From Cryptosporangium phraense (GTDB lineage Bacteria; Actinomycetota; Actinomycetes; Mycobacteriales; Cryptosporangiaceae), in contig NZ_VIRS01000004.1 in assembly GCF_006912135.1 (NCBI RefSeq), positions 186,001 through 250,000 on the forward strand: 64,000 nt of DNA, given 5' to 3'. Below are positions 1 through 64,000 of the stretch, one piece after another (position 1 is the stretch's first letter; every line of letters begins with the position of its first letter). The notes under the pieces are model-generated. The model was not told where the DNA came from. It made no database searches and saw nothing but the letters and a program-made list of their open reading frames with translations. The position numbers were made by a program, and so were the translations under genes.

Positions 1-148
1 TGGTCGAATCATCCGGAAGATCCCGGAGCGGCCACTGCTCGTACCGGACGCCGTGTTCCTTCAGCACGGCCGCGATCTCGGCCGGCTCCTCGGTCCGCAG
101 CGTCGGCTCGCCCGGGGCATCGTCGACCCAAACAGTCAGTAATGTCAT
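1..148 (-). CDS. mtnD: acireductone dioxygenase, N-terminal part (cut by window edge)
   Basis: Reading the minus strand from the ATG at 146-148 gives MTLLTVWVDDAPGEPTL followed by TEEPAEIAAVLKEHGVRYEQW. This matches the start of acireductone dioxygenases, cupin enzymes that convert the acireductone made by MtnC (or MtnX) into the 2-oxo acid precursor of methionine. A GGAGG ribosome site lies just upstream. Only about 49 residues are inside the window, so the metal-binding histidines are not visible. The other methionine-salvage enzymes lie at 3998-5209 and 16760-20437, which supports the call. It is transcribed divergently from the ABC importer. Confidence 0.75.
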   Translation of the reverse strand, partial: MTLLTVWVDDAPGEPTLRTEEPAEIAAVLKEHGVRYEQWPLRDLPDDST

Positions 149-178
149 GACAACCTCCGGGTTGCTGAGTACCGCATG

Positions 179-214
179 CTGAGATTCCTATCTCAGCGGT
201 AGGAGTAATTCCTA
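179..214. promoter_or_regulatory. two adjacent dyads in the mtnD / importer divergent promoter
   Basis: CTGAGAT-TCCT-ATCTCAG (179-196) is a perfect 7-bp inverted repeat. Four bases further, TAGGA-GTAAT-TCCTA (200-214) is a second dyad. The element TCCTA/TAGGA occurs three times (186-190, 200-204, 210-214). The only divergent promoter space here is 149-215, so these are good operator candidates shared by mtnD and the importer. The regulator is unknown. The AGGAG at 201-205 also serves as a possible ribosome site for the TTG start at 216. Confidence 0.5.
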
Positions 215-215
215 G

Positions 216-1355
216 TTGACGTTCATACTCGTCAGCGTGCCAATCACGAACCACATCCGACGCTCCCGTCGGACCATGCTGTTCGCGACCAGCGCTGTTG
301 CTGCGCTGCTCGCCGTCGCTTCCTGCTCGCAGAGCGACTCGACGGAGAGTGACGCATCGTCCTCGCCGTCCACCGGGCCGACCGCCAGTGCGCCCCGCCC
401 GAAGCCGTTCGACGCTTCCCCTGTCACGGTAGCTCTCGTTCGGCAGAGCGGGGCCGGGGACTACTTCGAGGCCTGGGGTCAAGGCGCGCAGAAGCAGGCG
501 ACCGCGGCGAACATCAAGCTGACGATCACCGACGCGCGGAACGACAACGCCAAGCAGGCCTCCGACCTGCAGCAGGCGATCGACGCCAAGCCCGCGGCGA
601 TCATCGTCGACCACGGTCAGACCGACACGATCGCCCCGCTGGTGAAGAAGGCCGTCGCGGCCGGCATCCCGACGATCGTGTACGACGTCGCGCTGCCCGC
701 CGACGTCACCGGGTACATCGCCACCAGCCAGTCCGACGAGAGCCTGGCCGAGCAGGTCCTCGGCCAGATGATCAAGGACATCGGCCAGGGTCAGAAGGTC
801 GGCCTGGTCTCGGCCACCGGCTTCGCCCCGCTCGACCGGCGCGGCGCGGTCTGGAAGAAAGTCGTCGCCGACAACAAACTCCAGCAGGTGTTCTTCACCG
901 GCAAGGTCACCGAGTCGACCGCGACCGACAACATCCCGCTGGTGGACGCGGCGCTCAAGCAGCACCCGGACGTCAAGGCGATCTTCGCGCCGTACGACGA
1001 GATCACCAAGGGCGTCGTCCAGGCCGTCAAGCAGAACAACCTGCAAGACAAGGTCAAGGTCTACGGCATCGACATCTCGAACGCCGACCTCCAGGTCATG
1101 ACCGAGAGCGGCAGCCCGTGGGTCGCCACCGCGGCCACCGACCCGGGTCAGATCGGCGCGGCGGTCGTCCGCACGATCGCGCTGAAGCTGGCCGGTCAGT
1201 TCAACGAGGCCTCGGTGCAGTTCCCCGGCGTGCTGATCACGCAGAAGGTGCTCCAGGACCAGAAGATCACGACCGTCGGTGACGTGGTCAAGGCCGAGCC
1301 CAAGCTGAAGCTCGACACGACCTCGGTGGCAGACTGGCTCCCGAACGCCGCCTAA
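216..1355 (+). CDS. sugar-type ABC transporter substrate-binding lipoprotein (probable methylthioribose binding)
   Basis: A 379-residue periplasmic-binding protein of the ribose/galactose class (Peripla_BP_4 fold). The N-terminus has RRSRR, a hydrophobic stretch and a lipobox ending AVAS-C at Cys37, so it is a lipoprotein. The body carries typical features such as KPAAIIVDHGQTDTIAPLV and GYIATSQSDESLAEQ. The TTG at 216 is chosen because it has an AGGAG 10 bases upstream and supplies the positively charged n-region; the ATG at 276 would start inside the signal without a ribosome site. It heads an operon with the ATPase, permease and a methylthioribose kinase, so I infer methylthioribose or a related 5-modified ribose as ligand. 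Ribose-like sugars remain possible. Confidence 0.75.
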   Translation: MTFILVSVPITNHIRRSRRTMLFATSAVAALLAVASCSQSDSTESDASSSPSTGPTASAPRPKPFDASPVTVALVRQSGAGDYFEAWGQGAQKQATAANIKLTITDARNDNAKQASDLQQAIDAKPAAIIVDHGQTDTIAPLVKKAVAAGIPTIVYDVALPADVTGYIATSQSDESLAEQVLGQMIKDIGQGQKVGLVSATGFAPLDRRGAVWKKVVADNKLQQVFFTGKVTESTATDNIPLVDAALKQHPDVKAIFAPYDEITKGVVQAVKQNNLQDKVKVYGIDISNADLQVMTESGSPWVATAATDPGQIGAAVVRTIALKLAGQFNEASVQFPGVLITQKVLQDQKITTVGDVVKAEPKLKLDTTSVADWLPNAA

Positions 1356-1366
1356 CCTGGAAAAAC

Positions 1367-2944
1367 ATGACTCCGCCGTTAACTGCCGAACCGCGTACCG
1401 AGGCTGTCGTCTCGGTGCGCGGCGTCGGTAAATCCTTCGGGCCGAACGTCGTCCTCAAGGGCGTCGACCTGGAGATCTCGAGCGGCGAGGTCGTCGCTCT
1501 GCTCGGCGCCAACGGCGCCGGGAAGTCGACGCTGATCAAGATCCTGGCCGGCGCGCACCCCGATCACACCGGCGAGGTGCTGATCGGGGGCGAGCCGGCC
1601 CGGCTCTCCTCCCCCACCGCGGCCCGCGCGCTCGGGATCGCCACCGTTCACCAGCGCGTCCGCGAAGGAATCGTCCCCGGCCTCACGGTCGCCGAGAACC
1701 TCGCCTTCGACGAGCTCGCCGGGGGCGGAGCCTCCTGGCTCCTCCGTCGGCGGGAGGTCATGTCCGTCGCCCGGCGCGCGGTCGAGGTCCTCGACCTCGG
1801 TTGGTCGGACGCCGTCCTGCGCCGGGACGTCGCCACGCTGGGTATTTCCGACGCTCAGCTGCTGGTCGTCGCCCGCACGCTGCTGCAGCGGCCGCGGCTG
1901 CTGATCCTCGACGAGCCGACGTCGGCGCTGTCGTCGGCGGAGGCCGATCGGCTGTTCGGGGTCGTCCGGCAGTTGCGCGCCGACGGGTTGGCCGTCGTGC
2001 TGGTGAGCCACCGGCTGGGTGAGGTCGACGCGATCGCCGACCGGGCCGTGGTGCTCCGCGACGGGCGGGTCACGGCCGACGTCGCCAAGCCGCTGAGCTG
2101 GCCGGTGATTCTGCCCGCGATGCTCGGGGCCAGCGCCGAGGGCCTCAAGGCCACCGTGCTCGAGCACGACACCCCCGAGACGCCGGCCCCGGAGCGGAAG
2201 GCCCCGGACGGCGACCGTCCGGCGGTGGTTCGCTTGCGTCGCGTAAAACTTCTCGACGAGTCACCACCGCTGGACCTGCAGATCTACAACGGCGAGGTCA
2301 CCGGCATCGTCGGTTTGATCGGGGCCGGGAAGTCTGAGCTGGCGCACGGCCTGTTCGGGTCGGCCGGCTGGACGGCCGGGACGGCCGAGTTCGACGGGCT
2401 GGCCCGGCCGCCGCGGACGCCGGGCGAGGCGATCCGGAACGGGATCTACCTCGTGCCGGAGGACCGCGCGGACCAGGCGCTGCTGCCCGGGTGGTCGATC
2501 CAGCGGACGCTGAGCCTGCCGTTCATCACCAAGGTCTCCAGCCGGGTGGGCGTGCTCAACGGCGGGAGCGAGCGGGACCGCGCGTCGACCGTCATCGAGA
2601 AGCTCGGCATCGTCGCCCGCGGACCGCGGACCGAGCTCAACGAGCTCTCCGGCGGCAACCAGCAGAAGGTCGTGGTCGGGCGCTGGCTGGTCGAGCAGGC
2701 CCGGCTGCTGCTGCTGGACGAGCCGTTCCGCGGGGTGGACCTCGGGGCGCGCCGGGACATCGGCGACCAGGTCCGCGCGGTGGCCGGCGCCGGCGGGGCG
2801 GTCGTGGTGCTGTCGGCCGACGTGGACGAGGTCTTCGAGATCGCCGACCGGATTCTTGTTCTCGTCGAGGGCGCGCTGACCCTCGACTCCCCTATCACCG
2901 AGGTGAGCCGCGACGACGTCGTGCGCGCCTTTTCCGGAGCATAG
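1367..2944 (+). CDS. sugar ABC transporter ATPase with two nucleotide-binding domains (RbsA type)
   Basis: 525 residues with two tandem ABC domains, the architecture of ribose/xylose-type importers. The first domain has Walker A GANGAGKST (residues 47-55) and Walker B LLILDEPTS, but its signature is LGISDAQ, a degraded LSGGQ. The second has GLIGAGKSE as P-loop, an intact LSGGNQQK signature and LLLLDEPFRGVD. Asymmetry of this kind is common in the family. The gene follows the binding protein by 11 bases, and its stop TAG abuts the permease ATG. It should energise uptake of the ligand bound by the lipoprotein upstream. Confidence 0.88.
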   Translation: MTPPLTAEPRTEAVVSVRGVGKSFGPNVVLKGVDLEISSGEVVALLGANGAGKSTLIKILAGAHPDHTGEVLIGGEPARLSSPTAARALGIATVHQRVREGIVPGLTVAENLAFDELAGGGASWLLRRREVMSVARRAVEVLDLGWSDAVLRRDVATLGISDAQLLVVARTLLQRPRLLILDEPTSALSSAEADRLFGVVRQLRADGLAVVLVSHRLGEVDAIADRAVVLRDGRVTADVAKPLSWPVILPAMLGASAEGLKATVLEHDTPETPAPERKAPDGDRPAVVRLRRVKLLDESPPLDLQIYNGEVTGIVGLIGAGKSELAHGLFGSAGWTAGTAEFDGLARPPRTPGEAIRNGIYLVPEDRADQALLPGWSIQRTLSLPFITKVSSRVGVLNGGSERDRASTVIEKLGIVARGPRTELNELSGGNQQKVVVGRWLVEQARLLLLDEPFRGVDLGARRDIGDQVRAVAGAGGAVVVLSADVDEVFEIADRILVLVEGALTLDSPITEVSRDDVVRAFSGA

Positions 2945-3988
2945 ATGGCCACCGAATCACTGCCTGCCACCTCGTTCGCGGCCCGGGCCCTGCCGGTCCG
3001 GGAGGCGATCGTCCGCTACGGGTTCGTCGCGGTCACCGTGATCCTCATCGGCTACTTCCTGATCAGCCAGCCGAACTTCCGGACGTCGTCCAACCTGTGG
3101 GGGCTGCTGGTCTACGCGGCCCCGGTCGGCATCGCCGGGCTCGGCGTGACGATCGCGATGACGGTCGGCGGGCTGGACCTGTCGGTGGGCAGCGTGGCCG
3201 GGTTCGCGGTGTCGCTGTCGGCCTGGACGATGGTGATCGGCAACCAGGTCGGCGGGGTCGCGATCGGGGTCGCGCTGGTCGCCGGGGCGTTGGTCGGCCT
3301 GATCAACGCGGCGCTGATCGTCTGGGCCCGCATACCCGACCTGCTGGCCACGCTGACCACGATGTTCGCGATCCAGGGCCTGAAGCTGGTGCTGGTCGAC
3401 GGAAAGTCGATCTCCTCGCGGATGACGCTCGACGACGGCTCGACCGCGCCGGGCAAGTTCACCGACGGGTTCCTCTACCTGGCCCAGGGGAAGATCGGGC
3501 CGGTGCCGTTCCCGGCGATCCTGCTGATCGTGATCTCGGTGCTGGTCTGGTTCCTGCTGGAGAAGACGCGCTGGGGCCGGCTGCTGTACGCGGTCGGCGC
3601 GAACCCCGAGGCCTCGCGGCTGGCCGGGGTGCGGGTGGGGCTCTACCGGAGTGCGGCCTACGTGGCCGCGGGCGTGCTGGCCTCGGTGGCCGGTCTGCTG
3701 CTGGCCGCCCGGATCGGCCAGGGCGACGTGTCGGCGGGCAACTCGCTGCTGCTCGACGCCGTGGCCGTGGCGCTGGTAGGCACCTCGGTGCTGGGGCGGA
3801 ACGTGCCGAACGCCTGGGGAACCGTGCTGGGCGCGATCCTGATCACCACGATGGTTGTCGGATTCAGCATGATGGGCCTGCCGTATTACGTGCAGGATGT
3901 CGCGAAGGGCGCGGTGCTGCTCGTCGCGCTGCTGTTCAGCTACACGCTGTCCACCCGCCGGGCCACGCTGCCCGGCCAGCCGACGTAG
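2945..3988 (+). CDS. sugar ABC transporter permease (RbsC type)
   Basis: 347 residues with about eight to ten hydrophobic helices and the BPD_transp_2 hallmarks GLGVTIAMTVGGLDLSVGSV near residue 65 and GVRVGLYRSAAYV plus LLAARIGQGD in the second half. It starts directly at the ATG following the ATPase stop. A single permease gene suggests a homodimeric channel, as in ribose importers. The next gene, a methylthioribose kinase, begins 9 bases after the stop, so importer and kinase are almost certainly co-transcribed. Confidence 0.87.
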   Translation: MATESLPATSFAARALPVREAIVRYGFVAVTVILIGYFLISQPNFRTSSNLWGLLVYAAPVGIAGLGVTIAMTVGGLDLSVGSVAGFAVSLSAWTMVIGNQVGGVAIGVALVAGALVGLINAALIVWARIPDLLATLTTMFAIQGLKLVLVDGKSISSRMTLDDGSTAPGKFTDGFLYLAQGKIGPVPFPAILLIVISVLVWFLLEKTRWGRLLYAVGANPEASRLAGVRVGLYRSAAYVAAGVLASVAGLLLAARIGQGDVSAGNSLLLDAVAVALVGTSVLGRNVPNAWGTVLGAILITTMVVGFSMMGLPYYVQDVAKGAVLLVALLFSYTLSTRRATLPGQPT

Positions 3989-3997
3989 GGGTGCTTG

Positions 3998-5209
3998 ATG
4001 AGTGACCTGCTGGACGTCTCGTCGGTACCGGCGTACGTGGCCTCCGTCGGGGACCTGGCCGCTCGGGTCGGGGACGTGACCGACGTCCGGGAGGTCGGGG
4101 ACGGGAACCTCAACCTGGTGTTCATCGTGCGGGGCTCGGCGGGCTCGCTGGTGCTGAAGCAGTCGCTGCCGTACGTGCGGACCGACCCGAACTGGCCGAT
4201 GACCAGGGAGCGGTCGTCGCGGGAGGCGTACGTACTGGCGTCGCACCAGGCTCTTTCTCCGGCGCACGTGCCTTCACTGCTTCATTACGACGAGACGCAG
4301 TACGTGCTGGCGTTGGAGGACCTGTCCGATCACCGGGTCTGGCGGACGGTGCTGAACACCCGGGGCTCCTCCCCGTCGGAGGACGACGCGGTGGCCGCGG
4401 CCGCTCTCGGGGAGTACATCGGGGCGGTGGGGTTCGGAACCTCGGTGCTCGGCGTGGGGTCGGCGGCGCACAAGCAGGCGGTGGCGCGGGCGATCAACCC
4501 GGAGCTGTGCGAGATCACCGAGGATCTGGTGCTGACCGAGCCGTTCGTGTCGCACGACCACAACGTGGTGCACGACTTGAACGTGCCCGACGTCGAGGCG
4601 CTGGCCTCCGACGAGGACGTGCTGCACGCGGCCGGGCTGGCCAAGCTGGCGTTCATGACCCGGGCCGAGTCGTTGCTGCACGGGGACCTGCACACCGGGT
4701 CGGTGTTCGTGCGCTTCGGTTCCGCGCCGTCGGTGCGGGTGTTCGACTCGGAGTTCGGGTTCTACGGGCCGCTCGGGTTCGACCTGGGGATGCTCTGGGG
4801 GAACTACGTGCTGGCGGCCGCGCGGGCGGTGGCGATGGGTCAGTCGCCCCGGGCGATGCAGTTGCTCGGACTCGGGCGGATCACCTGGAACGCGTTCGAG
4901 GCGGCGTACCGGGAGCGGTGGGGGTCGCGGTTCGATCCGCGGGTGTTCGGGGACGCGTTCCTGTCGTCGTATCTGACGCAGGTCTGGGAGGACGCGGTGA
5001 CGTACGCGGGGGCCGAGGTGGCTCGCCGGGTGATCGGGTTCGCGAAGGTCGCGGACATCGAGTCGCTGCCCGAGTCGCAGCGGGTGGTGGCGGCGCGGGT
5101 GGCGCTTCGCGCCTCCCGTTCGCTGATCACGCACACGCTGCACGGAGGCACCGGACCGCATCCGACCGCGCTGACCGACATCGCCGCCGCGCCGCTGGGG
5201 CTGTCGTAG
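3998..5209 (+). CDS. mtnK: S-methyl-5-thioribose kinase (paralogue 1, importer-linked)
   Basis: 403 residues of the MtnK branch of the aminoglycoside-phosphotransferase fold. It phosphorylates methylthioribose at C1 with ATP. Visible motifs are VGDGNLNLVF (about residues 33-42), VLKQSLPYVR, a catalytic-loop HGDLHTGSV and the metal-binding DSEFGFYGPLGFDLG. The ATG at 3998 is preferred to the TTG at 3995 because the TAGGGGTG upstream is better spaced. Coupling to an ABC importer suggests it traps imported methylthioribose in the cytoplasm. A second kinase gene heads the operon at 16760, so this one is probably specialised for scavenged sugar rather than endogenous methylthioadenosine breakdown. 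Confidence 0.87.
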   Translation: MSDLLDVSSVPAYVASVGDLAARVGDVTDVREVGDGNLNLVFIVRGSAGSLVLKQSLPYVRTDPNWPMTRERSSREAYVLASHQALSPAHVPSLLHYDETQYVLALEDLSDHRVWRTVLNTRGSSPSEDDAVAAAALGEYIGAVGFGTSVLGVGSAAHKQAVARAINPELCEITEDLVLTEPFVSHDHNVVHDLNVPDVEALASDEDVLHAAGLAKLAFMTRAESLLHGDLHTGSVFVRFGSAPSVRVFDSEFGFYGPLGFDLGMLWGNYVLAAARAVAMGQSPRAMQLLGLGRITWNAFEAAYRERWGSRFDPRVFGDAFLSSYLTQVWEDAVTYAGAEVARRVIGFAKVADIESLPESQRVVAARVALRASRSLITHTLHGGTGPHPTALTDIAAAPLGLS

Positions 5210-5226
5210 GCCGGTGGTGGGCGACC

Positions 5227-6027
5227 GTGCTGGTCGCCCTGCTGGTCGTGGCCGGCTGCTCGGAGCCGGAACCGTCTGCTCCGCCCTCGCCGGTCTCGTC
5301 GGTCTCGCCGGTCTCCTCGGGGAAGTACTGGACGCCTGCGCCCGGGACCACCTGGCAGTGGCAGCTGTCCGGGACCGTCGACCGGTCGGTCGACGTCGCG
5401 GTCTACGACATCGACGGGTTCACGAACGGCGCCGACGTCGTGGCGTCGCTGCACGCGGCCGGCCGGAAGGTCATCTGCTACGTCAACGTCGGCGCGGCCG
5501 AGGACTTCCGGTCGGACTACCGGAAGTTCCCGGCCGCGGTGCTCGGAAAGGGCCTGGACGGCTGGCCGGGCGAGCGCTGGCTCGACGTCCGGCGCTGGGA
5601 GTCCTTGGAACCGATCATGTCGGCGCGGTTCGACATGTGCCGGACCAAGGGCTTCGACGCGATCGAGCCCGACAACGTCGACGGGTTCGCGAACGACAGC
5701 GGTTTTCCGCTGACTTCGGCCGACCAGTTGACCTACAACCGCCGGATCGCCGCGCTCGCCCACTCGCGTGGGCTCTCGATCGGGCTCAAGAACGACCTGG
5801 AGCAGGTGCCCGACCTGGTGAACGACTTCCAGTTCGCGGTCAACGAGGAGTGCCTCGCCTATGACGAGTGTTCCGAGCTGAAGCCTTTCGTCGACGCCGG
5901 CAAGGCGGTGTTCCACGTCGAGTACTCCGACGAACCCTGCCGGAAGACGACCCCGCCCGGCTTCAGCTCACTGCGCAAGAACCTCGAGCTCGACGCGTTC
6001 GTCAGGCCGTGTACGCCCCGGCGTTGA
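5227..6027 (+). CDS. GH114-like (TM1410 family) lipoprotein
   Basis: About 266 residues. A short hydrophobic segment ends in VVAG-C-SEPE, then a Ser/Pro-rich linker, then a domain containing TWQWQLSG, VDVAVYDIDGF, KVICYVNVGAAEDFR, GWPGERWLDVR, KGFDAIEPDNVDGF and GLSIGLKNDLEQ. This is the TIM-barrel GH114 family, known for endo-alpha-1,4-polygalactosaminidase activity on extracellular polysaccharides. The in-frame GTG at 5227 leaves no basic residue in the n-region. Upstream in-frame codons include an Arg but no standard start, so the start is uncertain and may depend on coupling with mtnK 17 bases upstream. It overlaps the next convergent gene by 26 bases. No metabolic link to methylthioribose is apparent. 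Confidence 0.72.
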   Translation: MLVALLVVAGCSEPEPSAPPSPVSSVSPVSSGKYWTPAPGTTWQWQLSGTVDRSVDVAVYDIDGFTNGADVVASLHAAGRKVICYVNVGAAEDFRSDYRKFPAAVLGKGLDGWPGERWLDVRRWESLEPIMSARFDMCRTKGFDAIEPDNVDGFANDSGFPLTSADQLTYNRRIAALAHSRGLSIGLKNDLEQVPDLVNDFQFAVNEECLAYDECSELKPFVDAGKAVFHVEYSDEPCRKTTPPGFSSLRKNLELDAFVRPCTPRR

Positions 6028-6889
6028 GGTCCTCCAGCAGCGTGGCGTGCGTGGGCTCCCAGCCGAGCCGCTCCCGGGTGAGCGTGTTCGAGGCGAGGAT
6101 GTCGCCGCTGTAGACCATGCCGATGAACCCGAGCCGGGTCTGGGCCTCCTCGGCGGTGATCGACTCGGTCGGCACGCCCAGCTGGCGGCCGATCGCCTCG
6201 GCGATCTCCCGGGTGGGGACGCCTTCCTCGGCGATCGCGTGGACGATGCTGCCGGGCGCCGACTTCTCCAGCGCCAGCGCGACGGCCGTGGCCGCGTCGT
6301 CGCGGTGCACCGCGGCCCAGTGGTTGGCGCCGTCGCCGACGTATCCCGCCGCGCCCTGCTGCCGGGCCGCCTGGACGAGGTAGGCGATGAAGCCGTGGTC
6401 GCCGACGCCGTGCACGGTGGGCGCGAACCGTAGCGACACCGAACGGATGCCCCGGTCGGCGTAGCTCAGCGCGAGCTGCTCGCCGCCTCCGCGCGGCGCC
6501 TGGGGGCCGGAGAACGGGGTCGCGTCCTCCTCGGTGAGCACCTGGCCGGGCTTGATGAACGCCACCCCGGAGGCGAACAGGAACGGCTTGTCGGTGCCCG
6601 CGAGCACGTCGCCGAACATCTCGACCGCGGCCCGCTCGGTCGATCCGGCGGCGGCGAAGTCGTCGTGGTTGAAGGCCAGGTGGACGACGCCGTCGGCGGT
6701 CTCGGCGACCTTCCGCAGGCTGTCGAGGTCGTCGAGGTTGCCGCGGACGGCCTCCGCGCCCATCGCTTCGACCTTGGCGGCCCCCTCGTCCGTCCGGGCC
6801 AGGCCGACGACCTGGTGGCCGGCCTTGATCAGCTCGGGGACGACGCCGGAGGCGATCCAGCCGGACGCACCGGTGACAAAAACGCGCAT
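6002..6889 (-). CDS. atypical SDR / NAD-dependent epimerase-like oxidoreductase
   Basis: 295 residues beginning MRVFVTGASGWIASGVV, a GxxGxxG Rossmann nucleotide-binding loop. VRGNLDDLDSLRKV and GVVHLAFNHDD follow. The classical YxxxK motif is not obvious, which fits the atypical or extended SDR class. The substrate is unknown. It is transcribed divergently from a TetR regulator (6969) across a promoter holding two dyad operators, so the pair is probably a substrate-induced oxidoreductase and its repressor. Confidence 0.75.
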   Translation of the reverse strand: MRVFVTGASGWIASGVVPELIKAGHQVVGLARTDEGAAKVEAMGAEAVRGNLDDLDSLRKVAETADGVVHLAFNHDDFAAAGSTERAAVEMFGDVLAGTDKPFLFASGVAFIKPGQVLTEEDATPFSGPQAPRGGGEQLALSYADRGIRSVSLRFAPTVHGVGDHGFIAYLVQAARQQGAAGYVGDGANHWAAVHRDDAATAVALALEKSAPGSIVHAIAEEGVPTREIAEAIGRQLGVPTESITAEEAQTRLGFIGMVYSGDILASNTLTRERLGWEPTHATLLEDLNAGAYTA

Positions 6890-6903
6890 GACTCTCTCCT
6901 AGC

Positions 6904-6954
6904 GATGTCAGTGGCTGACATCGACGCTACACCCTGATGTCAGGGACTGCCATC
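6904..6954. promoter_or_regulatory. twin TetR-type operators between SDR and tetR
   Basis: GATGTCA-GTGGC-TGACATC (6904-6922) is a perfect 7-bp dyad. GATGTCA-GGGAC-TGCCATC (6936-6954) repeats it with one mismatch. Their centres are 32 bases apart, about three helical turns, so two repressor dimers could sit on the same DNA face. The operators lie between the divergent SDR start (6889) and the tetR start (6969). The most economical reading is that the adjacent TetR protein represses both genes. Confidence 0.78.
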
Positions 6955-6968
6955 ACTAGAATGGGTCC

Positions 6969-7535
6969 GTGGCGCGATGGGAACCCGGGGTCCGGGAACG
7001 GCTGTTGATGGCGGCACTCGACGCCTTCACCGAAGAGGGCTTCGAGCAGACGACGGTGGCCGGCCTGGCCGAGCGGGCCGGCGTCACCGAGCGGACGTTC
7101 TTCCGGCATTTCGCCGACAAGCGCGAGGTGCTGTTCCAGGGGTCGTCGGCGCTGCAGGACGGCGTGACCCAGGCCATCGCGGCGGCGCCGGACGGGCTCG
7201 ACCTGATCGAGGTCGTCACCAGGGCGTTCGAGTCGGTCGGCCCGTTCTTCGCCGAGCGTCACGAGTTCGCCCGCCGCCGCGCCGCCGCGATCGCGTCCAA
7301 CACCAGCCTGTTGGAGCGCGAGCTGCTCAAGCTGTCCGCGCTCAAGGCGGCCAACGCCGACGCCCTCCGCGCCCGGGGCGTCCCGGATGCCGACGCGGTG
7401 CTGGCCGCGGAGTTCGGCGCGGCGATCTTCCACGTCGGCTTTCAGCGCTGGGTAGACGATTCGACCGGCGTCGGCCTGGACCGGCACGTCCGGCAGGTGG
7501 CAGACGATTTGAAGGCGCTGATCACCAGGGGATGA
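6969..7535 (+). CDS. TetR family transcriptional regulator
   Basis: 188 residues. The N-terminal helix-turn-helix is textbook TetR: RERLLMAALDAFTEEGFEQ, then TTVAGLAERAGVTERTFFRHF and ADKREVLF (residues 9-58). The C-terminal ligand domain is not assignable to a ligand. The GTG at 6969 is used; no strong ribosome site precedes it and it may be near-leaderless. It faces the SDR gene at 6002-6889 across a twin dyad operator, and its 3' end overlaps the convergent SDR at 7522 by 14 bases. Confidence 0.88.
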   Translation: MARWEPGVRERLLMAALDAFTEEGFEQTTVAGLAERAGVTERTFFRHFADKREVLFQGSSALQDGVTQAIAAAPDGLDLIEVVTRAFESVGPFFAERHEFARRRAAAIASNTSLLERELLKLSALKAANADALRARGVPDADAVLAAEFGAAIFHVGFQRWVDDSTGVGLDRHVRQVADDLKALITRG

Positions 7536-8244
7536 TCCCGTCGGCGTCCCCGCCCAGGAGCGATCGGTCACCCCAGACCCGGCCGGTCTCGGCGTCGGTC
7601 TCGCCCGTGGCCAGCGCCACCACGACCGACGCGCCCTGCTCGGCGGTCCGGTAGCCGGCGTGACCGTTGAGGTCGGTCGCGCAGTAGCCCGGGTTGGCGG
7701 CCAGCACCGGGAACGGCAGTTCCTTGGCGTACATCGCGGTCACCATGTTCAACGCGGTCTTCGACGCCGGGTACGGGATTCCGACCAGCGCGGCCAGCGG
7801 GCTCGCCGGGTCGGTCACCGCGGTGATCGACCCGACCTCGCTGGAGACGTTCACGATCCGGGCGCCGTCCGACGCGCGCAGCAGCGGCAGGAACGCGTTG
7901 GTCACGGCGACGACGCCGAAGACGTTCGTCTCGAACACCTGCCGGAGCGCGGCCCGGGGCGTCGTGCTCGGGCTTCCGTGGTGGTCCCCGATCAGCCCCG
8001 CGTTGTTGACGAGCAGGTCGAGGTGCGCGTGCTCGGCGGCCACTCGGGCGGCGGCCTTCTCGATCGAGGCATCGTCGGTCACGTCCAGCGGCACGAACGT
8101 CGCTCCGAGCGCGTCCGCCGCCGCGCGGCCCCGGCCCTCGTCCCGCGCGGCCACGAGGACGGTGAAGCCGCGGGCGACGAGCAGGCGAGCGGTCTCGTAG
8201 CCGATGCCCTTGTTGGCTCCGGTGATGAGTGCGATCTGTGTCAT
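7522..8244 (-). CDS. short-chain dehydrogenase/reductase (classical SDR)
   Basis: 240 residues. It has the NADP(H)-binding TGANKGIG at residues 8-15, DVTDDASIEKA, LVNNAGLIG (NNAG motif), an active-site Ser in IVNVSSEVGS and YPASKTALN (YxxxK). All catalytic elements of classical SDRs are present, resembling carbonyl-reductase-like enzymes. The C-terminal tail includes GRVWGDRSLLGGDADG. It is divergent from the XRE regulator at 8346, with about 100 bases between them, and that regulator may control it. The substrate is unknown. Confidence 0.85.
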   Translation of the reverse strand: MTQIALITGANKGIGYETARLLVARGFTVLVAARDEGRGRAAADALGATFVPLDVTDDASIEKAAARVAAEHAHLDLLVNNAGLIGDHHGSPSTTPRAALRQVFETNVFGVVAVTNAFLPLLRASDGARIVNVSSEVGSITAVTDPASPLAALVGIPYPASKTALNMVTAMYAKELPFPVLAANPGYCATDLNGHAGYRTAEQGASVVVALATGETDAETGRVWGDRSLLGGDADGIIPW

Positions 8245-8345
8245 GCGCTCAGTTTTTGGGGGCGGGGAGCGCGGGACCAGAGACGGGAAGAGCCTGGTAT
8301 CCGCGGTACCACCCGCGGCTGTTCACTCTGCGGGACCCTGGTGAC

Positions 8346-9149
8346 ATGAACCCGCGCGAGGAGACCGCCGCGTTCCTGCGCGCCCGGCGGGCCCGGTTGC
8401 GGCCCTCCGACGTCGGGCTCCCGGACGGCGTCCGCCGCCGGACGCCGGGGCTGCGGCGCCAGGAGGTCGCGCAGCTCGCCGGGATGTCGATCGACTACTA
8501 CATCCGGCTCGAACAGGGGCGCGGCCCGAGCCCGTCGAAACAGGTGCTCACCGCGCTGGCCCGAGCCCTGATGCTGACGCGCGACGAGCGCGACTACCTG
8601 TTCCGGATCGCGGGTCAGCACCCGCCGGCCGCGCCCGCGCCGTCGCGCGAACTGACGCCGGCGATCCGCGTCCTGCTCGCCTCGCTGAAGGACGTCCCGG
8701 CTTACGTCGTCGACGCGGCCTACACGGTGCTGGCCTGGAACGACCTGGCGGTCCACTTCCTCAGCGATCTCTCGCTGGTCCCCGAGGCCGACCGCAACAT
8801 GATCCGCTGGATGTTCCGCCACCCCCACGGCGACGACTCGTTCACCCGCTCGACGGTCGCCGACCTGCGGGCCGCCTACGCCCGCTACCCCGGCGACCCG
8901 GGCATCGAGTCGCTGGTCACCGAGCTGCTCGGTACGTCGCCGCGGTTCGCCGAGTTCTGGTCGGCCCACGACGTCGAGGAGCGTCGCCGGATCGTGAAGA
9001 GCGTGGTGTCGCCGCGGCTCGGTCCGCTCGAGTTCGAGTGCCAGGTGCTGCAGATTCCGGAGACCGGCCAGCGGATCATCGTGTACTGCGCCGAGCCCGG
9101 CTCCCCCACCGCCGAGGTCTTCCGCAGTCTGTCCGCCGTCGGCCCGTGA
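8346..9149 (+). CDS. XRE-family regulator with MmyB-like ligand domain
   Basis: 267 residues from the ATG at 8346; the longer frame upstream runs through the promoter and is not used. The N-terminal HTH_31/XRE domain includes RRQEVAQLAGMSIDYYIRLEQGR (about residues 38-60). The C-terminal part with AYTVLAWNDLAVHFL and FRHPHGDDSF is the MmyB-like domain common in actinobacterial regulators next to SDR genes. It probably controls the divergent SDR at 7522-8244. The C-terminal domain is thought to bind small molecules, but no ligand is visible from sequence. Confidence 0.85.
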   Translation: MNPREETAAFLRARRARLRPSDVGLPDGVRRRTPGLRRQEVAQLAGMSIDYYIRLEQGRGPSPSKQVLTALARALMLTRDERDYLFRIAGQHPPAAPAPSRELTPAIRVLLASLKDVPAYVVDAAYTVLAWNDLAVHFLSDLSLVPEADRNMIRWMFRHPHGDDSFTRSTVADLRAAYARYPGDPGIESLVTELLGTSPRFAEFWSAHDVEERRRIVKSVVSPRLGPLEFECQVLQIPETGQRIIVYCAEPGSPTAEVFRSLSAVGP

Positions 9150-9179
9150 GCGCGGCCGTCCCAGAACCCACCGACCAGA

Positions 9180-9192
9180 CCCTGACTCAGGG
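9180..9192. terminator. small hairpin between convergent genes
   Basis: CCCTGA-C-TCAGGG is a perfect 6-bp dyad directly between the stop of the XRE regulator (9149) and the stop of cobIJ (9195). The loop is tight and there is no T-tract. It is a weak candidate for a bidirectional terminator. Confidence 0.3.
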
Positions 9193-9194
9193 CA

Positions 9195-10703
9195 CTAGTA
9201 GCGGCGTGGGGTGTAGACGCCGTGTCGGGTGGTTCGGGTTCTGGACGAGCCCACGATCAGCAGGGTTCGCATGTCTACAGTGGACACGTCCAGGGCCGCC
9301 AAGCCCACCACCTCGACGTGTTCGGTCGGGCCACCGACGTCTCGCCCCACCACCACCGGGGTCTCCGGCGCCCGGTGCCGCAGGAGCAGTTGGTGCGCGG
9401 CCTCGATCTGGTGCCTCCGGAACTTCGACGCCGGGTTGTAGATCGCTATCACGAAATCGGCGCTCGCGGCGGCGGACAGGCGCGCTTCGATGACGTCCCA
9501 CGGCTTGAGGCGATCCGACAGCGAGATGATGCAGAAGTCGTGCCCCAGCGGCGCCCCGACCCGGGACGCCACCGCCTGGGCCGCGGTCAGCCCCGGCACC
9601 ACGCGCACCGGAACGTCGGCCCAGCGCGGATCGTCCGCCACCTCGAGCACCGCCGCCGCCATCGCGAACACGCCCGGATCGCCGGACGACACGACCGCGA
9701 CCCTCGAGCCCTTCAGCGCCAGATCCAGCGCGAACGCGGCCCGCTCGGCCTCGACGCGGTTGTCCGACGCGTGTCGTCGCTGGCGCGGGTTGGCCGGCAC
9801 CCGGTCGAGGTACGGCCCGTACCCGACCAGGTCGTCGGCCGCCGCCAGCGCCTCCCGGGCCTCCGGCGTCTGCCATTCCCGTCCAGCCGGCCCGAGCCCG
9901 ACGACCACCACCTCCCCCGCCCCGCCCTCCGCCGCTTCCGCGGCGGCCGCGCCCCCGGCGACCGCGCCCGGACCCCCCAACCCCGGAGACAACCGACTCG
10001 GCAACACCGCCATCGAGAAGTACGGCACCGACCCCGGATCCACCGACCCCAACGCCGCCACCCGCTCCGACCCCGTCGAAGCCCGCTCCACGTACCACGC
10101 CTCGTCCAGCCGCCCAGCCGCCTCCAACGCCGACCGCACCGACCCGAACGTCCGCCCCAGCTTCATCACGACCGCCGGGTCCTCCCCGGCCAGCCGCGCG
10201 GCCAACTCCGGCGACGGCAGCGTCCCCGGCAATACGGTCAGCACCTCGTCCCGCTCCACCAGCGGCCGCCCCAGCGCCGCCGACGCCCCGCTCACCGACG
10301 TCACCCCCGGCACCACGAGAGCCTCGTAACGCCCGGCCAGCCGCTTGTGCAGGTGCATGTACGACCCGTAGAAGAACGGATCCCCCTCGGCGAGCACCAC
10401 CACGTCCCGCCCGGCGTCCAGATGCACGGACAGCCGGGCCGCGCACGACTCGTAGAACTCGTCGATCGCGCCCTGGTACCCGCCCGGGTGCGAGGTCGTC
10501 TCGGTCGTGACCGGGTAGACCAGCTGCTCCTCGATCTGACCCTCGCGCAGGTAGGGCTCGGCCACCGACCGGGCGACGCTCCGCCCGTGCCGCGCCGAGT
10601 GGTACGCGATCACCGGCGCCGACGAGATCAGCCGCGCGGCCTTCACGGTCACCAGCTCCGGGTCGCCCGGCCCGACCCCGACCCCGTACAACCGCCCGCT
10701 CAT
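9195..10703 (-). CDS. cobIJ: CobI-CobJ fusion: precorrin-2 C20- and precorrin-3B C17-methyltransferase
   Basis: 502 residues with two tetrapyrrole methylases in tandem. The N-terminal half (to about 240) starts SGRLYGVGVGPGDPELVT and has VVVLAEGDPFFYGSYMHL, typical of CobI. A low-complexity Gly/Ala linker (GGPGAVAGG, AEAAEGGAG) leads into VVVVGLGPAGREWQTPEA, GSRVAVVSSGDPGVFAMA and FVIAIYNPASK, typical of CobJ. Both add SAM-derived methyls in the aerobic cobalamin pathway. Such fusions are common in Actinomycetota. The ATG overlaps the cobH stop by one base (TGATG). Confidence 0.92.
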   Translation of the reverse strand: MSGRLYGVGVGPGDPELVTVKAARLISSAPVIAYHSARHGRSVARSVAEPYLREGQIEEQLVYPVTTETTSHPGGYQGAIDEFYESCAARLSVHLDAGRDVVVLAEGDPFFYGSYMHLHKRLAGRYEALVVPGVTSVSGASAALGRPLVERDEVLTVLPGTLPSPELAARLAGEDPAVVMKLGRTFGSVRSALEAAGRLDEAWYVERASTGSERVAALGSVDPGSVPYFSMAVLPSRLSPGLGGPGAVAGGAAAAEAAEGGAGEVVVVGLGPAGREWQTPEAREALAAADDLVGYGPYLDRVPANPRQRRHASDNRVEAERAAFALDLALKGSRVAVVSSGDPGVFAMAAAVLEVADDPRWADVPVRVVPGLTAAQAVASRVGAPLGHDFCIISLSDRLKPWDVIEARLSAAASADFVIAIYNPASKFRRHQIEAAHQLLLRHRAPETPVVVGRDVGGPTEHVEVVGLAALDVSTVDMRTLLIVGSSRTRTTRHGVYTPRRY

Positions 10704-11332
10704 CACTCGTCCTCGCTGGCCAGCGCGTTGAGCGCACCGGCCGTCATCGCGCTGCCGCCCCGGCGTCCGCGCACGATCAGGTACTCCAGCCCGAGGTCGT
10801 TCGCGGCCAGCGCGTCCTTGGACTCGGCCGCGCCGATGAAGCCCACCGGGATCCCCAGCACGGCGGCCGGTCGCCCGGCTCCGGCCGCGACCATGTCCAG
10901 CAGGTGGAACAGCGCCGTCGGCGCGTTCCCGATCGCGACGACCGAGCCTTCCAGCCGGTCGCGCCAGAGTTCCACCGCGGCCGCGCTGCGAGTCGTCCCG
11001 AGCGACGAAGCCAGCCCGGGCACCGAGGCGTCGGACAGCGTGCAGATCACGTCGTTCGACGCGGGCAGCCGCCGCCGGGTCACGCCGGCCGCCACCATCT
11101 GCGCGTCGCAGAAGATCGGCGCCCCGGCCCGCAGCGCGGCCACCGCGGCCGGTACCGCGCCGGCCGAGAACGCCAGGTCGTCGACCAGGTCGACCATCCC
11201 GCACGAGTGGATCATCCGCACCGCGACCCGGGCCACGTCGTCCGGGAGCCCGCCCAGGTCGGCCTCGGCCCGGATCGTCGCGAACGACCGACGGTAGATC
11301 TCCGCCCCGTCGCGGATGTACTGCCCACTCAC
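10703..11332 (-). CDS. cobH: precorrin-8X methylmutase
   Basis: 209 residues from a GTG at 11330-11332, which overlaps the cobG stop in a GTGA. It begins SGQYIRDGAEIYRRSFATI and contains RMIHSCGMVDL, with the catalytic histidine of CobH, plus GAPIFCDAQMVAAGV and AIGNAPTALFHLL. It moves a methyl from C11 to C12 to form hydrogenobyrinate. It is the middle gene of a cobG-cobH-cobIJ minus-strand operon with overlapping ends, so expression is probably translationally coupled. Confidence 0.93.
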   Translation of the reverse strand: MSGQYIRDGAEIYRRSFATIRAEADLGGLPDDVARVAVRMIHSCGMVDLVDDLAFSAGAVPAAVAALRAGAPIFCDAQMVAAGVTRRRLPASNDVICTLSDASVPGLASSLGTTRSAAAVELWRDRLEGSVVAIGNAPTALFHLLDMVAAGAGRPAAVLGIPVGFIGAAESKDALAANDLGLEYLIVRGRRGGSAMTAGALNALASEDE

Positions 11333-12498
11333 TCGCTGCCCCTTCGTGCCGCCGCGACGGTCGCGGCCAGCTCCTCCACCCGCACGTCCCCGCCGTCGAC
11401 CCGGTACCCGTCGTCGGTGGCCAGCACGTCCACGTGCGCGCCGGCCGGCCGCCCGCACCGCCGTTCACACCCGGCGAAGTGCACGGCCGACCCGCCGTCG
11501 GCCAGCAACGACAACGCTCTGGACGCGTCGCCGCGGACGTCCGCGCGTGACTTCGCGCAGCCGGGGAGCCCCGTACAGGCGGTGGCGGTCGCCCACGCGG
11601 ACGTCGGGTCGGTGACCAGCCCGGCCGCGTCCAGCGTCGTCACGATCGCAGGCGCGTCCGCGGCCGGAATCCCGGGGAGCACCACCCCTCGCCACGGAGT
11701 GACGATGATCTCGTCCCGGGCCACCCGCCCGATCACCTGCATCTGGGCGACGGTCAGCCGCCCGAGCGGAGCGCCCACCCCGATCGCCGAGCCGAGGACG
11801 CCCAGGAGCACCGGCGGGCCCACCGAATCGCCGGCTCCCCGGACGTCCGCCTGGTGGGGGAGGCCGAGAACGTCGGAGAGCCGCCGCGCGACGCGGGCCG
11901 ACCCGTCGTCCAGATCGGAGAGACGCCAGGCCGCGGAGGCCTGAGCCTCGCGCTCGGCGAGGAAGCACCGGGCGGCGGCGATCGAGGCAGCGACGGCCTG
12001 GTCGGCAGCGACCCGCAGCCCGGAATCGACGCCGGCCAGCAACAGACGGTCGGCGCCGAGCAGCACGGTCACGTCCGCACCCAGCCCGGCCACGTCCCGG
12101 TCGACGTCGACCGCGAACAGGAACCGGCCGGACAGCGCGGCCAGGTCCGGCGCGGCGCACAACGCCTGGTCCAGCGCGGTCACCACCGCCTGCGCCCCAC
12201 CCAGCGGCGACGCGACGATGTTCCGGACCCGTTCGTGCGTCTCCGACGGCAACAACCCGACCGAGGCCAGCCGCTCCGCGAGCGGCCCGGTGTCCGACAC
12301 GCCACGAATTTGGACGTTCGCCCGAGAAGTCAACTCGATCGGACCGAACGCCCGGAGAGCGTCCCATTGCGTGAGGCTCAGCACACCGCCCGGGACGCGG
12401 ACCCGGGCCAGACCGCCGTCCGCGGCCGGGTGGACCTGCAACGCGCCAGGGCAGCGGTCGGCAGCCGCGCGACGAGGAGCGGACGGAGCAGTGGGCAC
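11329..12498 (-). CDS. cobG: precorrin-3B synthase
   Basis: About 389 residues of the nitrite/sulfite-reductase family. Near the C-terminus TACTGLPGC and FAGCERRCGRP provide the four cysteines for the 4Fe-4S cluster, and RANVQIRGV lies in the N-terminal ferredoxin-like domain. CobG contracts the ring using oxygen, so the aerobic B12 route is encoded. The GTG at 12498 gives a plausible start; an ATG at 12543 would add 15 residues that run into the divergent promoter. It is the first gene of the cobG-H-IJ operon, divergent from cobN. Confidence 0.9.
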   Translation of the reverse strand: MPTAPSAPRRAAADRCPGALQVHPAADGGLARVRVPGGVLSLTQWDALRAFGPIELTSRANVQIRGVSDTGPLAERLASVGLLPSETHERVRNIVASPLGGAQAVVTALDQALCAAPDLAALSGRFLFAVDVDRDVAGLGADVTVLLGADRLLLAGVDSGLRVAADQAVAASIAAARCFLAEREAQASAAWRLSDLDDGSARVARRLSDVLGLPHQADVRGAGDSVGPPVLLGVLGSAIGVGAPLGRLTVAQMQVIGRVARDEIIVTPWRGVVLPGIPAADAPAIVTTLDAAGLVTDPTSAWATATACTGLPGCAKSRADVRGDASRALSLLADGGSAVHFAGCERRCGRPAGAHVDVLATDDGYRVDGGDVRVEELAATVAAARRGSE

Positions 12499-12540
12499 AC
12501 GCCGGATGCTACGTGCCGCCCGGCAAGCCGCAATTGGGCC

Positions 12541-12643
12541 CACTTGACGGAAGCGTCACTGATCCGCAGTGTTGAGAGGCCATGAGCGGTGCGCCGTCGC
12601 CGAACCACGACCCGGGGCGCGGACCCCGAGTGAGGACGCCCGC
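12541..12643 (+). promoter_or_regulatory. possible degenerate cobalamin riboswitch upstream of cobN
   Basis: The leader holds pieces resembling the cobalamin riboswitch core in the right order: GACGGAAGCGTC with ACTGATCCGCAGTGTTGA (compare the ACTG-CCCGC-ACTGT-A block), and, about 55 bases later just before the start codon, CGAGTGAGGACGCCC (compare the GAGTCAGGAGACC box). A 5-bp hairpin CACTG-ATCCG-CAGTG is also present. The canonical GCCACTG B12 box is not intact. I treat this as a candidate only. Confidence 0.3.
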
Positions 12644-15600
12644 GTGATTCTGCTGCTGTCGACTTCCGACACCGACCTGCTCTCGGCGCGGGCGAGCGGC
12701 GCGCCCTACCGGCTCGCGAACCCGGCCCGCACGTCCGTCGACGACCTGCCCGGCCTGCTCGACGGCGTCGACCTCGTCGTCGTCCGTATCCTCGGCGGAC
12801 GCCGGGCCTGGGAAGAGGGCCTCGACGCGCTGCTGACCGGCCCGCGGCCGGTCGTCGTGCTCGGCGGGGAGGTCGCGCCGGACGCGGACCTGATGCAGCT
12901 CTCGACCGTGCCGGCCGGCGTCGCGGCGGAGGCGCACGCGTACCTCGCGCAGGGCGGGGCGCCCAACCTGGAGCAGCTGCACCACTTCCTCAGCGACACG
13001 ATCCTGCTGACCGGCCTGGGCTTCGCCCCACCGGTCGACACCCCGACCTGGGGCGTGCTCTCCCGCGAGGCCGGACGCACCGAGCGCACCGGGGGCCCGA
13101 CGATCGCGGTGCTGTACTACCGGGCCCATCACGTGGCCGGGAACACCGGGTTCGTCCATGCGCTGTGCGACGCGATCGAGGACGCGGGCGGGCAGGCGCT
13201 GCCGGTGTTCTGCGCCTCGCTGCGTACCGCGCCGGCCGAGCTGCTCGAGGTCCTGCGACGCGCGGACGCGCTGGTCGTGACCGTGCTCGCGGCCGGCGGC
13301 ACCAAGCCGGCCACGGCGAGCGCCGGTGGCGACGACGACGCCTGGGACGTCGGTGCGCTGGCCGCGCTCGACGTCCCGATCCTGCAGGGCCTCTGCCTGA
13401 CCAGCAGCCGCTCGACCTGGGACGCCAGCGACGACGGGCTTTCGCCCCTGGACAACGCGACCCAGGTCGCGATCCCGGAGTTCGACGGCCGGATCATCAC
13501 GGTCCCGTTCTCGTTCAAGGAGATCGACGACGACGGGCTGACCGTCTACGTCGCCGACCCCGAGCGGGCCGCCCGGGTGGCCGGCATCGCGGTGAAGCAC
13601 GGGGTTCTCCGGCACATCCCGGCGGGTGCGAAAAGGGTGGCGCTCATGCTCAGCGCCTACCCCACGAAGCACGCCCGGGTGGGCAACGCGGTGGGCCTCG
13701 ACACCCCGGCCTCGGCGGTGAAGCTCCTGGCCGCGCTGCGGGAGGCCGGGTACGACATCGGCGAACTCCCGGGCGTCGAGAACCAGGACGGCGACGCGCT
13801 GATCCACGCGCTGATCGCGGCCGGTGGGCACGACACGGCCTGGCTCACCGAGGAGCAGCTGGCCGCGAACCCGGTGCGGATTTCGAAGGCGGCCTACCAG
13901 GCATATTTCGAAACCCTGGACGCCGACCTGCGCGACGCGATGGAGCGCCACTGGGGGCCGCCCCCTGGCGAGCTGTACGTCCACGACGGCGACATCGTGC
14001 TGGCCGCGCTGCGGGCCGGGAACGTCGTCGTGATGATCCAGCCGCCGCGCGGGTTCGGCGAGAACCCGGTCGCGATCTACCACGACCCCGACCTGCCGCC
14101 GAGCCACCACTACCTGGCCGCGTACCACTGGCTGGCCGCCGACTTCGGCGCCGACGCGGTCGTCCACCTGGGCAAACACGGCAACCTGGAGTGGCTGCCG
14201 GGGAAGACCGTCGGGATGTCGGCCGCCGACGGGTCCGACGCGGCCCTCGGGAACCTGCCGCTGATCTACCCGTTCCTGGTCAACGACCCGGGCGAGGGGA
14301 CGCAGGCCAAGCGACGCACGCACGCCACGCTGGTGGATCACCTGGTGCCGCCGATGGCCCGCGCGGACTCCTACGGCGACATCGCCCGGCTCGAGCAGCT
14401 GCTCGACGAGCACGCGAACATCGCGGCGCTCGACCCGGCGAAGCTCCCGGCGATCCGGGCCCAGATCTGGACGCTGATCCAGGCCGCGCGCCTCGACCAC
14501 GACCTGGGGCTGGACGACCGCCCGCACGACGCCGAGTTCGACGACTTCATCCTGCACGTGGACGGGTGGCTCTGCGAGGTGAAGGACGTCCAGATCCGGG
14601 ACGGCCTGCACGTGCTGGGGTCGGCGCCGGTCGGCGAGGCCCGGGTCAACCTGGTACTCGCGATGCTGCGGGCCCGGCAGATGTGGGCCGGCCAGGTCGC
14701 CGCGCTGCCCGGTCTGCGCGAGGCGCTCGGCCTGGTCGAGAACGACTCCGCGCGGTCGAACGTGGACGAGGTCGAGGCCCTGGCCCGTTCGCTGGTCGCG
14801 GAGATGGAAGCCCGCGACTGGGACCCGGCGGCCGCGGCCGACGTCACCGCCTCCGTCCTGGATCCACGACTTTCCGGGGTTGTGAGGGGCTCGGAGACCC
14901 CGGAAAGTCGTCAATCCGTCGACCGCTCGCTCGTGGCGCGGGTGCTCACGTTCGCGGCCACCGAGGTCGTTCCGCGGCTGGCGAAGACCACCGACGAGAT
15001 GACGCACGTCCTGCACGCGCTGAACGGGGGATACGTCCCGGCCGGGCCGAGTGGCTCGCCGCTGCGCGGGCTGATCAACACGCTGCCGACCGGGCGGAAC
15101 TTCTACTCGGTCGACCCCAAGGCGGTGCCGAGCCGGCTGGCCTGGGAGACCGGCTCGGCGATGGCCGACTCCCTGCTGGCGAGGTACCGCGAGGACACCG
15201 GCGACTGGCCGCGCTCGGTCGGTCTCTCGATCTGGGGCACCTCGGCGATGCGCACGGCCGGTGACGACATCGCCGAGGTCCTCGCGCTGCTCGGCGTCCG
15301 CCCGCTCTGGGACGAGGCCTCCCGTCGGGTCACCGGCCTCGAGCTCATCCCGCGCCACGAACTCGACCGCCCCCGCATCGACGTCACGATCCGGATCTCG
15401 GGCTTCTTCCGGGACGCGTTCCCGCACGTCGTGGCCCTGCTCGACGACGCCGTGCAGCTGGTCGCCAAGCTCGACGAACCCGACAACTACGTGCGCGACC
15501 ACGTGCTGGCCGACGTCGAAGAACATCACGACGAACGCCGGGCCACGCTGCGGCTGTTCGGCTCCAAGCCCGGCGCCTACGGGGCGGGCATCCTCCAGGC

Positions 15601-16267
15601 CATCGACTCGCGCACCTGGCGCGACGACAAAGACCTGGCCGAGGTCTACGCGGTCTGGGGCGGCTTCGCCTACGGCCGCGACGTCGACGGGATCCCGGCC
15701 CGCCCGGACATGGAGAACGCCTACCGGCGGATCAACGTCGCCGCGAAGAACGTCGACACGACCGAGCACGACATCGCCGACTCCGACGACTACTTCCAGT
15801 ACCACGGCGGCATGATCGCGACGGTCCGCGCGCTGACCGGCGCCGCACCCAAGGCCTACATCGGCGACAGCACCCGCCCGGACGCCGTCCGCACCCGGTC
15901 GCTGCACGAGGAGACGGCCCGGGTGTTCCGGGCCCGGGTCGTCAACCCGCGCTGGATCGAGGCCATGCGCAGGCACGGTTACAAGGGCGCGTTCGAGCTG
16001 GCCGCGACCGTCGACTACCTGTTCGGCTACGACGCCACCGCGGGCGTCGTCGCCGACTGGATGTACGAGAACCTGGCGCAGACCTACGCGCTCGACGAGG
16101 AGAACCAGAAGTTCTTCACCGAGTCCAACCCGTGGGCGCTGCACGCGATCACCGAGCGGCTGATCGAAGCCGCGAACCGGGGCCTGTGGGAGCACCCCTC
16201 GCCGGCCACGCTGGACGCGTTGCAGGAGCTCTACCTGGCCACCGAGGGCGACCTCGAGGACGAGTAG
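12644..16267 (+). CDS. cobN: cobaltochelatase large subunit CobN
   Basis: 1207 residues, normal for CobN, the porphyrin-binding subunit that inserts cobalt into hydrogenobyrinate a,c-diamide. The GTG at 12644 opens the usual VILLLSTSDTDLLSARAS; the upstream frame extension is leader. Conserved stretches include HLGKHGNLEWLPGKTVGMS, VDPKAVPSRLAWETG, MRTAGDDIAEVLALLG and NPRWIEAMRRHGYKGAFE. Around residues 741-756 the reading frame is interrupted, without a shift, by a perfect 15-bp inverted repeat (14866-14911) encoding DPRLSGVVRGSETPESRQS, an apparent insertion. CobS/CobT-type partners are not in the window. Confidence 0.94.
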   Translation: MILLLSTSDTDLLSARASGAPYRLANPARTSVDDLPGLLDGVDLVVVRILGGRRAWEEGLDALLTGPRPVVVLGGEVAPDADLMQLSTVPAGVAAEAHAYLAQGGAPNLEQLHHFLSDTILLTGLGFAPPVDTPTWGVLSREAGRTERTGGPTIAVLYYRAHHVAGNTGFVHALCDAIEDAGGQALPVFCASLRTAPAELLEVLRRADALVVTVLAAGGTKPATASAGGDDDAWDVGALAALDVPILQGLCLTSSRSTWDASDDGLSPLDNATQVAIPEFDGRIITVPFSFKEIDDDGLTVYVADPERAARVAGIAVKHGVLRHIPAGAKRVALMLSAYPTKHARVGNAVGLDTPASAVKLLAALREAGYDIGELPGVENQDGDALIHALIAAGGHDTAWLTEEQLAANPVRISKAAYQAYFETLDADLRDAMERHWGPPPGELYVHDGDIVLAALRAGNVVVMIQPPRGFGENPVAIYHDPDLPPSHHYLAAYHWLAADFGADAVVHLGKHGNLEWLPGKTVGMSAADGSDAALGNLPLIYPFLVNDPGEGTQAKRRTHATLVDHLVPPMARADSYGDIARLEQLLDEHANIAALDPAKLPAIRAQIWTLIQAARLDHDLGLDDRPHDAEFDDFILHVDGWLCEVKDVQIRDGLHVLGSAPVGEARVNLVLAMLRARQMWAGQVAALPGLREALGLVENDSARSNVDEVEALARSLVAEMEARDWDPAAAADVTASVLDPRLSGVVRGSETPESRQSVDRSLVARVLTFAATEVVPRLAKTTDEMTHVLHALNGGYVPAGPSGSPLRGLINTLPTGRNFYSVDPKAVPSRLAWETGSAMADSLLARYREDTGDWPRSVGLSIWGTSAMRTAGDDIAEVLALLGVRPLWDEASRRVTGLELIPRHELDRPRIDVTIRISGFFRDAFPHVVALLDDAVQLVAKLDEPDNYVRDHVLADVEEHHDERRATLRLFGSKPGAYGAGILQAIDSRTWRDDKDLAEVYAVWGGFAYGRDVDGIPARPDMENAYRRINVAAKNVDTTEHDIADSDDYFQYHGGMIATVRALTGAAPKAYIGDSTRPDAVRTRSLHEETARVFRARVVNPRWIEAMRRHGYKGAFELAATVDYLFGYDATAGVVADWMYENLAQTYALDEENQKFFTESNPWALHAITERLIEAANRGLWEHPSPATLDALQELYLATEGDLEDE
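14866..14911. repeat. 46-bp perfect hairpin element inserted in frame in cobN
   Basis: ACGACTTTCCGGGGT (14866-14880) and ACCCCGGAAAGTCGT (14897-14911) are perfect 15-bp inverted arms around a 16-base loop. The element lies inside cobN and preserves the frame. The encoded peptide (about residues 741-756) sits just before the conserved VLTFAATEVVPRLAKT segment and looks foreign to the family. It resembles a REP- or MITE-like palindromic unit. No second copy was seen in the window. Confidence 0.7.
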
Positions 16268-16311
16268 TTCAGCTCGGTCCCGGGCTCGGCGCGACCCCTA
16301 CCCTCGCCGGT

Positions 16312-16689
16312 ATGCGGCGCACCGAGCCCGGCCTCCTGGCCACCCTGTTGCTGATCGCGGCGTTCCTCGGCGTCTGCGCCGTCCCGGTCCTGGTGTACCA
16401 GGGCTTCTGGGCGGGATTCCTGGTCGGCGACGACGCTCAGGCCCAGGCCCGCTCCGACCACCTCATGCTCGCCGCCCTGATCGTGGCCCTGGTGGCGTCG
16501 TCGGTCGGGATCGCCGTGGGCTGGTGGGTGCGGTTGACCGCGACGATCGTCGTGATGACGGTCGTGCTGGCCGTTGCCGGCTCGATCGCCCTGCTCGCGG
16601 CGGCGAAGTACGACCCGCCGACGCCGCAGCCGGGACCGATTCATTGCCAGGAGCACAGTGGCGGTGACAACGAGTGCCCGGGTGACTGA
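16312..16689 (+). CDS. small integral membrane protein, unknown function
   Basis: 125 residues from the ATG at 16312, 44 bases after cobN. Three to four hydrophobic helices are visible: LLATLLLIAAFLGVCAVPVL, MLAALIVALVASSVGIAVGW and ATIVVMTVVLAVAGSIALLA. A polar tail with two cysteines (HCQEHSGGDNECPGD) follows. No domain is recognised with confidence. A short GC hairpin follows the stop. It may be co-transcribed with cobN, but nothing links it to cobalt. Confidence 0.6.
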   Translation: MRRTEPGLLATLLLIAAFLGVCAVPVLVYQGFWAGFLVGDDAQAQARSDHLMLAALIVALVASSVGIAVGWWVRLTATIVVMTVVLAVAGSIALLAAAKYDPPTPQPGPIHCQEHSGGDNECPGD

Positions 16690-16703
16690 CCCCGCTCCCG
16701 GGG
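16690..16703 (+). terminator. short GC hairpin after the membrane protein gene
   Basis: CCCCG-CTCC-CGGGG forms a 5-bp stem right after the stop codon at 16689 and before the mtnK2 leader. There is no T-tract, so it is a weak terminator candidate separating cobN from the methionine-salvage operon. Confidence 0.35.
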
Positions 16704-16759
16704 AACGAATCGTCGCTAGTCAAGATTGAAAGGAAGGCGGCGACGACGGAGGAAGCTCG

Positions 16760-17938
16760 ATGACGGTGGTGCTCGAACCGGACGACGTCTGGGCCTACCT
16801 GGTCGAGCGCAACCTCGCCGCAGGCACCGGCACCGTGCGCGAAGTCGGCGACGGCAACATGAACCGGGTCTTCCTCGCAATTCCCGACGATCCCGCCGTG
16901 CCGAGCGTCGCGGTCAAGCAGGCACCGCCCTGGATCCAGAAGCTCGGCCCCTCGTCCCCGATGAGCCCCGAGCGGGCGCTGATCGAGGCCCGTGCCCTCC
17001 GCACGTTCGCCGAGTACGCGCCCAAGCAGACCCCGGACGTCCTCGACGTCGACGAGGAGCGCTTCGCGTTCACGATGGAGGACCTGTCCGACCTCACGGT
17101 GCTGCGCACCGCGCTGAACCGGGGCGCGGCCATCGGCACCACGTCGGCCGAGGTCGGCGAGCTGGTCGGACGGGTGACGTTCGCGACGAGCGTGGCCGGC
17201 GCCGAACCGCGGGAGCGGGCCGATCTGCTGGCCCGGTCGGTGAACCCGCTGCTGGCCGAGGTGACGTTGCAGTACCTGCTCGGCGACCCGTTCGTCGAGG
17301 CCGAGCACAACTCGAACCATCCCTCGCTCGACGGGGCCGTCCGGAACCTGCGCGAGGACCCGGCCGTCCGGACCGAGCTCGCCACGCTGCGGGCCGCGTT
17401 CGGTTCCAGCGCCCAGGCGCTCGTCCACGGCGACCTGCACAGCGGCAGCGTCATGGTCGGCGTCCGGAACGGCGAGCCGGTCGTCCGGGTCATCGACCCC
17501 GAGTTCGCGATGGTCGGCCCGATCGGCCTCGACCTGGGTCTCTACCTGGCCAATGTGGTCATCGCCGCGGTGCGGTCGCGGAACACCGACCACCTGGCCT
17601 CGATCGAGGGCCTCTGGGACGCGTTCTGCGCGGCCTGGCGCGACGGCTGGCCGGACCGCGTCGACCCGCTCCTCGACGACGGCTGGCTGCTGCGTCACCT
17701 CCGGAACGTCTGGCACGACTCGCTGGGGTTCGCCGCCGTCGAGATGGTTCGCCGGGTGGCCGGCTACTCGCACGCGTCCGACTTGGAGACGTTGCCCGAC
17801 CCCGGACCGGCCTCCGCCGTCGTTCTCGGCCTCGGCCACCGGCTGCTGGTCGACCGGGGCGTCTGCGGCGGCGAGGGTGGACGTCCGGATCCGCGTGCGT
17901 TGGCGCACCTGGTCAGCACCATGTGGGAGCGTTCGTGA
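16760..17938 (+). CDS. mtnK: S-methyl-5-thioribose kinase (paralogue 2, salvage operon)
   Basis: 392 residues, same family as the gene at 3998. It has REVGDGNMNRVF (about residues 26-37), VAVKQAPPWIQKLG, HGDLHSGSVMVG and DPEFAMVGPIGLDLGLYLANV. A GGAGGA ribosome site precedes the ATG at 16760. It heads the mtnK-A-C-B operon; the last four bases (GTGA) overlap the mtnA start. It phosphorylates methylthioribose released from methylthioadenosine by a nucleosidase not seen here. Having two kinases, one per operon, suggests separate routes for imported and endogenous substrate. Confidence 0.88.
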   Translation: MTVVLEPDDVWAYLVERNLAAGTGTVREVGDGNMNRVFLAIPDDPAVPSVAVKQAPPWIQKLGPSSPMSPERALIEARALRTFAEYAPKQTPDVLDVDEERFAFTMEDLSDLTVLRTALNRGAAIGTTSAEVGELVGRVTFATSVAGAEPRERADLLARSVNPLLAEVTLQYLLGDPFVEAEHNSNHPSLDGAVRNLREDPAVRTELATLRAAFGSSAQALVHGDLHSGSVMVGVRNGEPVVRVIDPEFAMVGPIGLDLGLYLANVVIAAVRSRNTDHLASIEGLWDAFCAAWRDGWPDRVDPLLDDGWLLRHLRNVWHDSLGFAAVEMVRRVAGYSHASDLETLPDPGPASAVVLGLGHRLLVDRGVCGGEGGRPDPRALAHLVSTMWERS

Positions 17939-18969
17939 ACAGGCCGGTACTCGACGACAGCGTCCGACTGACCGACGAGGGTGTCCTCATCCTCGACCGT
18001 CGCGTTTTCCCCGCGCGTCAGGAATGGGTCCTGGCCCGCTCCGCGGGCGAGGTCGCGGTCGCGATCCGCGAGATGGTCACGCAGAGCTCCGGTCCGTTCT
18101 ACGCCGGACTGGCGGGCCTCCGCCTGAGCGCTCGCCTCCATCGTGGTGACGGCGTCGAGACTGCTCTCAAAGCTTTGGTGGACGACGGTGAGCTGCTCAC
18201 CGCGGCCCGGCCGACGAACAACCACGTGCGGGACGCGGTGCGCGAGGTCCTGGCCGCGGTCTCTCTCGCGGCTCCGGACTCGGCCGAGGAGCTGGCCGAG
18301 ATCGTCGAGGCGGAGACGGGCCGGCTGGAGTCGGCCTACCGCGGAGGCAGCGCCGAGCTCGGCCGGCTGACCGCGGCCCTGATCCCGGACGGCGCCCGGG
18401 TGATGACCCACTGCTGGATGGACGCGTACCTGATCGGCGTGGTCCAGGAGGCTGCTTCGGCCGGCCGCAGCTACGAGTGGGTGGTCACCGAGACCCGCCC
18501 GTACCTGCAGGGCGCCCGGCTGACCGCGCACACGCTGGCCGAGATGGGGCAGAAACTGACCCTCATCACCGACGGCACCGCGGCCGCCGCGATGTCGCCG
18601 CAGTCGACGCTCGGCCCGATCGACGCGCTGGTCACCGCGGCCGACCGGGTGACGATGGACGGGCACGTGATCAACAAGGTCGGGACGCTCGGCCACGCGA
18701 TCGCGGCCTCGGCGTTCGATATCCCGTTCTATGCGCTGGTGCTGGCCCCGGATCGCACCGCGGCAACCGCGTCCGACGTGGTGATCGAGGAGCGGGACGG
18801 CGCCGAGGTGCTGTCGACGCTCGGCTCGCGGACGGCGTCGTCGCTGGTCGAGCGGGGCTACTACCCGGCGTTCGACGTCACGCCGCCACGGTTCGTCCGG
18901 CGCATCGTCACCGACCGAGGTGTTTTCGAGCCGGCGCGGGTCGGCGAGTACCACAGGGAGATCTCATGA
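17935..18969 (+). CDS. mtnA: methylthioribose-1-phosphate isomerase, divergent (eIF2B family)
   Basis: 344 residues from a GTG overlapping mtnK. The eIF2B-like isomerase fold is clear from ARPTNNHVRDA, THCWMDAYL, TETRPYLQGARLTAHTL and AADRVTMDGHVINKVGTLGHAIA. The Cys of the THC segment and the Asp of ADRV correspond to the catalytic residues known in MtnA. Two signature blocks are unusual: RGAPAIG of normal MtnA is replaced by QSSGPFYAG, and HCNAG by HCWMD. It may be a diverged MtnA or a related sugar-1-phosphate isomerase. Its place between mtnK and mtnC favours the MtnA role. Confidence 0.78.
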   Translation: MNRPVLDDSVRLTDEGVLILDRRVFPARQEWVLARSAGEVAVAIREMVTQSSGPFYAGLAGLRLSARLHRGDGVETALKALVDDGELLTAARPTNNHVRDAVREVLAAVSLAAPDSAEELAEIVEAETGRLESAYRGGSAELGRLTAALIPDGARVMTHCWMDAYLIGVVQEAASAGRSYEWVVTETRPYLQGARLTAHTLAEMGQKLTLITDGTAAAAMSPQSTLGPIDALVTAADRVTMDGHVINKVGTLGHAIAASAFDIPFYALVLAPDRTAATASDVVIEERDGAEVLSTLGSRTASSLVERGYYPAFDVTPPRFVRRIVTDRGVFEPARVGEYHREIS

Positions 18970-19802
18970 CCCACACCGCACGCGTGGTCGTCCTCGACAT
19001 CGAGGGCACGACCAGCGCGGCCGGTTTCGTCCAGGGCGATCTGTACGACTACGCGCGGCCGCGGCTGCGGCCGTGGATCGAGGCGCACGCCGACGATCCG
19101 GCGATCGCGGCGGCCGTCTCCCAGACGCGGGCCGACGGTGGGTTGTCGCCCGACGCCGATGTGGACGCGGTCGTCGCGGTCCTGCACGGCTGGATGGACG
19201 CCGACGTGAAGGCGACGCCGCTGAAGACGATCCAGGGCCAGCTCTGGGCGGCCGGGTTCGCGGCCGGCGAGCTGCAGTCGCACTTCTTCGCCGACGTGGT
19301 GCCGCAGCTGCGGGCCTGGCACGAGCGCGGGGTGCGGCTGGCGGTGTTCTCGTCCGGGTCGGTGGCCAGCCAGGTGCCGTGGTTCCGGCACGCCGACGCC
19401 GGTGATCTGACGCCGATGATCGAGGACTACTTCGACACGGTCAGCGCCGGGAGCAAGCGCGAAGCGTCGTCGTACGAGAAGATCGCCTCCGCGCTCGGGG
19501 TGGCCGGGAACGAGGCGCTGTTCCTCACCGACCTGCCCGCCGAGCTGGACGCGGCGACCGCGGCGGGGTGGCAGGTGGTCGGCGTCCGCCGGGAGGGCGA
19601 ACCGAACTACGGCGGGGATTTCGGCCGCCACCCGGTCGTGGCGACGTTCGACGAGGTGGACGTGGTCGCCCCGGGCGGGTTCGCCGCGGGAGCCGGCCGC
19701 GCGGCCGGCGGGTTTGCGGCGGGAGCCGGGCCCGCGGCGGATGGGGGCGCGGGCGGGTTCGCGGCGGGGGCCGCCGGCGAGGCGGACGGGGAGCAGTCGT
19801 GA
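18966..19802 (+). CDS. mtnC: enolase-phosphatase E1 with repetitive C-terminal tail
   Basis: 278 residues. A HAD-family bifunctional enzyme that enolises and dephosphorylates diketomethylthiopentyl-1-phosphate to acireductone. Motif I is VVLDIEGTTSAAGFV, motif II LAVFSSGSVASQV, and LFLTDLPAELDAA gives the acidic motif. The conserved domain ends near residue 230. A Gly/Ala tail of about 45 residues follows, with three copies of GGFAAGA encoded by similar GC-rich DNA starting at 19674, 19707 and 19752. The ATG overlaps the mtnA stop (ATGA). Confidence 0.9.
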   Translation: MTHTARVVVLDIEGTTSAAGFVQGDLYDYARPRLRPWIEAHADDPAIAAAVSQTRADGGLSPDADVDAVVAVLHGWMDADVKATPLKTIQGQLWAAGFAAGELQSHFFADVVPQLRAWHERGVRLAVFSSGSVASQVPWFRHADAGDLTPMIEDYFDTVSAGSKREASSYEKIASALGVAGNEALFLTDLPAELDAATAAGWQVVGVRREGEPNYGGDFGRHPVVATFDEVDVVAPGGFAAGAGRAAGGFAAGAGPAADGGAGGFAAGAAGEADGEQS

Positions 19803-20437
19803 GTGCACCGGACTTCCGGACGGACTTCCGCGGGGCGCTGGAAGGCGCCGGCCGCGCGCTGGCCGCCGAAGCGGCGCGGTTCGCCGGCATCGGCTGGATG
19901 CGGGGCACCTCGGGGAACCTCTCGATCGTGCTCAACCGCGACCCGCTGCGCCTGGCGGTGACGGTCAGCGGCCTCGACAAGGGCGAGCTGACCAGCAGCG
20001 ACGTCGTCGTCGTGGACGAGTTCGGAGCCGCCGTGCCCGAGCAGCCAAGGCCCGACCTGATCCCGTCGGCCGAGGCCGAACTGCACGCCCGGGTAGCCGC
20101 GCTCTCCGGCGCGGGCGCGGTGGTGCACGTGCACGCGCTGCAGGCCGTCCTGGCCGGACACTGGTGGCCGGAGGGCATCGAGCTGCGCGACCTCGAGATG
20201 CTCAAGGGCATCGGCCGGCTGGCGCACGACGAGACCGTCACGATCCCGGTAGTGCCGAACTCCCAGGACATGAAGGTGCTCGGCGACGACGTGGCCAAGG
20301 TCTTCGACCCGGGCGTCCCCGCGGTCGTCGTCGCGAGGCACGGCATGTACGCCTGGGGCCGCGACCTGCTGCAGGCCCGTCACCACACCGAGATCGTCGA
20401 GTTCCTGCTCCAGTTCAAGGTCGAGACGCGCGGCTGA
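19799..20437 (+). CDS. mtnB: methylthioribulose-1-phosphate dehydratase
   Basis: 212 residues, class II aldolase/adducin fold, zinc enzyme. The GTG start overlaps the mtnC stop (GTGA). Visible motifs are GWMRGTSGNLSI, VSGLDKGELT, a zinc-ligand HVHALQAVLAG, and HGMYAWGRDLLQARHHTE near the C-terminus. It dehydrates methylthioribulose-1-phosphate to the diketone used by MtnC. It closes the mtnK-A-C-B operon, which ends at a bidirectional hairpin. Confidence 0.9.
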   Translation: MSAPDFRTDFRGALEGAGRALAAEAARFAGIGWMRGTSGNLSIVLNRDPLRLAVTVSGLDKGELTSSDVVVVDEFGAAVPEQPRPDLIPSAEAELHARVAALSGAGAVVHVHALQAVLAGHWWPEGIELRDLEMLKGIGRLAHDETVTIPVVPNSQDMKVLGDDVAKVFDPGVPAVVVARHGMYAWGRDLLQARHHTEIVEFLLQFKVETRG

Positions 20438-20456
20438 GCCGACCGAACCGGCTCAG
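20434..20456. terminator. bidirectional terminator between mtnB and the convergent gene
   Basis: CTGAGCCG-ACCGAAC-CGGCTCAG is a perfect 8-bp stem with a 7-base loop. It contains the mtnB stop codon on the plus strand and the stop of the convergent gene at 20453 on the minus strand. There is no strong T-tract, as is usual in high-GC genomes. Confidence 0.6.
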
Positions 20457-21124
20457 GGCACGTTCCAGGGTGTCAGTGAGACGGTCAACGTGTCGTTGTC
20501 GCGAGCGATCGAGTCGACGTGAAAGCGCACGATCTTCTGCGTGATGCCCTCGCTCGACGCGTTCGCTCGGGAGGTCAGGACGCAGACCGTCAGGTTCGCG
20601 GCCGAGGCCATGCTGCTGACGCTCGCCGAGGACCGGATGGCTTCGACGCAGTCGCCGGCCGAGGACTGGGCCGATTGGACGGGTGCGACCCGATCGGCGT
20701 CCTGGAAGTTGAGCGTGCCGTTTCCGCCACCGGCCACGTAGGTGACGTCGCCGCCGTTCTCCGGTCGGACGCGGGGCTCGTCGACGTCGATGTGGACGAA
20801 GTCGCCACCGGACTGGACGGTCAGCGTCTGGTTCTCGTACGCGGACTGGTAGGTCGACGAGGGATCGAGCTGGCCGGGGTCGAGCGGGGAATTCTCCCCC
20901 GACGGGACCGGGGCGACGGAGACGGCCGAACTGGGTTCGGCCGGCGCCGGAGCCGAGGACGGCAGTGGCTGCGCCACGACGTCGCTGTCTCCGTTGCCTC
21001 CGGACCGGGCCAACGCGAGCCCGGCGACGATCAGCGACAACACGGCGACCCCGAGGGCGATAGCGGCAATCACAACGCCCGGCGCGCCTCCGGTTCTCCT
21101 TTTCGGCCCACCGCTCGGCTGCAT
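20453..21124 (-). CDS. membrane-anchored exported protein, unknown function
   Basis: 223 residues from the ATG at 21124, which has a GGGGGGAAG ribosome site 4 bases upstream; an ATG at 21151 lacks one. After a basic N-terminus (KRRTGGAP), one transmembrane helix (VVIAAIALGVAVLSLIVAGLAL) is followed by a Ser/Pro-rich linker. An outside domain of about 150 residues contains TYQSAYENQTLTVQSGGDFVHIDVDEP and DCVEAIRSSASVS. The small repetitive linker and single anchor fit a surface sensor or lipoprotein-like binding role. No family is recognised. It is divergent from the similarly built protein at 21314. Confidence 0.65.
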   Translation of the reverse strand: MQPSGGPKRRTGGAPGVVIAAIALGVAVLSLIVAGLALARSGGNGDSDVVAQPLPSSAPAPAEPSSAVSVAPVPSGENSPLDPGQLDPSSTYQSAYENQTLTVQSGGDFVHIDVDEPRVRPENGGDVTYVAGGGNGTLNFQDADRVAPVQSAQSSAGDCVEAIRSSASVSSMASAANLTVCVLTSRANASSEGITQKIVRFHVDSIARDNDTLTVSLTPWNVP

Positions 21125-21313
21125 GATCTTCCCCCCGTACCAGATGTGCATCGGATTCAGGGCGGCACGTTATTGGTTCGCTCCCGCCCGGGCCAGTGGT
21201 CATTGCAGCCAATTACTCAACTCGATTCGGTCTCCGCCGAGTCGGCTGTTCGGCTGATCAGGTCGGTCGGTGTTCCGGCTCCACCCGGCGCGTGCATAAT
21301 CCGCCTGGTGACC

Positions 21314-21967
21314 ATGGATTCGAAGCGGCCTCCGGCTTCGGGAGGCGAGGTGCGGAGCAATTCCGGTAGACGGCGTACGACGACACGGCGGCTGACGCTG
21401 GTCGCCGAGTTGGCGACCGTTCTGAGCTTGCTGGTGGGGCTCGTTGCGTGGCTGTTTCCGCGCTCCGACCAGCCGGGCTCGGGTCCTCCCGCGGCAACCG
21501 GATCCGCATCGGCGAGCAATTCGGCGCCGATTTCAGCGACACCGGAATCGGTGCCTTCCGGTTCGCCGACGACGGGTCCGAATTCAACGGCGAAATCCCT
21601 CGTCGGCATCACTCCGGACCGCGGCGCAGCCAATGTTGATCCCGACGGATCGGCATTACAGATCGCGTGCGGATCGGGGAGTAGTGGCGATCGGGATCGG
21701 GAGGTCTCGTACCCGCTCTACCGTTCGTACTCCGAGTTCGCGACCGAGTTGATCGCGACCGGTTCCGCTCCCCGGGAGACCCGAATCCAACTCGAGGTGT
21801 TCGCCGATCAAAGCCGGGTGGGCAACACGATCGTTCGAATGGGATCGCGTTCGCAGGTTCGAGCGCCGATCCTCGGGGCCGAGGTCTTGACGCTGAGGGT
21901 CACCTGCGAGTCTTCCGCGGGGCGAGCGCGCCTGGATGATCCGGTACTCCGAGCCGCCAAGCCCTAG
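21314..21967 (+). CDS. single-pass anchored protein with NPCBM-like outside domain
   Basis: About 217 residues from the ATG at 21314 (a GTG at 21308 is equally possible; no clear ribosome site). The basic N-terminus (GRRRTTTRR) is followed by one helix (LTLVAELATVLSLLVGLVAWLF) and a Ser/Thr/Pro linker. The remaining domain, with REVSYPLYRSYSEFATELIA, RIQLEVFADQ and EVLTLRVTCES, resembles the beta-sandwich NPCBM or NPCBM-like modules, usually associated with carbohydrate binding. This assignment is by pattern only. It shares organisation with the divergent neighbour at 20453. Confidence 0.6.
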   Translation: MDSKRPPASGGEVRSNSGRRRTTTRRLTLVAELATVLSLLVGLVAWLFPRSDQPGSGPPAATGSASASNSAPISATPESVPSGSPTTGPNSTAKSLVGITPDRGAANVDPDGSALQIACGSGSSGDRDREVSYPLYRSYSEFATELIATGSAPRETRIQLEVFADQSRVGNTIVRMGSRSQVRAPILGAEVLTLRVTCESSAGRARLDDPVLRAAKP

Positions 21968-22145
21968 ATGAGTTGATTCCGAAGTCGTCAGTGGTCGTGG
22001 GCGGTCTGAACCAGCGGGACTGCGATGCGCAGTAGCCGTGCTGGGCGTACCCGGCCAACGCGTCGTCGCGGCGGTCAGCAGTTCGGCGTCGGCGAGCGCC
22101 GGCGGGTTCCGGCCGGCCGATGCGGCGAAACGGGCTCGGCCGGGG

Positions 22146-22619
22146 CTACTCCCAGCCGTATTCGGCCCGCAGCTCCCGAGCAACCGAATCGAAGCGGTCC
22201 CGGGGCAGGATCGCGCCCTCTCGGCGGATGCCATCCTGGTCGACCTCGATCACCCGGTCGAGCCGGATCCAGCTCGGCCGGTTCTCGCGGTCCCACGGAC
22301 CCGCGCCCAGCGCGTACCAGTTCCGCTGCCCGTCGCGCTCGCTGTTCGACGACAGCATCAACCCGAGCAGCGTCGACCCGCGCCGGCCGACCACCAGCAC
22401 CGGCCGGTCCTTGCCCTGACTCGGGTCGTCCTCGTACTGGACCCAGGTCCAGACGATCTCCCCCGGATCGGCGTCGCCGTCGAGGTTCGGCGCGTAGACG
22501 AGGTGCCGCCCGCTCGGCGCGGGCACCCCGCCGTTCAGCCGAGCCTTCTTGTCCGGCGCCGACGAAGAACGCATTCGACGGACGGCCGACCGCGCGATGT
22601 CCTTGATGCTTCGAGCCAC
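22146..22619 (-). CDS. PemK/MazF-family toxin-like protein, solitary
   Basis: 157 residues from the GTG at 22619. The central domain, GEIVWTWVQYEDDPSQGKDRPVLVVGRRG, then LSSNSERDG and SWIRLDRVIEVDQDGI, matches the PemK/MazF SH3-like barrel, mRNA interferases in type II toxin-antitoxin pairs. A basic N-terminal extension of about 40 residues (RSAVRRMRSSSAPDKKAR) is longer than in compact MazF toxins. No antitoxin gene lies beside it: the neighbour at 22675 is a LacI regulator. It may be a housekeeping derivative rather than an active addiction module. Confidence 0.7.
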   Translation of the reverse strand: MARSIKDIARSAVRRMRSSSAPDKKARLNGGVPAPSGRHLVYAPNLDGDADPGEIVWTWVQYEDDPSQGKDRPVLVVGRRGSTLLGLMLSSNSERDGQRNWYALGAGPWDRENRPSWIRLDRVIEVDQDGIRREGAILPRDRFDSVARELRAEYGWE

Positions 22620-22674
22620 CCGCGAACCTTAGCGAACCCCGAACACTGTCCAGAATTTGCGCTAGCTTGCACCC

Positions 22675-23685
22675 GTGACCAAGCGGCTTGCGGAGGTGGC
22701 GCAAAAAGTCGGCGTCAGCGAAGCCACGGTCAGCCGAGTCCTCAACGGACGCCCGGGAGTCTCCGACGCCACCCGCGAAGCCGTCCTCACCGCGCTCGAC
22801 GTCCTCGGCTACGAGCGGCCCACCCAGCTGCGCGGCGACCGCGGGCGCCTCGTCGGGCTGGTGCTGCCGGAGCTGCAGAACCCGATCTTCCCCGCGTTCG
22901 CCGAGGTCGTCGGCGACGCGCTGGCCCAGAAGGGCTTCACGCCGGTGCTCTGCACCCGCACGGCCGGCGGCGTCACCGAGCAGGAGTACGTCGACCTGCT
23001 GCTCGAGCAGCACGTCTCCGGCGTGATGTTCGCCAGCGGGCTGTTCTCCCAGGCCGACGCCGAGCACTCGCACTACGAGCGGCTCGCGGCCCGGCGGCTC
23101 CCGGTCGTCCTCGTGAACGCGGGCATCGAACGCCTGCGGTTCCCCCGGGTCTCCTGCGACGACGGGGTGGCCGTCGCGCAGGCGCTCGGCCACCTGCGGT
23201 CGCTCGGGCACGAGCGCATCGGGCTGCTGCTCGGGTCGGCCGACCACATACCGTCCCAGCGCAAGCTTGCGGAATTCCGGCAGCGGGCCACCGAGATCGA
23301 ACTGAAACATCCGCCCGAATTCATCCAGAACGCGATGTTCTCGGTCGAGGGCGGGCAGGCCGCCGCGAACAAGCTCATCGACCGCGGGGTCACCGGAATC
23401 ATCTGCGCCAGCGACGTCCTGGCCCTGGGCGCGGTGCGGGCCGCGCGCCGGCGTCGCCTCCGCGTCCCCGAGGACCTCTCGGTGGTCGGCTACGACGACT
23501 CGGCGTTCATGACCTGCACCGACCCACCACTCACGACGGTCCGGCAGCCGATCGAGGCGATGGGCCGGGCCGCGGTCGAGCTGCTGGCGAACCAGATCAG
23601 GGGCATCTCGGTCGCGCCCGACGAGCTGCTCTTCGAACCCGAGCTCGTCGTCCGCGCAAGCACCGCAAGGCCGTCGCAAGCCTGA
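22675..23685 (+). CDS. LacI-family repressor of the sugar importer operon
   Basis: 336 residues. The N-terminal HTH (KRLAEVAQKVGVSEATVSRVLNGRPGVS, residues 2-29) and hinge are typical LacI, followed by a ribose-binding-like effector domain with LVGLVLPELQNPIFPAF, GVTGIICASDVLALGAVRAA and VVGYDDSAFMTCTDPPLTTVRQP. The GTG at 22675 is used. It lies 169 bases upstream of the substrate-binding gene in the same orientation and most likely represses that operon in response to an alpha-glucoside. A TTGCGCTAGCTTGCA element (22656-22670) overlapping its own leader is a possible autoregulatory site. Confidence 0.88.
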   Translation: MTKRLAEVAQKVGVSEATVSRVLNGRPGVSDATREAVLTALDVLGYERPTQLRGDRGRLVGLVLPELQNPIFPAFAEVVGDALAQKGFTPVLCTRTAGGVTEQEYVDLLLEQHVSGVMFASGLFSQADAEHSHYERLAARRLPVVLVNAGIERLRFPRVSCDDGVAVAQALGHLRSLGHERIGLLLGSADHIPSQRKLAEFRQRATEIELKHPPEFIQNAMFSVEGGQAAANKLIDRGVTGIICASDVLALGAVRAARRRRLRVPEDLSVVGYDDSAFMTCTDPPLTTVRQPIEAMGRAAVELLANQIRGISVAPDELLFEPELVVRASTARPSQA

Positions 23686-23738
23686 CGTAAGCCCTGGTCA
23701 GCACCTCAGTCAGAGATTTTCGTGTTTCGATCCAGATA

Positions 23739-23750
23739 TTGCAGCGCCAA
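23739..23750. promoter_or_regulatory. candidate LacI-family operator
   Basis: TTGCAGCGCCAA fits the LacI-family half-site pattern TTG..GC..CAA. It lies about 105 bases upstream of the substrate-binding protein start, in the only long gap of the cluster (23686-23854). No experiment or second copy backs it, so confidence is low. Confidence 0.35.
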
Positions 23751-23854
23751 CGAATGCCGCCCTATGGTCTGCGGCACGCGCTCTCCGTAACCACCCCGCG
23801 ACGGCGGGCGCTGTGGGGTGTCAGCCGCATGCCACTACGGAGGGCAACTCAACG

Positions 23855-25192
23855 ATGAGAAAACTGCGTGCCGCAGGCGCACTCGCCGCTGCCGGCTTAC
23901 TGCTGGCCGCGACCGCGTGCTCCAGCGCCGACGACGACTCGAGCGCAGGCGGAAAGACCCGCATCACGGTCAACTGCGAACCCCCGAAGTCCGCCGCGAT
24001 CGACCGCGCGAGCTTCGAAGAGGACATCGCGCTGTTCGAGAAGCAGAACCCCGACATCGACATCGTCGCCCATGACGCGTTCCCGTGCATGGACCCGAAG
24101 ACGTTCGACGCCAAGTTGGCCGGCGGCCAGATGGAGACCGTCTTCTACGTCTACTTCACCGACGTCGCGAACGTCGTCAAGCGCAAGCAGGCCGCCGACA
24201 TTTCGGACTACACCAGCAAAGTCCAGGGCTACGGAGACATCCAGCCGTCGGTCACCGACATCTTCAAAAAGGACGGCAAGACCTACGGCCTGCCCCGCAC
24301 CAACTACTCGATGGGCCTGATCTACAACCGGGCCCTCTTCACCAAGGCCGGCCTCGACCCCAACACCCCGCCCGCCACCTGGGACGACGTCCGGGCCGCG
24401 GCCAAGAAGATCGCCGCGCTGGGCAACGGGACGGTCGGGTACGCCGACTACAGCGCGAGCAACCAGGGCGGCTGGCACTTCACCGCCGAGATGTACTCGC
24501 AGGGCGGCACGATGGTCTCCGACGACGGCAAGAAGGCCACCGTCGACTCGCCCGAGGGCAAGGCCGTGCTCCAGACGCTGAAGGACATGCGCTGGACCGA
24601 CAACAGCATGGGCACCAAGCAGCTGCTCCAGATCACCGACGTCCAGCAGATGATGGGCGCGGGCAAGCTCGGCATGTACCTCTCGGCGCCCGACAACATC
24701 CCCGAGGTCGTCAAGAAGTACAAGGGCTCGTACACCGATCTGGCGATCGCCCCGATGCCCGGCAGCAAGGGGACGCTGCTCGGCGGTGACGGCTACATGT
24801 TCAACAAGAAGGCGACGCCGAAGCAGATCGAGGCCGGCGTCAAGTGGGTCGAGTTCCAGAACCTGACGCCGGGCAGCGGCGCGAACAACTGGCAGCGCGC
24901 GGCCACCAACAAGGCCCCGGTCGGGCTCCCCCAGCCCAACCTGTGGTCCGGCGCCACCGCGGAGAAGGACAACAAGCTCAAGGCCCAGTACGCGAACGTC
25001 CCGGTGGACAACTACGCGAAGTTCCAGGACACCGTCGTACCCGGCAAGCTCGAGCCGCCCCAGGCCCAGCAGATCTACTCGGTTCTGGACGGCGTCATGT
25101 CCGCGGTGCTCACGAATCGCAACGCCAACATCGACGGCCTCCTGAGCGACGCGTCCACGAAGATCGACCGCCTGCTGGCGAACCAGCGCTGA
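23855..25192 (+). CDS. ABC transporter substrate-binding lipoprotein (alpha-glucoside type)
   Basis: 445 residues, extracellular solute-binding protein family 1. The signal peptide MRKLRAAGALAAAGLLLA ends in a lipobox TA-C-SSADDD. The body shows FEEDIALFEKQNPDIDIVAHD, GLPRTNYSMGLIYNRALFTKAGLDP, PATWDDVRAAAKKIA and LLGGDGYMFNKKATP, as in maltose/trehalose/oligosaccharide binders. The ATG at 23855 has GGAGGG upstream. It is first in an operon with two permeases and a GH13 enzyme, so the ligand is most likely an alpha-glucoside. The MsiK-type ATPase normally supplied in trans in actinobacteria is absent here. Confidence 0.87.
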   Translation: MRKLRAAGALAAAGLLLAATACSSADDDSSAGGKTRITVNCEPPKSAAIDRASFEEDIALFEKQNPDIDIVAHDAFPCMDPKTFDAKLAGGQMETVFYVYFTDVANVVKRKQAADISDYTSKVQGYGDIQPSVTDIFKKDGKTYGLPRTNYSMGLIYNRALFTKAGLDPNTPPATWDDVRAAAKKIAALGNGTVGYADYSASNQGGWHFTAEMYSQGGTMVSDDGKKATVDSPEGKAVLQTLKDMRWTDNSMGTKQLLQITDVQQMMGAGKLGMYLSAPDNIPEVVKKYKGSYTDLAIAPMPGSKGTLLGGDGYMFNKKATPKQIEAGVKWVEFQNLTPGSGANNWQRAATNKAPVGLPQPNLWSGATAEKDNKLKAQYANVPVDNYAKFQDTVVPGKLEPPQAQQIYSVLDGVMSAVLTNRNANIDGLLSDASTKIDRLLANQR

Positions 25193-26106
25193 TGGCGGTA
25201 CTCACCCTCGGCGTCCCGCGGCTCGTGAAGACGAGCCGCGGGACGCGGAAGCTGACCGACAACCTCACCGCGTACGCGTTCCTGGCCGGCGGCCTGATCT
25301 GCTTCGCACTGTTCTCTTGGTATCCGGCGATCCGCGCGCTGATCCTGGCGTTCCAGCAGTCGAACTCGGTGGACGAGACGACCTGGGTCGGCCTGGAGAA
25401 CTTCCGGCTGCTGTTCAGCGACCCCGAGTTCGGTGCGGCCTGGCGCAACACGTTCGCGTTCACCGGGATCGCGCTGGTCATCGGCTTCGCGGTCCCGTTC
25501 GCGCTCGCCGTGCTGCTCAACGAACTGCGTCACGCGAAGGCGTTCTTCCGGCTCGCGGTGTACCTGCCGGTGATGATCCCGCCGGTCGTCACCGCGCTCC
25601 TGTGGAAGTGGTTCTACGACCCCGGCCCCGGCCTGTTCAACGAGGTGCTCCGCTTCCTGCACCTGCCGACGTCGGACTGGACGAACTCCACGAACACCGC
25701 GCTGGTGTCGCTGGTGCTGGTCGCGACCTGGGCCAACATGGGCGGCACGGTGCTGATCTACCTGGCCGCGCTGCAGGGCATCCCGGGCGAGCTCTACGAG
25801 GCCGCCGAACTCGACGGGGCGAGCATCTGGCAGCGCATCCGGCACGTCACGATCCCGCAGACGCGCTTCGTCATGCTGATGCTGCTCCTGCTGCAGATCG
25901 TCGCCACGATGCAGGTCTTCACCGAGCCGTACATCATGACCGGCGGCGGACCCGAGGACGCGACGATCACCGTCCTCTACCTGATCTACAAGTACGCGTT
26001 CGTCTACCTCGACTACGGAAGCGCGTGCGCGCTGAGCGCGATGCTCCTGGTCTTCCTGGGCGCGTTCTCCGCGCTCTACCTGCGTCTGACGAGGGAGGCC
26101 CCGTGA
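25192..26106 (+). CDS. ABC sugar permease, MalF type
   Basis: 304 residues with six predicted helices and the EAA loop GELYEAAELDGASIWQRIRHVTIP (about residues 200-223), which docks the ATPase. Its ATG overlaps the upstream stop by one base (TGATG). The first 25 codons (LGVPRLVKTSRGTRK) are encoded by a perfect 16-bp hairpin (25211-25246) and look non-conserved; an in-frame GTG at 25225 lies in the loop boundary. With the next permease it forms the channel of the sugar importer. Confidence 0.88.
   Translation: MAVLTLGVPRLVKTSRGTRKLTDNLTAYAFLAGGLICFALFSWYPAIRALILAFQQSNSVDETTWVGLENFRLLFSDPEFGAAWRNTFAFTGIALVIGFAVPFALAVLLNELRHAKAFFRLAVYLPVMIPPVVTALLWKWFYDPGPGLFNEVLRFLHLPTSDWTNSTNTALVSLVLVATWANMGGTVLIYLAALQGIPGELYEAAELDGASIWQRIRHVTIPQTRFVMLMLLLLQIVATMQVFTEPYIMTGGGPEDATITVLYLIYKYAFVYLDYGSACALSAMLLVFLGAFSALYLRLTREAP
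25211..25246 (+). repeat. 16-bp perfect hairpin at the start of the permease gene
   Basis: GCGTCCCGCGGCTCGT (25211-25226) and ACGAGCCGCGGGACGC (25231-25246) pair perfectly around a GAAG loop. It begins 19 bases after the binding-protein stop codon. Stem-loops between a binding-protein gene and its permeases usually protect the upstream mRNA and keep binding protein in excess. Here the structure is inside the permease coding sequence. Confidence 0.7.
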
Positions 26107-26966
26107 GAACGCTGGTCTCCGAATCGGTCCTCCACCGCCGAAAACTCTTCTATTGGACGATATTCAGCGCGACGATCGCGGCCTTCGTCCTCGCATTCCT
26201 CTTCCCCGTGTACTGGATGGTCACCGGTGCCCTGAAGTCGTCCGACGAACTCGTCCGCACCCCGCCCACGCTGGTCCCGGAGCACTTCCACCCGGAGAAC
26301 TACCGGGACGCCTGGGGCACGCTCAGCCTCACCACCCACCTCGCGAACACCGCGATCCAGGCCGTCGGCGCCTGGGTGCTGCAGATCGTCTTCTGCACGC
26401 TGGCCGCCTACGCGCTGTCGCGCTTACGGCCCGCGTTCGGGAAGGTGATCCTCGGCGGCATCCTGGCGACGCTGATGGTGCCGGCGTCCGCGCTGCTCGT
26501 GCCGAAGTACCTGACGGTCGTCGACGTACCGCTCGTGCACGTCAACCTGCTCAACAGCCCGCTGGCCATCTGGTTGCCCGCGGTCGCCAACGCGTTCAAC
26601 CTCTACCTGCTGAAACGCTTCTTCGACCAGATCCCGACCGAGCTGCTCGAGTCGGCCGAGATCGACGGCGCCGGCCCGGTGCGTCGCCTCTGGCACGTCG
26701 TGCTGCCGATGTCCCGGCCGGTCCTGGGCGTGGTCTCGATCTTCGCCGTGGTCGCGGTGTGGCAGGACTTCCTCTGGCCGCTGCTCGTCTTCTCCGACAC
26801 GAACAAGTCGCCGATCAGCGTCGCGCTGGTGCAGCTCTCCAGCGACGCTCCGGTCAGCCAGCTGATCGCGGCGATGGTGATCGCCAGCGTGCCGATGATC
26901 GCGCTGTTCCTGGTTTTCCAACGACACATCATTGCCGGGATCGGCGCAGGGAGCCTCAAGGGATGA
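26103..26966 (+). CDS. ABC sugar permease, MalG type
   Basis: 287 residues, six helices. The GTG start overlaps the MalF-type stop (GTGA). The EAA loop TELLESAEIDGAGPVRRLWHVVLP lies near residues 179-202, and VYWMVTGALKSSDEL after the first helix is typical of the MalG partner. It forms the heterodimeric channel with 25192-26106. No ATPase gene follows: the operon goes straight to a glycosidase, as in actinobacterial importers that share one multitask ATPase. Confidence 0.88.
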   Translation: MRTLVSESVLHRRKLFYWTIFSATIAAFVLAFLFPVYWMVTGALKSSDELVRTPPTLVPEHFHPENYRDAWGTLSLTTHLANTAIQAVGAWVLQIVFCTLAAYALSRLRPAFGKVILGGILATLMVPASALLVPKYLTVVDVPLVHVNLLNSPLAIWLPAVANAFNLYLLKRFFDQIPTELLESAEIDGAGPVRRLWHVVLPMSRPVLGVVSIFAVVAVWQDFLWPLLVFSDTNKSPISVALVQLSSDAPVSQLIAAMVIASVPMIALFLVFQRHIIAGIGAGSLKG

Positions 26967-28477
26967 GCTGGTACGAGAACGCGGCGATCTACCAGATCTA
27001 CCCGCGCAGCTTCGCCGACGGCAACGGGGACGGTATCGGTGACCTGGCCGGCGTCCGCGCGCACCTGAAGTACCTCGCCGACCTGGGCGTCGACGCGCTG
27101 TGGTTCAACCCCTGGTACCCGTCGTCGGGCGCGGACGGCGGGTACGACGTCATCGACTACCGGGACATCGACCCGGAGTACGGGACCCTGGCCGAGGCCG
27201 AGAAGCTGATCGCCGAGGCGGCCGAGCTCGGCCTGCGGACGATCGTCGACATCGTCCCGAACCACGTCTCGCACCTGCACCCGTGGTTCGTCGACGACCG
27301 GCGCGAGCTGTTCTGGTTCCGCGACCGCCCGAACAACTGGGTGTCGGAGTTCGGCGGCTCGCCGTGGACCCAGGTCGAGGACGGCTCCTGGTACCTCCAC
27401 CTGTTCACCGCCGAGCAGCCCGATCTGAACTGGACGCATCCGGCCGTCCGCCAGGAGCACGAGGACGTCCTGCGGTTCTGGTTCGACCGCGGCGCGGCCG
27501 GCGTCCGGATCGACTCGGCGGTGCTGCCGGTGAAGGATCCGGCGCTGCCGGACCTTCTCGACGGCGAGCCGCACCCGTTCGTGGACCGGGACGAGCTGCA
27601 CGACATCTACCGGTCCTGGCGGCAGGTGGCGGACTCGTACGACGAGCCGCGGATCCTGGTCGGCGAGCTCTGGCTCCCGGATGCCGCGCGCTTCGCGCGC
27701 TACCTGCGCCCGGACGAGCTGCACACCGCGTTCAACCTCGACTTCCTCGCCTGCCCGTGGGACGCGACGCGGCTGCGCGAGTCGATCGACCGCACGCTGG
27801 CCGCCCACGCGCCGGTCGACGCCCCGGCGACCTGGGTGCTGTCCAATCACGACGTCACCCGGGTCGTCACGCGGTACGGGCGGAAGGACACGTCGTTCTC
27901 GTTCGAAGCCAAGAAGGTGGGACTCGCCACCGACCTGGAGCTGGGCACCCGCCGGGCCCGCGCGGCCGCGCTGCTGGCCTGTGCGCTGCCCGGGGCCGTC
28001 TACGTCTACCAGGGCGAGGAGCTCGGGCTCCCGGAGTACGAGGTCCCGGCCGACGCGATCCGCGACCCGATGCACGTCCGGTCCGGCGGGGTCGACCCCG
28101 GCCGGGACGGCTGCCGGATCCCGCTTCCGTGGTCCGGTGGCGGGCCGCCGTACGGTTTCGGAGCGACGCCGACGTGGTTGCCGCAGCCGGCCGGGTGGGA
28201 GAACCTGACCGTCGAGGCGCAGGACGGCACGCCCGGCTCCATGCTGACGCTCTACCGCGAGGTGTTGCGGGCCCGGCGCGAGTTCCGGGGTGGGCTGCGC
28301 TGGCTCGACGCCGACGGCGGGGTGCTGGCGTTCACCCGGGACTCCGGGCCGGGCTGCGTGGTGAACCTGTCCGACGCCCCGGTGGCCTTCGACGGCGAGG
28401 TCGTGCTGGCCAGCGGACCGTTGGAAGACGGGTTGCTGCCGGTCGACACCGCCGCCTATATAAGGAATGACTTATAA
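26963..28477 (+). CDS. GH13 alpha-glucosidase / oligo-1,6-glucosidase-like enzyme
   Basis: 504 residues, start ATG overlapping the permease stop. A cytoplasmic GH13 enzyme: AAIYQIYPRSFADGNGDGIGDL (residues 7-28), DIVPNHVS (region I), GVRIDSAVLP with the nucleophile Asp (region II), ILVGELWLP with the acid/base Glu (region III) and VLSNHDVTR with the third Asp (region IV). There is no signal peptide, so it hydrolyses sugars after import by the adjacent ABC system. Isomaltose, maltose, trehalulose or sucrose-type substrates are possible. Its last 11 codons overlap the promoter/operator of the arsR gene. Confidence 0.88.
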   Translation: MSWYENAAIYQIYPRSFADGNGDGIGDLAGVRAHLKYLADLGVDALWFNPWYPSSGADGGYDVIDYRDIDPEYGTLAEAEKLIAEAAELGLRTIVDIVPNHVSHLHPWFVDDRRELFWFRDRPNNWVSEFGGSPWTQVEDGSWYLHLFTAEQPDLNWTHPAVRQEHEDVLRFWFDRGAAGVRIDSAVLPVKDPALPDLLDGEPHPFVDRDELHDIYRSWRQVADSYDEPRILVGELWLPDAARFARYLRPDELHTAFNLDFLACPWDATRLRESIDRTLAAHAPVDAPATWVLSNHDVTRVVTRYGRKDTSFSFEAKKVGLATDLELGTRRARAAALLACALPGAVYVYQGEELGLPEYEVPADAIRDPMHVRSGGVDPGRDGCRIPLPWSGGGPPYGFGATPTWLPQPAGWENLTVEAQDGTPGSMLTLYREVLRARREFRGGLRWLDADGGVLAFTRDSGPGCVVNLSDAPVAFDGEVVLASGPLEDGLLPVDTAAYIRNDL

Positions 28478-28478
28478 T
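28459..28478 (+). promoter_or_regulatory. TATAAT -10 element inside an ArsR-type dyad operator
   Basis: TATAAG-GAATGA-CTTATA (28459-28476) is a perfect 6-bp dyad. Its right arm overlaps a consensus -10 hexamer TATAAT (28473-28478). The GTG at 28485 begins 7 bases after it, so transcription probably starts at the start codon (leaderless mRNA). Binding of the encoded ArsR protein to the dyad would block RNA polymerase directly. The site lies within the end of the GH13 gene. Confidence 0.65.
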
Positions 28479-28484
28479 CAGCCG

Positions 28485-28808
28485 GTGCACGCGTTCGATG
28501 TCCTGGGCGATCCGGTCCGCCGCCGGATCCTCGAACTGCTGGCCGACGGCGAGCTCAGCGCCGGCGAGGTGACCACCGCGGTGCGGGCCGAGTTCGGGCT
28601 CTCCCAGCCGGGCGTGTCCCAGCACCTGCGCGTACTGCGCGAGAACGGTTTCACGACCGTCCGGCCGGAGGGGGCCCGCCGCCTGTACGCGGTCGCCCCG
28701 GCACCGCTGCGGGAGATCGACGAGTGGCTCGACCGGTATCGCCGGTTCTGGAATCAGGGCCTGGACGCGCTGGAGACCGAGCCACCCCGAGGCCGGCGCC
28801 GCTCCTGA
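28485..28808 (+). CDS. ArsR-family winged-helix repressor
   Basis: About 107 residues from the GTG at 28485; an ATG at 28467 lacks a properly spaced ribosome site and lies in the operator. It begins MHAFDVLGDPVRRRILELLADGELSAGEV and has the recognition helix SQPGVSQHLRVLRENGFTTV, then RRLYAVAPAPLREIDEWLDRY. No metal-binding Cys pair (CxC) is present, so it is the non-metal ArsR type often found beside SRPBCC genes, although none is here. It probably autoregulates through the dyad overlapping its -10. Confidence 0.83.
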   Translation: MHAFDVLGDPVRRRILELLADGELSAGEVTTAVRAEFGLSQPGVSQHLRVLRENGFTTVRPEGARRLYAVAPAPLREIDEWLDRYRRFWNQGLDALETEPPRGRRRS

Positions 28809-28913
28809 CCCACCCGGGAGCGATCCCGGGCGCGCCGGCCGGTCGGATCATCGTGGATCAGTTGAACCACAGTGGCGGTCGTCTCGTTGGGCTGGTGTGG
28901 GACGATCACGGCC

Positions 28914-29480
28914 ATGACCGGCCAAGGCTTCGCGCGGGAAGCGCGCGCCGGGGTTTTCACCCTGGTGTGCCTCGGCCTGTCGATCGCGCTGCACTCGTGG
29001 GTCTCCCGCGACCTGCCGTCGACGACCGCGATCTTCGCCGGCGCGGGCCTCGTCCTCGTGGTGGCGTTCGGGCTCGCCGGGCGTGAGCGGCGCTATCCGT
29101 TCATCCTGACGACGATGCTGACCGCCCAGGCGGCACTGCACGTCCTGTTCGAGGTCCTGCCGCACGCCGGTCACCACGGCGAGGTGCCGGTGACCCTCGG
29201 CGGTCTGCCGAGCGTCACGATGGTGCTGGCGCACCTCGCCGCCGGCCTGTCGGCCGCCGCCTGGTTGCGGGGCGGCGAGACCGCCGTGTGGCGGATCGGC
29301 CGCCGGCTCGCCCGTGGCGCCGGCCCACTGCGCCTGCTCTGGACGCTCGTCCGCGCGCTCGTTCTGCCGACGCGCCCGTCCGCCCTGGTCGACGGGGCCG
29401 AGCAGCCGGTCGTCCGGCCGATACCGGGCTGGCAGCTCAGCGTCATCCGGCGGGGCCCGCCGGCGCTCCCCGCGGCCTGA
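28914..29480 (+). CDS. integral membrane protein upstream of ycnI
   Basis: 188 residues from the ATG at 28914. Four to five helices are visible: GVFTLVCLGLSIALHSW, TTAIFAGAGLVLVVAFGLA, TTMLTAQAALHVLFEVL and SVTMVLAHLAAGLSAAAWL. A conserved-looking LPHAGHHGE loop sits between helices, a possible metal site. The C-terminal 50 residues are cytosolic and basic. It precedes ycnI by 162 bases in the same direction and probably belongs to the same copper-related set. The function is unknown. Confidence 0.65.
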   Translation: MTGQGFAREARAGVFTLVCLGLSIALHSWVSRDLPSTTAIFAGAGLVLVVAFGLAGRERRYPFILTTMLTAQAALHVLFEVLPHAGHHGEVPVTLGGLPSVTMVLAHLAAGLSAAAWLRGGETAVWRIGRRLARGAGPLRLLWTLVRALVLPTRPSALVDGAEQPVVRPIPGWQLSVIRRGPPALPAA

Positions 29481-29642
29481 TCCGCCACCGGCGCCCAGGC
29501 GCACCACGCCTCACCCGGCGCCCCGACGCGCAGACGCCTCCACCGGCGCGCGGACGCGCCGTGTCCCTTCATGTCTGAAACATCCCTTCCTGGGTGGCCG
29601 GCTTCGCCGCTGCCCTCTCTTCGCTGTGAAAGGAACCCCACA

Positions 29643-30368
29643 ATGACGGCACAACGGCTCCTGGCCCGTACCGCTGCGGTGGTGGCCGCCGCCGGATTCG
29701 CCGTGCTGGGCCTCGCGGGCCCGGCGTTCGCGCACGTGACGGTCAACCCGTCCGAGGCGACGCAGGGCGGCTACGCCGCATTGACCTTCCGCGTCCCCAA
29801 CGAGGAAGCCGCCGCCAGCACCACGAAGCTCGAGGTCGCGCTCCCGACCGACAACCCGATCGCGTCGGTGTCGGTGAAGCCGGTCCCGGGCTGGAAGATC
29901 GAGACCACGACGTCGAAGCTGGCCAAGCCGGTCACCACCGACGACGGGCAGCTGACCGAGGCGGTCAGCCGGATCGTCTGGACCGCCACCAGCAAGGACA
30001 GCCAGATCGCCCCGGGTCAGTTCCAAGAGTTCTCGATCTCGGTCGGGCCGCTGCCGGAGACCGACAAGGTCGTGTTCAAGGCGCTGCAGACGTACTCCAA
30101 CGGTGAGGTCGTCCGCTGGATCGAGGAGCAGACCGGCAGCGACGAGCCGAAGAACCCGGCGCCGACGCTGAAGCTGGTCAAGGGAACCGGCGACGACGAC
30201 CACCACGCGACGTCCACCGACACCAGCGAGGCCGCGTCGGCGTCGAGCACGTCGGACGACGACAGCGGCAACGGGGTCGCGATCGGGCTGGGCGTCGCCG
30301 GTCTGGTCGCCGGGGTGGCCGGCCTGATCGCGGGCCTGCTCGCGCTGCGTCGCTCGACCGCCTCCTGA
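29643..30368 (+). CDS. ycnI: YcnI-family copper-binding protein (DUF1775)
   Basis: 241 residues. The signal peptide ends at AGPAFA, so the mature protein starts HVTVNPSEATQGGY; an N-terminal His with nearby acidic and Trp residues forms the copper site known for YcnI domains. The DUF1775 domain continues through FRVPNEEAAASTTKLEV and IVWTATSKDSQIAPGQFQEF to about residue 180. An Asp/His/Ser-rich linker and a C-terminal helix (GLGVAGLVAGVAGLIAGLLAL) anchor it outside the membrane. A GAAAGGA ribosome site precedes the ATG. It likely handles copper at the cell surface. Confidence 0.88.
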   Translation: MTAQRLLARTAAVVAAAGFAVLGLAGPAFAHVTVNPSEATQGGYAALTFRVPNEEAAASTTKLEVALPTDNPIASVSVKPVPGWKIETTTSKLAKPVTTDDGQLTEAVSRIVWTATSKDSQIAPGQFQEFSISVGPLPETDKVVFKALQTYSNGEVVRWIEEQTGSDEPKNPAPTLKLVKGTGDDDHHATSTDTSEAASASSTSDDDSGNGVAIGLGVAGLVAGVAGLIAGLLALRRSTAS

Positions 30369-30370
30369 CC

Positions 30371-30691
30371 GTGTTCCCACCCGACCTCGCCGGGTACCGC
30401 CCGCACCGCACGATCGAGGACATCGATCTGTGCGGGGACGGGCGGGCGGTGCCCGGTCTCGTCGCCCGGTTCTACCGGCGTCACTCCGGTGACCGGGTGG
30501 CGTCGGTGGGTCACTACACGTACGACGGCCGCGATGCCCTGCTGGCCTGGGGATACGTCGGAGAGCCGGACTGCGCGTTCCACGCCGTCGGGCTCCCCGA
30601 CCGGGGCTGGGACGCACCGCGACCCGGCTGCCCGCGGGCCGAGCTGGTGCTCGCCGCGGACGGCCGGGTCGTCGGGATGTTCCTGCGCTAA
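30371..30691 (+). CDS. small hypothetical protein
   Basis: 106 residues from a GTG two bases after the ycnI stop. It contains TIEDIDLCGDGRAVPGLVARFY, GDRVASVGHYTYDGRDALLAWGYVG and RAELVLAADGRVVGMFL. There is no signal peptide or membrane helix, so it is probably cytosolic. I do not recognise the family. Close spacing suggests co-translation with ycnI; its stop coincides with the convergent stop at 30688. Confidence 0.5.
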   Translation: MFPPDLAGYRPHRTIEDIDLCGDGRAVPGLVARFYRRHSGDRVASVGHYTYDGRDALLAWGYVGEPDCAFHAVGLPDRGWDAPRPGCPRAELVLAADGRVVGMFLR

Positions 30692-31041
30692 GCGGGCTGC
30701 TCGACGCGCGCCGACCGGCGCACGACGAGTACCGAGAGCACGGTCAGCGCGAGCCCGCTGGTCAGCGCGACCGCGTGCAGCACGGGGTTGGCGATCGGGA
30801 CGAACGCGATCACCGCGACCGGCAACTGCAGGCCGATCACCAGCGCGAGCAGCGCCCGACGGCGGGCACCGCCCCAGAAGTAGGCCGTCCACAGCGGAGC
30901 CGTGACCACGGCTAGCGTCAGGACGTCCAACAGAGAATGCAGGTACGGGTTCTGGACCCGGTCGTGAGCGAACGCGGACGCGGGCGACGCCACGGCCAGG
31001 ATGGTTAAGGCTCCGGCGAGCACAACGAGCGGTCGACGCAT
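30688..31041 (-). CDS. small membrane protein with N-terminal His after signal cleavage
   Basis: 117 residues from the ATG at 31041. The N-terminal hydrophobic stretch ends in SPASAFA followed by HDRVQNPYLHS; if signal peptidase cuts there, the mature protein begins with His. Two to three further helices follow: VLTLAVVTAPLWTAYFW, ALLALVIGLQLPVAVIAFV and LHAVALTSGLALTVLSVLVV. It is the last gene of the DyP-fusion / cupredoxin operon. No family is assigned. The context and histidines suggest a copper- or redox-related membrane factor. Confidence 0.6.
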   Translation of the reverse strand: MRRPLVVLAGALTILAVASPASAFAHDRVQNPYLHSLLDVLTLAVVTAPLWTAYFWGGARRRALLALVIGLQLPVAVIAFVPIANPVLHAVALTSGLALTVLSVLVVRRSARVEQPA

Positions 31042-31118
31042 GGCGCCTCCTCGGGCTTGGCTGGTGGGCCCTTCACCGTTCGAGGTTAGGCGACGACGGT
31101 CGGTAAATGAAGGCTGTC

Positions 31119-31538
31119 CTAAGGATTGACCTCGAGGACTCCGCGCATGCCGCTCTCGGCGTGGTACAGGCAGGGAAACGGGTACCGGCCGGGTTTGGTG
31201 ATCGTCAGGGTGAACGTGACGGTCTCGCCGCCGTTCACGTTCCCCGCCGTCCGATCGTCGAGCGTCATGTCGTGCGGTGTCACGCCGACGTTCTGTAGGC
31301 GGAACTCGATCACGCCCGGTCGGGCTTCCACGTGGTCGGGCACGAACTTCAGGTCGTCGGTCATGCTGACCGAGATTCGTTGGACGCCGTCCGGGCCGGC
31401 GGTGGCGGCCACGGCCGGCGCTTCGGACGTCGAGGTGGTGACCGGGGCGTCCGACCGGCCGATGCCACCCGGGCCGCCCTCGGGCCCCCAGGAGCATCCG
31501 GCGACGAGCAGCACCAGAGCGATCGCGGCGCGCTTCAT
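31119..31538 (-). CDS. cupredoxin-domain lipoprotein
   Basis: 139 residues. The signal peptide ends in a lipobox LLVAG-C (Cys15). After a Ser/Thr linker, the plastocyanin-like domain has VTPHDMTLDD (first His ligand) and FPCLYHAESGM (Cys, His and Met), a complete type 1 copper site of H-C-H-M order. It would carry single electrons at the outer face of the membrane. The ATG overlaps the stop of the DyP fusion (ATGA), so the two are coupled, and the cupredoxin is a plausible electron partner of the peroxidase domain. Confidence 0.87.
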   Translation of the reverse strand: MKRAAIALVLLVAGCSWGPEGGPGGIGRSDAPVTTSTSEAPAVAATAGPDGVQRISVSMTDDLKFVPDHVEARPGVIEFRLQNVGVTPHDMTLDDRTAGNVNGGETVTFTLTITKPGRYPFPCLYHAESGMRGVLEVNP

Positions 31539-33871
31539 CGGCCGATCTCCTCGAACAGGGCCTGACCGAGGTAGCCACCGCTGCTGACGCCCCCCGGCAT
31601 CGCGAACAGCGCGCTGGTCTCGTGCCGGGTGAACGTGCTGAGCCGGTCGTGGCCGCGGACGAGGTTCTGCTGGATCGGGATGAAGCCGGTACGCGGGTCG
31701 GACTGCCAGGCCAGGAAGATCAGCCCGGCCTCGACGCCGCCACCCGGCTGCGGGTCGGCGAACGAGTAGCCCCGCCGGAGTATCGCCGCCCCGCGGTTGA
31801 ACGCCGAGGTGGCCAGGCGGATGTGGGAGTTCTCGGCGATCATCGGTCGCCCGTCGGCGCCGAGGCGGCCGAAGTTCGCCGGGGTCGTCTCGACGCCGCC
31901 GGACAGCGGGGCGCCGCTGTCCTTCTTCCGGCCGAGGGTCTTCTCCTGCTCGGCGACGTCGAGCTTCTCCCAGTCGTCGAGGAGCATCCGGATCCGGCGG
32001 ACGACCAGGTAGGAGCCGTCCTGCATCCAGCCGTCGCCGGTGACGAACACGGTCCTGGTGAACGTCGCGTCGGTGGGTTTCGGGTTCCGGGTGCCGTCGA
32101 GCTGGCCCATGAGGTTGCGGACGGTCGCGCCTTCGTTCGTCGTGACGCCCCGGCCGCGGGTGAAGCCCGCGAACTGCCAGCGCGGTCGCGCCGTCCCGGC
32201 GGCGAGCTGTTCGAGCCGGCGGATCGCCGAGTACACGACGACCGCGTCGTCGGCCGCGACGAGCACGCCGAGGTCACCGTCGCTGCGCCCGGGGTCGAGC
32301 GTCTCGCCCGCGAAGGCCGGGAGCGGGGCGAGGGCTTCCGGCCGGGCGCCGGCCGGGATTCCGGCCTGGCCGAACAGGCTCGGCCCGAAGCCGACCGTGA
32401 TCGTGAGGCTGGCCGGGCCGCTGTCGGCGGTCATGTCGTCGCCGCCGTCCCCGGCGGTGAGCTCGGCGGCGGCGGTGGTCCACCGCTGCAGGAGCGCCTT
32501 GAGTTCGGTCGAGTCGACGCCCGGGAGCAGGTCGAAGGCGGCGATCCGGGCGTGGGACTGGCGCTGGGTGGGGGTGGCGATTCCGGCTTGTCGGGCGCCC
32601 CGGAACGGCACGATCCTGCTGCCCACCGAGCCGAGCGGGACGGTCGTCGGAGGTGGGGCCGCTGTGGGTGTCTCGTCGCCGGCGGCCAGTTGCAGACCGG
32701 CCCCGGCGATCCCGCCGACGCCCAGCGCCCCGGCCAGCCCGACGGCCTCCCGCCGGCTGATCCCCCGCCGAGCCCCGGCGCCCCCGAGCACCGGCGTGGC
32801 TGCCGCCCCGACGGGCTCGGTGTCGAGCTCAGGCTCCGGGGCGTCGTCGGTCGGAGGCACGATTTGGCGCTGCGGGGAGCGTCCGCGAAGGAGGTGTAGG
32901 GCCAGGGCGCCCAGGAGGCCGAGGCCGGCACCGAGGGCGACCACGACGGTGAGGCGGTCGAGGGTGAGCGGCAGGACCGTCGGGGCCGACGAGCGCCAGA
33001 AGACCGGCAGGTCGGGAACGCCGGACGCGACCGCGACGCACACCCCGACGATCGCCGCCGCCCACACCCCACCTTCCCGGCGGCGAACCAGCAACCACAC
33101 CGCGAACCCGCCGATCGCCCACACCGCCACCTGCGGCAACAGCGGAACGACGAACGCGCCGAACCCCCGCTCCCCCAGCAGCGCGACCCCGATGCTGTGC
33201 GCCGCATCCGCCACCACGACCAGCGCCGCCACCCCGGCGAGCACGCGGAGGCGCAACACCAGCACCGCCGAAGCGACCAGCAGCACCGCGACGGCGGCGA
33301 ACCATCCCCACGGCGACGGGCCCGGCACCCAGGCCAGCGTTCCGGTGCCGGTCAGCGTGCGGCCGCCGTAGTCGAGCGTGACCGTCCAGCGGCTGAGCTG
33401 GTGATACGAGTCCGGGTCGGCGCTCACGACCGGCGGGAGCGTGGTCTGCATCCAGTGGGTCCGGTGATCGTGCCAGCGGAAGAACGCATCACCGGAGACC
33501 TTGCGCCAGGACGGCGCCTTCTTCGGGTCCGCGGTCGCCGGGACGCTGGTCACCCCGTACCGGTCGGCGTTCAGGTAGTACGCGGGCGAGTTCTCGTTGA
33601 CGTACACGCCGTCCCGGCCGACCTTCGCGTACGGCTCGCTCTGGTAGCCCCGGACGATCACCGGGATCGCGGTGGAGTTCCGGACCTCGAGCTTGCTGCC
33701 GTTCTCCACGACCGAGAGCGCGACCCCGGGAGCCCCGGTGAACCGCGTCAGCTCGGTCCGGAAGTCGGTCGCGCCGACCCCGCCGACGGTGTGCGCCGAC
33801 GCCGGCCCGGCCGCGAGCCCGAGCAGCCCGGTGACCAGAGCGACGAGCACGGCGGCCCGGCGAACCCACAT
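31535..33871 (-). CDS. polytopic membrane protein fused to a DyP-type peroxidase
   Basis: 778 residues, start ATG at 33871. Order: signal peptide (GLLGLAAGPASA, then His27), an outside beta-rich domain to about 190, five helices to about 325 (WGWFAAVAVLLVASAVLVL, VLAGVAALVVVADAA, QVAVWAIGGFAVWLLV, AAAIVGVCVAVASGV, LTVVVALGAGLGLLGALAL), a cytosolic linker, then GISRREAVGLAGALGVGGIAG (about 366-385), a twin-arginine motif and Gly-rich helix. A complete DyP domain follows (about 424-778): AGIATPTQRQSHARIAAFD, LMGQLDGT near 588, SHIRLA with the probable haem His near 679, and NRGAAILRRGYSF. Positive charges follow helices 3 and 5, consistent with the sixth helix exporting DyP. DyP enzymes are haem peroxidases normally made as separate Tat proteins (EfeB). 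Confidence 0.82.
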   Translation of the reverse strand: MWVRRAAVLVALVTGLLGLAAGPASAHTVGGVGATDFRTELTRFTGAPGVALSVVENGSKLEVRNSTAIPVIVRGYQSEPYAKVGRDGVYVNENSPAYYLNADRYGVTSVPATADPKKAPSWRKVSGDAFFRWHDHRTHWMQTTLPPVVSADPDSYHQLSRWTVTLDYGGRTLTGTGTLAWVPGPSPWGWFAAVAVLLVASAVLVLRLRVLAGVAALVVVADAAHSIGVALLGERGFGAFVVPLLPQVAVWAIGGFAVWLLVRRREGGVWAAAIVGVCVAVASGVPDLPVFWRSSAPTVLPLTLDRLTVVVALGAGLGLLGALALHLLRGRSPQRQIVPPTDDAPEPELDTEPVGAAATPVLGGAGARRGISRREAVGLAGALGVGGIAGAGLQLAAGDETPTAAPPPTTVPLGSVGSRIVPFRGARQAGIATPTQRQSHARIAAFDLLPGVDSTELKALLQRWTTAAAELTAGDGGDDMTADSGPASLTITVGFGPSLFGQAGIPAGARPEALAPLPAFAGETLDPGRSDGDLGVLVAADDAVVVYSAIRRLEQLAAGTARPRWQFAGFTRGRGVTTNEGATVRNLMGQLDGTRNPKPTDATFTRTVFVTGDGWMQDGSYLVVRRIRMLLDDWEKLDVAEQEKTLGRKKDSGAPLSGGVETTPANFGRLGADGRPMIAENSHIRLATSAFNRGAAILRRGYSFADPQPGGGVEAGLIFLAWQSDPRTGFIPIQQNLVRGHDRLSTFTRHETSALFAMPGGVSSGGYLGQALFEEIGR

Positions 33872-33928
33872 GCGCAAACCTGCATTTCGTCGGAGGGACC
33901 GTCCTGGGGTTGGTCGCTCGGGAGGAGC

Positions 33929-33941
33929 CGGAAGTTCCGGA
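33929..33941. promoter_or_regulatory. perfect dyad between the DyP fusion gene and cobL
   Basis: CCGGAA-G-TTCCGG is a 6-bp perfect palindrome with a one-base centre, lying midway in the 145-base divergent promoter region 33872-34016. It could be an operator for the DyP operon, for cobL, or for both. The binding protein is unknown. Confidence 0.4.
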
Positions 33942-34016
33942 AAAAGGGAGACAGTCGTCACTCCGCCCAGCCGCCGATGCGGCCACCGCACTTTTGAACG
34001 GCTACCGTCTGCTGCC

Positions 34017-35243
34017 GTGACCTCCGTGTTTCCCCTCGAAGTCGTAACGGTCGTCGGGATCGGTGCCGACGGCTGGACCGGGCTCGGGGATCCCGCACGG
34101 TCCGCGCTGCGCGAGGCCGACGTCGTGTTCGGGAGCCGCCGCCAGCTCGGCCTGCTCCCGGCCGACCTCAACGCCGAGCGGGTGAGCTGGCCCCGGCCGA
34201 TGCTCCCCGCAATCCCGTCGCTGCTCGGCGCCCATGCCGACCGCCGGATCGCGGTGCTGGCCAGCGGCGACCCGATGTTCTTCGGCGTCGGATCGACGCT
34301 CGTCCGGCAGCTCGGCCCCGACCGCGTGCGGGTGATCACGCACCCCTCGTCGATCTCGCTGGCCTGCGCCCGGCTGGGCTGGCCGGAGGAGAAGATCGAG
34401 ATCGTCAGCCTGGTCGGGCGTCCGGTCGAGCGGTTGCACACGGCGATCCACCCCGGGCGCCGGGTGCTCGCGCTCAGCGCCGACGGCACGACGCCGGCCC
34501 AGGTCGCGTCGCTGCTCGTCGCCCGAGGCTACGGGGACAGCCAGATCACGGTGCTGGAGCACCTGGGTTCGGAGGCGGAGTCCCGGCGCACGGCGCGCGC
34601 GTCCGAGTGGGCCGGCGAGGTCACCGGGGCGCTGAACGTGATTGCGGTCGACTGCGTCGCGGCGCCCGACGCCCGGCTGCTCCCGCTGGTCCCCGGGCTG
34701 CCCGACGACGCGTTCGATCACGACGGCCAGATCACGAAACGCGAGGTCAGGGCCATCACGCTGGCCCGCCTGACCCCGATACCGGGCCAACTGCTGTGGG
34801 ACGTCGGCGCGGGCGCGGGAAGCATCGCGATCGAGTGGCTGCGGACGCACCGGTCGTGCCGGGCGGTCGCGGTCGAGCACCGTCCGGACCGGGCCGCCCG
34901 GCTGGCCGGGAACGCGGCCGCGCTCGGGGTGCCGGGGCTGACCGTCGAGGTCGGGTCGGTGCCGGAGGCACTGACCGCGCTGGAGACGCCGGACGCGGTG
35001 TTCATCGGCGGCGCGGTGACCGCGCCCGGGGTCGTCGAGGCCTGCTGGGACGCGCTGAAGCCGGGCGGGCGCCTGGTGGCGAACGCGGTGACGATCGAGT
35101 CGGAGGCCGTGCTGGGGCGGTGGCAGGCCGAGCTCGGCGGCGACCTGACCCGGATCGAGATCAGCCGGGCGGCGCCGGTCGGCGGCTTCCTCGGGTGGAA
35201 GCCGATGATGCCGGTGACGCAGTGGGTGGTGATCAAGCGATGA
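34017..35243 (+). CDS. cobL: precorrin-6B methylase CobL (C5,15-methyltransferase, decarboxylating)
   Basis: 408 residues from the GTG at 34017 (a GTG at 34026 is possible). The N-terminal tetrapyrrole methylase half ([34 protein letters not shown]) corresponds to CbiE. The C-terminal half ([44 protein letters not shown]) is the CbiT Rossmann methylase. It methylates C5 and C15 and decarboxylates precorrin-6B. It heads cobL-cobM-cobK, about 17.7 kb from the cobG-H-IJ/cobN group. Confidence 0.93.
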
Positions 35244-35986
35244 CCGTGCACTTCATCGGGGCCGGGCCGGGGGCGGCGGACCTGATGACGCTGCGCGGGC
35301 GGGCGTTGATCGAAGCGTCGCCGGTGTGTCTGTACGCCGGGTCGTTAGTGCCGGTCGAACTGCTGTCGTGGTGCCCGGCCGGGGCGCGGCTGGTCGATAC
35401 GGCCGGCCTGAACCTGGACCAGATCCTGGCCTCGATCGTCGACGCTCACGAGGCCGGCCTCGACGTGGCTCGGCTGCACTCGGGCGACCCGTCGGTGTTC
35501 AGCGCGATGGCCGAGCAGATGCGTCGGCTGGACGCGCTGGGGATTCCGTACGACGTGACGCCGGGCGTGCCGGCGTTCGCGGCCGCCGCGGCCGCGCTGA
35601 AGCACGAGCTGACCGTGCCCGGGGTCGGGCAGACCGTGATCCTGACCCGGACGTCGGCCCGGGCGACGCCGATGCCGCCCGGCGAGGACCTGGCGACGCT
35701 GGGCGCGAGCCGGTCGACGCTGGTGCTGCACCTGGCCGTGCAGCGGATCACCGCGGTGGTGTCCGAGCTGATCCCGTCGTACGGCGAGGACTGCCCGGTC
35801 GCGGTCGTGGCCCGGGCCAGCCGGGAGGACGAGCTGGTGCTGCGGGGGACGCTCGGGGACATCGCCGCGGCCGTGGCCGAGGCCGGGATCGTCCGGACCG
35901 CGGTGATCATCGTCGGGGCGGTGCTGACCGCGTCCGAGTTCTCCGATTCGCACCTGTACTCGTCGGCCCGGTGCCGAGAGTCCTGA
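35240..35986 (+). CDS. cobM: precorrin-4 C11-methyltransferase
   Basis: 248 residues. The ATG overlaps the cobL stop (ATGA). [50 protein letters not shown] and [18 protein letters not shown] are diagnostic CobM/CbiF signatures; [14 protein letters not shown]-like sequence follows. It adds the C11 methyl group from SAM. Its 3' end overlaps cobK by 16 bases, so the three genes are translationally coupled. Confidence 0.94.
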
Positions 35987-36729
35987 TCCTCGGCGGGACC
36001 GGGGACGCGCGGGAGCTGGCCGGCTTGCTGGTCGGCCGGTACTCGGTGGTCAGCTCGCTGGCCGGACGGGTGCGGGAACCGTCGCGGCCGGCCGGGGAGG
36101 TGCGGGTCGGGGGGTTCGGCGGGGTTCCCGGGCTGGTCTCGTATCTGCGTTCGGCCGGGATCGACGCGGTGGTGGACGCGACCCACCCGTTCGCGGCCGA
36201 GATGACGTCCCACGCGGTGACGGCCTGCGCGGCCGCCGGGGTGCCGCTGGTGGTGCTGCGGCGTCCGGGGTGGGTCGAGGGTCCCGGTGACCGTTGGCTG
36301 CGGGTTCCGTCCTATGCGGACGCGGCCGCCGCATTGCCGTCGCTGGGGACGAGAGTGCTGCTGACCATCGGTCGCCAGGAGCTGGCGCCGTTCGCGGGGT
36401 GTGCCGGGTGGTTCCTGGTCCGCAGCGTCGATCCGCCGTCGGTGCCGCTGCCTGCGCACTCGGAGGTGCTGCTGTCACGCGGGCCGTTCACCCGGGAGGG
36501 CGAGCTGGCGCTGCTGCGGGAGCACCGCATCGAGGTCGTCGTGACGAAGGACAGCGGCGGGTCGGCGACGTACCCGAAACTGGCCGCGGCCAGGGAGCTG
36601 GGGTTGCCGGTGGTGATGATCGACCGGCCGGCGCCGCCCCCCGACGTGACGACCGTACTGACGCCGACCGACGCCGCTCAGTGGCTCGCGTCGCTGCGCT
36701 GGGGCTTGCCGCGGTGGTCGCGGCCTTGA
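35971..36729 (+). CDS. cobK: precorrin-6A reductase
   Basis: 252 residues from the GTG at 35971 inside the end of cobM. The nucleotide-binding start [48 protein letters not shown] and [15 protein letters not shown] are characteristic of CobK/CbiJ, which reduces precorrin-6A with NADPH. It completes the methylation and ring-contraction steps together with cobG, H, I, J, L and M in this window. Confidence 0.93.
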
Positions 36730-36749
36730 CGGGGTCAAGCTAGCCATCT

Positions 36750-36763
36750 TAGCCTGAAGGCTA
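36750..36763. promoter_or_regulatory. dyad in the tetR leader
   Basis: TAGCC-TGAA-GGCTA is a perfect 5-bp dyad just upstream of the tetR ATG at 36776, flanked by CCAT (36744-36747) and ATGG (36762-36765), which extend the symmetry. It is probably an autoregulatory operator of the TetR gene that follows. Confidence 0.45.
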
Positions 36764-36775
36764 TGGAGACTAGGT

Positions 36776-37351
36776 ATGCCTAGGGCGGGGCTCACGCCGG
36801 CGATCGTCGTCGGGGAGGCGGCCCGGCTGGCCGACGAAGTGGGGCTCGACAAGCTGACGCTCGCGCTCGTCGCCCAGCGGCTCGGCGTCGCCCTGCCCAG
36901 CCTCTACAAACACGTCAAGGGCCTGGACGACCTGCGCAGGCAACTCGCGGCCCTGGCCGCCCAGGAACTCGCCGAAGCCATGGCCACCGCCGCCATCGGC
37001 CGCTCGGGCCTGGACGCGGTGATCGCGGTCGCCGACGCGTACCGCGCCTACGCCCACGCCCACCCCGGCCGCTACCTGACCACCCAGCGCGTCCCCGACC
37101 CGAACGACCCGGTCCACGTGAAAGCCGGTGAGCGAGCCGTCGAAACGATCTACGCCACGCTGCACGGCTACGGTCTCACCGGCGACGACGCGATCGACGC
37201 CACCCGCGCCCTGCGCAGTGCGATGCACGGTTTCGTGTCACTGGAGGCGGCCGGCGGTTTCGGCCTCCCCCAGGACGTCGACCGCTCGTTCGTCCAGCTC
37301 GTCCGCGCCCTCGACACCGCGTTCCGCGCCTGGCCCCGCCCGCCCGGCTGA
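36776..37351 (+). CDS. TetR-family regulator with WHG-type C-terminal domain
   Basis: 191 residues. The HTH is in the first 50 residues (ADEVGLDKLTLALVAQRLGVALPSLYKHVKG). The second half, with YRAYAHAHPGRYLTTQR, ATRALRSAMHGFVSLEAAGGFGLPQD and DRSFVQLVRAL, matches the TetR_C_33/WHG domain. It lies 46 bases downstream of cobK, behind a dyad that fits autoregulation. No divergent target gene is present, so its regulon is not evident. Confidence 0.85.
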   Translation: MPRAGLTPAIVVGEAARLADEVGLDKLTLALVAQRLGVALPSLYKHVKGLDDLRRQLAALAAQELAEAMATAAIGRSGLDAVIAVADAYRAYAHAHPGRYLTTQRVPDPNDPVHVKAGERAVETIYATLHGYGLTGDDAIDATRALRSAMHGFVSLEAAGGFGLPQDVDRSFVQLVRALDTAFRAWPRPPG

Positions 37352-37503
37352 CCCGACCCGACCCGGACGGCGGAGCAGATCGACCCGTCTGTCCATATCG
37401 GTCGAAAGTTTGCGACACGTGCTCGGGTTTGGCACGCGGACCGACCTCAGTGGTGCAAAGGTTGGCATCGGTTGGGGCGACCGGGACCCGCGATGCCGGG
37501 GGT

Positions 37504-39861
37504 GTGAGTGGTTTGACGGCACTCGTCAACAGACGCTCGATGCTGCGCGAGACCATTCTGCGCGACAACCCGCAACACTGGTGGCGCTGGTTCCTGCTCG
37601 GCGGCCTGAGCGCCATCGCCGTCGTCAACCTCGCCCCGCCGGACGCGCGCCCGCTGCTCTGCAGCCTGGCCGAACTGGCCACGATCGCCGGGCTGGCCGC
37701 CGGCATCCGGATCAACCGGCCCCCACAGCGGCTGAGCTGGCTGATCGTCCTGATCGCGGTCACGCTGCTGACCGGCACGAAGCTGCTCCAGCGCGTCGAC
37801 GTCCTGTTCGGCCTGCCCGTGCCCCTCCCCCCGGCCGCGGTCGACTGGCTCTTCCTCGCCGTCTACCTGCTGCTGGCCGCGGCCCTCGGCGTCCTCCCGC
37901 TGCACGGACGGCACCGCACCAAGCTCACGAACGCGACCGAGGTCGGCATCCTCGCCTGCACCGTCGTCGTCCTCGCCTGGTCCGGGGTCATCGACCCGGT
38001 GTTGGACGCGTTCGCCGACGACGGCGTCGTCGCGGTCACCGCTTCCCTGCTACCGATGCTCGGCCTGCTCATGGTGACGACGACGGCCCGCCGCGTGCTG
38101 ACCGCCGGAATGCGGACGCCGTCCGGCGTGCTGACCGTGCTGGCGCTGATCTCGCTGCTGGCCGGCGACACGATCGGGATGGCCACCCGCCTGGACAACG
38201 GCGCGACGTTCGGGGCGTCGCCCTCGATGCTCGGCTGGCTGATCGGCACGCTGCTGCTGGCGACCGCGGCCCTCCACCCGTCGGCCGCCGTCGACCCGGC
38301 GCCGACCGAGAGCCCGAGCCGCGGGGTGGTGGCCCACGGATACGTGCTGCTCATCCTGGTCGGGCCGATCGCCACCGCGATCTCGCTGCTCCGCGAGTTA
38401 CACCAGCCGGCCCGCCTGATGGCGCTGGACGTCGTGGTGCCGCTCGCCGCGACGACGGTCACCGCCGTCCTCCTGGTGTTCCGGCTGACCGCGGTCGCCC
38501 GGGTCGCCGAGCAGCGCGCGACGACGCTCGACGCCCGCACCGCGGCGCTCGAGATCGCGCTCGGCGAACAGATGACGCTCCGCCGCGAGCTGAGCCACCA
38601 GGCCACCCACGACCCGCTCACCGGCCTGCCCAACCGGGCCCTGTTCGGCGACTCGGTCGAGTCCGCGCTCGGCGCCGGGCAGCCGGCGACCCTGCTGCTG
38701 TTCGACCTGGACGGCTTCAAGGACGTCAACGACCGGTACGGTCACGAGGTCGGCGACGAACTGCTGGTCGCGCTCAGCGAGCGGGTCCAGGGGGTGGTCG
38801 CGCCGCCGCACCTGCTGGCCCGGCTCGGTGGCGACGAGTTCGCGGTGCTGCTCCGCGACACCGACCACGAGACCAGCGTCCGGTACGCCGAGGCGATTCT
38901 CGCGGCGGTGCGCCGTCCGTTCCGGGTCTGCCCGTACCAGCTCTATACGGCGGCCAGCCTGGGCCTGCGTCCGCTGGAGGACGAGGTCGGTACCGCCCGC
39001 CTGCTCGGTGACGCCGACCTGGCGCTGTACGCGGCCAAGGAGGCCGGGCGCGACCAGTTCGTCTGCTACGACCCGCAGCTCCGGACCAGACATCTGGCTC
39101 AGGCGAGGATGGTCGACCGGCTCCGCGAGGCGCTCGACGAGGACCAGTTCTCGGTGTTCTACCAGCCGGTCGTCGATCTGCAGACCGGCCGCTGGGTCGG
39201 GGTCGAGGCGCTGGCCCGCTGGGAGTCGTTCAGCCCCGACCAGTTCATCCCGGCCGCCGAAGACAGCGGGCTGATCGTCGCGCTCGGTACCTGGGTGCTG
39301 CGCCAGGCCTGCCGGGACGCGGCGGCCTGGCACCGCGACCACGGCACCCGGGTCGCGGTGAACGTGTCGGTGCACCAGCTCCGCGAGGCGAACTTCACGG
39401 TGGTCGTCGAGAGCGCGCTGGCCGACAGCGGCCTGCCGCCGTCCGCGCTCACGCTCGAGATCACCGAGAGCGTGCTGCTCGGCACCGGCATGCCCCGGGC
39501 GATCACGCACCTGGCCGAGCTCCGCCGGGCCGGCGTCCGGGTCGCCATCGACGACTTCGGGACGGGGTTCTCGTCGCTGGCCTACCTGCAGGAACTGCCG
39601 ATCGACACGATCAAGATCGACCGCGCGTTCGTCCCCTGCGCCCAGCCCGGCGACGCCCGCCAGTTCGCGCTGGTGCGCACGATCGTGCAGCTGGCCCGCG
39701 GATTCCGGCTCGGCACGGTGGTGGAGGGGATCGAGACGTCCTGGCAGTCGCGGGTGCTGCGGTTGCTGGGGTGCCAGCTCGGCCAGGGCTACTACTACAG
39801 CAAGCCGATCCCAGCCGCCGCCATGACCGCCGAGCTGGCCCCCCAGAGCGCCCCCGCCTGA
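37504..39861 (+). CDS. membrane GGDEF-EAL protein (cyclic di-GMP turnover)
   Basis: About 785 residues from the GTG at 37504; a TTG at 37429 is an alternative. The N-terminal 320 residues hold eight to ten helices in a MASE-like arrangement. A GGDEF domain follows (LSHQATHDPLTGLPNRALF, LFDLDGFKDVNDRYGH, LARLGGDEFAVLL near residue 442, intact active site), then an EAL domain (FSVFYQPVVDLQTG, GVEALARWES near 568, AIDDFGTGFSSLAYLQELPIDTIKID). Both active-site motifs look intact, so either cyclase or phosphodiesterase activity is possible. It stands alone transcriptionally. Confidence 0.88.
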   Translation: MSGLTALVNRRSMLRETILRDNPQHWWRWFLLGGLSAIAVVNLAPPDARPLLCSLAELATIAGLAAGIRINRPPQRLSWLIVLIAVTLLTGTKLLQRVDVLFGLPVPLPPAAVDWLFLAVYLLLAAALGVLPLHGRHRTKLTNATEVGILACTVVVLAWSGVIDPVLDAFADDGVVAVTASLLPMLGLLMVTTTARRVLTAGMRTPSGVLTVLALISLLAGDTIGMATRLDNGATFGASPSMLGWLIGTLLLATAALHPSAAVDPAPTESPSRGVVAHGYVLLILVGPIATAISLLRELHQPARLMALDVVVPLAATTVTAVLLVFRLTAVARVAEQRATTLDARTAALEIALGEQMTLRRELSHQATHDPLTGLPNRALFGDSVESALGAGQPATLLLFDLDGFKDVNDRYGHEVGDELLVALSERVQGVVAPPHLLARLGGDEFAVLLRDTDHETSVRYAEAILAAVRRPFRVCPYQLYTAASLGLRPLEDEVGTARLLGDADLALYAAKEAGRDQFVCYDPQLRTRHLAQARMVDRLREALDEDQFSVFYQPVVDLQTGRWVGVEALARWESFSPDQFIPAAEDSGLIVALGTWVLRQACRDAAAWHRDHGTRVAVNVSVHQLREANFTVVVESALADSGLPPSALTLEITESVLLGTGMPRAITHLAELRRAGVRVAIDDFGTGFSSLAYLQELPIDTIKIDRAFVPCAQPGDARQFALVRTIVQLARGFRLGTVVEGIETSWQSRVLRLLGCQLGQGYYYSKPIPAAAMTAELAPQSAPA

Positions 39862-39867
39862 CCGGAT

Positions 39868-41121
39868 TCAGCCCGGCACGACGGACCTCCGCCGCGCGGA
39901 GACCCGCACGTAGAGCAGGGCGCCGGCGGTCACGAGCACCGCCCACAGCAGGTACCGGCCGGTCAGGGCGGCCAGTGCCAGCACGATCACCATCGCCGCC
40001 ACCGCCGTGTACCAGGACGCACTCCGCGACGGCAGCAGCTTCACCGCCGCCGCCACCCCGACGACGTACACGGTGACGAACAACCCAGTAGTGACCAGCA
40101 CCAACGCCCGCGCCGACACACCCGTCACGAGCACGCCGCCGAGCGCCAGGAACACGCCGGTCAGCAGCACGCCGAGGCTGCGCCGAGGGACCTCACCGGC
40201 ACTGCTCCCCAGCCCCAGCCAGGCCGGCAGCGCAGCGTCCCGGCCGAGCGCGGAGCCGAGCTTCGCGCCCCCGGCGACGTACGCGTTGATCGCGCCGAAC
40301 GTCAGCAGGATCGCCGCGCCGGCGGCGAGCCACCGGGCGTCCCCGCCGACCGCGACGGCCAGCACCTCGCCGAGCGGCGCGGCCGACGCACCGGCCGCCG
40401 GCCCGAGCACCGCGATCACCGCGAACGCGACCGCCACGTACATCACGCCGACGAGGACGACGGCCGCCGCGGTGGCCCGGGGCACGTCGCGGGCCGGGTG
40501 GCGGAACTCGGCGGTGAGGTGCGTGATCGCCTCCCAGCCGACGAAACTCCAGACCAGCAGCGCCGCGGTCGGCCCGATCGCCAGCCAGCCGTGCGGCGCG
40601 AACGGCCGCAGGTTGTCGAGGCTCCCGTGCGGCACCGCCAGCACGACCGCGGCCAGCAGGAACGTCACCAGCAGAAACGCGAGTCCGAACTGGACCCGGC
40701 CGGACAGCCGCACGCCGAACGCGTTGGTCGCCCCGACCACCGCGACCATCGCCACCGCGGCCACCCCGACCGTGACCCGTCCGCCGCCGACCGCCGACTC
40801 CACATAGGCCCCGACGAACAGCGCCGCCGCCGACGCTCCCGGCGGGATCGCGCAGAAGAAACACCAGCCCACGATCGTCGCCGCCCGGGGCCCGAACGCC
40901 AGCCGGGCATACGTCGAGACTCCCCCGGCGTCCGGATAGCGGGAGCCGAGCGCGGCGAACGCGAACGCGAGCGGAGCGGACGCGACGACCAGCAGCAACC
41001 AGGCCAACAGCGACGCCGGACCGGAGACCTCGGCGGCCAGAGCAGGCAACGCGATGACGCCGGTACCCAGCACGGCACCGACGTACAACGCGGTGCCGTG
41101 CGCGAGGGAGAGTCGTTTCAT
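39868..41121 (-). CDS. APC-family amino acid permease
   Basis: 417 residues, about twelve helices. The start LSLAHGTALYVGAVLGTGVIALPALAA carries the GTG unwound first helix typical of APC transporters. RYPDAGGVSTYARLAFGP and FVGWEAITHLTAEFRHPARDVPRATA in the middle are also family features. It takes up amino acids or amines using the proton gradient. The gene is divergent from the AraC/DJ-1 regulator at 41193 and converges on the GGDEF-EAL gene. Confidence 0.83.
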   Translation of the reverse strand: MKRLSLAHGTALYVGAVLGTGVIALPALAAEVSGPASLLAWLLLVVASAPLAFAFAALGSRYPDAGGVSTYARLAFGPRAATIVGWCFFCAIPPGASAAALFVGAYVESAVGGGRVTVGVAAVAMVAVVGATNAFGVRLSGRVQFGLAFLLVTFLLAAVVLAVPHGSLDNLRPFAPHGWLAIGPTAALLVWSFVGWEAITHLTAEFRHPARDVPRATAAAVVLVGVMYVAVAFAVIAVLGPAAGASAAPLGEVLAVAVGGDARWLAAGAAILLTFGAINAYVAGGAKLGSALGRDAALPAWLGLGSSAGEVPRRSLGVLLTGVFLALGGVLVTGVSARALVLVTTGLFVTVYVVGVAAAVKLLPSRSASWYTAVAAMVIVLALAALTGRYLLWAVLVTAGALLYVRVSARRRSVVPG

Positions 41122-41192
41122 ACCGGCAACCTTCGGCGCCGGCCAAACCGGCGAACAGCCCGATAACCACCGCGCTGCGCTAAATTCCTGCC

Positions 41193-42197
41193 ATGAGTCG
41201 GCACGTGGTGGCGGTCGCCGTCGCCGACAACCTCCCGGTGTTCGAGCTGGCCGTGGCCTGCGAGGTCTTCGGGCTCGACCGCAGCGACATCGTCGACCCC
41301 TGGTACGACCTGCGGCTGTGTGCGGCCGAACCCGGGCCGCTGCGCACCGCGGCCGGCCTGACCGTCGAGACCCGGTACGACCTCGACGACTTCGAGAAGG
41401 CCGACACGCTGCTGGTGCCGGGCATCCACCGCGACACCCAGATCGATCCGCCCGAGAGGCTCCTCCGCGCGCTGGAGAACGCCCACCAGGCCGGAAAACG
41501 CATCGTCAGCTTCTGCGGCGGCGCCTACGTGCTGGCCGCGGCCGGGCTCCTCGACGGCCGGCGGGCCACGCTGCACTGGATGAACGCGCTCGACTTCGCC
41601 CACCGCTACCCGCGCGTCACCGTCGACCCGACCGTCCTCTTCATCGACGACGGTGGGGTCCTGACCAGCGCCGGGACCGCGGCCGCGATCGACCTGGCGC
41701 TCCACATCGTCCGGCTGGACCACGGCGCGGCCGTGGCCGCGGAGGTCGCGCGCCGGATGGTCGTGCCGCCGCCCCGGCAGGGCAGCCAGGCCCAGCATCC
41801 GTCCCCGATCCCGGCGCGGAAGACCGACGACCTCAGCGACGTGCTGGCCTGGGCACAGGAGCGCCTCGACCGGCCGCTCACCGTCGCCGACCTCGCGAAA
41901 CAGGCCCACCTGAGCCCGACGACGTTCGCCCGCCGGTTCCGGACCACGCTCGGCGCGACGCCGCTGCAGTGGCTGCTGGAGCAGCGGGTCCGCCGGGCGC
42001 AGGAACTGCTGGAGAGCACCGACGAGCCGGTCGAGCGGATTGCCCGACTGGCCGGCTTCGGCACCCCGGCCAACTTTCGGCACCACTTCCAGCGCCTGGT
42101 CGAGGTCTCGCCGCAGACGTACCGGCACGTCTTCCGCCACCGCAGGTACGGAACTGATCGGCTCATTCCGCCGCAACTGCGTTGCGCGGCAGAATGA
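41193..42197 (+). CDS. AraC-family regulator with DJ-1/PfpI (GATase1-like) domain
   Basis: 334 residues. The N-terminal half is a DJ-1/PfpI fold (LPVFELAVACEVFGLDRSD, LLVPGIHRDTQ, RIVSFCGGAYVLAAAGLLDGRRATLHW), and the last 100 residues are an AraC double HTH (LDRPLTVADLAKQAHLSPTTFARRF, RIARLAGFGTPANFRHHFQRL). This is the GlxA/FtrA organisation, often controlling amine or nitrogen catabolism. It probably regulates the divergent APC permease 71 bases away. Confidence 0.87.
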   Translation: MSRHVVAVAVADNLPVFELAVACEVFGLDRSDIVDPWYDLRLCAAEPGPLRTAAGLTVETRYDLDDFEKADTLLVPGIHRDTQIDPPERLLRALENAHQAGKRIVSFCGGAYVLAAAGLLDGRRATLHWMNALDFAHRYPRVTVDPTVLFIDDGGVLTSAGTAAAIDLALHIVRLDHGAAVAAEVARRMVVPPPRQGSQAQHPSPIPARKTDDLSDVLAWAQERLDRPLTVADLAKQAHLSPTTFARRFRTTLGATPLQWLLEQRVRRAQELLESTDEPVERIARLAGFGTPANFRHHFQRLVEVSPQTYRHVFRHRRYGTDRLIPPQLRCAAE

Positions 42198-42201
42198 GTG
42201 C

Positions 42202-43215
42202 ATGATCGCGCTTCCGGCCTGGTCGTCGCTGACGACGACGCAGACCCTCCGGTGGAACGCCGTGCTGGTCTGCCTGGCCGAGCTCGTTCCGGCCGGCGCC
42301 ACCGTCGTGGTCGACGGTGTTCATGCCGACGTCGTGGCCGACCGGCTGGCCGAAGCGCTGCGGGCCGCCGGGCATCCGTGCGAGCGGCTGGCCGGTCTCG
42401 ACGGCGAGGTCCCGTGCTGGCCCGACGGCCCCGCGACGATCGCCGTGGCCGACGGCCGCGAGCACCGCGCTCATCCGCCGGCCGGGGGCTGGGACGTCGT
42501 CGTGTGGCTCCGTACCGGCGCTCGGGCACCGCTCACCGACGCTGCCGACGTGGTTCTCGACCTGCAAGATCCGACCTGGCCGGTGATCCGGCGGGTCTCC
42601 GAACGGCTGGCCAGCTCCGACCGCTGGTACCTCACCGAGTCCCGGGCGTTCTTCGCGGCCAAGGCCGCGACCTGGGACACCCGGTTCGGCGACGACCTGC
42701 CCGCGTACGCGGCCGCGGTGCGGGAGGGTGGCTTCCGGACCGGTGGGGTGCTCGTCGATGTCGGGTGCGGCACCGGGCGGGCGCTGCCCGCTCTGCGCTC
42801 CGCGGCCGGCCCCACCGGTTTCGTCATCGGTCTCGACCTCACGCCCGAGATGCTGGCCGAGGCTCGCGTCCGCAGCGTCTCCGAGCGCGCGTCGCTGCTG
42901 CTCGCGGACGCCTGCCGCCTCCCGCTGGCGAACGCGTCCGCCGACGGCGTCTTCGCCGCCGGGCTCCTCATGCACCTCCCCGATGCGGACGCCGGCCTGC
43001 GCGAACTCGCCCGAGTCACGCGCGCCGGCGGACGTCTGGTGCTGTTCCACCCGTCCGGGCGGGCCGCGTTGGCCGCGAGGCACGGCCGGGTGCTGCGTGC
43101 GGACGAGCCCCTGTCCGAGGGCCCCCTCACCGCCTCGGCCGCGGCAACCGGCTGGCGCCTCGACCGCTACGACGACGCCGAGTCCCGTTTCCTGGCCGTG
43201 GCCACCCGGCTCTGA
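42202..43215 (+). CDS. degenerate nucleoside-kinase-like domain fused to a SAM methyltransferase
   Basis: 337 residues from the ATG at 42202. Residues 1-140 resemble the N-terminus of uridine-kinase-like P-loop proteins (LAELVPAGATVVVDGVHADVVADRLAEALRAAGHP), but the Walker A GxGKT is replaced by DGVHADVV, so no nucleotide-binding loop remains. WYLTESRAFFAAKAATWDTRFGDD links to a class I methyltransferase with VLVDVGCGTGRALP (near residue 185), FVIGLDLTPEMLAEA and VTRAGGRLVLFHPSG. The methyl acceptor is unknown. Immediately after the stop lies a truncated ArsR fragment in the same frame. Confidence 0.7.
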   Translation: MIALPAWSSLTTTQTLRWNAVLVCLAELVPAGATVVVDGVHADVVADRLAEALRAAGHPCERLAGLDGEVPCWPDGPATIAVADGREHRAHPPAGGWDVVVWLRTGARAPLTDAADVVLDLQDPTWPVIRRVSERLASSDRWYLTESRAFFAAKAATWDTRFGDDLPAYAAAVREGGFRTGGVLVDVGCGTGRALPALRSAAGPTGFVIGLDLTPEMLAEARVRSVSERASLLLADACRLPLANASADGVFAAGLLMHLPDADAGLRELARVTRAGGRLVLFHPSGRAALAARHGRVLRADEPLSEGPLTASAAATGWRLDRYDDAESRFLAVATRL

Positions 43216-43392
43216 GTACATCTGGCCTGCCTGCGCGGCTGCGGGCTGGTGGTGGCCGTCCCGGAGGGTCGGCGGACCCGCTACGAGTTGGCCGATCCGC
43301 GGCTCGCGCACGCGCTGGGTGACCTGCTCGGCCTGGTCCTGGCGGTTGATCCGGCGGCCTGCGCCGACTCGGGCGAGAAGGGGTGCTGCTGA
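43216..43392 (+). pseudogene. C-terminal relic of an ArsR/CmtR metal-sensing repressor
   Basis: In the same frame as the upstream methyltransferase, directly after its TGA, the sequence reads VHLACLRGCGLVVAVPEGRR, then TRYELADPRLAHALGDLLGLVLAVDPA, ending in CADSGEKGCC and a TGA at 43390-43392. This is the wing and C-terminal metal-binding part of CmtR-type lead/cadmium sensors: HLxCLRxCGLV and Cys-rich tail. The N-terminal helix-turn-helix is missing and no start codon fits, so it is a 5'-truncated relic. It still precedes the metal exporter CmtR usually controls. Confidence 0.72.
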
Positions 43393-44093
43393 TGAGTTCA
43401 CCGCTTCCACTGATCGGCGCGGTCCCGCCGGTCCAGCGGGACCTGCTGGCCCGGCGGGTGCGGCTGCTGGTCGCCGCGACGATCAGCTACAACGTGATCG
43501 AGGCGGTCGTGGCGATCACCGCGGGCCGCCTCGCGTCGTCCACGGCGCTGATCGGGTTCGGGCTCGACTCGGTGATCGAGGTGTCGTCGGCCGCCGCGGT
43601 CGCCTGGCAGTTCGCCGACCGGGACCACGAGGCCCGGGAGAAAGTCGCGCTACGGGTCATCGCGTTCTCGTTCTTCGCGCTGGCCGCCTACGTCTCGGTC
43701 GAGTCCGTCCGCGCGCTCGTCGGCGGAGAGAGGCCCGACCACTCGACGGTCGGCCTCGCGCTGGCGGCCGTCTCGCTGGTCGTCATGCCGGTGCTCTCGG
43801 CCGCCCAGCGGCGAGCCGGTCGCGAGCTGGGATCGGCGTCCGCGGTCGCGGACTCCAAGCAGACCCTGCTCTGCACCTACCTCTCGGCCGTCCTGCTCGC
43901 CGGCCTGGCGGTCAACTCGCTGTTCGGCTGGTGGTGGGCCGACCCGGTCGCCGCGCTGGCCATCGCGGCCGTCGCGGTCCGGGAAGGACGCACAGCCTGG
44001 CGCGGCGACGCGTGCTGCGCCCCGACCGCCCCGACCGCCCCGACCGCGTCGCCGTGTTCGGACAGGTGCTGCGCAGGCGACGTCCACCCCTAG
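43392..44093 (+). CDS. cation diffusion facilitator-type metal transporter
   Basis: 233 residues from the ATG at 43392, overlapping the relic stop (TGATG). Five to six helices with SYNVIEAVVAITAGRLASSTALIGFGLDSVIEV, where the Asp is the usual CDF metal site, and LGSASAVADSKQTLLCTYLSAVLL for the second. There is no cytosolic C-terminal CDF domain; instead a short Cys-rich tail DACCAPTAPTAPTASPCSDRCC, a plausible soft-metal site. This short CDF type normally accompanies CmtR/ArsR sensors of cadmium, lead or zinc. Confidence 0.82.
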   Translation: MSSPLPLIGAVPPVQRDLLARRVRLLVAATISYNVIEAVVAITAGRLASSTALIGFGLDSVIEVSSAAAVAWQFADRDHEAREKVALRVIAFSFFALAAYVSVESVRALVGGERPDHSTVGLALAAVSLVVMPVLSAAQRRAGRELGSASAVADSKQTLLCTYLSAVLLAGLAVNSLFGWWWADPVAALAIAAVAVREGRTAWRGDACCAPTAPTAPTASPCSDRCCAGDVHP

Positions 44094-44102
44094 ACCGGCG
44101 GC

Positions 44103-45263
44103 TCACCACCGGAGGATCTCGGCGGGCTGGTCCGGCGTCCAGTCCGGCTCGAGGACGGCCACCCCGTCGGCGTCCGCGGCCGCCCGGAGGCGGGCCGGCC
44201 CGGCGTCCGCCACCGGAACCGCCGCACCATCGCCGAGCCGCACCGGGACCAGGCGGGTCACCGACCCGGGGGCCGACACCGGACCGCCCACCGGAAGCCG
44301 GAAGACCGGGCGCGGAGCCCGGCTGAGCAGGCCGTCGAGCAGCGGGACGAGCACGGTCAGCGCGGCGACCAGCCCCGCGAACGGGTTTCCCGGCAACCCG
44401 GCGACCCAGCGGCCGTTCGGTCGCTCGGCCAGCACCTGCGGGTGCCCCGGACGACAGGCCACGCCGTCGACGTGCAGCGACGCACCGAGCTCGGCCAGCA
44501 CCGCGTGCAGGTGATCGGCCCGGCCGACCGACGAGGACCCGGTCACCACGACGACGTCGGCGTCCGAGCCGGCGATCGCCTCTCGGAGCCGGTCGTGGTC
44601 GTCGGGCACCGCGACGAGCTCGGGCCGCGCCGCTCCGGCCCGCTCCACCAGCGCCAATACGAGCGGGCCGAGCGCGTCCCGGACCTGGCCCGGCCCGGGC
44701 AGGCCGAGCTGCACGACCTCGTCCCCGGTCACCACCAACCGCACCGACGGCCGACGCCGCACCGACACGGTGTCGGCCCCGCCCTGAGCCAGCAGCCCGA
44801 GCAGGGGCGCGCTCAGGTCGCTCCCGGCAGTGGCCAGGACGTCACCCGGTCGCAGGTCCTCCCCGGCCCGCCGGACGTGCGTCTTGCGGGGCGGAGACGC
44901 GTCGACGAGGTCGCCGTCGACCCGGGACTCCTCGTACGGAACCACCGCCCCGGTTCCGCTCGGCACCGGCGCTCCGGTGGCGATCTCGACCGCGGTGCCC
45001 GGCGCCAGCGCGCCCGGGGACGCGGCTCCGGCGAGCACCCGTCCGACGACCACCCACGGCCCGGGGCCGCCGACCGCGTAGCCGTCCATCGCCGCGGTGT
45101 CGAACCCCGGCACCTGGGTGCGCGAGCAGACCTCGGCGCCGAGTACCCGGCCGGCCGCGTCCGCGAGCGGTATCGACTCGCAGCCGGTCGGCCGGGCGAG
45201 CTGCCGGGCGCGGACGCGTGCCGTTCGCCATTCCGTGGCTCGGCGTGTTTCGAGAAGCGTCAC
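44103..45263 (-). CDS. moeA: molybdopterin molybdenumtransferase MoeA
   Basis: 386 residues. MoeA/MogA domain order is clear: LADAAGRVLGAEVCSRTQVPGFDTAAMDGYAV at residues 33-64, EIATGAPVPSGTGAVVPYE, VVVVTGSSSVGRADHLH and WVAGLPGNPFAGLVAALTVLVPLL. It inserts molybdate into adenylylated molybdopterin. It is somewhat shorter than the usual 400-residue protein. A small CxxC protein gene lies upstream on the same strand, separated by a hairpin. Confidence 0.85.
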   Translation of the reverse strand: MTLLETRRATEWRTARVRARQLARPTGCESIPLADAAGRVLGAEVCSRTQVPGFDTAAMDGYAVGGPGPWVVVGRVLAGAASPGALAPGTAVEIATGAPVPSGTGAVVPYEESRVDGDLVDASPPRKTHVRRAGEDLRPGDVLATAGSDLSAPLLGLLAQGGADTVSVRRRPSVRLVVTGDEVVQLGLPGPGQVRDALGPLVLALVERAGAARPELVAVPDDHDRLREAIAGSDADVVVVTGSSSVGRADHLHAVLAELGASLHVDGVACRPGHPQVLAERPNGRWVAGLPGNPFAGLVAALTVLVPLLDGLLSRAPRPVFRLPVGGPVSAPGSVTRLVPVRLGDGAAVPVADAGPARLRAAADADGVAVLEPDWTPDQPAEILRW

Positions 45264-45312
45264 GGCGGACTCCGTTCCGCAGACTGTTGTCTACAGTATG
45301 CAGCACGCCGTA

Positions 45313-45339
45313 GACCTCGGAGGCGTCTTACCCGAGGTC
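45313..45339 (-). terminator. hairpin between the small CxxC gene and moeA
   Basis: GACCTCGG (45313-45320) pairs with CCGAGGTC (45332-45339) around an 11-base loop. It follows the stop of the 59-residue gene (45347) in its direction of transcription and precedes the moeA start. It may terminate the small transcript or attenuate read-through into moeA. Confidence 0.45.
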
Positions 45340-45346
45340 GGCCGGG

Positions 45347-45526
45347 TTACGCGGGGACCGACCGGTCGCGGTAGCGCGGCAGCGGACGCGGGTGCCGCGG
45401 GTGCTCCTCGTGCAGCAGACCTCGCCAGGCGCGGATCAGGGCCTCCGGCGGTGCGGCCACGTCCGGCGCGTGGAACCGCACCGAGTAGTCGCAGCCGGGG
45501 CACTCGAGGTATGCGTCCATTTCCAT
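45347..45526 (-). CDS. small zinc-ribbon-like CxxC protein (59 aa)
   Basis: A short minus-strand frame encodes MEMDAYLECPGCDYSVRFHA, then PDVAAPPEALIRAWRGLLHEEHPRHPRPLPRYRDRSVPA before a TAA at 45347-45349. The CPGC pair plus histidines HEEHPRH suggests one zinc site of CCHH type. Two in-frame ATGs (45526, 45520) are possible starts. Codon use matches real genes here (G/C third positions). No family is recognised. It may be a small regulatory zinc protein. Confidence 0.55.
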   Translation of the reverse strand: MEMDAYLECPGCDYSVRFHAPDVAAPPEALIRAWRGLLHEEHPRHPRPLPRYRDRSVPA

Positions 45527-45703
45527 AGTGATTTCGTACTATTCGGGCGCTGTTCACCGGATGCACCCCAAGATGGAGATCACTACTGAGCCTGCCGTTG
45601 ATGGCGTGGTTCGTGTGAACCTCGCTCCAATTAGGCCCGTGGTTCCCCGTGATTCGAGACACAACTAGCAGAGTGTCGGGGCCGAATCGCGAAGGGAGCC
45701 GGA

Positions 45704-46387
45704 GTGTCCGGATCCGCCTACCCATCCACCAGCCGTCGGCGTTCACGGCCGGACCTCTACAGCGGCTCGCGCCGCCGGTTCAGCGGGGTCGGGACGATCG
45801 CCTCCGGGTTCGTCGCGCTCGTCCTCGTGCTCGGGGCGCTGCTGACCAGCGAACTCGACCACTACACGACCCACGACGACGACCCGCCGCAGTTGCCCAC
45901 CGCCGCGGCGGTGCCGGGGATCCCGTCGGCCGCGCCCGGCGGGACACCGGCCCCGACGCCGACCGCCGACGTCGTCAACAACGCGGTGCTGACGACGGTC
46001 AACCAGCAGCTCGACCGGCTCGGGTGCCGCCCGGTGACTCTCGATCCGACGCTGGTCGCCGCGGCCAGGAGCCACATGGACACGATGGTCGCGACCGGCT
46101 ACCTCGACCTGAAGACGCCGGACGGCACCGACCCGGGAGACCGGGCCGGGAAAGCCGGCTTCCCGGGCCGACGGGTCGTCGAGTCGGTCGTGCTGGGCGC
46201 CGACTCGGCGCAGGAGGCCGCCTCGTACGGCTTCCCGGCGCCGGGCGACGCCGACGAGGCACTGCCGATCACCGTCCAGCTCGTGTCCCGCTCCACGCTG
46301 ATGTGCGGGTACACGTCGCTGGGGGCCGACTACCGGCGCGACACCCGCAACGTGCCGATCTGGTCGGTCATCCTCGGGACGCGATAG
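45704..46387 (+). CDS. membrane-anchored CAP/SCP-like protein
   Basis: 227 residues from a GTG with GGAG just upstream. A basic N-terminus ([16 protein letters not shown]) precedes one helix (TIASGFVALVLVLGALLTSEL), then a Pro/Ala/Thr linker. The outside domain begins TTVNQQLDRLGCRPVTLDPTLVAAARSHMDTMVATGYLDL, like the first helices of the CAP/SCP (Cys-rich secretory, PR-1) fold. The second half, with CGYTSLGADYRRDTRNVPIWSVILG, fits its strand region. Actinobacteria secrete many such proteins of unclear role. It overlaps the convergent siderophore reductase by 20 bases. Confidence 0.65.
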   Translation: MSGSAYPSTSRRRSRPDLYSGSRRRFSGVGTIASGFVALVLVLGALLTSELDHYTTHDDDPPQLPTAAAVPGIPSAAPGGTPAPTPTADVVNNAVLTTVNQQLDRLGCRPVTLDPTLVAAARSHMDTMVATGYLDLKTPDGTDPGDRAGKAGFPGRRVVESVVLGADSAQEAASYGFPAPGDADEALPITVQLVSRSTLMCGYTSLGADYRRDTRNVPIWSVILGTR

Positions 46388-47216
46388 CCGAGGCCTCTTC
46401 CTGCTCGACCTGGGCGTTCCACTCGCCCTTGGTCGACTGCCAGCCGTCCTCGTCGCGGCCGCGACGCCAGTAGCCGGAGATCGAGAGCTGCTCGCGCGGG
46501 ACGTCCTTCTCGACGCGCAGCAGCTTGCGCAGCTCCTTGACGAAGTTCGCCTCGCCGTGCACGAACGCGTGGACGGCACCGGACGGCCACTCCAGCATCC
46601 GGACGGCGTCGACCAGGGCCTCGCCCACCACGCGGTCGCCCCGGTGCACCCAGGTGATCCGGGCGTCCGCGTCGGTGGCCAGCTTGAGCTCCTCGTCCGG
46701 GCCGCCGACCTCGACGAACACGTGGGCCGGGCGCCCGGCCGGCACCCGCTCGAGCGACGCGGCGATCGCCGGCAGTGCGGCCTCGTCGCCGACCAGCAGG
46801 TGCCAGTCGGCGTCCTCGTCCGGCGCGTAGGCCCCGCCCGGGCCCTGGAAGAGCAGGACGTCACCGGGCTGCGCGGCGGCGGCCCATGGACCGGCCACAC
46901 CCTCGTCGCCGTGGACGACGAAATCGATCGCCAGCTCGCCGGTCTCGGCGTCCCAGCTGCGCACGGTGTAGGTGCGGACGCGCGGCCAGGACTCGCGCGG
47001 GAACTCGGCCCGGACCTTCTCCAGGTCGAACGGCTCCGGGTACGGAACGCCGTCCCGGAGGAACAGGATCTTCACGTAGTGGTCGGTGTACTCACCGGCG
47101 GGGAAGCCGGCCAACCCCTCACCACCGAGCACGACCCGGATCAGATGGGGGGTCAGCTGCTCCGTGCGCAACACCGTTGCCTGGCGGGCCTGACGGGGAC
47201 GTCGGGGCTGAGTCAT
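46368..47216 (-). CDS. siderophore-interacting protein (FAD-dependent ferric-siderophore reductase)
   Basis: 282 residues of the SIP/ViuB family. RVRTYTVRSWDAETGELAIDFVVHGDEGVAGPWA near residues 85-118 is the FAD-binding block, HLLVGDEAALPAIAASLERVP begins the NAD(P)H domain, and FVHGEANFVKELRKLL and ISGYWRRGRDEDGW close it. It releases iron by reducing ferric siderophores in the cytoplasm. An IdeR/DtxR-type iron box lies 25 bases upstream, so it should be repressed by iron. Confidence 0.9.
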   Translation of the reverse strand: MTQPRRPRQARQATVLRTEQLTPHLIRVVLGGEGLAGFPAGEYTDHYVKILFLRDGVPYPEPFDLEKVRAEFPRESWPRVRTYTVRSWDAETGELAIDFVVHGDEGVAGPWAAAAQPGDVLLFQGPGGAYAPDEDADWHLLVGDEAALPAIAASLERVPAGRPAHVFVEVGGPDEELKLATDADARITWVHRGDRVVGEALVDAVRMLEWPSGAVHAFVHGEANFVKELRKLLRVEKDVPREQLSISGYWRRGRDEDGWQSTKGEWNAQVEQEEASAIASRG

Positions 47217-47240
47217 CCCGGGGACTCCTTCTGTCGTTAG

Positions 47241-47259
47241 TAAGGGCAGCCTAACCCCT
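47241..47259. promoter_or_regulatory. IdeR/DtxR-type iron box
   Basis: TAAGGGCAGCCTAACCCCT matches the DtxR/IdeR consensus pattern TnAGGnnAGnCTnnCCTnA at ten of twelve fixed positions. It is centred 34 bases upstream of the siderophore-interacting protein start (47216), where a bound iron-loaded repressor would block transcription. Confidence 0.65.
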
Positions 47260-47353
47260 GATTCGTTGCAGATGACACCGGCTCATTGCTCCCGCTCAGC
47301 TCGGCTGCCATGATCTGTGCAGTAATGACCGTTTTGGGAGATTAGGAGAGATC

Positions 47354-48739
47354 ATGGCGCTCAGCACCGTGAGCCCACCGGCCATTCCGACGCCGGAGGA
47401 GCTCTGGGCCCGCGCGGCTGAGGAACTCGCCACCGCAGGCGTCAAGGGCGTGACGATCGTCTGGGCCGACAACAACGGCATCCCGCGCTCGCAGACCGTC
47501 CCGATCGACCAGCTCTCCAGCGCCGCCGCCTACGGCGTCAGCCTGAGCTCGCTGTTCGCGGTGCTCGACTCGCACGACGGCACGACGTTCGCCCACGAGG
47601 GCCTGTCGACGCCGTCCGGCGAGGTCCGGCTGGTGCCGGTGATCGACCGGCTGGTGCGCCTGAAGGGGCAGCCCGCGTTCGCCTGGGCGCCCGGCCGCCA
47701 GCTCGGCGCCGACGGCTGCCCCACCGCCTACGACCAGCGTTCGGTGCTCGAGCGCCAGGTCGAGCGGGCCCAGGACGCCGGTTTCACGGTGCGGGCCGGG
47801 TACGAGCTCGAGTTCTACCTGGCCCGCGACGCCGAACTCACGCCCGCGCACCGCGGCCCGGCGTACAGCCCGACCGCGCTGCTCCGGGTCGACGAGTTCG
47901 CCGCCCAGCTGCTGACCGACCTGGCCGCGGACGGCGTCCCGGTCGGGCAGCTGCACGCCGAGCACGGCGCCGCCCGGCTGAAGGTGAGCATCACCGCGAC
48001 CGACCCGATCAGCGCGGCCGACCGGCAGATGCTGGCCCGGCAGACGATCCACGCCGCCGCCCGGGCCCAGGGCCTGCGGGCCAGCTTCGCGCCGGTCGTC
48101 GACGTCGCCGGGATCGGGAACGTTTGGCGGCTGCACAGCTCGATCTGGCGCGGACGGGAGAACCTGCTGGTCGGCGACGGTCCGCACGGCCTGTCGAAGG
48201 CGGGCGCGGGCTACCTGGCCGGCCTGCTGCGCGACCTGCCGGCGATCGCCGCGGTCACGGCGCCGAGCGTCCCGTCGATGACCCGGCTGCGGCCGAGCGC
48301 GTTTTCGGGCGCCTACGCGTTCTGGGGCATCGGCAACCGGGAGGCCCCGCTGCGGTTCCTGCCGTCGACGACGATGCTCGGGTCGGCGCACGCGAACGTC
48401 GAGATGACCCCGTCGGACGCCTCCGGCAACCCGTACCTGGCGCTGGCCGTCGTCATCGGCGCTGGCCTGGCCGGTATCGAGGAGTCACTGAAGCTGCCCG
48501 ACCCGATCCAGGACGACATCGGCACCTGGACCGAGGACAAGCGCTCGTCGCTGAAGATCCGACGTCTCCCGATCACGACCGACGAGCAGATCGCCGTCCT
48601 GACCGAGAACCCGCGAATCGAGCAGGTGCTCGGCGCGGACCTGGCCGGCGCGTACCGGGCGGTGCGCCGCTCCGACCACCTCTGGGCGCAGGACCGCTCG
48701 ATCGAGGACGTGATCGAAGGTCACCGCTGGCTGTACTGA
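47354..48739 (+). CDS. glutamine synthetase-like enzyme (GlnA3/PuuA type)
   Basis: 461 residues. The beta-grasp N-domain (GVKGVTIVWADNNGIPRSQTV) precedes a catalytic domain with AGYELEFYLARD (metal Glu), LHAEHGAARLKVSI, NVWRLHSSIW, SVPSMTRLRPSAFSGAYAFWGIGNREAPLRF (substrate Arg) and ANVEMTPSDASGNPYLALAVV. Several positions differ from classical GlnA (normally EYGPGQ, NGSGxHxH, GGDxNPYL), and the adenylylation site is absent. It is probably a gamma-glutamyl ligase for polyamines or other amines, not the main glutamine synthetase. An AGGAG precedes the ATG. Confidence 0.85.
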   Translation: MALSTVSPPAIPTPEELWARAAEELATAGVKGVTIVWADNNGIPRSQTVPIDQLSSAAAYGVSLSSLFAVLDSHDGTTFAHEGLSTPSGEVRLVPVIDRLVRLKGQPAFAWAPGRQLGADGCPTAYDQRSVLERQVERAQDAGFTVRAGYELEFYLARDAELTPAHRGPAYSPTALLRVDEFAAQLLTDLAADGVPVGQLHAEHGAARLKVSITATDPISAADRQMLARQTIHAAARAQGLRASFAPVVDVAGIGNVWRLHSSIWRGRENLLVGDGPHGLSKAGAGYLAGLLRDLPAIAAVTAPSVPSMTRLRPSAFSGAYAFWGIGNREAPLRFLPSTTMLGSAHANVEMTPSDASGNPYLALAVVIGAGLAGIEESLKLPDPIQDDIGTWTEDKRSSLKIRRLPITTDEQIAVLTENPRIEQVLGADLAGAYRAVRRSDHLWAQDRSIEDVIEGHRWLY

Positions 48740-49290
48740 GCGAACCGGCGACGAACTCGCTCTGCTACGGATAGTAAGTACGGCGCCCGGGTGGAGTAGG
48801 CCTTGGCCTGCGGAGATTCCGGGCCGTGCCGGTCGAGCACCTCGGCCATCCGCTGCTCGACCGAGTACGGCCGGCCGTGCGGCCCGACGGTCTGGTCGGC
48901 GTAGGTCAGCGCGTCCGACAACGCCGAGACCTCGAGCGGGAACTCGGCCAGCTCGGACGTGAGCCCGCGGGCCTCGGCCACGAACCGGGCGCCGGAGTGG
49001 TGCGCGACGAGCGAGCACAAGCGCTCGGACACTCCGCGTTTCCGCAGGTAGCGGGCGCCGTCGAGCGGATGGAAGCCGCTGTCGTGGGTCGCGGTGGCGT
49101 AGCCGATGTCGTGTAACCAGGCGGCGGCGACCAGGATTTCCCGGTCGGCCGCGTCGACGGTGCCGGCGAGCTGCTCGGCCCGGACCGCGACGGCCGCCGT
49201 GTGCTGCCAGCGCTCGGTCAACGGGTGCAGCAGCGTCCGCGCGAGCTCTTCGGCGTCTTTCACCCCGAAGGCGCAGGCGGTTTCGGTCAT
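48721..49290 (-). CDS. HD-domain phosphohydrolase-like protein
   Basis: 189 residues. The HD metal motif is present: RWQHTAAVAVRAEQLAG (first His), VAAAWLHDIGYATATHDSGFHPLDGARYLR (HD pair) and LVAHHSGARFVA. Such proteins hydrolyse nucleotides or phosphate esters; no specific substrate is visible. Start ATG at 49290. It overlaps the 3' end of the glutamine-synthetase-like gene by 19 bases convergently. A PHO-box-like array lies 61-89 bases upstream of the start, but its orientation is opposite to transcription. Confidence 0.8.
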   Translation of the reverse strand: MTETACAFGVKDAEELARTLLHPLTERWQHTAAVAVRAEQLAGTVDAADREILVAAAWLHDIGYATATHDSGFHPLDGARYLRKRGVSERLCSLVAHHSGARFVAEARGLTSELAEFPLEVSALSDALTYADQTVGPHGRPYSVEQRMAEVLDRHGPESPQAKAYSTRAPYLLSVAERVRRRFAQYSQR

Positions 49291-49350
49291 GAATCCATTG
49301 TTACGCAGTGTGTTTAGAGTGAACGGCGCGGGGACGGATTGGTCACCGCT

Positions 49351-49379
49351 CGTTCATCTGCCGTTTACACCACCCGATG
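49351..49379 (+). promoter_or_regulatory. PHO-box-like array of three 11-bp direct repeats
   Basis: GGTCACC (49351), GTTCATC (49362) and GTTTACA (49373) repeat every 11 bases with 4-base spacers. This is the spacing and approximate sequence of PhoP direct-repeat units (GTTCACC-N4) in actinomycetes. It lies between the HD gene start and the end of the M56 gene. The repeats point away from the HD gene, so a regulatory role is tentative. Confidence 0.35.
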
Positions 49380-49381
49380 AC

Positions 49382-50353
49382 TCAGGGTAGTTTCCGGTGC
49401 CCGACGGCCTCGCTCGGCGCTCCCGGGTGGACGGTCCGGGAGATCTGCTCGCAGGCCTTGTCGTAGGCCTGCTCGACCGCGTGCGCACCCCAGGAGGAGT
49501 GCAGCGGCAGGGCCAGCGCGACGACCGTCACCAGCACCAGCAGCGGACGCCCGACCGGCAGCGGCGGGGCCATCAGCGCGGTCGCCCGAGCGGTGGCGTC
49601 CCCGGACGTCGCCCGGAGCACCGGGGTCCGACGGCGCAGCGCGCCGGAGTGGGCCGCCGAGCGGCGCGCGGCCGACCGGGCCAGCGCGGCCTTGGCGATC
49701 GCGCGGGCCGCGACCGTGCGGTCGTCCACGGCCCGGGCCGCGTCCTCGTCGGCCCAGCGTTCGACCTGCTCGGCGATCGACGCGGTCAGCGGACGCAGCA
49801 GCGGGTTCAGCCAGGTCGCCACCCGGACCAGCAGCACGTGGACGTAGTGCCGGCGGTCGAGGTGGGCCCGTTCGTGGGCCAGCACCACCTGCTGCTCCAC
49901 CGGGCTCAGCGCGTCGAGCAGCCCGGTGTGCATGACGACGAGCCCGGGACGCCCGGGGACCGCGTAGGCCTCGGGGTCGGGGTCGTCGACGATCAGGACG
50001 CCGTTCACCGGCTCGGCCCGGCGCCAGGTCGTCTTGGCGGCCACCAGGTCCCGGACCGCCGACCAGGCGACCGGAACGGCGGCCGCGGCACAGGCCAGCA
50101 GCGGCAACCCGACCAGCAGCAGCGCGGCGAGCTTGTCCGGGTCGACCGGCACGTCCCAGAGCGCCGGCCGGGCCAGCGCCACCGCCACCGCGGCCACCCC
50201 GATCGCGGTGGCCGCCGCGACGCCGACCGCGACGAGCGTCAGGCACCAGGTCGCGGTGCCGGGGTGGACGCGCCGGGCCAGGCGCGGAGCGAGCAGGCCG
50301 ACCAGCGCCCCCTCGATCCAGGGCAGGAGGGCTACGAACGGCAAGCAGTTCAA
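49382..50353 (-). CDS. M56/BlaR1-like membrane metallopeptidase
   Basis: 323 residues with three N-terminal helices, a zinc-peptidase motif VVLAHERAHLDRRH (HExxH with E in HERAH, around residue 160), EQVERWADEDAARAV supplying the third ligand Glu, and a last helix (PLLVLVTVVALALPL) with a short outside tail. There is no penicillin-binding sensor domain, so it is the actinobacterial M56 type rather than BlaR1. The start ATG overlaps the BlaI stop (ATGA). It probably inactivates the BlaI repressor by proteolysis when activated. Confidence 0.85.
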   Translation of the reverse strand: MNCLPFVALLPWIEGALVGLLAPRLARRVHPGTATWCLTLVAVGVAAATAIGVAAVAVALARPALWDVPVDPDKLAALLLVGLPLLACAAAAVPVAWSAVRDLVAAKTTWRRAEPVNGVLIVDDPDPEAYAVPGRPGLVVMHTGLLDALSPVEQQVVLAHERAHLDRRHYVHVLLVRVATWLNPLLRPLTASIAEQVERWADEDAARAVDDRTVAARAIAKAALARSAARRSAAHSGALRRRTPVLRATSGDATARATALMAPPLPVGRPLLVLVTVVALALPLHSSWGAHAVEQAYDKACEQISRTVHPGAPSEAVGHRKLP

Positions 50354-50754
50354 GGCTGCCCGCCTCCCTCGGGCTCGGTCGCGGCCAGCAGGTCCGCGAG
50401 GAGGGCCTCGTCCTGGGGGCTCAGGTCGGCCACGAAGCGGGCCAGCACCCCGCGCCGGTCACCGCCGGAGTCGAGGATCTTGCGCATCCGCCGTGCGGCC
50501 GCGCCGACCTGCATCGTCTCCGGCGTCTCGACCGGCCGGTACGCGAACGACCGGCCGGACCGCTCCCGCGCCAACACGCCCTTGGCGTGCAGCCGGACCA
50601 GCGCGGTCTGCACGGTGGTGTAGGCCAGGTCGGCCGAGAGCGCGTCGCGGACCTCCGGCACCGTGAGCGGTACCGGCGCGCTCGCCAGTACGTCCAGCAC
50701 TGCCCGCTCCAACGAACCGCTGGCGCGACGCCCGGGGCCACGCTGCTCGTCCAC
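50350..50754 (-). CDS. BlaI/MecI-family repressor
   Basis: 134 residues from a GTG preceded by GGGAGG. The winged helix GSLERAVLDVLASAPVPLTVPEVRDAL, then LAYTTVQTALVRLHAKGVLARERSGRSFAYRPV is diagnostic for Penicillinase_R/BlaI. A C-terminal dimerisation part contains LARFVADLSPQDEALLADLLAAT. It pairs with the M56 peptidase gene downstream. No BlaI-like dyad lies in its own short promoter; the good candidate is at 51310-51331, upstream of the adjacent DUF2231 gene. Confidence 0.87.
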   Translation of the reverse strand: MDEQRGPGRRASGSLERAVLDVLASAPVPLTVPEVRDALSADLAYTTVQTALVRLHAKGVLARERSGRSFAYRPVETPETMQVGAAARRMRKILDSGGDRRGVLARFVADLSPQDEALLADLLAATEPEGGGQP

Positions 50755-50802
50755 CTGTTACCTCCCACCACCGCTGTGCACCCCATTCTGCGCCAGCGGG
50801 GC

Positions 50803-51276
50803 TCACTTCGAGGCGGTGTCGACCACTCCGTCCCAGGCCGCCTTGGCTCCGGAGTCGCCCGCGCGGTAGACGGTGAAGACCGACCCCACCGCGACGACGA
50901 CGGCCAGCACGGCCAGGCCCACCGTGAGCACGGTCCGGGTCCGGGGGACGAAGCGGTGGACGGCCCAGACCGCCACCGAGACCACGAACAGGCCGATCGC
51001 CCAGGGCAGCATCATCTCGGCCAGTTCCTCGTGACGTGCGACCAGCGGGCCGCCGCCGTTCATCTTCCCCATCAGCCACTCGCCGGCGTGGGTGGTCAGC
51101 GGCACGCTGATCAGCGACGCCAGCGCGACCAGCGGCAACACGATCCCGATACGGGCCCGCGCGGCCGGCCAGACCGCGCTCAGCACCAGCAGCAGCGCGG
51201 TGATCGGAATCATGATGACGACGAAGTGCACGAGCAGGACGTGGGCCGGTAGCCCATTGACCTCGGTCGGACCCAT
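50803..51276 (-). CDS. DUF2231 membrane protein
   Basis: 157 residues from the ATG at 51276, chosen over 51297 because GAAGGAG sits 7 bases upstream. The first helix HVLLVHFVVIMIPITALLLVL carries the His-x-x-x-x-His-Phe pattern of DUF2231 proteins. Three more helices follow (IVLPLVALASLISVPL, MMLPWAIGLFVVSVAVW, VGLAVLAVVVAVGSVFTVY). A motif HAGEWLMGKMNGGGPLVARHEELAEMML lies between helices. It is preceded by a perfect BlaI-type dyad, so it is the best local target of the neighbouring BlaI. Histidine-rich DUF2231 proteins are suspected haem or redox factors. Confidence 0.75.
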   Translation of the reverse strand: MGPTEVNGLPAHVLLVHFVVIMIPITALLLVLSAVWPAARARIGIVLPLVALASLISVPLTTHAGEWLMGKMNGGGPLVARHEELAEMMLPWAIGLFVVSVAVWAVHRFVPRTRTVLTVGLAVLAVVVAVGSVFTVYRAGDSGAKAAWDGVVDTASK

Positions 51277-51309
51277 GGCAACTCCTTCAGCGTTCAACTA
51301 CCCCTATTA

Positions 51310-51331
51310 TTACTACATTCGGTTGTAGTAA
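51310..51331. promoter_or_regulatory. BlaI/CopY-type operator
   Basis: TTACTACA-N6-TGTAGTAA (51310-51317 and 51324-51331) is a perfect 8-bp dyad containing the TACTACA/TGTAGTA half-sites of BlaI/MecI/CopY repressors. It lies 34 bases upstream of the DUF2231 start and in an AT-rich island unusual for this DNA. GTTCAAC (51292-51298) and GTTGAAC (51342-51348) flank it as a further inverted pair. It is also 187 bases upstream of the divergent gene at 51518. Confidence 0.7.
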
Positions 51332-51517
51332 CGCCGGCAAAGTTGAACCGCGGACGGCTCCACGCGCGTATCCGGAGTACCCGTTCCGGGTCACACCGCG
51401 GCCGGCCGAAACTCCCCCTCCCGGGCGGCCGCGGTGTGGATGCTCGTCCGATAGGAATCACTGGCGCGCGTTTCCTATCGTTGGCGCGGAATCCGAACGT
51501 AGGAGACACAGGAACCG

Positions 51518-52114
51518 ATGTATTCGCGTTGGCGCCGGCCCTTCCGGCTTCTGGGTCTCGGCCGGAATCCGCTCTGCCGGCCGGTCGACCGGCTCGACGG
51601 CGCGTTCCGGATCGCCGCGGTCACCGCGACGCTCGCCGTCGTCGTGCTGTCGGTCCTGTTCGGCGTCGGCAGCTACCACCGGATGCTCGACCGCGTCGAA
51701 GCCCAGAAGTCGACGTTGAACCAGGTGCCGGTCCTGCTGCTCGACGATCCGGCCGGCGCCCGCACCGAGAACGGCGCGGTCTCGCCCGCCCCGGTGCCCG
51801 GCGTCCAGGCCAAGTGGACGCTGCCCGACGGCACGATCCGCACCGGGGCGGTCTACACGCCGGTGTCCGCCCGGAGAGGCACGAGCGTCGACGTCTGGAT
51901 GAACGACGACTACGTCCCGGTCCGGCCGCCGGCGCAGCCCACCGAGCTGCAGTTTCGGGCCATCGTCGACGCGCTCGGCTGCGTCAGCCTGTTCGCGGTG
52001 CTGGTCTGGGGCGCGTTCGGTTGGGCGCTGAGCCGCCTCAACCGCCGCCGGGACGCCGAGTGGGCCCGGGAGTGGATCGTCTACGAACGCGAGTGGCGCC
52101 ACCGCAGCCACTAG
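51518..52114 (+). CDS. Rv1733c-like conserved two-helix membrane protein
   Basis: 198 residues. It starts RWRRPFRLLGLGRNPLCRPVDRLD, followed by helix 1 (RIAAVTATLAVVVLSVLFGVGSY), an outside loop with VPVLLLDDPAG, QAKWTLPDGTIRTGAVYTP and TSVDVWMNDDY, and helix 2 (IVDALGCVSLFAVLVWGAFGWAL), ending in a basic tail with RRDAEWAREW. This is the organisation of the actinobacterial Rv1733c family, dormancy-associated in mycobacteria and of unknown function. It has its own promoter region. Confidence 0.8.
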   Translation: MYSRWRRPFRLLGLGRNPLCRPVDRLDGAFRIAAVTATLAVVVLSVLFGVGSYHRMLDRVEAQKSTLNQVPVLLLDDPAGARTENGAVSPAPVPGVQAKWTLPDGTIRTGAVYTPVSARRGTSVDVWMNDDYVPVRPPAQPTELQFRAIVDALGCVSLFAVLVWGAFGWALSRLNRRRDAEWAREWIVYEREWRHRSH

Positions 52115-52120
52115 CAGCCA

Positions 52121-52708
52121 CTAGAGCGCGACGACCTCGTCGGCCAGCGCCAGCAGCGACGGGCGGTGCGCGACCATGAGCACGGTTCGCCCGGGCACCA
52201 GCCTGCGCAGAGCGTCCAGAAAGCGGTCGTCGTCGGCGGGCTCGTCGAGCACCACGACGGCGGGGTCGCGCAGGAAGGCGCGGGCCAGACCGATCCGCTG
52301 ACGCTCGCCCGCGGTCAGCCCGGCGCCGTCCTCGCCCACGACGGTGTCCAGGCCGGGCGGAAGACCGCCGGCGGCGGCCGCGGCGGCCGCCACCTCGGCG
52401 TCGGAGGCCGACCAACCAAGCCGGATGTTCTCGGCGATCGTCGCGGCCAGCAGGACCGGCAGCTGCGGCACCCAGCAGACCGTCGTCCAGCGGGCGGACG
52501 GGTCCAGATCCTCGAGCGGGATCCCGCCGAGCGTGACGCGGCCGCGGGCCGGGCGCACCAGCCCGAGCGCCACGGCCAGCGCCGTTTCGGTCCCGGGACC
52601 GGTCAGCGCGGTCACCCGGCCGGGCCGCGCGACCAGCGAGACATCACGCAGTGCGGACACGGTCACGTTCTCCAGCCGCAACAGCGGCGCATCGGCGACA
52701 TCCAGCAC
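52121..52708 (-). CDS. orphan ABC ATPase domain with lost Walker A lysine (probably non-functional)
   Basis: 195 residues from the GTG at 52708. It aligns with the C-terminal ATPase domain of ABC exporters such as CydC/CydD: PLLRLENVTVSALRDVSLVARPGRVTALTG, VCWVPQLPVLLAATIAENIRLG, AGLTAGERQRIGLARAFLRDPAVVVLDEPADD. The P-loop reads GPGTETAL, lacking the GK[ST] needed for ATP binding; the signature LSGGQ is LTAGE. The membrane domain is absent and the protein ends soon after the H-loop region (LMVAHRPSLLAL). I read it as a decaying remnant or a non-catalytic subunit. Confidence 0.65.
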   Translation of the reverse strand: MLDVADAPLLRLENVTVSALRDVSLVARPGRVTALTGPGTETALAVALGLVRPARGRVTLGGIPLEDLDPSARWTTVCWVPQLPVLLAATIAENIRLGWSASDAEVAAAAAAAGGLPPGLDTVVGEDGAGLTAGERQRIGLARAFLRDPAVVVLDEPADDDRFLDALRRLVPGRTVLMVAHRPSLLALADEVVAL

Positions 52709-52850
52709 ACGTAGAGGACGGCTCCGCGGCCCGAACGGTTCGAACTCCCGGCGAACAGTGCCGTCCGGCCCTGTTTATCGGGGCGACACTGCGCAAACCT
52801 GCTTGCAGAGCCGGTCCGTCCGGGGCCGGCGCGCGCAGGAAGGATTCGCG

Positions 52851-55280
52851 GTGACCCTCGGCACCGAACCCGACCGACAGCTGACTCCCGCCGATCTCGC
52901 CGAGCGGGTCCGGCAGGTCGACGACGCCGACCTCGCGCGCGTCGACGCCTGGTGGCGGGCGAACAACTACCTCACCGTCGGGCAGATCTACCTGCAGGCC
53001 AACCCGCTGCTGCACGAGCCGCTCCGGCCCGAGCACATCAAACCGCGGCTGCTCGGCCACTGGGGCACCAGCCCGGGCCTCTCGTTCCTCTACGCGCACG
53101 TGTCCCGGCTGATCCGGATCACCGGCCAGCAGGCGATCTACCTGGCCGGCCCGGGCCACGGCGGTCCCGCGCTGGTCGCGGCCGGCTGGCTCGAGGGCAC
53201 GTACTCCGAGATCTACCCGCGCGTCGGGCGGGACCTCGAGGGAATGGGCCGCCTGTTCCGCCAGTTCTCGGCGCCGGGTGGGATCCCCAGCCACGTGTCG
53301 GTCACGACTCCTGGATCGATCCACGAGGGCGGCGAACTCGGATACGTCCTCGTGCACGCGTTCGGCGCGGTGATGGACAACCCCGACCTGCTCGCGCTCG
53401 CGGTCGTCGGCGACGGGGAGGCCGAGACCGGGCCGCTCGAGGGCGCCTGGAAGGGCATCTCGTTCCTCAACCCGGCCCGCGACGGCGCCGTGCTGCCGGT
53501 GCTGCACCTCAACGGCGCGAAGATCTCCGGCCCGACGGTGCTGGGCCGGAAGTCTCCCGAGGAGGTCCGGTCGCTGCTGTCGGGCCACGGGTACGACGTC
53601 ATCGAGGTCGAGGGTTCGGACCTGCCCGGGATGCACTACGGCTTCGCCGGAGCGCTCGCGACCGCGTGGGCGTCGATCAAGCGCATCCAGGAGGGCGCGC
53701 GGTCCGGCGAGTGGGACGGTTCCCGTCCGCGGTGGCCGATGATCGTCTTGCGGACGCCCAAGGGCTGGACGGGCCCGCACGAGGTGGACGGCGTGCCGGT
53801 CGAGGGGACGTTCCGCGCGCACCAGGTGCCGCTGTCCGGCGTTCGCGACAACCCCGAGCACCTGGCGCTGCTCGAGCAGTGGATGCGTTCGTACCGTCCG
53901 GAAGAGCTCTTCGCGGACGGACAGCCGAACTCCGACGTGCTCGCGGCCAATCCGTCCGGAGACCTGCGGATGTCGGCGTCGCCGCACGCCAACGGCGGGT
54001 TGCTGACCCGCGACCTCGACCTGCCCGACTTCCGCGACTACGCGATCGACGTGCCGGCGCCGGCCGGCGCGCGGGCCGAGTCGACGCGCAAGCTCGGCGA
54101 GCTGATGCGTGACATCTACACCCGCAACCCCGACCGGTTCCGGTTGTTCTGCCCGGACGAGACGAACAGCAACCGCCTCGGCGCGGTGTTCGAGGCGTCC
54201 GATCGGGCCTGGGCCGAGGAGGTGCTGCCGTCCGACGTGTCGCTGAGCCGCGACGGCCGGGTGATGGAGGTGCTGTCCGAGCACAACTGCCACGGCTGGC
54301 TGGAGGGCTACAACCTCACCGGGCGGCACGGGCTGTTCGCCACGTACGAGGCGTTCGCCATGGTCAGCGCGTCGCAGACGATCCAGCACAGCAAGTGGCT
54401 GGAGGAGGCCAACCACCTGTCGTGGCGGGCCGCGGTGCCGTCGCTCAACGTGCTGCTGACGTCGACGGCCTGGCGCAACGACCACAACGGGTTCTCGCAC
54501 CAGGGGCCCGGGCTGATCCAGACCGTGCTCACCCAGCGGGGTTCGGTGTCGCGGATCTACCTCCCGCCGGACGCCAACTGCCTGCTCTCGGTGGCCGACC
54601 ACTGCTTCCGGTCGCGGTCGTACGTCAACCTGATCGTCATCGACAAGCAGCCCCAGCTGCAGTACCTGACGATCGACGAGGCGATCGAACACGCGACGCG
54701 GGGCGCGAGCATCTGGGACTGGGCCGGCAACGACGACGGGTCGGTGGACCCGGACGTGGTGCTGGCCTGCGCCGGTGACGTGGTGACGATGGAGACGGTC
54801 GCGGCGGCTTCGATTCTCAGGGAGAAGCTCCCGCATTTCCGGGTCCGGGTCGTGAACGTGATCGACCTGATGACGCTGCCTCGGCGCAAGGACCACCCGC
54901 ACGGCATGGAGGGCACGTTCTTCCGCGAGTTGTTCACCGACCACGTCGACGTCGTGTTCGCGTTCCACGGCTACCCGGGGGCGATCCACCAGGTCGTCCA
55001 CGGCCGTCCGGACGCCGACCGGTTCCACGTCCGCGGGTTCATCGAGGAGGGCACCACGACGACGCCGTTCGACATGGTCGTGAAGAACAAGGCGTCGCGG
55101 TACCACCTGGTGATCGACGCGCTGAACAACGCCAAGCGGACGCCGCCCGGGGCGAGCGACCTGAAGGCGTGGTGCGAGGCGCAGCTGGAGAAGCACTCGG
55201 CGTACGTCGTGGAGCACCTCGAGGACATGCCGGAGGTGCGCGACTGGGTGCTTCCGGCCCGGGACGTGGCACCGTACTGA
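52851..55280 (+). CDS. xfp: phosphoketolase (xylulose-5-P / fructose-6-P)
   Basis: 809 residues from the GTG at 52851, with AGGAAGG 7 bases upstream. This thiamine-diphosphate enzyme cleaves xylulose-5-phosphate or fructose-6-phosphate with phosphate to acetyl-phosphate. Diagnostic blocks are [56 protein letters not shown] (TPP motif), TPKGWTGP and the C-terminal [15 protein letters not shown]. The length is normal. The next gene starts 2 bases after its stop, suggesting co-transcription with ynfA. Confidence 0.93.
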
Positions 55281-55281
55281 T

Positions 55282-55608
55282 GTGAAGGTAGCTGCGTTGT
55301 TCGCGCTGGCCGCGCTGGCCGAGATCGGTGGGGCCTGGCTCGTCTGGCAAGGCTGGCGCGAACACCGGGGTCTGCTCTGGATCGCGGGCGGGATCGTCGC
55401 GCTGGGGATCTACGGGTTCGTCGCGACGTTCCAGCCCGATCCGAACTTCGGCCGCATCCTGGCCGCGTACGGAGGCGTGTTCGTCGCCGGGTCGCTGCTG
55501 TGGGGCGTCGTCGTCGACCGGTTCCGGCCGGACCGGTTCGACGTGTTGGGCGCGGTGATCTGCCTGGTCGGAGTGGCCGTCATCATGTACGCCCCGCGGG
55601 GGACGTAG
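55282..55608 (+). CDS. YnfA/UPF0060 family membrane protein
   Basis: 108 residues from a GTG nearly abutting the phosphoketolase stop. Four helices: [20 protein letters not shown] with the family [17 protein letters not shown] signature, [36 protein letters not shown] and [37 protein letters not shown] is conserved. YnfA proteins resemble small multidrug transporters; their role is not settled. Confidence 0.85.
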
Positions 55609-55672
55609 ACGCGGATCCTGCTCCCCCGGGCCAGGCCGGGGACAACCCTCAGCTGCTGCCGATGCTCGACGG

Positions 55673-55691
55673 GATCCGGGTCGCCCGGATC
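55673..55691. terminator. hairpin between ynfA and the LuxR gene
   Basis: GATCCGGG-TCG-CCCGGATC is a perfect 8-bp stem with a 3-base loop, placed between two converging genes (stops at 55608 and 55718). It is a likely bidirectional terminator without a T-tract. Confidence 0.5.
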
Positions 55692-55717
55692 GGTCCGGGC
55701 CGGGCAGGACACACTCG

Positions 55718-58700
55718 CTAGAACATCAGGCGGACCAGCTCCACTCGGGAGCGCACTCCCAGGCGGACGAAGATGTTGCGCATGTGGTGGTCGACCGTCC
55801 GGACGCTCAGGTAGAGCTTCGCGGCGATCTCGCGGTTCGTCGCGCCCTGGGCGGCCAGGCCGGCGATCTGGAGCTGTTGCGGGGTGAGGCTGTCGTTGGT
55901 CTTCGGCGGCCCCGAGGCCTCCCCCGCCGCCCGCAGCTCACCGTGGCAGGCCTCGGCCCACGGGTTCGCGTCCAGGCGCTCGAACGTCTCGAGCGCGCTG
56001 TGCAGCACGTTCCGGGCCGCCAGCGAACCGCGACGACGGCGCAGCTCGTGGCCGTAGAGCAGCTCGGTGCGGGCCCGCTCGAAGTCGTGATCGCCCAGCA
56101 GGTGCAGCCGCATCGCCTCGCGGTAGTTCTCCTCGGCGACGCCGGGCTCGGTCGCGACCATCGCCCGGATGCGGGCGGCCAGCGCCTTCGGGGCCGGGCT
56201 GCCGGTCGCGTCGGCCCACTCGGTGAAGTAGCGGCCGACCGTGCTCGCGGCCTGGCGGTCCCCGCAGCGCAGCGCGGCCTCGACGAAGTGCGGCGCGGCC
56301 ATCATCCGGACCAGCGGGTGCGACCGGCCGGCGCCGGCGTCGGACACCAGCACCTGCAGCCGCGAGGCCGCCTCGGCCGTGCGTCCGACCGTCAGATCGA
56401 GGGCGGCCAGGGCCCAGTTGGCCATCGCCACCGACATCGCCAGTCCTCGGTCGTCGGCCTCGGCGATCGCGGCCCGGGCCCGGACGACGCAGGTCTGCTC
56501 GTCGCCCCTCGGGACCGCGAGCAGCGCGAGCGTCGCCAGGTGGAAGCTGGCCGAGCCGACCTGGCCCAGCTCGCGGGCGCGCTGGAGCCCTTCCTCGGCG
56601 CTGGCCGCCGCGCTGGGGTGGCGGCCGAGCCAGAGCTGGGCGTAGGTGGTGAGCTCCAACGTCCGCGGTATCACCGCGACCTCGCCCCGGACCTGGGCCG
56701 CGGCCCGGGCCCGGACCGAGAGGCCGAGGCCGAGTGACTCCTGGCCGAGGATGCAGGCGACGAGGCTCGCCCAGACCAGGAGGGTGGGGTCGTCGTGCTG
56801 CGGCGCGAGCTCGAGGACCCGCCTCAGGGGTGCGACCGCTTCGCGGTGGCGGCGGTTGAACGTGGCCGACATGCCCGCGCAGAACTCGAACATCAGCTCG
56901 GCTTCGGGTGACTCGTGGCCGGTCCGCAGGGCCAGAACCCGGTCGAGGACGCTCAGGTAGCGGCGTTGGTCGCCGGCCAGGAAGTCCGGTTCGCCGGCGT
57001 GGATCAGCGCGATCATCGCGGCCGTGCGGTGGGGTTCGCCGAGCCGGGTGGCGGCTTGGATGAGGTGTTCCTGGGCCGCGGCGGGCAGGCCGGTGCGGAG
57101 CTCGATCTCGCCGCGGAGGAGGTCGCGGAAGCCGTGCAGCGCGGTCTCCGGCTGGGGCGGCCGGACCCGGGCGAGGAGCACGCCCGCCCGGTGCGGCTGG
57201 CCGGCCAGCCAGGCGTCCTGGGCCGCGGCCAGCAGGTGGGACGCTCGGTCGCCGGCCTCGGCCGAGAGCTCGGCCACCCGCTCGGCCGCGACCGAGGCCG
57301 CGGAATGATCCCCGCTCCCCCGGACGGCCGCGGCCGCCGCCGCCAACTCCCCGACGACGTCACCCCTACCGGCACCGCCCCCGACGACGTCACCCCCGCC
57401 GGCAACCGGACCAGCCGCGGCCACGACGGCCGGGTTCGGACTCGCCGCGCCCGGGCCCGCCGCGCCCGGGCCCGCCGGGTCCGGGTCCGCCGCGCCCGGG
57501 CCCGCCGTAGGCGGGGCCGCCGTAGGCGGGGCCGCCGTAGGCGGGGCCGCCGTAGGCGGGGCCGCCGTAGGCGGGGCCGCCGTAGGCGGGGCCGCCGTAG
57601 GCGGGGCCGCCGTAGGCGGGGCCGCCGTAGCCGCCGCGCCCGGGCGCGGCGGGGCGGCATCCGTCTCCAGGAGGGCGGCCAGGTGCCAGGCTCGGCGTAA
57701 GCGGGCTGCCGCTTCGGCCCGGGACCATGGCGCCCCCTCCGACGGCGGCGCGGCGTCAGCGTCCGCGGGAAGGACGTCGGCCAGCAGGCGGTGGGCCGTG
57801 CGACGGTCGGACGCGGCGGCGGACCGGTAGACCGCGGCCCGCAGCAGCGGGAACCGGAAGCGGACCGCGCCGTCGGACTCGTGGACGAGGCCGGCCGCCT
57901 CGGCCGGCGCCAACGCCGACAGCGACCCTCCACCGGCCTCGGCGGCCCGGCCGAGCGTCCGCACGTCGAGCTGTTCATCGGCCGCGACCAGCACCAACAG
58001 CCGCCGGGTAGCGATCGGCAGCCGGGCGATCCGGTCGTCGTACTCCTTCCGCACCCGGCTGTAGAGCGGCAACGTGTCCGGCAGCGGCACCCGGCCGGCG
58101 CGCTGGTCGGCCGAGAGCGTCCGGGTCAGCTCCTCGATCGCGCGCGGGTTCCCCGCGCACGACTGCCCCACCACCGCGGCGACGTCGGCGGCGACGTCCC
58201 CGGCCAGCAACCGGTCGATCAGCGCGGTGCAGGCCGACGGGTCGAGGCCGGGCAACGTCAGCGACGGCAGACCGGCCGGCGCCGGACGGTCGTCGGGCGC
58301 CGCGAACAGCATCGCGACCTTCTCCGACGCCAACCGCCGCCCGACGAACGCCAGCACGTCCCGGGAAGCGTCGTCGATCAGGTGGACGTCGTCCACGCAG
58401 ACGAGCACCGGACGCCGCCGGGCCGTTCGCACCAGCAGTTCCAGCACCGCGACGCAGAGCGGCAACTCCCCCGGCACGTCCGCCGGATCACCGGCCATCG
58501 CCCGGGTCAGCGTCGCCGCCTGCATCCTCGGCAGCGACGAGATCCGGGCCGAGAGCGGCATCAGCAGCCGGTGCAGCGCGGCGAAGGCCAGATCGGACTC
58601 CGCCTCGACGCCCTCCGCGGTCAGGACGACGAAGCCGGTGGCGGCGTCGGCCGCGTACCGCAGCAGCGAGGTCTTGCCGATGCCCGGCTGGCCCTGGACG

Positions 58701-58804
58701 ACCAGGCCGCCGCCGGAGTGGGCGCGGGCCCGATCGAGCAGCTCGTGCACCTCGGACCGGCCGGGCCCGGGTCGTTCCTCGTCGAGAACCCGTGCGGTGA
58801 ACAC
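55718..58804 (-). CDS. LAL-family LuxR regulator with internal repeat linker
   Basis: 1028 residues, the large ATP-binding LuxR class. The N-terminal AAA-type ATPase has LVVQGQPGIGKTSLLR (Walker A, residues 35-50) and VLVCVDDVHLIDDASR (Walker B). The middle is TPR-like helical repeats. The C-terminal HTH is SLTPQQLQIAGLAAQGATNREIAAKLYLSVRTVDHHM, then VRLGVRSRVELVR. Residues about 391-432 are eight perfect PPTAA repeats encoded by a 15-bp minisatellite, followed by PGPGAADPDPAGPG-like low complexity. The linker lies between the ATPase and the helical domain. The gene is divergent from the secreted lipase. Confidence 0.88.
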   Translation of the reverse strand: MFTARVLDEERPGPGRSEVHELLDRARAHSGGGLVVQGQPGIGKTSLLRYAADAATGFVVLTAEGVEAESDLAFAALHRLLMPLSARISSLPRMQAATLTRAMAGDPADVPGELPLCVAVLELLVRTARRRPVLVCVDDVHLIDDASRDVLAFVGRRLASEKVAMLFAAPDDRPAPAGLPSLTLPGLDPSACTALIDRLLAGDVAADVAAVVGQSCAGNPRAIEELTRTLSADQRAGRVPLPDTLPLYSRVRKEYDDRIARLPIATRRLLVLVAADEQLDVRTLGRAAEAGGGSLSALAPAEAAGLVHESDGAVRFRFPLLRAAVYRSAAASDRRTAHRLLADVLPADADAAPPSEGAPWSRAEAAARLRRAWHLAALLETDAAPPRPGAAATAAPPTAAPPTAAPPTAAPPTAAPPTAAPPTAAPPTAAPPTAGPGAADPDPAGPGAAGPGAASPNPAVVAAAGPVAGGGDVVGGGAGRGDVVGELAAAAAAVRGSGDHSAASVAAERVAELSAEAGDRASHLLAAAQDAWLAGQPHRAGVLLARVRPPQPETALHGFRDLLRGEIELRTGLPAAAQEHLIQAATRLGEPHRTAAMIALIHAGEPDFLAGDQRRYLSVLDRVLALRTGHESPEAELMFEFCAGMSATFNRRHREAVAPLRRVLELAPQHDDPTLLVWASLVACILGQESLGLGLSVRARAAAQVRGEVAVIPRTLELTTYAQLWLGRHPSAAASAEEGLQRARELGQVGSASFHLATLALLAVPRGDEQTCVVRARAAIAEADDRGLAMSVAMANWALAALDLTVGRTAEAASRLQVLVSDAGAGRSHPLVRMMAAPHFVEAALRCGDRQAASTVGRYFTEWADATGSPAPKALAARIRAMVATEPGVAEENYREAMRLHLLGDHDFERARTELLYGHELRRRRGSLAARNVLHSALETFERLDANPWAEACHGELRAAGEASGPPKTNDSLTPQQLQIAGLAAQGATNREIAAKLYLSVRTVDHHMRNIFVRLGVRSRVELVRLMF
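57507..57630. repeat. 15-bp minisatellite inside the LuxR gene
   Basis: Eight consecutive perfect copies of GTAGGCGGGGCCGCC run from 57507 to 57626, with a ninth GTAG at 57627. On the coding strand they encode (PPTAA)n, keeping frame whatever the copy number. The flank 57440-57500 holds degenerate GCGCCCGGGCCCGCC units, an older related array. The copy number is likely to vary between strains. Confidence 0.9.
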
Positions 58805-58826
58805 CGGCCGATTGTCACCGATCGGT

Positions 58827-58842
58827 AACGCTGAACAGCGTT
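58827..58842. promoter_or_regulatory. dyad between the LuxR gene and the lipase gene
   Basis: AACGCTG-AA-CAGCGTT is a perfect 7-bp dyad, 23 bases upstream of the LuxR start and 129 upstream of the lipase start. A second pair, CCGAT and ATCGG, lies beside it (58809-58825). It is a candidate operator for the LAL regulator or another factor. Confidence 0.4.
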
Positions 58843-58970
58843 AGTTTTAGGTTTTCTGTGCATCCGCCCCGACCGGTCGAGTACCGATATAGGCCCGAAC
58901 CGGCGATATTACCGACGCGTTACGTCACCGTGTGCAGTCAAAGTTCGGGAACCCCAACGAGGAGGTTCCC

Positions 58971-59636
58971 ATGCGCAGAGTCCTCATCCTGTTACTGGCC
59001 GCGGTGGCCGCGATCGCGTTCGCGCCGACGGCACCGGCCCAGGCGGCCACCGACGTGCCGGTCGTGTTCGTCCACGGCTACACGGGCAGCGCCTCGAACT
59101 GGACGACGGCCGAGTCGGTCTTCCGGGCCGGCGGCTACTCGAGCAGCCGGCTCTTCGCCTACGAGTACAACTCGTACGGCAACAACATCACGAACGCGCA
59201 GGGCCTCTCGACGTTCGTCGACAACGTCAAGCGGCAGACCGGGGCCTCGAAAGTGGACATCGTGAACCACTCGATGGGTGGCCTGGTGAGCCTCTGGTAC
59301 ATCAAGCAGTTGGGTGGGGCGTCGAGCGTCCGGCGACTGGCGTCGCTGGCCGGGGCGAACCACGGGACGACGTCGGCCGGGGCCTGCCTGACGTTCACGA
59401 CCTGCCAGCAGATGTATCCGGGGTCGTCGTTCATCAACACGCTGAGCGCGGGTGACGAGACGCCCGGGCCGACCGTGTACCGGACCTGGTACTCGCCGTG
59501 CGACGGGATCATCATCCCGTACACCAGCACGGTCCTGAGCGGGGCGACGAACACGTACGTCGCCTGCGAGACCCACCTCGGGTACCTGACCGACACGTCG
59601 ATCCTCACCCAGGTGCGGAGCTACCTGACCGCCTGA
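58971..59636 (+). CDS. secreted lipase/esterase (lipase class 2-like)
   Basis: 221 residues from the ATG at 58971, with GAGGAGG 5 bases upstream. The signal peptide is RRVLILLLAAVAAIAFAPTAPAQA. The mature alpha/beta-hydrolase has PVVFVHGYTGSASNW (oxyanion region), VDIVNHSMGGLVS with the nucleophile Ser near residue 101, and a C-terminal THLGYLTD holding the His. The elbow is NHSMG rather than GHSMG; Bacillus LipA has AHSMG, so the first position tolerates change. Three or four Cys could form disulfides. A strong terminator follows. Confidence 0.88.
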   Translation: MRRVLILLLAAVAAIAFAPTAPAQAATDVPVVFVHGYTGSASNWTTAESVFRAGGYSSSRLFAYEYNSYGNNITNAQGLSTFVDNVKRQTGASKVDIVNHSMGGLVSLWYIKQLGGASSVRRLASLAGANHGTTSAGACLTFTTCQQMYPGSSFINTLSAGDETPGPTVYRTWYSPCDGIIIPYTSTVLSGATNTYVACETHLGYLTDTSILTQVRSYLTA

Positions 59637-59637
59637 G

Positions 59638-59678
59638 ACAGCGAGACGGCCCCGCCGATGGCGGGGCCGTCTCGCTGT
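59638..59678 (+). terminator. strong intrinsic terminator after the lipase gene
   Basis: A perfect 19-bp stem (59638-59656 pairing with 59660-59678) with a GAT loop begins at the lipase stop. Arms include GACGGCCCCGCC and GGCGGGGCCGTC. It is followed by TTTGCTTACTT. It could work in both directions. Confidence 0.85.
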
Positions 59679-59680
59679 TT

Positions 59681-59863
59681 GCTTACTTCCGCTTCGCTTG
59701 CCCCAGGGGCCCTGTGCGGAACGTTCCGCCGGACCGCTTACCTACACTTGGCTTGCCCCAGGGGCCCTGTGCGGAACGTTCCGGCCGGACCGCTTACCTA
59801 CACTTGGCTTGCCCCAGGGGCCCTGTGCGGAACGTTCCGCACCGGACCGCTTACCTACGCTTG
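59681..59863. repeat. three tandem copies (plus a degenerate fourth) of the rpmE2 3' end
   Basis: Units of 55, 56 and 57 bases start at 59696, 59751 and 59807. Each holds GCCCCAGGGGC, the palindrome CGGAACGTTCCG (in the last copy extended to GTGCGGAACGTTCCGCAC, 59825-59842) and TTACCTAC.CTTGGCTTG. Read on the minus strand that last segment is CAAGCCAAGTGTAGGTAA (Gln-Ala-Lys-Cys-Arg-stop), a copy of the real rpmE2 ending Gln-Ala-Lys-Arg-Arg-stop. A weaker copy at 59681-59700 reads Gln-Ala-Lys-Arg-Lys-stop. The 3' end of rpmE2 with its hairpin appears to have been duplicated serially. Confidence 0.82.
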
Positions 59864-60099
59864 GCTTGGCGGGCGCGGAACTTCTCGACGCGGCCGGCGC
59901 TGTCGATGACGCGCTGCTGACCGGTGTAGAACGGGTGGCTCGCCGACGAGATGTCGACGTCGACCAGCGGGTACGTGTTGCCGTCCGACCACTCGATCGT
60001 GCGGTCCGTGGCCACCGTCGAGCGGGTCAGGAACGCCTCGTCCGCGGACCGGTCACGGAACACCACCGGGCGGTACTGGGGGTGGATGCCAGGCTTCAT
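59851..60099 (-). CDS. rpmE2: ribosomal protein L31 type B (zinc-free)
   Basis: 82 residues from the ATG at 60099, which has AGAGGAAC upstream; the longer frame is not used. [20 protein letters not shown], then [52 protein letters not shown] are typical L31B. The CxxC zinc motif of type A L31 is absent. Such paralogues replace the zinc protein when zinc is scarce. A Zur-like box lies about 100 bases upstream, shared with rpmG. The last codons fall in the tandem repeat array. Confidence 0.93.
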
Positions 60100-60192
60100 G
60101 CCTACGTTCCTCTCTTCCGCGACTCCGTTCGAGCCGCACGGTTGGATAACCCAACCCACCCCGGGGATGTTCCCGTGGAGCCGCGGAATATC

Positions 60193-60207
60193 TGAACATG
60201 GTTTTCG
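60193..60207. promoter_or_regulatory. Zur-type zinc box between rpmE2 and rpmG
   Basis: TGAACATGGTTTTCG resembles the actinobacterial Zur box (TGAAAATGATTTTCA) at 12 of 15 positions. It sits between divergent genes for zinc-free ribosomal proteins L31 and L33, which Zur represses in Streptomyces. The position, 34 bases upstream of rpmG and 94 from rpmE2, fits repression of one or both genes. Confidence 0.65.
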
Positions 60208-60240
60208 TTAAGCCAGGTACAGGAACGAAGGAGGCCCCCC

Positions 60241-60408
60241 ATGGCGAAGGGCAACGAGCTCCGTCCGGTCGTGAAGCTGCGGTCGACCGCGGGCACCGGA
60301 TTCACGTACGTGACCCGCAAGAACCGCCGGAACGACCCGAACCGCCTCACGCTCACGAAGTACGACCCGCGAGCGGGTCGACACGTGGAGTTCCGCGAAG
60401 AGCGCTGA
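60241..60408 (+). CDS. rpmG: ribosomal protein L33 (zinc-free type)
   Basis: 55 residues: [20 protein letters not shown], then [35 protein letters not shown]. This is a complete L33 without the zinc-binding CxxC pairs of the C+ paralogue. A GGAGG ribosome site precedes the ATG at 60241. It faces rpmE2 across a Zur-like box, so the pair is probably induced by zinc starvation, freeing zinc from ribosomes. A clear terminator follows the stop. Confidence 0.93.
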
Positions 60409-60418
60409 CCAACTCGAA

Positions 60419-60446
60419 CGCCCGGCCCCGAGGGGCCGGGCGTTTT
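60419..60446 (+). terminator. intrinsic terminator after rpmG
   Basis: CGCCCGGCCC pairs with GGGCCGGGCG (10-bp stem, 4-base loop) and is followed by TTTT. It lies 10 bases after the rpmG stop, a standard rho-independent terminator. Confidence 0.85.
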
Positions 60447-60477
60447 CGTGTCCGCGCCCGCCGGGTAGCGACTCGAC

Positions 60478-60774
60478 ATGACGAACCCCCACGACGACCT
60501 CGACACCGATCCGAACCACGACGCGCTCGCTCCCGACGACGCCCCCGTCGACACCCGCTCCCCGGCCGAGATCGCCGAGGACCGAGAGGAGCGCAGCGTG
60601 GACGGCGACCCGGAGGCGTCCGGCCCGGCCGTCCCCAAATGGGTCGTGCCGGCGGTCGCCGCCGTCCTGGTCTTCCTCCTGCTGGCGTTCCCGCTCGGCT
60701 GGACGATCTGGGCCGCGATCGTCGGCGCGATCGCCGCCGCCGCCGTCTCGTACGCATTCGTCTTCCGGCTCTGA
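60478..60774 (+). CDS. small two-helix membrane protein, unknown
   Basis: 98 residues. An acidic, soluble N-terminal half (HDDLDTDPNHDALAPDDAP, RSPAEIAEDREER) precedes two adjacent helices (WVVPAVAAVLVFLLLAFPLGW and WAAIVGAIAAAAVSYAFVF). No family is recognised; similar small acidic-head membrane proteins are common in actinomycetes. Start ATG at 60478 after the rpmG terminator, so probably transcribed alone. Confidence 0.6.
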   Translation: MTNPHDDLDTDPNHDALAPDDAPVDTRSPAEIAEDREERSVDGDPEASGPAVPKWVVPAVAAVLVFLLLAFPLGWTIWAAIVGAIAAAAVSYAFVFRL

Positions 60775-60784
60775 GCTCCAAGCT

Positions 60785-61777
60785 CTAAGCCGCGACGGCC
60801 TCGCGATCAGCGTCCGCCTCGGTGGGCGCGGACGCGCCCCAACGGCGGGCCAGCACCGCGCAGACGATCAGCTGCAGCTGGTGGAACAGCATCAGCGGCA
60901 GGATCACCAGACCGGCGCCGGTACCGAAGATGACCGTCGCCATCGGCACGCCGGTCGCGAGGCTCTTCTTCGACCCGGCGAACACGATCGTGATCCGGTC
61001 CTCCCGGTTGAACCCGAGCCGCTTGGCGACCACCGACGTCGTCACCAGCACCGCGGCCAGCAGCACGCACGACACGACGACCAGCGCGACCAGGTCCCAG
61101 GCCGACAGCTTGCTCCACACCCCGGCCACCACCGCGCCGCTGAACGCGGTGTAGACGACCAGCAGGATCGACCCGCGGTCGAGCAGCCCGAGCACCTTTT
61201 TGTGCCGCCCGACGAACCCGCCGATCCACGGCCGCAGCGCCTGCCCGAGCGCGAACGGCACCAGCAGCTGCACCACGATCTTCACGATCGTCCCGCCCGA
61301 CAGCGACACCCCGTTGTTGCTGAGCACGACCGCGACCAGCAGCGGCGTCACGATCACACCGAGCACGTTCGACAGCGACGCGGTGCAGATCGCCGCGGCC
61401 ACGTTCCCCTTCGCGATCGACACGAACGCGATCGACGACTGCACGGTCGACGGCAGCAGGCAGAGGAACAGCACGCCGGCCGCCAGCTCGGACGAGAGGA
61501 CCGCGTCCGGCAGTAGCCGGATCGCCAGCCCCAGCACCGGGAACAGCACGAACGTGAAGGCCAGCACCAGCAGGTGCAACCGCCAATGGCGGATGCCTGC
61601 GATCACGGTTTCCGTGGACAGCCGCGCGCCGTACAGGAAGAACAAGAACCCGATGGCGACGATGATGAGCTGGTCGAGTACGTCCTCGACGACGCCCCGC
61701 GCCGGCAGCACGGAAGCGAGCGCGACCATTGTGAGCAGCGCCACAATGTAAGGGTCGGGGCGGAATCGACGGAACAT
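60785..61777 (-). CDS. BASS/SBF-like transporter (YfeH type)
   Basis: 330 residues from the ATG at 61777. About nine to ten helices of the bile-acid:sodium symporter fold are present: LDQLIIVAIGFLFFLYGARLSTE, LLPSTVQSSIAFVSIAKGNVAAAICTASLSNVLGVIVTPLL (crossover motif) and FAGSKKSLATGVPMATVIFG (second). The DUF4137/YfeH class transports unknown organic anions. A LysR regulator is transcribed divergently, with an operator-like dyad between, so its expression is probably induced by a substrate. Confidence 0.85.
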   Translation of the reverse strand: MFRRFRPDPYIVALLTMVALASVLPARGVVEDVLDQLIIVAIGFLFFLYGARLSTETVIAGIRHWRLHLLVLAFTFVLFPVLGLAIRLLPDAVLSSELAAGVLFLCLLPSTVQSSIAFVSIAKGNVAAAICTASLSNVLGVIVTPLLVAVVLSNNGVSLSGGTIVKIVVQLLVPFALGQALRPWIGGFVGRHKKVLGLLDRGSILLVVYTAFSGAVVAGVWSKLSAWDLVALVVVSCVLLAAVLVTTSVVAKRLGFNREDRITIVFAGSKKSLATGVPMATVIFGTGAGLVILPLMLFHQLQLIVCAVLARRWGASAPTEADADREAVAA

Positions 61778-61818
61778 GAGAGTCAACTCTCCGGCACGCC
61801 GCCAAAATCGTGAAGTGC

Positions 61819-61840
61819 GATCACCCCTCTGACTGTGATC
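61819..61840. promoter_or_regulatory. LysR-type operator between transporter and lysR
   Basis: GATCAC-N10-GTGATC is a perfect 6-bp dyad containing the T-N11-A pattern of LysR binding sites. GTGATC is repeated as GTGATG at 61848-61853. It lies in the 73-base gap between the divergent starts (61777 and 61851/61854). The adjacent LysR protein is the obvious ligand. Confidence 0.65.
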
Positions 61841-61853
61841 ATAAAATGTGATG

Positions 61854-62693
61854 ATGTTCGACCCGGTCCAACTCCGCTCGTTTCTCACTGTGGCCCGCAC
61901 CCGGAGCTTCACCCGGGCCGCCACCGAGCTCGGCGTCCAGCAGTCGACGGTGAGCCAGCACATCCGCAAGCTCGAGCAGGCGACCGGGCGGCCGCTGTTC
62001 CTCCGCGACACCCACACCGTGCTGCTCACCGCCGACGGCGAGGCGATGCTGGGGTTCGCCCGGGCCCTGGACGAGATCCACGAGCAGGCCGCCGGGTACT
62101 TCGCCGGGTCCGATTTGCGCGGCCGGCTGCGGTTCGGGGTGTCCCAGGATCTGGCGCTGACCCAGCTCCCCCGCATCCTGCGGGACTTCCGCCGTACCCA
62201 CCCGCTGGTCGACCTCGAGCTCACCGTCGAACTGAGCGGGACGCTGCACAAGGCCCTGCAGGACGGGCAGCTCGACCTGGTGTTCGCGAAGCGGATGGCC
62301 GGGCCGGGAGAGGGACAGCTGGTCTGGCGGGAGCGGCTGGCCTGGCTGGGCGTGCCCGACCTGCGGCTCGACCCCACCGGCCCGGTACCGCTGATCATCT
62401 ACCCGCCGCCGTCGCTGACCCGGGAGCGGGCGCTGCAGGTCCTCGAGGAACAGCGCCGGCCGTGGCGGGCGGTGTGCACGAGCGCCAGCCTCAACGGGCT
62501 GGCCGCGGCCGCGCTGGGCGGCCTGGGCGTGGTGCCGTTCGTGCAGCGGCTCGGGCCGGCCGGGCTGGCCGAGGTCCCGGCGCAGTACCGGCTCCCGGCA
62601 CTCGGCGAGGTGGAATTCGTCCTGCTGCACACCGACCGCGTGGTCCCGGAGTCGGCCGAGGCGCTGGCCGCCGCCATCCGCACGGCAGCCTGA
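61854..62693 (+). CDS. LysR-family regulator
   Basis: About 279 residues. The start is one of three consecutive codons (GTG 61848, ATG 61851, ATG 61854). The HTH is MFDPVQLRSFLTVARTRSFTRAATELGVQQSTVSQHIRKLE (residues 1-41). The effector domain begins LRGRLRFGVSQDLALTQLPRILRDFRRTHP. It likely activates the divergent BASS transporter and represses itself. The ligand is unknown. Confidence 0.88.
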   Translation: MFDPVQLRSFLTVARTRSFTRAATELGVQQSTVSQHIRKLEQATGRPLFLRDTHTVLLTADGEAMLGFARALDEIHEQAAGYFAGSDLRGRLRFGVSQDLALTQLPRILRDFRRTHPLVDLELTVELSGTLHKALQDGQLDLVFAKRMAGPGEGQLVWRERLAWLGVPDLRLDPTGPVPLIIYPPPSLTRERALQVLEEQRRPWRAVCTSASLNGLAAAALGGLGVVPFVQRLGPAGLAEVPAQYRLPALGEVEFVLLHTDRVVPESAEALAAAIRTAA

Positions 62694-62710
62694 CGGCTCG
62701 CCGCGGCTCG

Positions 62711-64000
62711 TCATTCGGCCGAGGCCGGGAGGGTGATCGTGAAGACGGTGCCGCACGGGACTCCCGGGCGGGCGGCGATCGTCCCGCCGTGGCGCTCGAC
62801 GATGGCTTTGGTGATCGCCAGCCCGAGCCCGGTGCCCTTGATGCCCTGCTGCACCGCGTTGCTGGTCCGGAAGAACCGCTCGAACAGCCGCGGGTACTGG
62901 TCGGCCGGGATGCCGATCCCGGTGTCGGCGACGTCCAGCGTCGCAACGCCGTCGGCGTTCGCGGCCCGTATCGAGACCTGACCGCCGTCCGGCGTGTACT
63001 TCACCGCGTTCGAGACGACGTTCGTGAGCACCTGCCGGAACCGCGCCGGGTCCGCGCACACGACGACCGGGCCGTCGGTGGTCACCGCCACCGTGAGGTG
63101 CTTGGCCTCGGCGGCCGGCCGCAGGTCGGTGACGACGTCGCCGACCAGCTTGCTCAGCGACACCGGGCGGACGTCCACCGAGATCTCGCCCGCGTCCAGG
63201 CGGGCCATGTCGAGCAGGTCGTCGGTGAGCTGCTGCAGGTCGGCGGCCTTGCGGTCGACGATCCGGAGGAAGTGGTCGGCGGCCGGCGAGATGCCTTCCG
63301 GCTCGTCGAAGACCAGCTCCAGGTAGCCGCGGATCGACGTGATCGGCGACCGCAGCTCGTGGGTGACCAGCGCGACCAGCTCGTCCTTCATCCGGTCGAG
63401 CTCCCGCAGCTCGGCGATCTGCTGCCGCTTGCGGGCCAGCAGTTCCTCCCGCTCGGAGGAGATCCGGTTCCGCTCGGTGATGTCGGTACAGATCCCGTCG
63501 ATGTACAGCCGGTCGCTCTCGCGACGCGGCACCGCGCGCGTCCAGACCCAACGGACGACGCCGTCCCGGCCGACGAAGCGCGCCTCCAGTTCCCCGGGCC
63601 GGCCTTCCCGGACCGACGCGTGGAACGTGGCCAGGGACTCCGCGTCGTCCGGGTGCACGAGCTCGGAGAGCTGGACGGTCCGGCCGTCGGGCGTGTAGAG
63701 GTCGGCCCCGAACACGCGGGCGCCGTTCGGGCTGGCGAACAACAGCGTCGCCTCCCCGTGCGGACCGACCTCGACGCTCCAGACGTAGTCGTCGATGCTG
63801 GAGACGACCTGCTCGAACGCCCGCCAGGCGGCCTGCGCCCGGCGGCTCTCGACGAACCGGGCCAGGTAGGCGCCGACGCCGTCCAGCCGGCTGAGCAGCT
63901 CCTCGTCGCAGCCCAGCGGGCCGTCGTGGCGGAACACCAGGACGCCGAGGAGCCCGTCGCCGCTGCGCACCGGCAGGCCGAGCGTCGCGCCCGGGCCGTC
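62711..64000 (-). CDS. GAF-PAS sensor histidine kinase, cut by the right edge
   Basis: The open frame runs off the window; the visible 430 residues end in a stop at 62711. GATLGLPVRSGDGLLGVLVFRHDGP at the edge looks like the end of a GAF domain. A PAS domain follows (WRAFEQVVSSIDDYVWSVEV to RLYIDGICTDITERNRI). The HisKA dimer contains THELRSPITSIRGYLELV with the phospho-acceptor His. The ATPase has N box NVVSNAVKYTPDGG, G1 DTGIGIP and G2 GTGLGLAITKAIVERHGG. No transmembrane helix is visible in the part present. Its response regulator is not in the window. Confidence 0.88.
   Translation of the reverse strand, partial: DGPGATLGLPVRSGDGLLGVLVFRHDGPLGCDEELLSRLDGVGAYLARFVESRRAQAAWRAFEQVVSSIDDYVWSVEVGPHGEATLLFASPNGARVFGADLYTPDGRTVQLSELVHPDDAESLATFHASVREGRPGELEARFVGRDGVVRWVWTRAVPRRESDRLYIDGICTDITERNRISSEREELLARKRQQIAELRELDRMKDELVALVTHELRSPITSIRGYLELVFDEPEGISPAADHFLRIVDRKAADLQQLTDDLLDMARLDAGEISVDVRPVSLSKLVGDVVTDLRPAAEAKHLTVAVTTDGPVVVCADPARFRQVLTNVVSNAVKYTPDGGQVSIRAANADGVATLDVADTGIGIPADQYPRLFERFFRTSNAVQQGIKGTGLGLAITKAIVERHGGTIAARPGVPCGTVFTITLPASAE

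Follow-up and report, generated by a model that had tools for sequence, protein, structure and literature searches.

A DtpA-like peroxidase fused to a five-helix membrane protein in Cryptosporangium phraense: a probable Sec-then-Tat assembly in a copper setting

A gene of Cryptosporangium phraense raises the question whether a haem peroxidase and a polytopic membrane protein are really joined in one chain and, if so, by which route and for which function this chain is placed in the membrane. The gene lies in a stretch of 64,000 nucleotides (contig NZ_VIRS01000004.1, positions 186,001 to 250,000), called the window below. In an initial annotation, made from the sequence alone, one uninterrupted frame had been read as a DyP peroxidase behind a membrane protein, likely assembled via both Sec and Tat. 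Translation and the frame listing confirmed this frame of 778 residues at 31535-33871, located on the minus strand with its stop codon at 31535-31537; the plus-strand reading of the interval is interrupted by a stop.

The frame is open upstream as far as 34489 and is overlapped by other long frames. The G+C content around the gene is 74%, and since an open frame alone is little proof in G+C-rich DNA, the weight rests on homology. In all four genus genomes the fusion occupies a single frame, as it does at 13 of 14 loci outside the genus (Longispora, Hamadaea, Catellatospora, Catenulispora and relatives); this shows that the architecture is conserved and not a curiosity limited to the genus. The contig scan retained 80 of 384 relatives and may omit the window's own relatives, and the number of fusions is at least 18. 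A frameshift at about 32600-32780, which had been named as a possible cause of the fusion, was not borne out, as the linker is in-frame with both halves in 17 of the 18 fusions. The exception, L117, is a metagenome contig whose reading frame is broken within the membrane half and close to where the peroxidase ends. The frame of 778 codons is genuine, and the fusion is no frameshift artefact. Among the titles and abstracts listed by searches of the open-licence PMC literature, none describes this fusion.

Hydropathy of the four fusions of the genus reproduced the predicted signal peptide, a block of five helices and a weaker sixth helix following SRR. The signal peptide comprises residues 1-26 (33794-33871, minus strand), with a cleavage site assigned by eye (GPASA|H). 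An A or G followed by H occupies this place in 59 of 60 rows, two of which (L040 and L068) are one gene, and His27 (33791-33793) is the predicted first mature residue and a candidate copper ligand. In alignments A1 and A4 the invariance of this histidine is by construction, as rows were cut at the His and rows without it were excluded. An AlphaFold2 model of mature residues 1-319 (mean pLDDT 93.4) agreed with the annotated ectodomain and five helices, and placed an extracytoplasmic beta-sandwich at residues 27-184 (33320-33793) and the helices, also indicated by hydropathy, at residues 188-330 (32882-33310), all on the minus strand. Residues 1-3 of the model have a pLDDT below 50, and the start of both models made is unreliable and gives no site geometry. 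Within the ectodomain, the motif WHDHRTHW (residues 133-140, mature W107-W114; 33452-33475, minus strand) was aligned in 44 rows, in which mature W107, H108, D109 and R111 were invariant and H110 and H113 were conserved at 90% or more. By comparison with the histidine brace, mature H108, H110, H113 and H131 are candidates for further copper ligands besides the first-residue His.

The membrane half of the window matched no Pfam or NCBIfam family. It is a widespread actinobacterial family without a name in either collection, present in 18 of 296 sampled genomes (E 1e-8) or 107 of 298 (E 1e-20). With two models of the membrane half, Foldseek found no PDB match at E ≤ 0.001; in a second structural comparison, helical folds reached a Z of at most 8.9 and Ig-like or designed beta folds one of at most 5.2, which is too weak to use, and profile searches of solved structures gave chance-looking rows, the best being the ribosomal protein eL39 (E 0.0014). 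The membrane protein is probably copper-binding. It shares a His as first mature residue with the histidine-brace copper proteins YcnI/DUF1775 and CopC (PMC8424229), but has no Pfam family in common with them, and copper binding of its ectodomain is putative. The anglerases Ang-1 and Ang-2 resemble it in having a signal peptide, a mature N-terminal His, a beta-sandwich and a polytopic membrane domain, and one Ang-1 and one Ang-2 domain bound Cu(II) in vitro (PMC12537917). Unlike in the anglerases, the 14 Pfam families to which any of 44 membrane halves matched at E ≤ 1 did not include HupE/UreJ_2, the neighbours are copper genes, and a peroxidase is fused in the clade studied. A remote fold relation is possible: the anglerase structure 9GCE was not among the structural matches listed, from which exclusion does not follow.

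Directly downstream, a cupredoxin with a His-Cys-His-Met pattern (31119-31538, minus strand; PF13473, PF00127) is encoded, a probable lipoprotein (LVAGC) whose start codon overlaps the stop codon of the fusion (ATGA). In three Catenulisporales genomes the fusion frame runs on into a cupredoxin, and in 14 of the 15 remaining fusions a cupredoxin gene with this pattern comes next. L122 was considered as another C-terminal fusion and dropped, because its extension crosses a masked stretch.

The two halves are joined by a cytoplasmic linker rich in acidic residues, Pro and Ala (residues 331-369; 32765-32881, minus strand). It is fast-evolving and varies in length and sequence between fusions; the distance from the core end of the fifth helix to ISRR is 43 residues here and 43, 110 and 68 in the other members of the genus. 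The annotated twin arginines, R373-R374 in ISRREAVGL (32750-32755, minus strand), are nevertheless kept in 18 of 18 fusions. The flanks fit the Tat consensus imperfectly, with A-V after RRE. The Gly-rich, weakly hydrophobic sixth helix (residues 377-397; 32681-32743, minus strand; KD 1.53) is proposed to be a Tat-dependent anchor; in all 18 fusions its KD, between 1.41 and 1.78, is lower than in the protein's own best helix window. Counting the signal peptide and the five helices, the number of spans before the RR is even, and exactly one span comes after it. The charge-based topology with the RR inside was supported, as the stretches counted in the four genus fusions contain 2-4 basic residues in presumed inner loops versus 1-2 in outer ones. 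Over the 15 residues that follow helix six, K and R are absent here and from 10 of 18 fusions overall, and number 1-2 in the other eight. TatC was present in all seven fusion genomes tested, out of 18.

Even spans before the RR (N-in), one weak last helix and positive charges just after it have been described as marks of dual Sec/Tat targeting (PMC5449189). The proteins treated there include the actinobacterial Rieske protein (Sco2149), the haem/MoCo protein Sco3746, a polyferredoxin and a long YkuE. Like these, the fusion has Sec-type helices, then a single weak final helix immediately preceded by RR, and a cofactor-binding C-terminal domain that would lie outside. They belong to other families, and the words "peroxidase" and "DyP" are absent from the main text of PMC5449189; the fusion differs in starting with a cleavable signal peptide and an ectodomain, in carrying a haem peroxidase as cargo and, in this genus, in lacking positive charges after the last helix. 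It is described as probably working like this class and is not placed in it, because the post-helix charges are absent. The even spans, the inner-loop charges, the conserved RR, the weak last helix and a Tat-signalled relative, DtpA, support the proposal of dual assembly: most likely the signal peptide and the five helices enter the membrane via Sec, and Tat would then export the folded haem domain.

Both pathways would also be used if signal peptidase cleaved after helix six, leaving a five-helix membrane protein and a freed peroxidase. Helix six does resemble a Tat signal peptide, and its QAAA|S end in L040 could serve as an AxA site. By eye, such a site is not conserved at this position, which reads LLLDDRR or LLLDDRK in the three Catenulisporales and GIGLR or GISLR in Hamadaea; DtpA itself has a weak predicted cleavage site and may remain membrane-anchored (PMC4736821). 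Cleavage is considered unlikely. That the RR is a chance pair and the peroxidase remains a cytoplasmic enzyme linked to a copper membrane protein is very unlikely: the imperfect motif flanks and the missing charges after helix six would fit, but the RR is conserved in every fusion while the linker around it changes, the three cupredoxin-bearing fusions would place a blue-copper domain in the cytoplasm, the free cupredoxin here bears a lipoprotein-type signal, and the signal of free DtpA was experimentally Tat-dependent in S. lividans (PMC4736821).

The DyP domain was found to be complete, as annotated. It covers residues 428-762 (31586-32590, minus strand; PF04261 and PF20628), with Dyp_perox_N at residues 428-570 and Dyp_perox_C at 584-762, both far above the Pfam cut-offs. 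D592, H683 and R700 are taken to be the catalytic Asp, the proximal His and the distal Arg, respectively; the D and H are present in 18 of 18 fusions and the R in 17, as L117 loses frame before it. In the tree, a single clade (99/91) contains the fused peroxidases; four DtpA-like rows are its sister group (99/97), and a separate clade of 28 rows (100/98) holds the EfeUO-linked DyP paralogue of this genome. All four DtpA rows come from one genus. Two were verified by their scores to SCO3963 (749.6 and 633.6 bits versus about 300 to the next enzyme) and by their gene runs (DUF1775, Sco, PCuAC, CopC-CopD, DyP), and two were assigned by the tree alone. The solved structure closest to the DyP domain is likewise SCO3963/DtpA (344.6 bits), versus at most 131.6 bits to E. 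coli YcdB structures. The fused enzyme resembles S. lividans DtpA (SLI_4211; SCO3963, PDB 4gt2; DtpA PDB 5map, 5mjh, 6gzw) as sister clade and best solved relative, in its Tat-type RR helix and, for the Catenulisporales fusions, in its copper-gene setting. It differs from DtpA, a free Tat substrate, in that a five-helix membrane protein precedes it in the chain and, in three genomes, a cupredoxin also follows it.

The annotation had cited DyP/EfeB as normally a free Tat substrate; judged by sequence relationships, the fused peroxidase is DtpA-like and not an iron-uptake EfeB. With EfeB/YcdB, the deferrochelatase-peroxidase, it shares the DyP superfamily and a Tat-type signal, but it belongs to another clade and another gene context. 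A membrane-anchored EfeB for ferrous iron uptake is highly improbable. TIGR01412 (EfeB) is the top NCBIfam family (351.5 / 354.1 bits) and a cupredoxin domain is likewise carried by this genome's EfeO-like protein; the score is nevertheless under the 428-bit cut-off, and the model fails to separate EfeB from DtpA, with scores of 541 and 495 for two DtpA rows. Moreover, a separate EfeB (513 bits) is encoded beside FTR1 and imelysin genes on another contig, and no efeU-efeO-efeB cluster was found around the fusion, the neighbours being cupredoxin, YcnI and cobalamin-type genes. On the evidence of the tree, the cut-off and the separate EfeB, iron uptake was rejected as the main role.

The fused membrane halves also form one clade (99/97), so that two trees give the fusion a single origin. 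This, together with linker pN/pS of 0.47-0.75 in 10 of 10 pairs and a frame held across linkers of 43, 43, 68, 110, 87, 102, 92, 52, 102, 75 and 127 residues (measured in 11 of the 17), makes it extremely improbable that the linker is a chance opening at high G+C between two genes and that the peroxidase starts internally, even though stops are scarce at such G+C, in-frame GTG/ATG codons occur in all four genus linkers and the 5' starts listed also have no clear Shine-Dalgarno match. The start codon in the linker that had been considered likewise failed to appear, as the GTG/ATG codons of the genus linkers have no common place and a Shine-Dalgarno match of at most 4 bases. On one-frame conservation, the linker pN/pS and the absence of a common internal start, a frameshift or two-gene artefact was rejected.

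The surrounding genes point to copper. The run's third gene (30688-31023, minus strand, start uncertain) encodes a small protein with a signal peptide and hydrophobic stretches; it occurs in three of the four genus genomes, had no tblastn match in L039 and belongs to no Pfam family. A YcnI-like DUF1775 protein (PF07987, 185 bits) is encoded at 29571-30368 on the plus strand, start uncertain. Of the 80 loci with the membrane half, 61 contain one or more of Sco, PCuAC, CopCD and YcnI, and 44 contain DUF1775. The gene stands beside sco, ecuc (PCuAC) and copCD in L114 and L120, and only beside YcnI and cupredoxin in the window. In L120 the fusion frame is preceded by YcnI, Sco, PCuAC and CopC-CopD, the position that dtpA occupies in S. 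lividans. In the locus DNA of 10 of 14 fusions outside the genus, a cupredoxin was found without Sco, PCuAC, CopCD or YcnI. None of the four genus genomes has Sco, and only 5 of all 18 fusion genomes do; the absence of Sco is a weak mark of the fusion, since it is also missing from 20 of the 37 relatives outside the genus. A GlxA-like E-set is found in all four genus genomes and in 8 of 14 other fusion genomes, a number that does not support GlxA as an obligate partner.

In S. lividans, maturation of GlxA requires DtpA, the peroxidase of the Streptomyces copper-trafficking operon, and Cu(I) bound to Sco has been put forward as its substrate (PMC4736821). The assembly described here most likely acts in copper redox trafficking, and the fusion is probably a single membrane-tethered copper-trafficking peroxidase assembled by Sec and then Tat. 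Sec/SRP would insert the signal peptide and five helices co-translationally, and removal of the signal peptide would leave an ectodomain that begins with a free histidine outside. The SRR-led sixth helix would be too weak for Sec, so that the C-terminal half would stay in the cytoplasm on its flexible linker, fold and acquire haem. Tat would then recognise the SRR and export the folded peroxidase, with helix six left as anchor. Outside, the ectodomain with its N-terminal His and the cupredoxin may hold copper or a copper protein, which the DtpA-type haem would oxidise with H2O2 for delivery to copper enzymes such as GlxA. A more specific form of this proposal is tentative and rather doubtful as a whole: one chain would oxidise copper on the outer face, with Cu(I) on the ectodomain, DtpA haem with H2O2 and a cupredoxin relay, and could stand in for the Sco-DtpA pair where an organism has no Sco, and the change from Sec to Tat would occur across a long disordered loop without the positive-charge brake of known dual-targeted proteins.

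Only a few families of membrane proteins with dual Sec/Tat targeting are known. The fusion would extend them by a haem peroxidase whose front bears a cleavable Sec signal, and would supply a natural case without the proposed charge brake. For the DtpA branch, the gene fusions name two physical partners, a cupredoxin and an unnamed membrane protein that begins with His, and with these two the copper-oxidation idea becomes directly testable. The recurrence of the fusion, sometimes with a blue-copper protein, suggests what the working partners of these poorly understood peroxidases may be.

The 778-residue frame at 31535-33871, which the initial annotation had described as a DyP peroxidase joined to a membrane protein, proved to be a genuine fusion on the minus strand; the plus-strand reading fails. 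An open frame is not proof in itself, since few stop codons are expected at such a G+C content and the gene is overlapped by several other long frames. In a Pfam search, the last 350 residues matched a complete DyP peroxidase and residues 1-427 matched nothing. For each of the four Cryptosporangium fusions, hydropathy recovered the signal peptide, the five helices and, behind ISRR, a sixth helix that is weaker, and the claimed charge bias was seen as well, with 2-4 basic residues in loops expected inside versus 1-2 outside. Mature residues 1-319 were modelled by AlphaFold2 from a 44-row alignment as a beta domain followed by five helices (mean pLDDT 93.4). Beside the fusion, on the opposite strand, cobalamin (precorrin)-like genes, named by eye, begin (34017-36726, plus strand), the first two of which are present in 4/4 genus genomes. 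A tRNA-like match without a clear anticodon (56305-56401, minus strand) is possibly spurious.

Both halves lie in a single frame in all four genus genomes examined; in one genome from another genus of the family, the only other genus covered, they sit on separate contigs. When the genomes of relatives were scanned with the membrane half, 80 loci were kept from 384 relatives, and in 14 of these a DyP gene follows downstream on the same strand. In thirteen the frame runs uninterrupted through both halves (Longispora albida, two Hamadaea MAGs, a Micromonosporaceae MAG, six Catellatospora and three Catenulispora(les) MAGs), and frame breaks are present in the fourteenth, the metagenome contig L117. 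At 62 of the 80 loci, no DyP was found in the locus DNA examined. At four Blastococcus loci (L131, L133, L143, L154) the gene for the membrane half sits beside a DyP gene in convergent orientation; this DyP falls in the EfeB-side clade and, judged by its tree position, the arrangement is an independent pairing. The search for conserved architecture that had been proposed revealed a two- or three-domain fusion recurring in several actinomycete genera.

In the trees, all 18 fused DyP domains grouped as one clade (support 99/91), as did the 17 membrane halves from intact fusions when set against 37 unfused rows (99/97). The simplest reading of these trees would be that the fusion arose once and was then inherited or transferred. 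Two separate genes joined by a frameshift could be ruled out, because 17/18 fusions have a single frame and both halves are monophyletic. The frame is intact across linkers of 43 to 127 residues (11 measured of the 17 intact fusions). In ten pairs compared, linker pN/pS was 0.47-0.75 versus 0.10-0.31 for the regions on either side, and by this measure the linker is fast-evolving. Three of the genus genomes, G001-G003 out of the four, additionally encode an unfused membrane half with about 40% identity (loci L041, L042 and L043).

The best solved relatives of the fused DyP were SCO3963 (344.6 bits) and DtpA (332 bits), with E. coli YcdB at most at 131.6. In the tree, the fused clade was sister to four DtpA-like rows (99/97), all from one genus, probably Streptomyces. 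For two of these rows the score against SCO3963 was 749.6 and 633.6 bits, with the next enzyme at about 300, and their genes end runs of DUF1775, Sco, PCuAC, CopC-CopD and DyP, the order described for the sco-ecuc-SLI_4212-dtpA operon of S. lividans (PMC4736821). The EfeUO-linked DyP of the window's own genome was placed in the other large clade (100/98). By homology and tree placement, the fused peroxidase is DtpA-like. It fell below the cut-off of the NCBIfam EfeB equivalog TIGR01412; this model does not discriminate EfeB from DtpA, since two DtpA proteins also passed it, with 541 and 495 bits, and would be labelled EfeB by an annotation relying on it. A second copper-type peroxidase operon, in which PCuAC is followed directly by a long-branch DyP and then CopC, was observed on another contig of the same genome (C15, locus L064, 8296-10516).

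In the three Catenulispora(les) MAGs the fusion frame extends further, into a cupredoxin; counted from the starts used, the products are about 920-970 residues long, in the order membrane half, RR helix, DyP, cupredoxin. Of the other 15 fusions, 14 have a separate cupredoxin gene downstream; none was seen at L117. In the window this gene overlaps the fusion stop codon as ATGA and encodes a lipoprotein-type signal. A His, Cys, His, Met pattern, as in type 1 copper sites, is present in all 17 cupredoxins found. Fusion in one chain would place peroxidase and cupredoxin on the same membrane side, which, given a cupredoxin, should be the outside.

For the membrane half, no consistent Pfam or NCBIfam family could be identified (no match in the window protein, only scattered weak ones among 44 rows), and structure and profile searches against solved structures gave no convincing match. 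A His directly follows the AxA-type signal-peptide end in 59/60 rows, and a WHDHRxHW motif is nearly fixed among relatives. At least one of CopC-CopD, YcnI, Sco and PCuAC was found at 61/80 membrane-half loci versus 1/7 comparison loci (CopC-CopD relative 50, YcnI 44, Sco 28, PCuAC 5). Among fusion loci outside the genus the distribution is patchy: some copper-handling genes occur in the three Catenulispora(les) MAGs and at L117; the locus DNA of the ten Micromonosporaceae fusions contained none beyond the cupredoxin. A first-residue His is described as characteristic of CopC, YcnI and similar copper sites (PMC8424229), and anglerases as copper-binding His-first domains on polytopic proteins (PMC12537917). 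The membrane-half family resembles anglerases in this overall plan but, unlike them, has no match to the HupE/UreJ_2 domain. The ectodomain is thus a putative copper-binding domain.

Five loci (L031, L032, L033, L034, L037) encode ectodomain relatives with, by eye, an apparent tandem second copy and one C-terminal helix in place of five; the first mature residue is still His. A protein without Pfam match (28872-29477, plus strand) recurs in copper loci: it adjoins YcnI at L061 and L066, both of them DtpA loci, and occurs at 5/80 loci (Catenulisporales L114 and L120, Frankia L124 and L129, Protofrankia L144).

In known dual proteins, early helices are described as inserted via Sec and the last, RR-led weak helix via Tat (Tooke et al., PMC5449189). 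The fusion shares their parity, RR position, weak helix and C-terminal cofactor domain. It lacks another feature of the class, positive charges after the last helix: these numbered 0 within 15 residues in the window protein; across the 18 fusions they numbered 0 in ten and 1-2 in eight. Closest to the textbook form are the Catenulispora(les) fusions, in which SRRSFL precedes the helix and DDRR or DDRK follows. Of five fusions scanned, the Pfam Rieske Tat-signal model aligned to the RR helix in one (L120), below cut-off at 21.3 of 24 bits. TatC was present in 7/7 genomes tested. The dual Sec/Tat mechanism proposed in the initial annotation is well supported at the sequence level, and the fusion probably works like this class, as a candidate rather than a proven member.

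In S. lividans, the copper oxidase GlxA is reported to need DtpA in order to mature, and oxidation of Sco-bound Cu(I) by DtpA was proposed (PMC4736821). GlxA-type genes were found in 4/4 genus genomes and 8/14 other fusion genomes. GlxA-like genes lie at L182 (C6, own genome) and L183 (G002), where, in a Pfam scan of L183 only, the gene adjoins one for a CslA-like family-2 glycosyltransferase. PCuAC scored over cut-off in 13/18 fusion genomes, including all four of the genus. Sco was found in 0/4 genus genomes and 5/18 fusion genomes overall; this absence proves little, since 20/37 relatives outside the genus likewise lack Sco, and leaves room for the His-first ectodomain as copper holder. The most economical model is that the fusion is a tethered copper-oxidising unit. 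From its conservation and gene company, the ectodomain would hold copper; by analogy with DtpA, the haem peroxidase would oxidise this copper with H2O2; and the cupredoxin, from gene fusion and linkage, would relay electrons. The finding is larger than initially annotated: a recurrent two- or three-domain fusion links a His-first membrane family that has no name to DtpA and to a cupredoxin.
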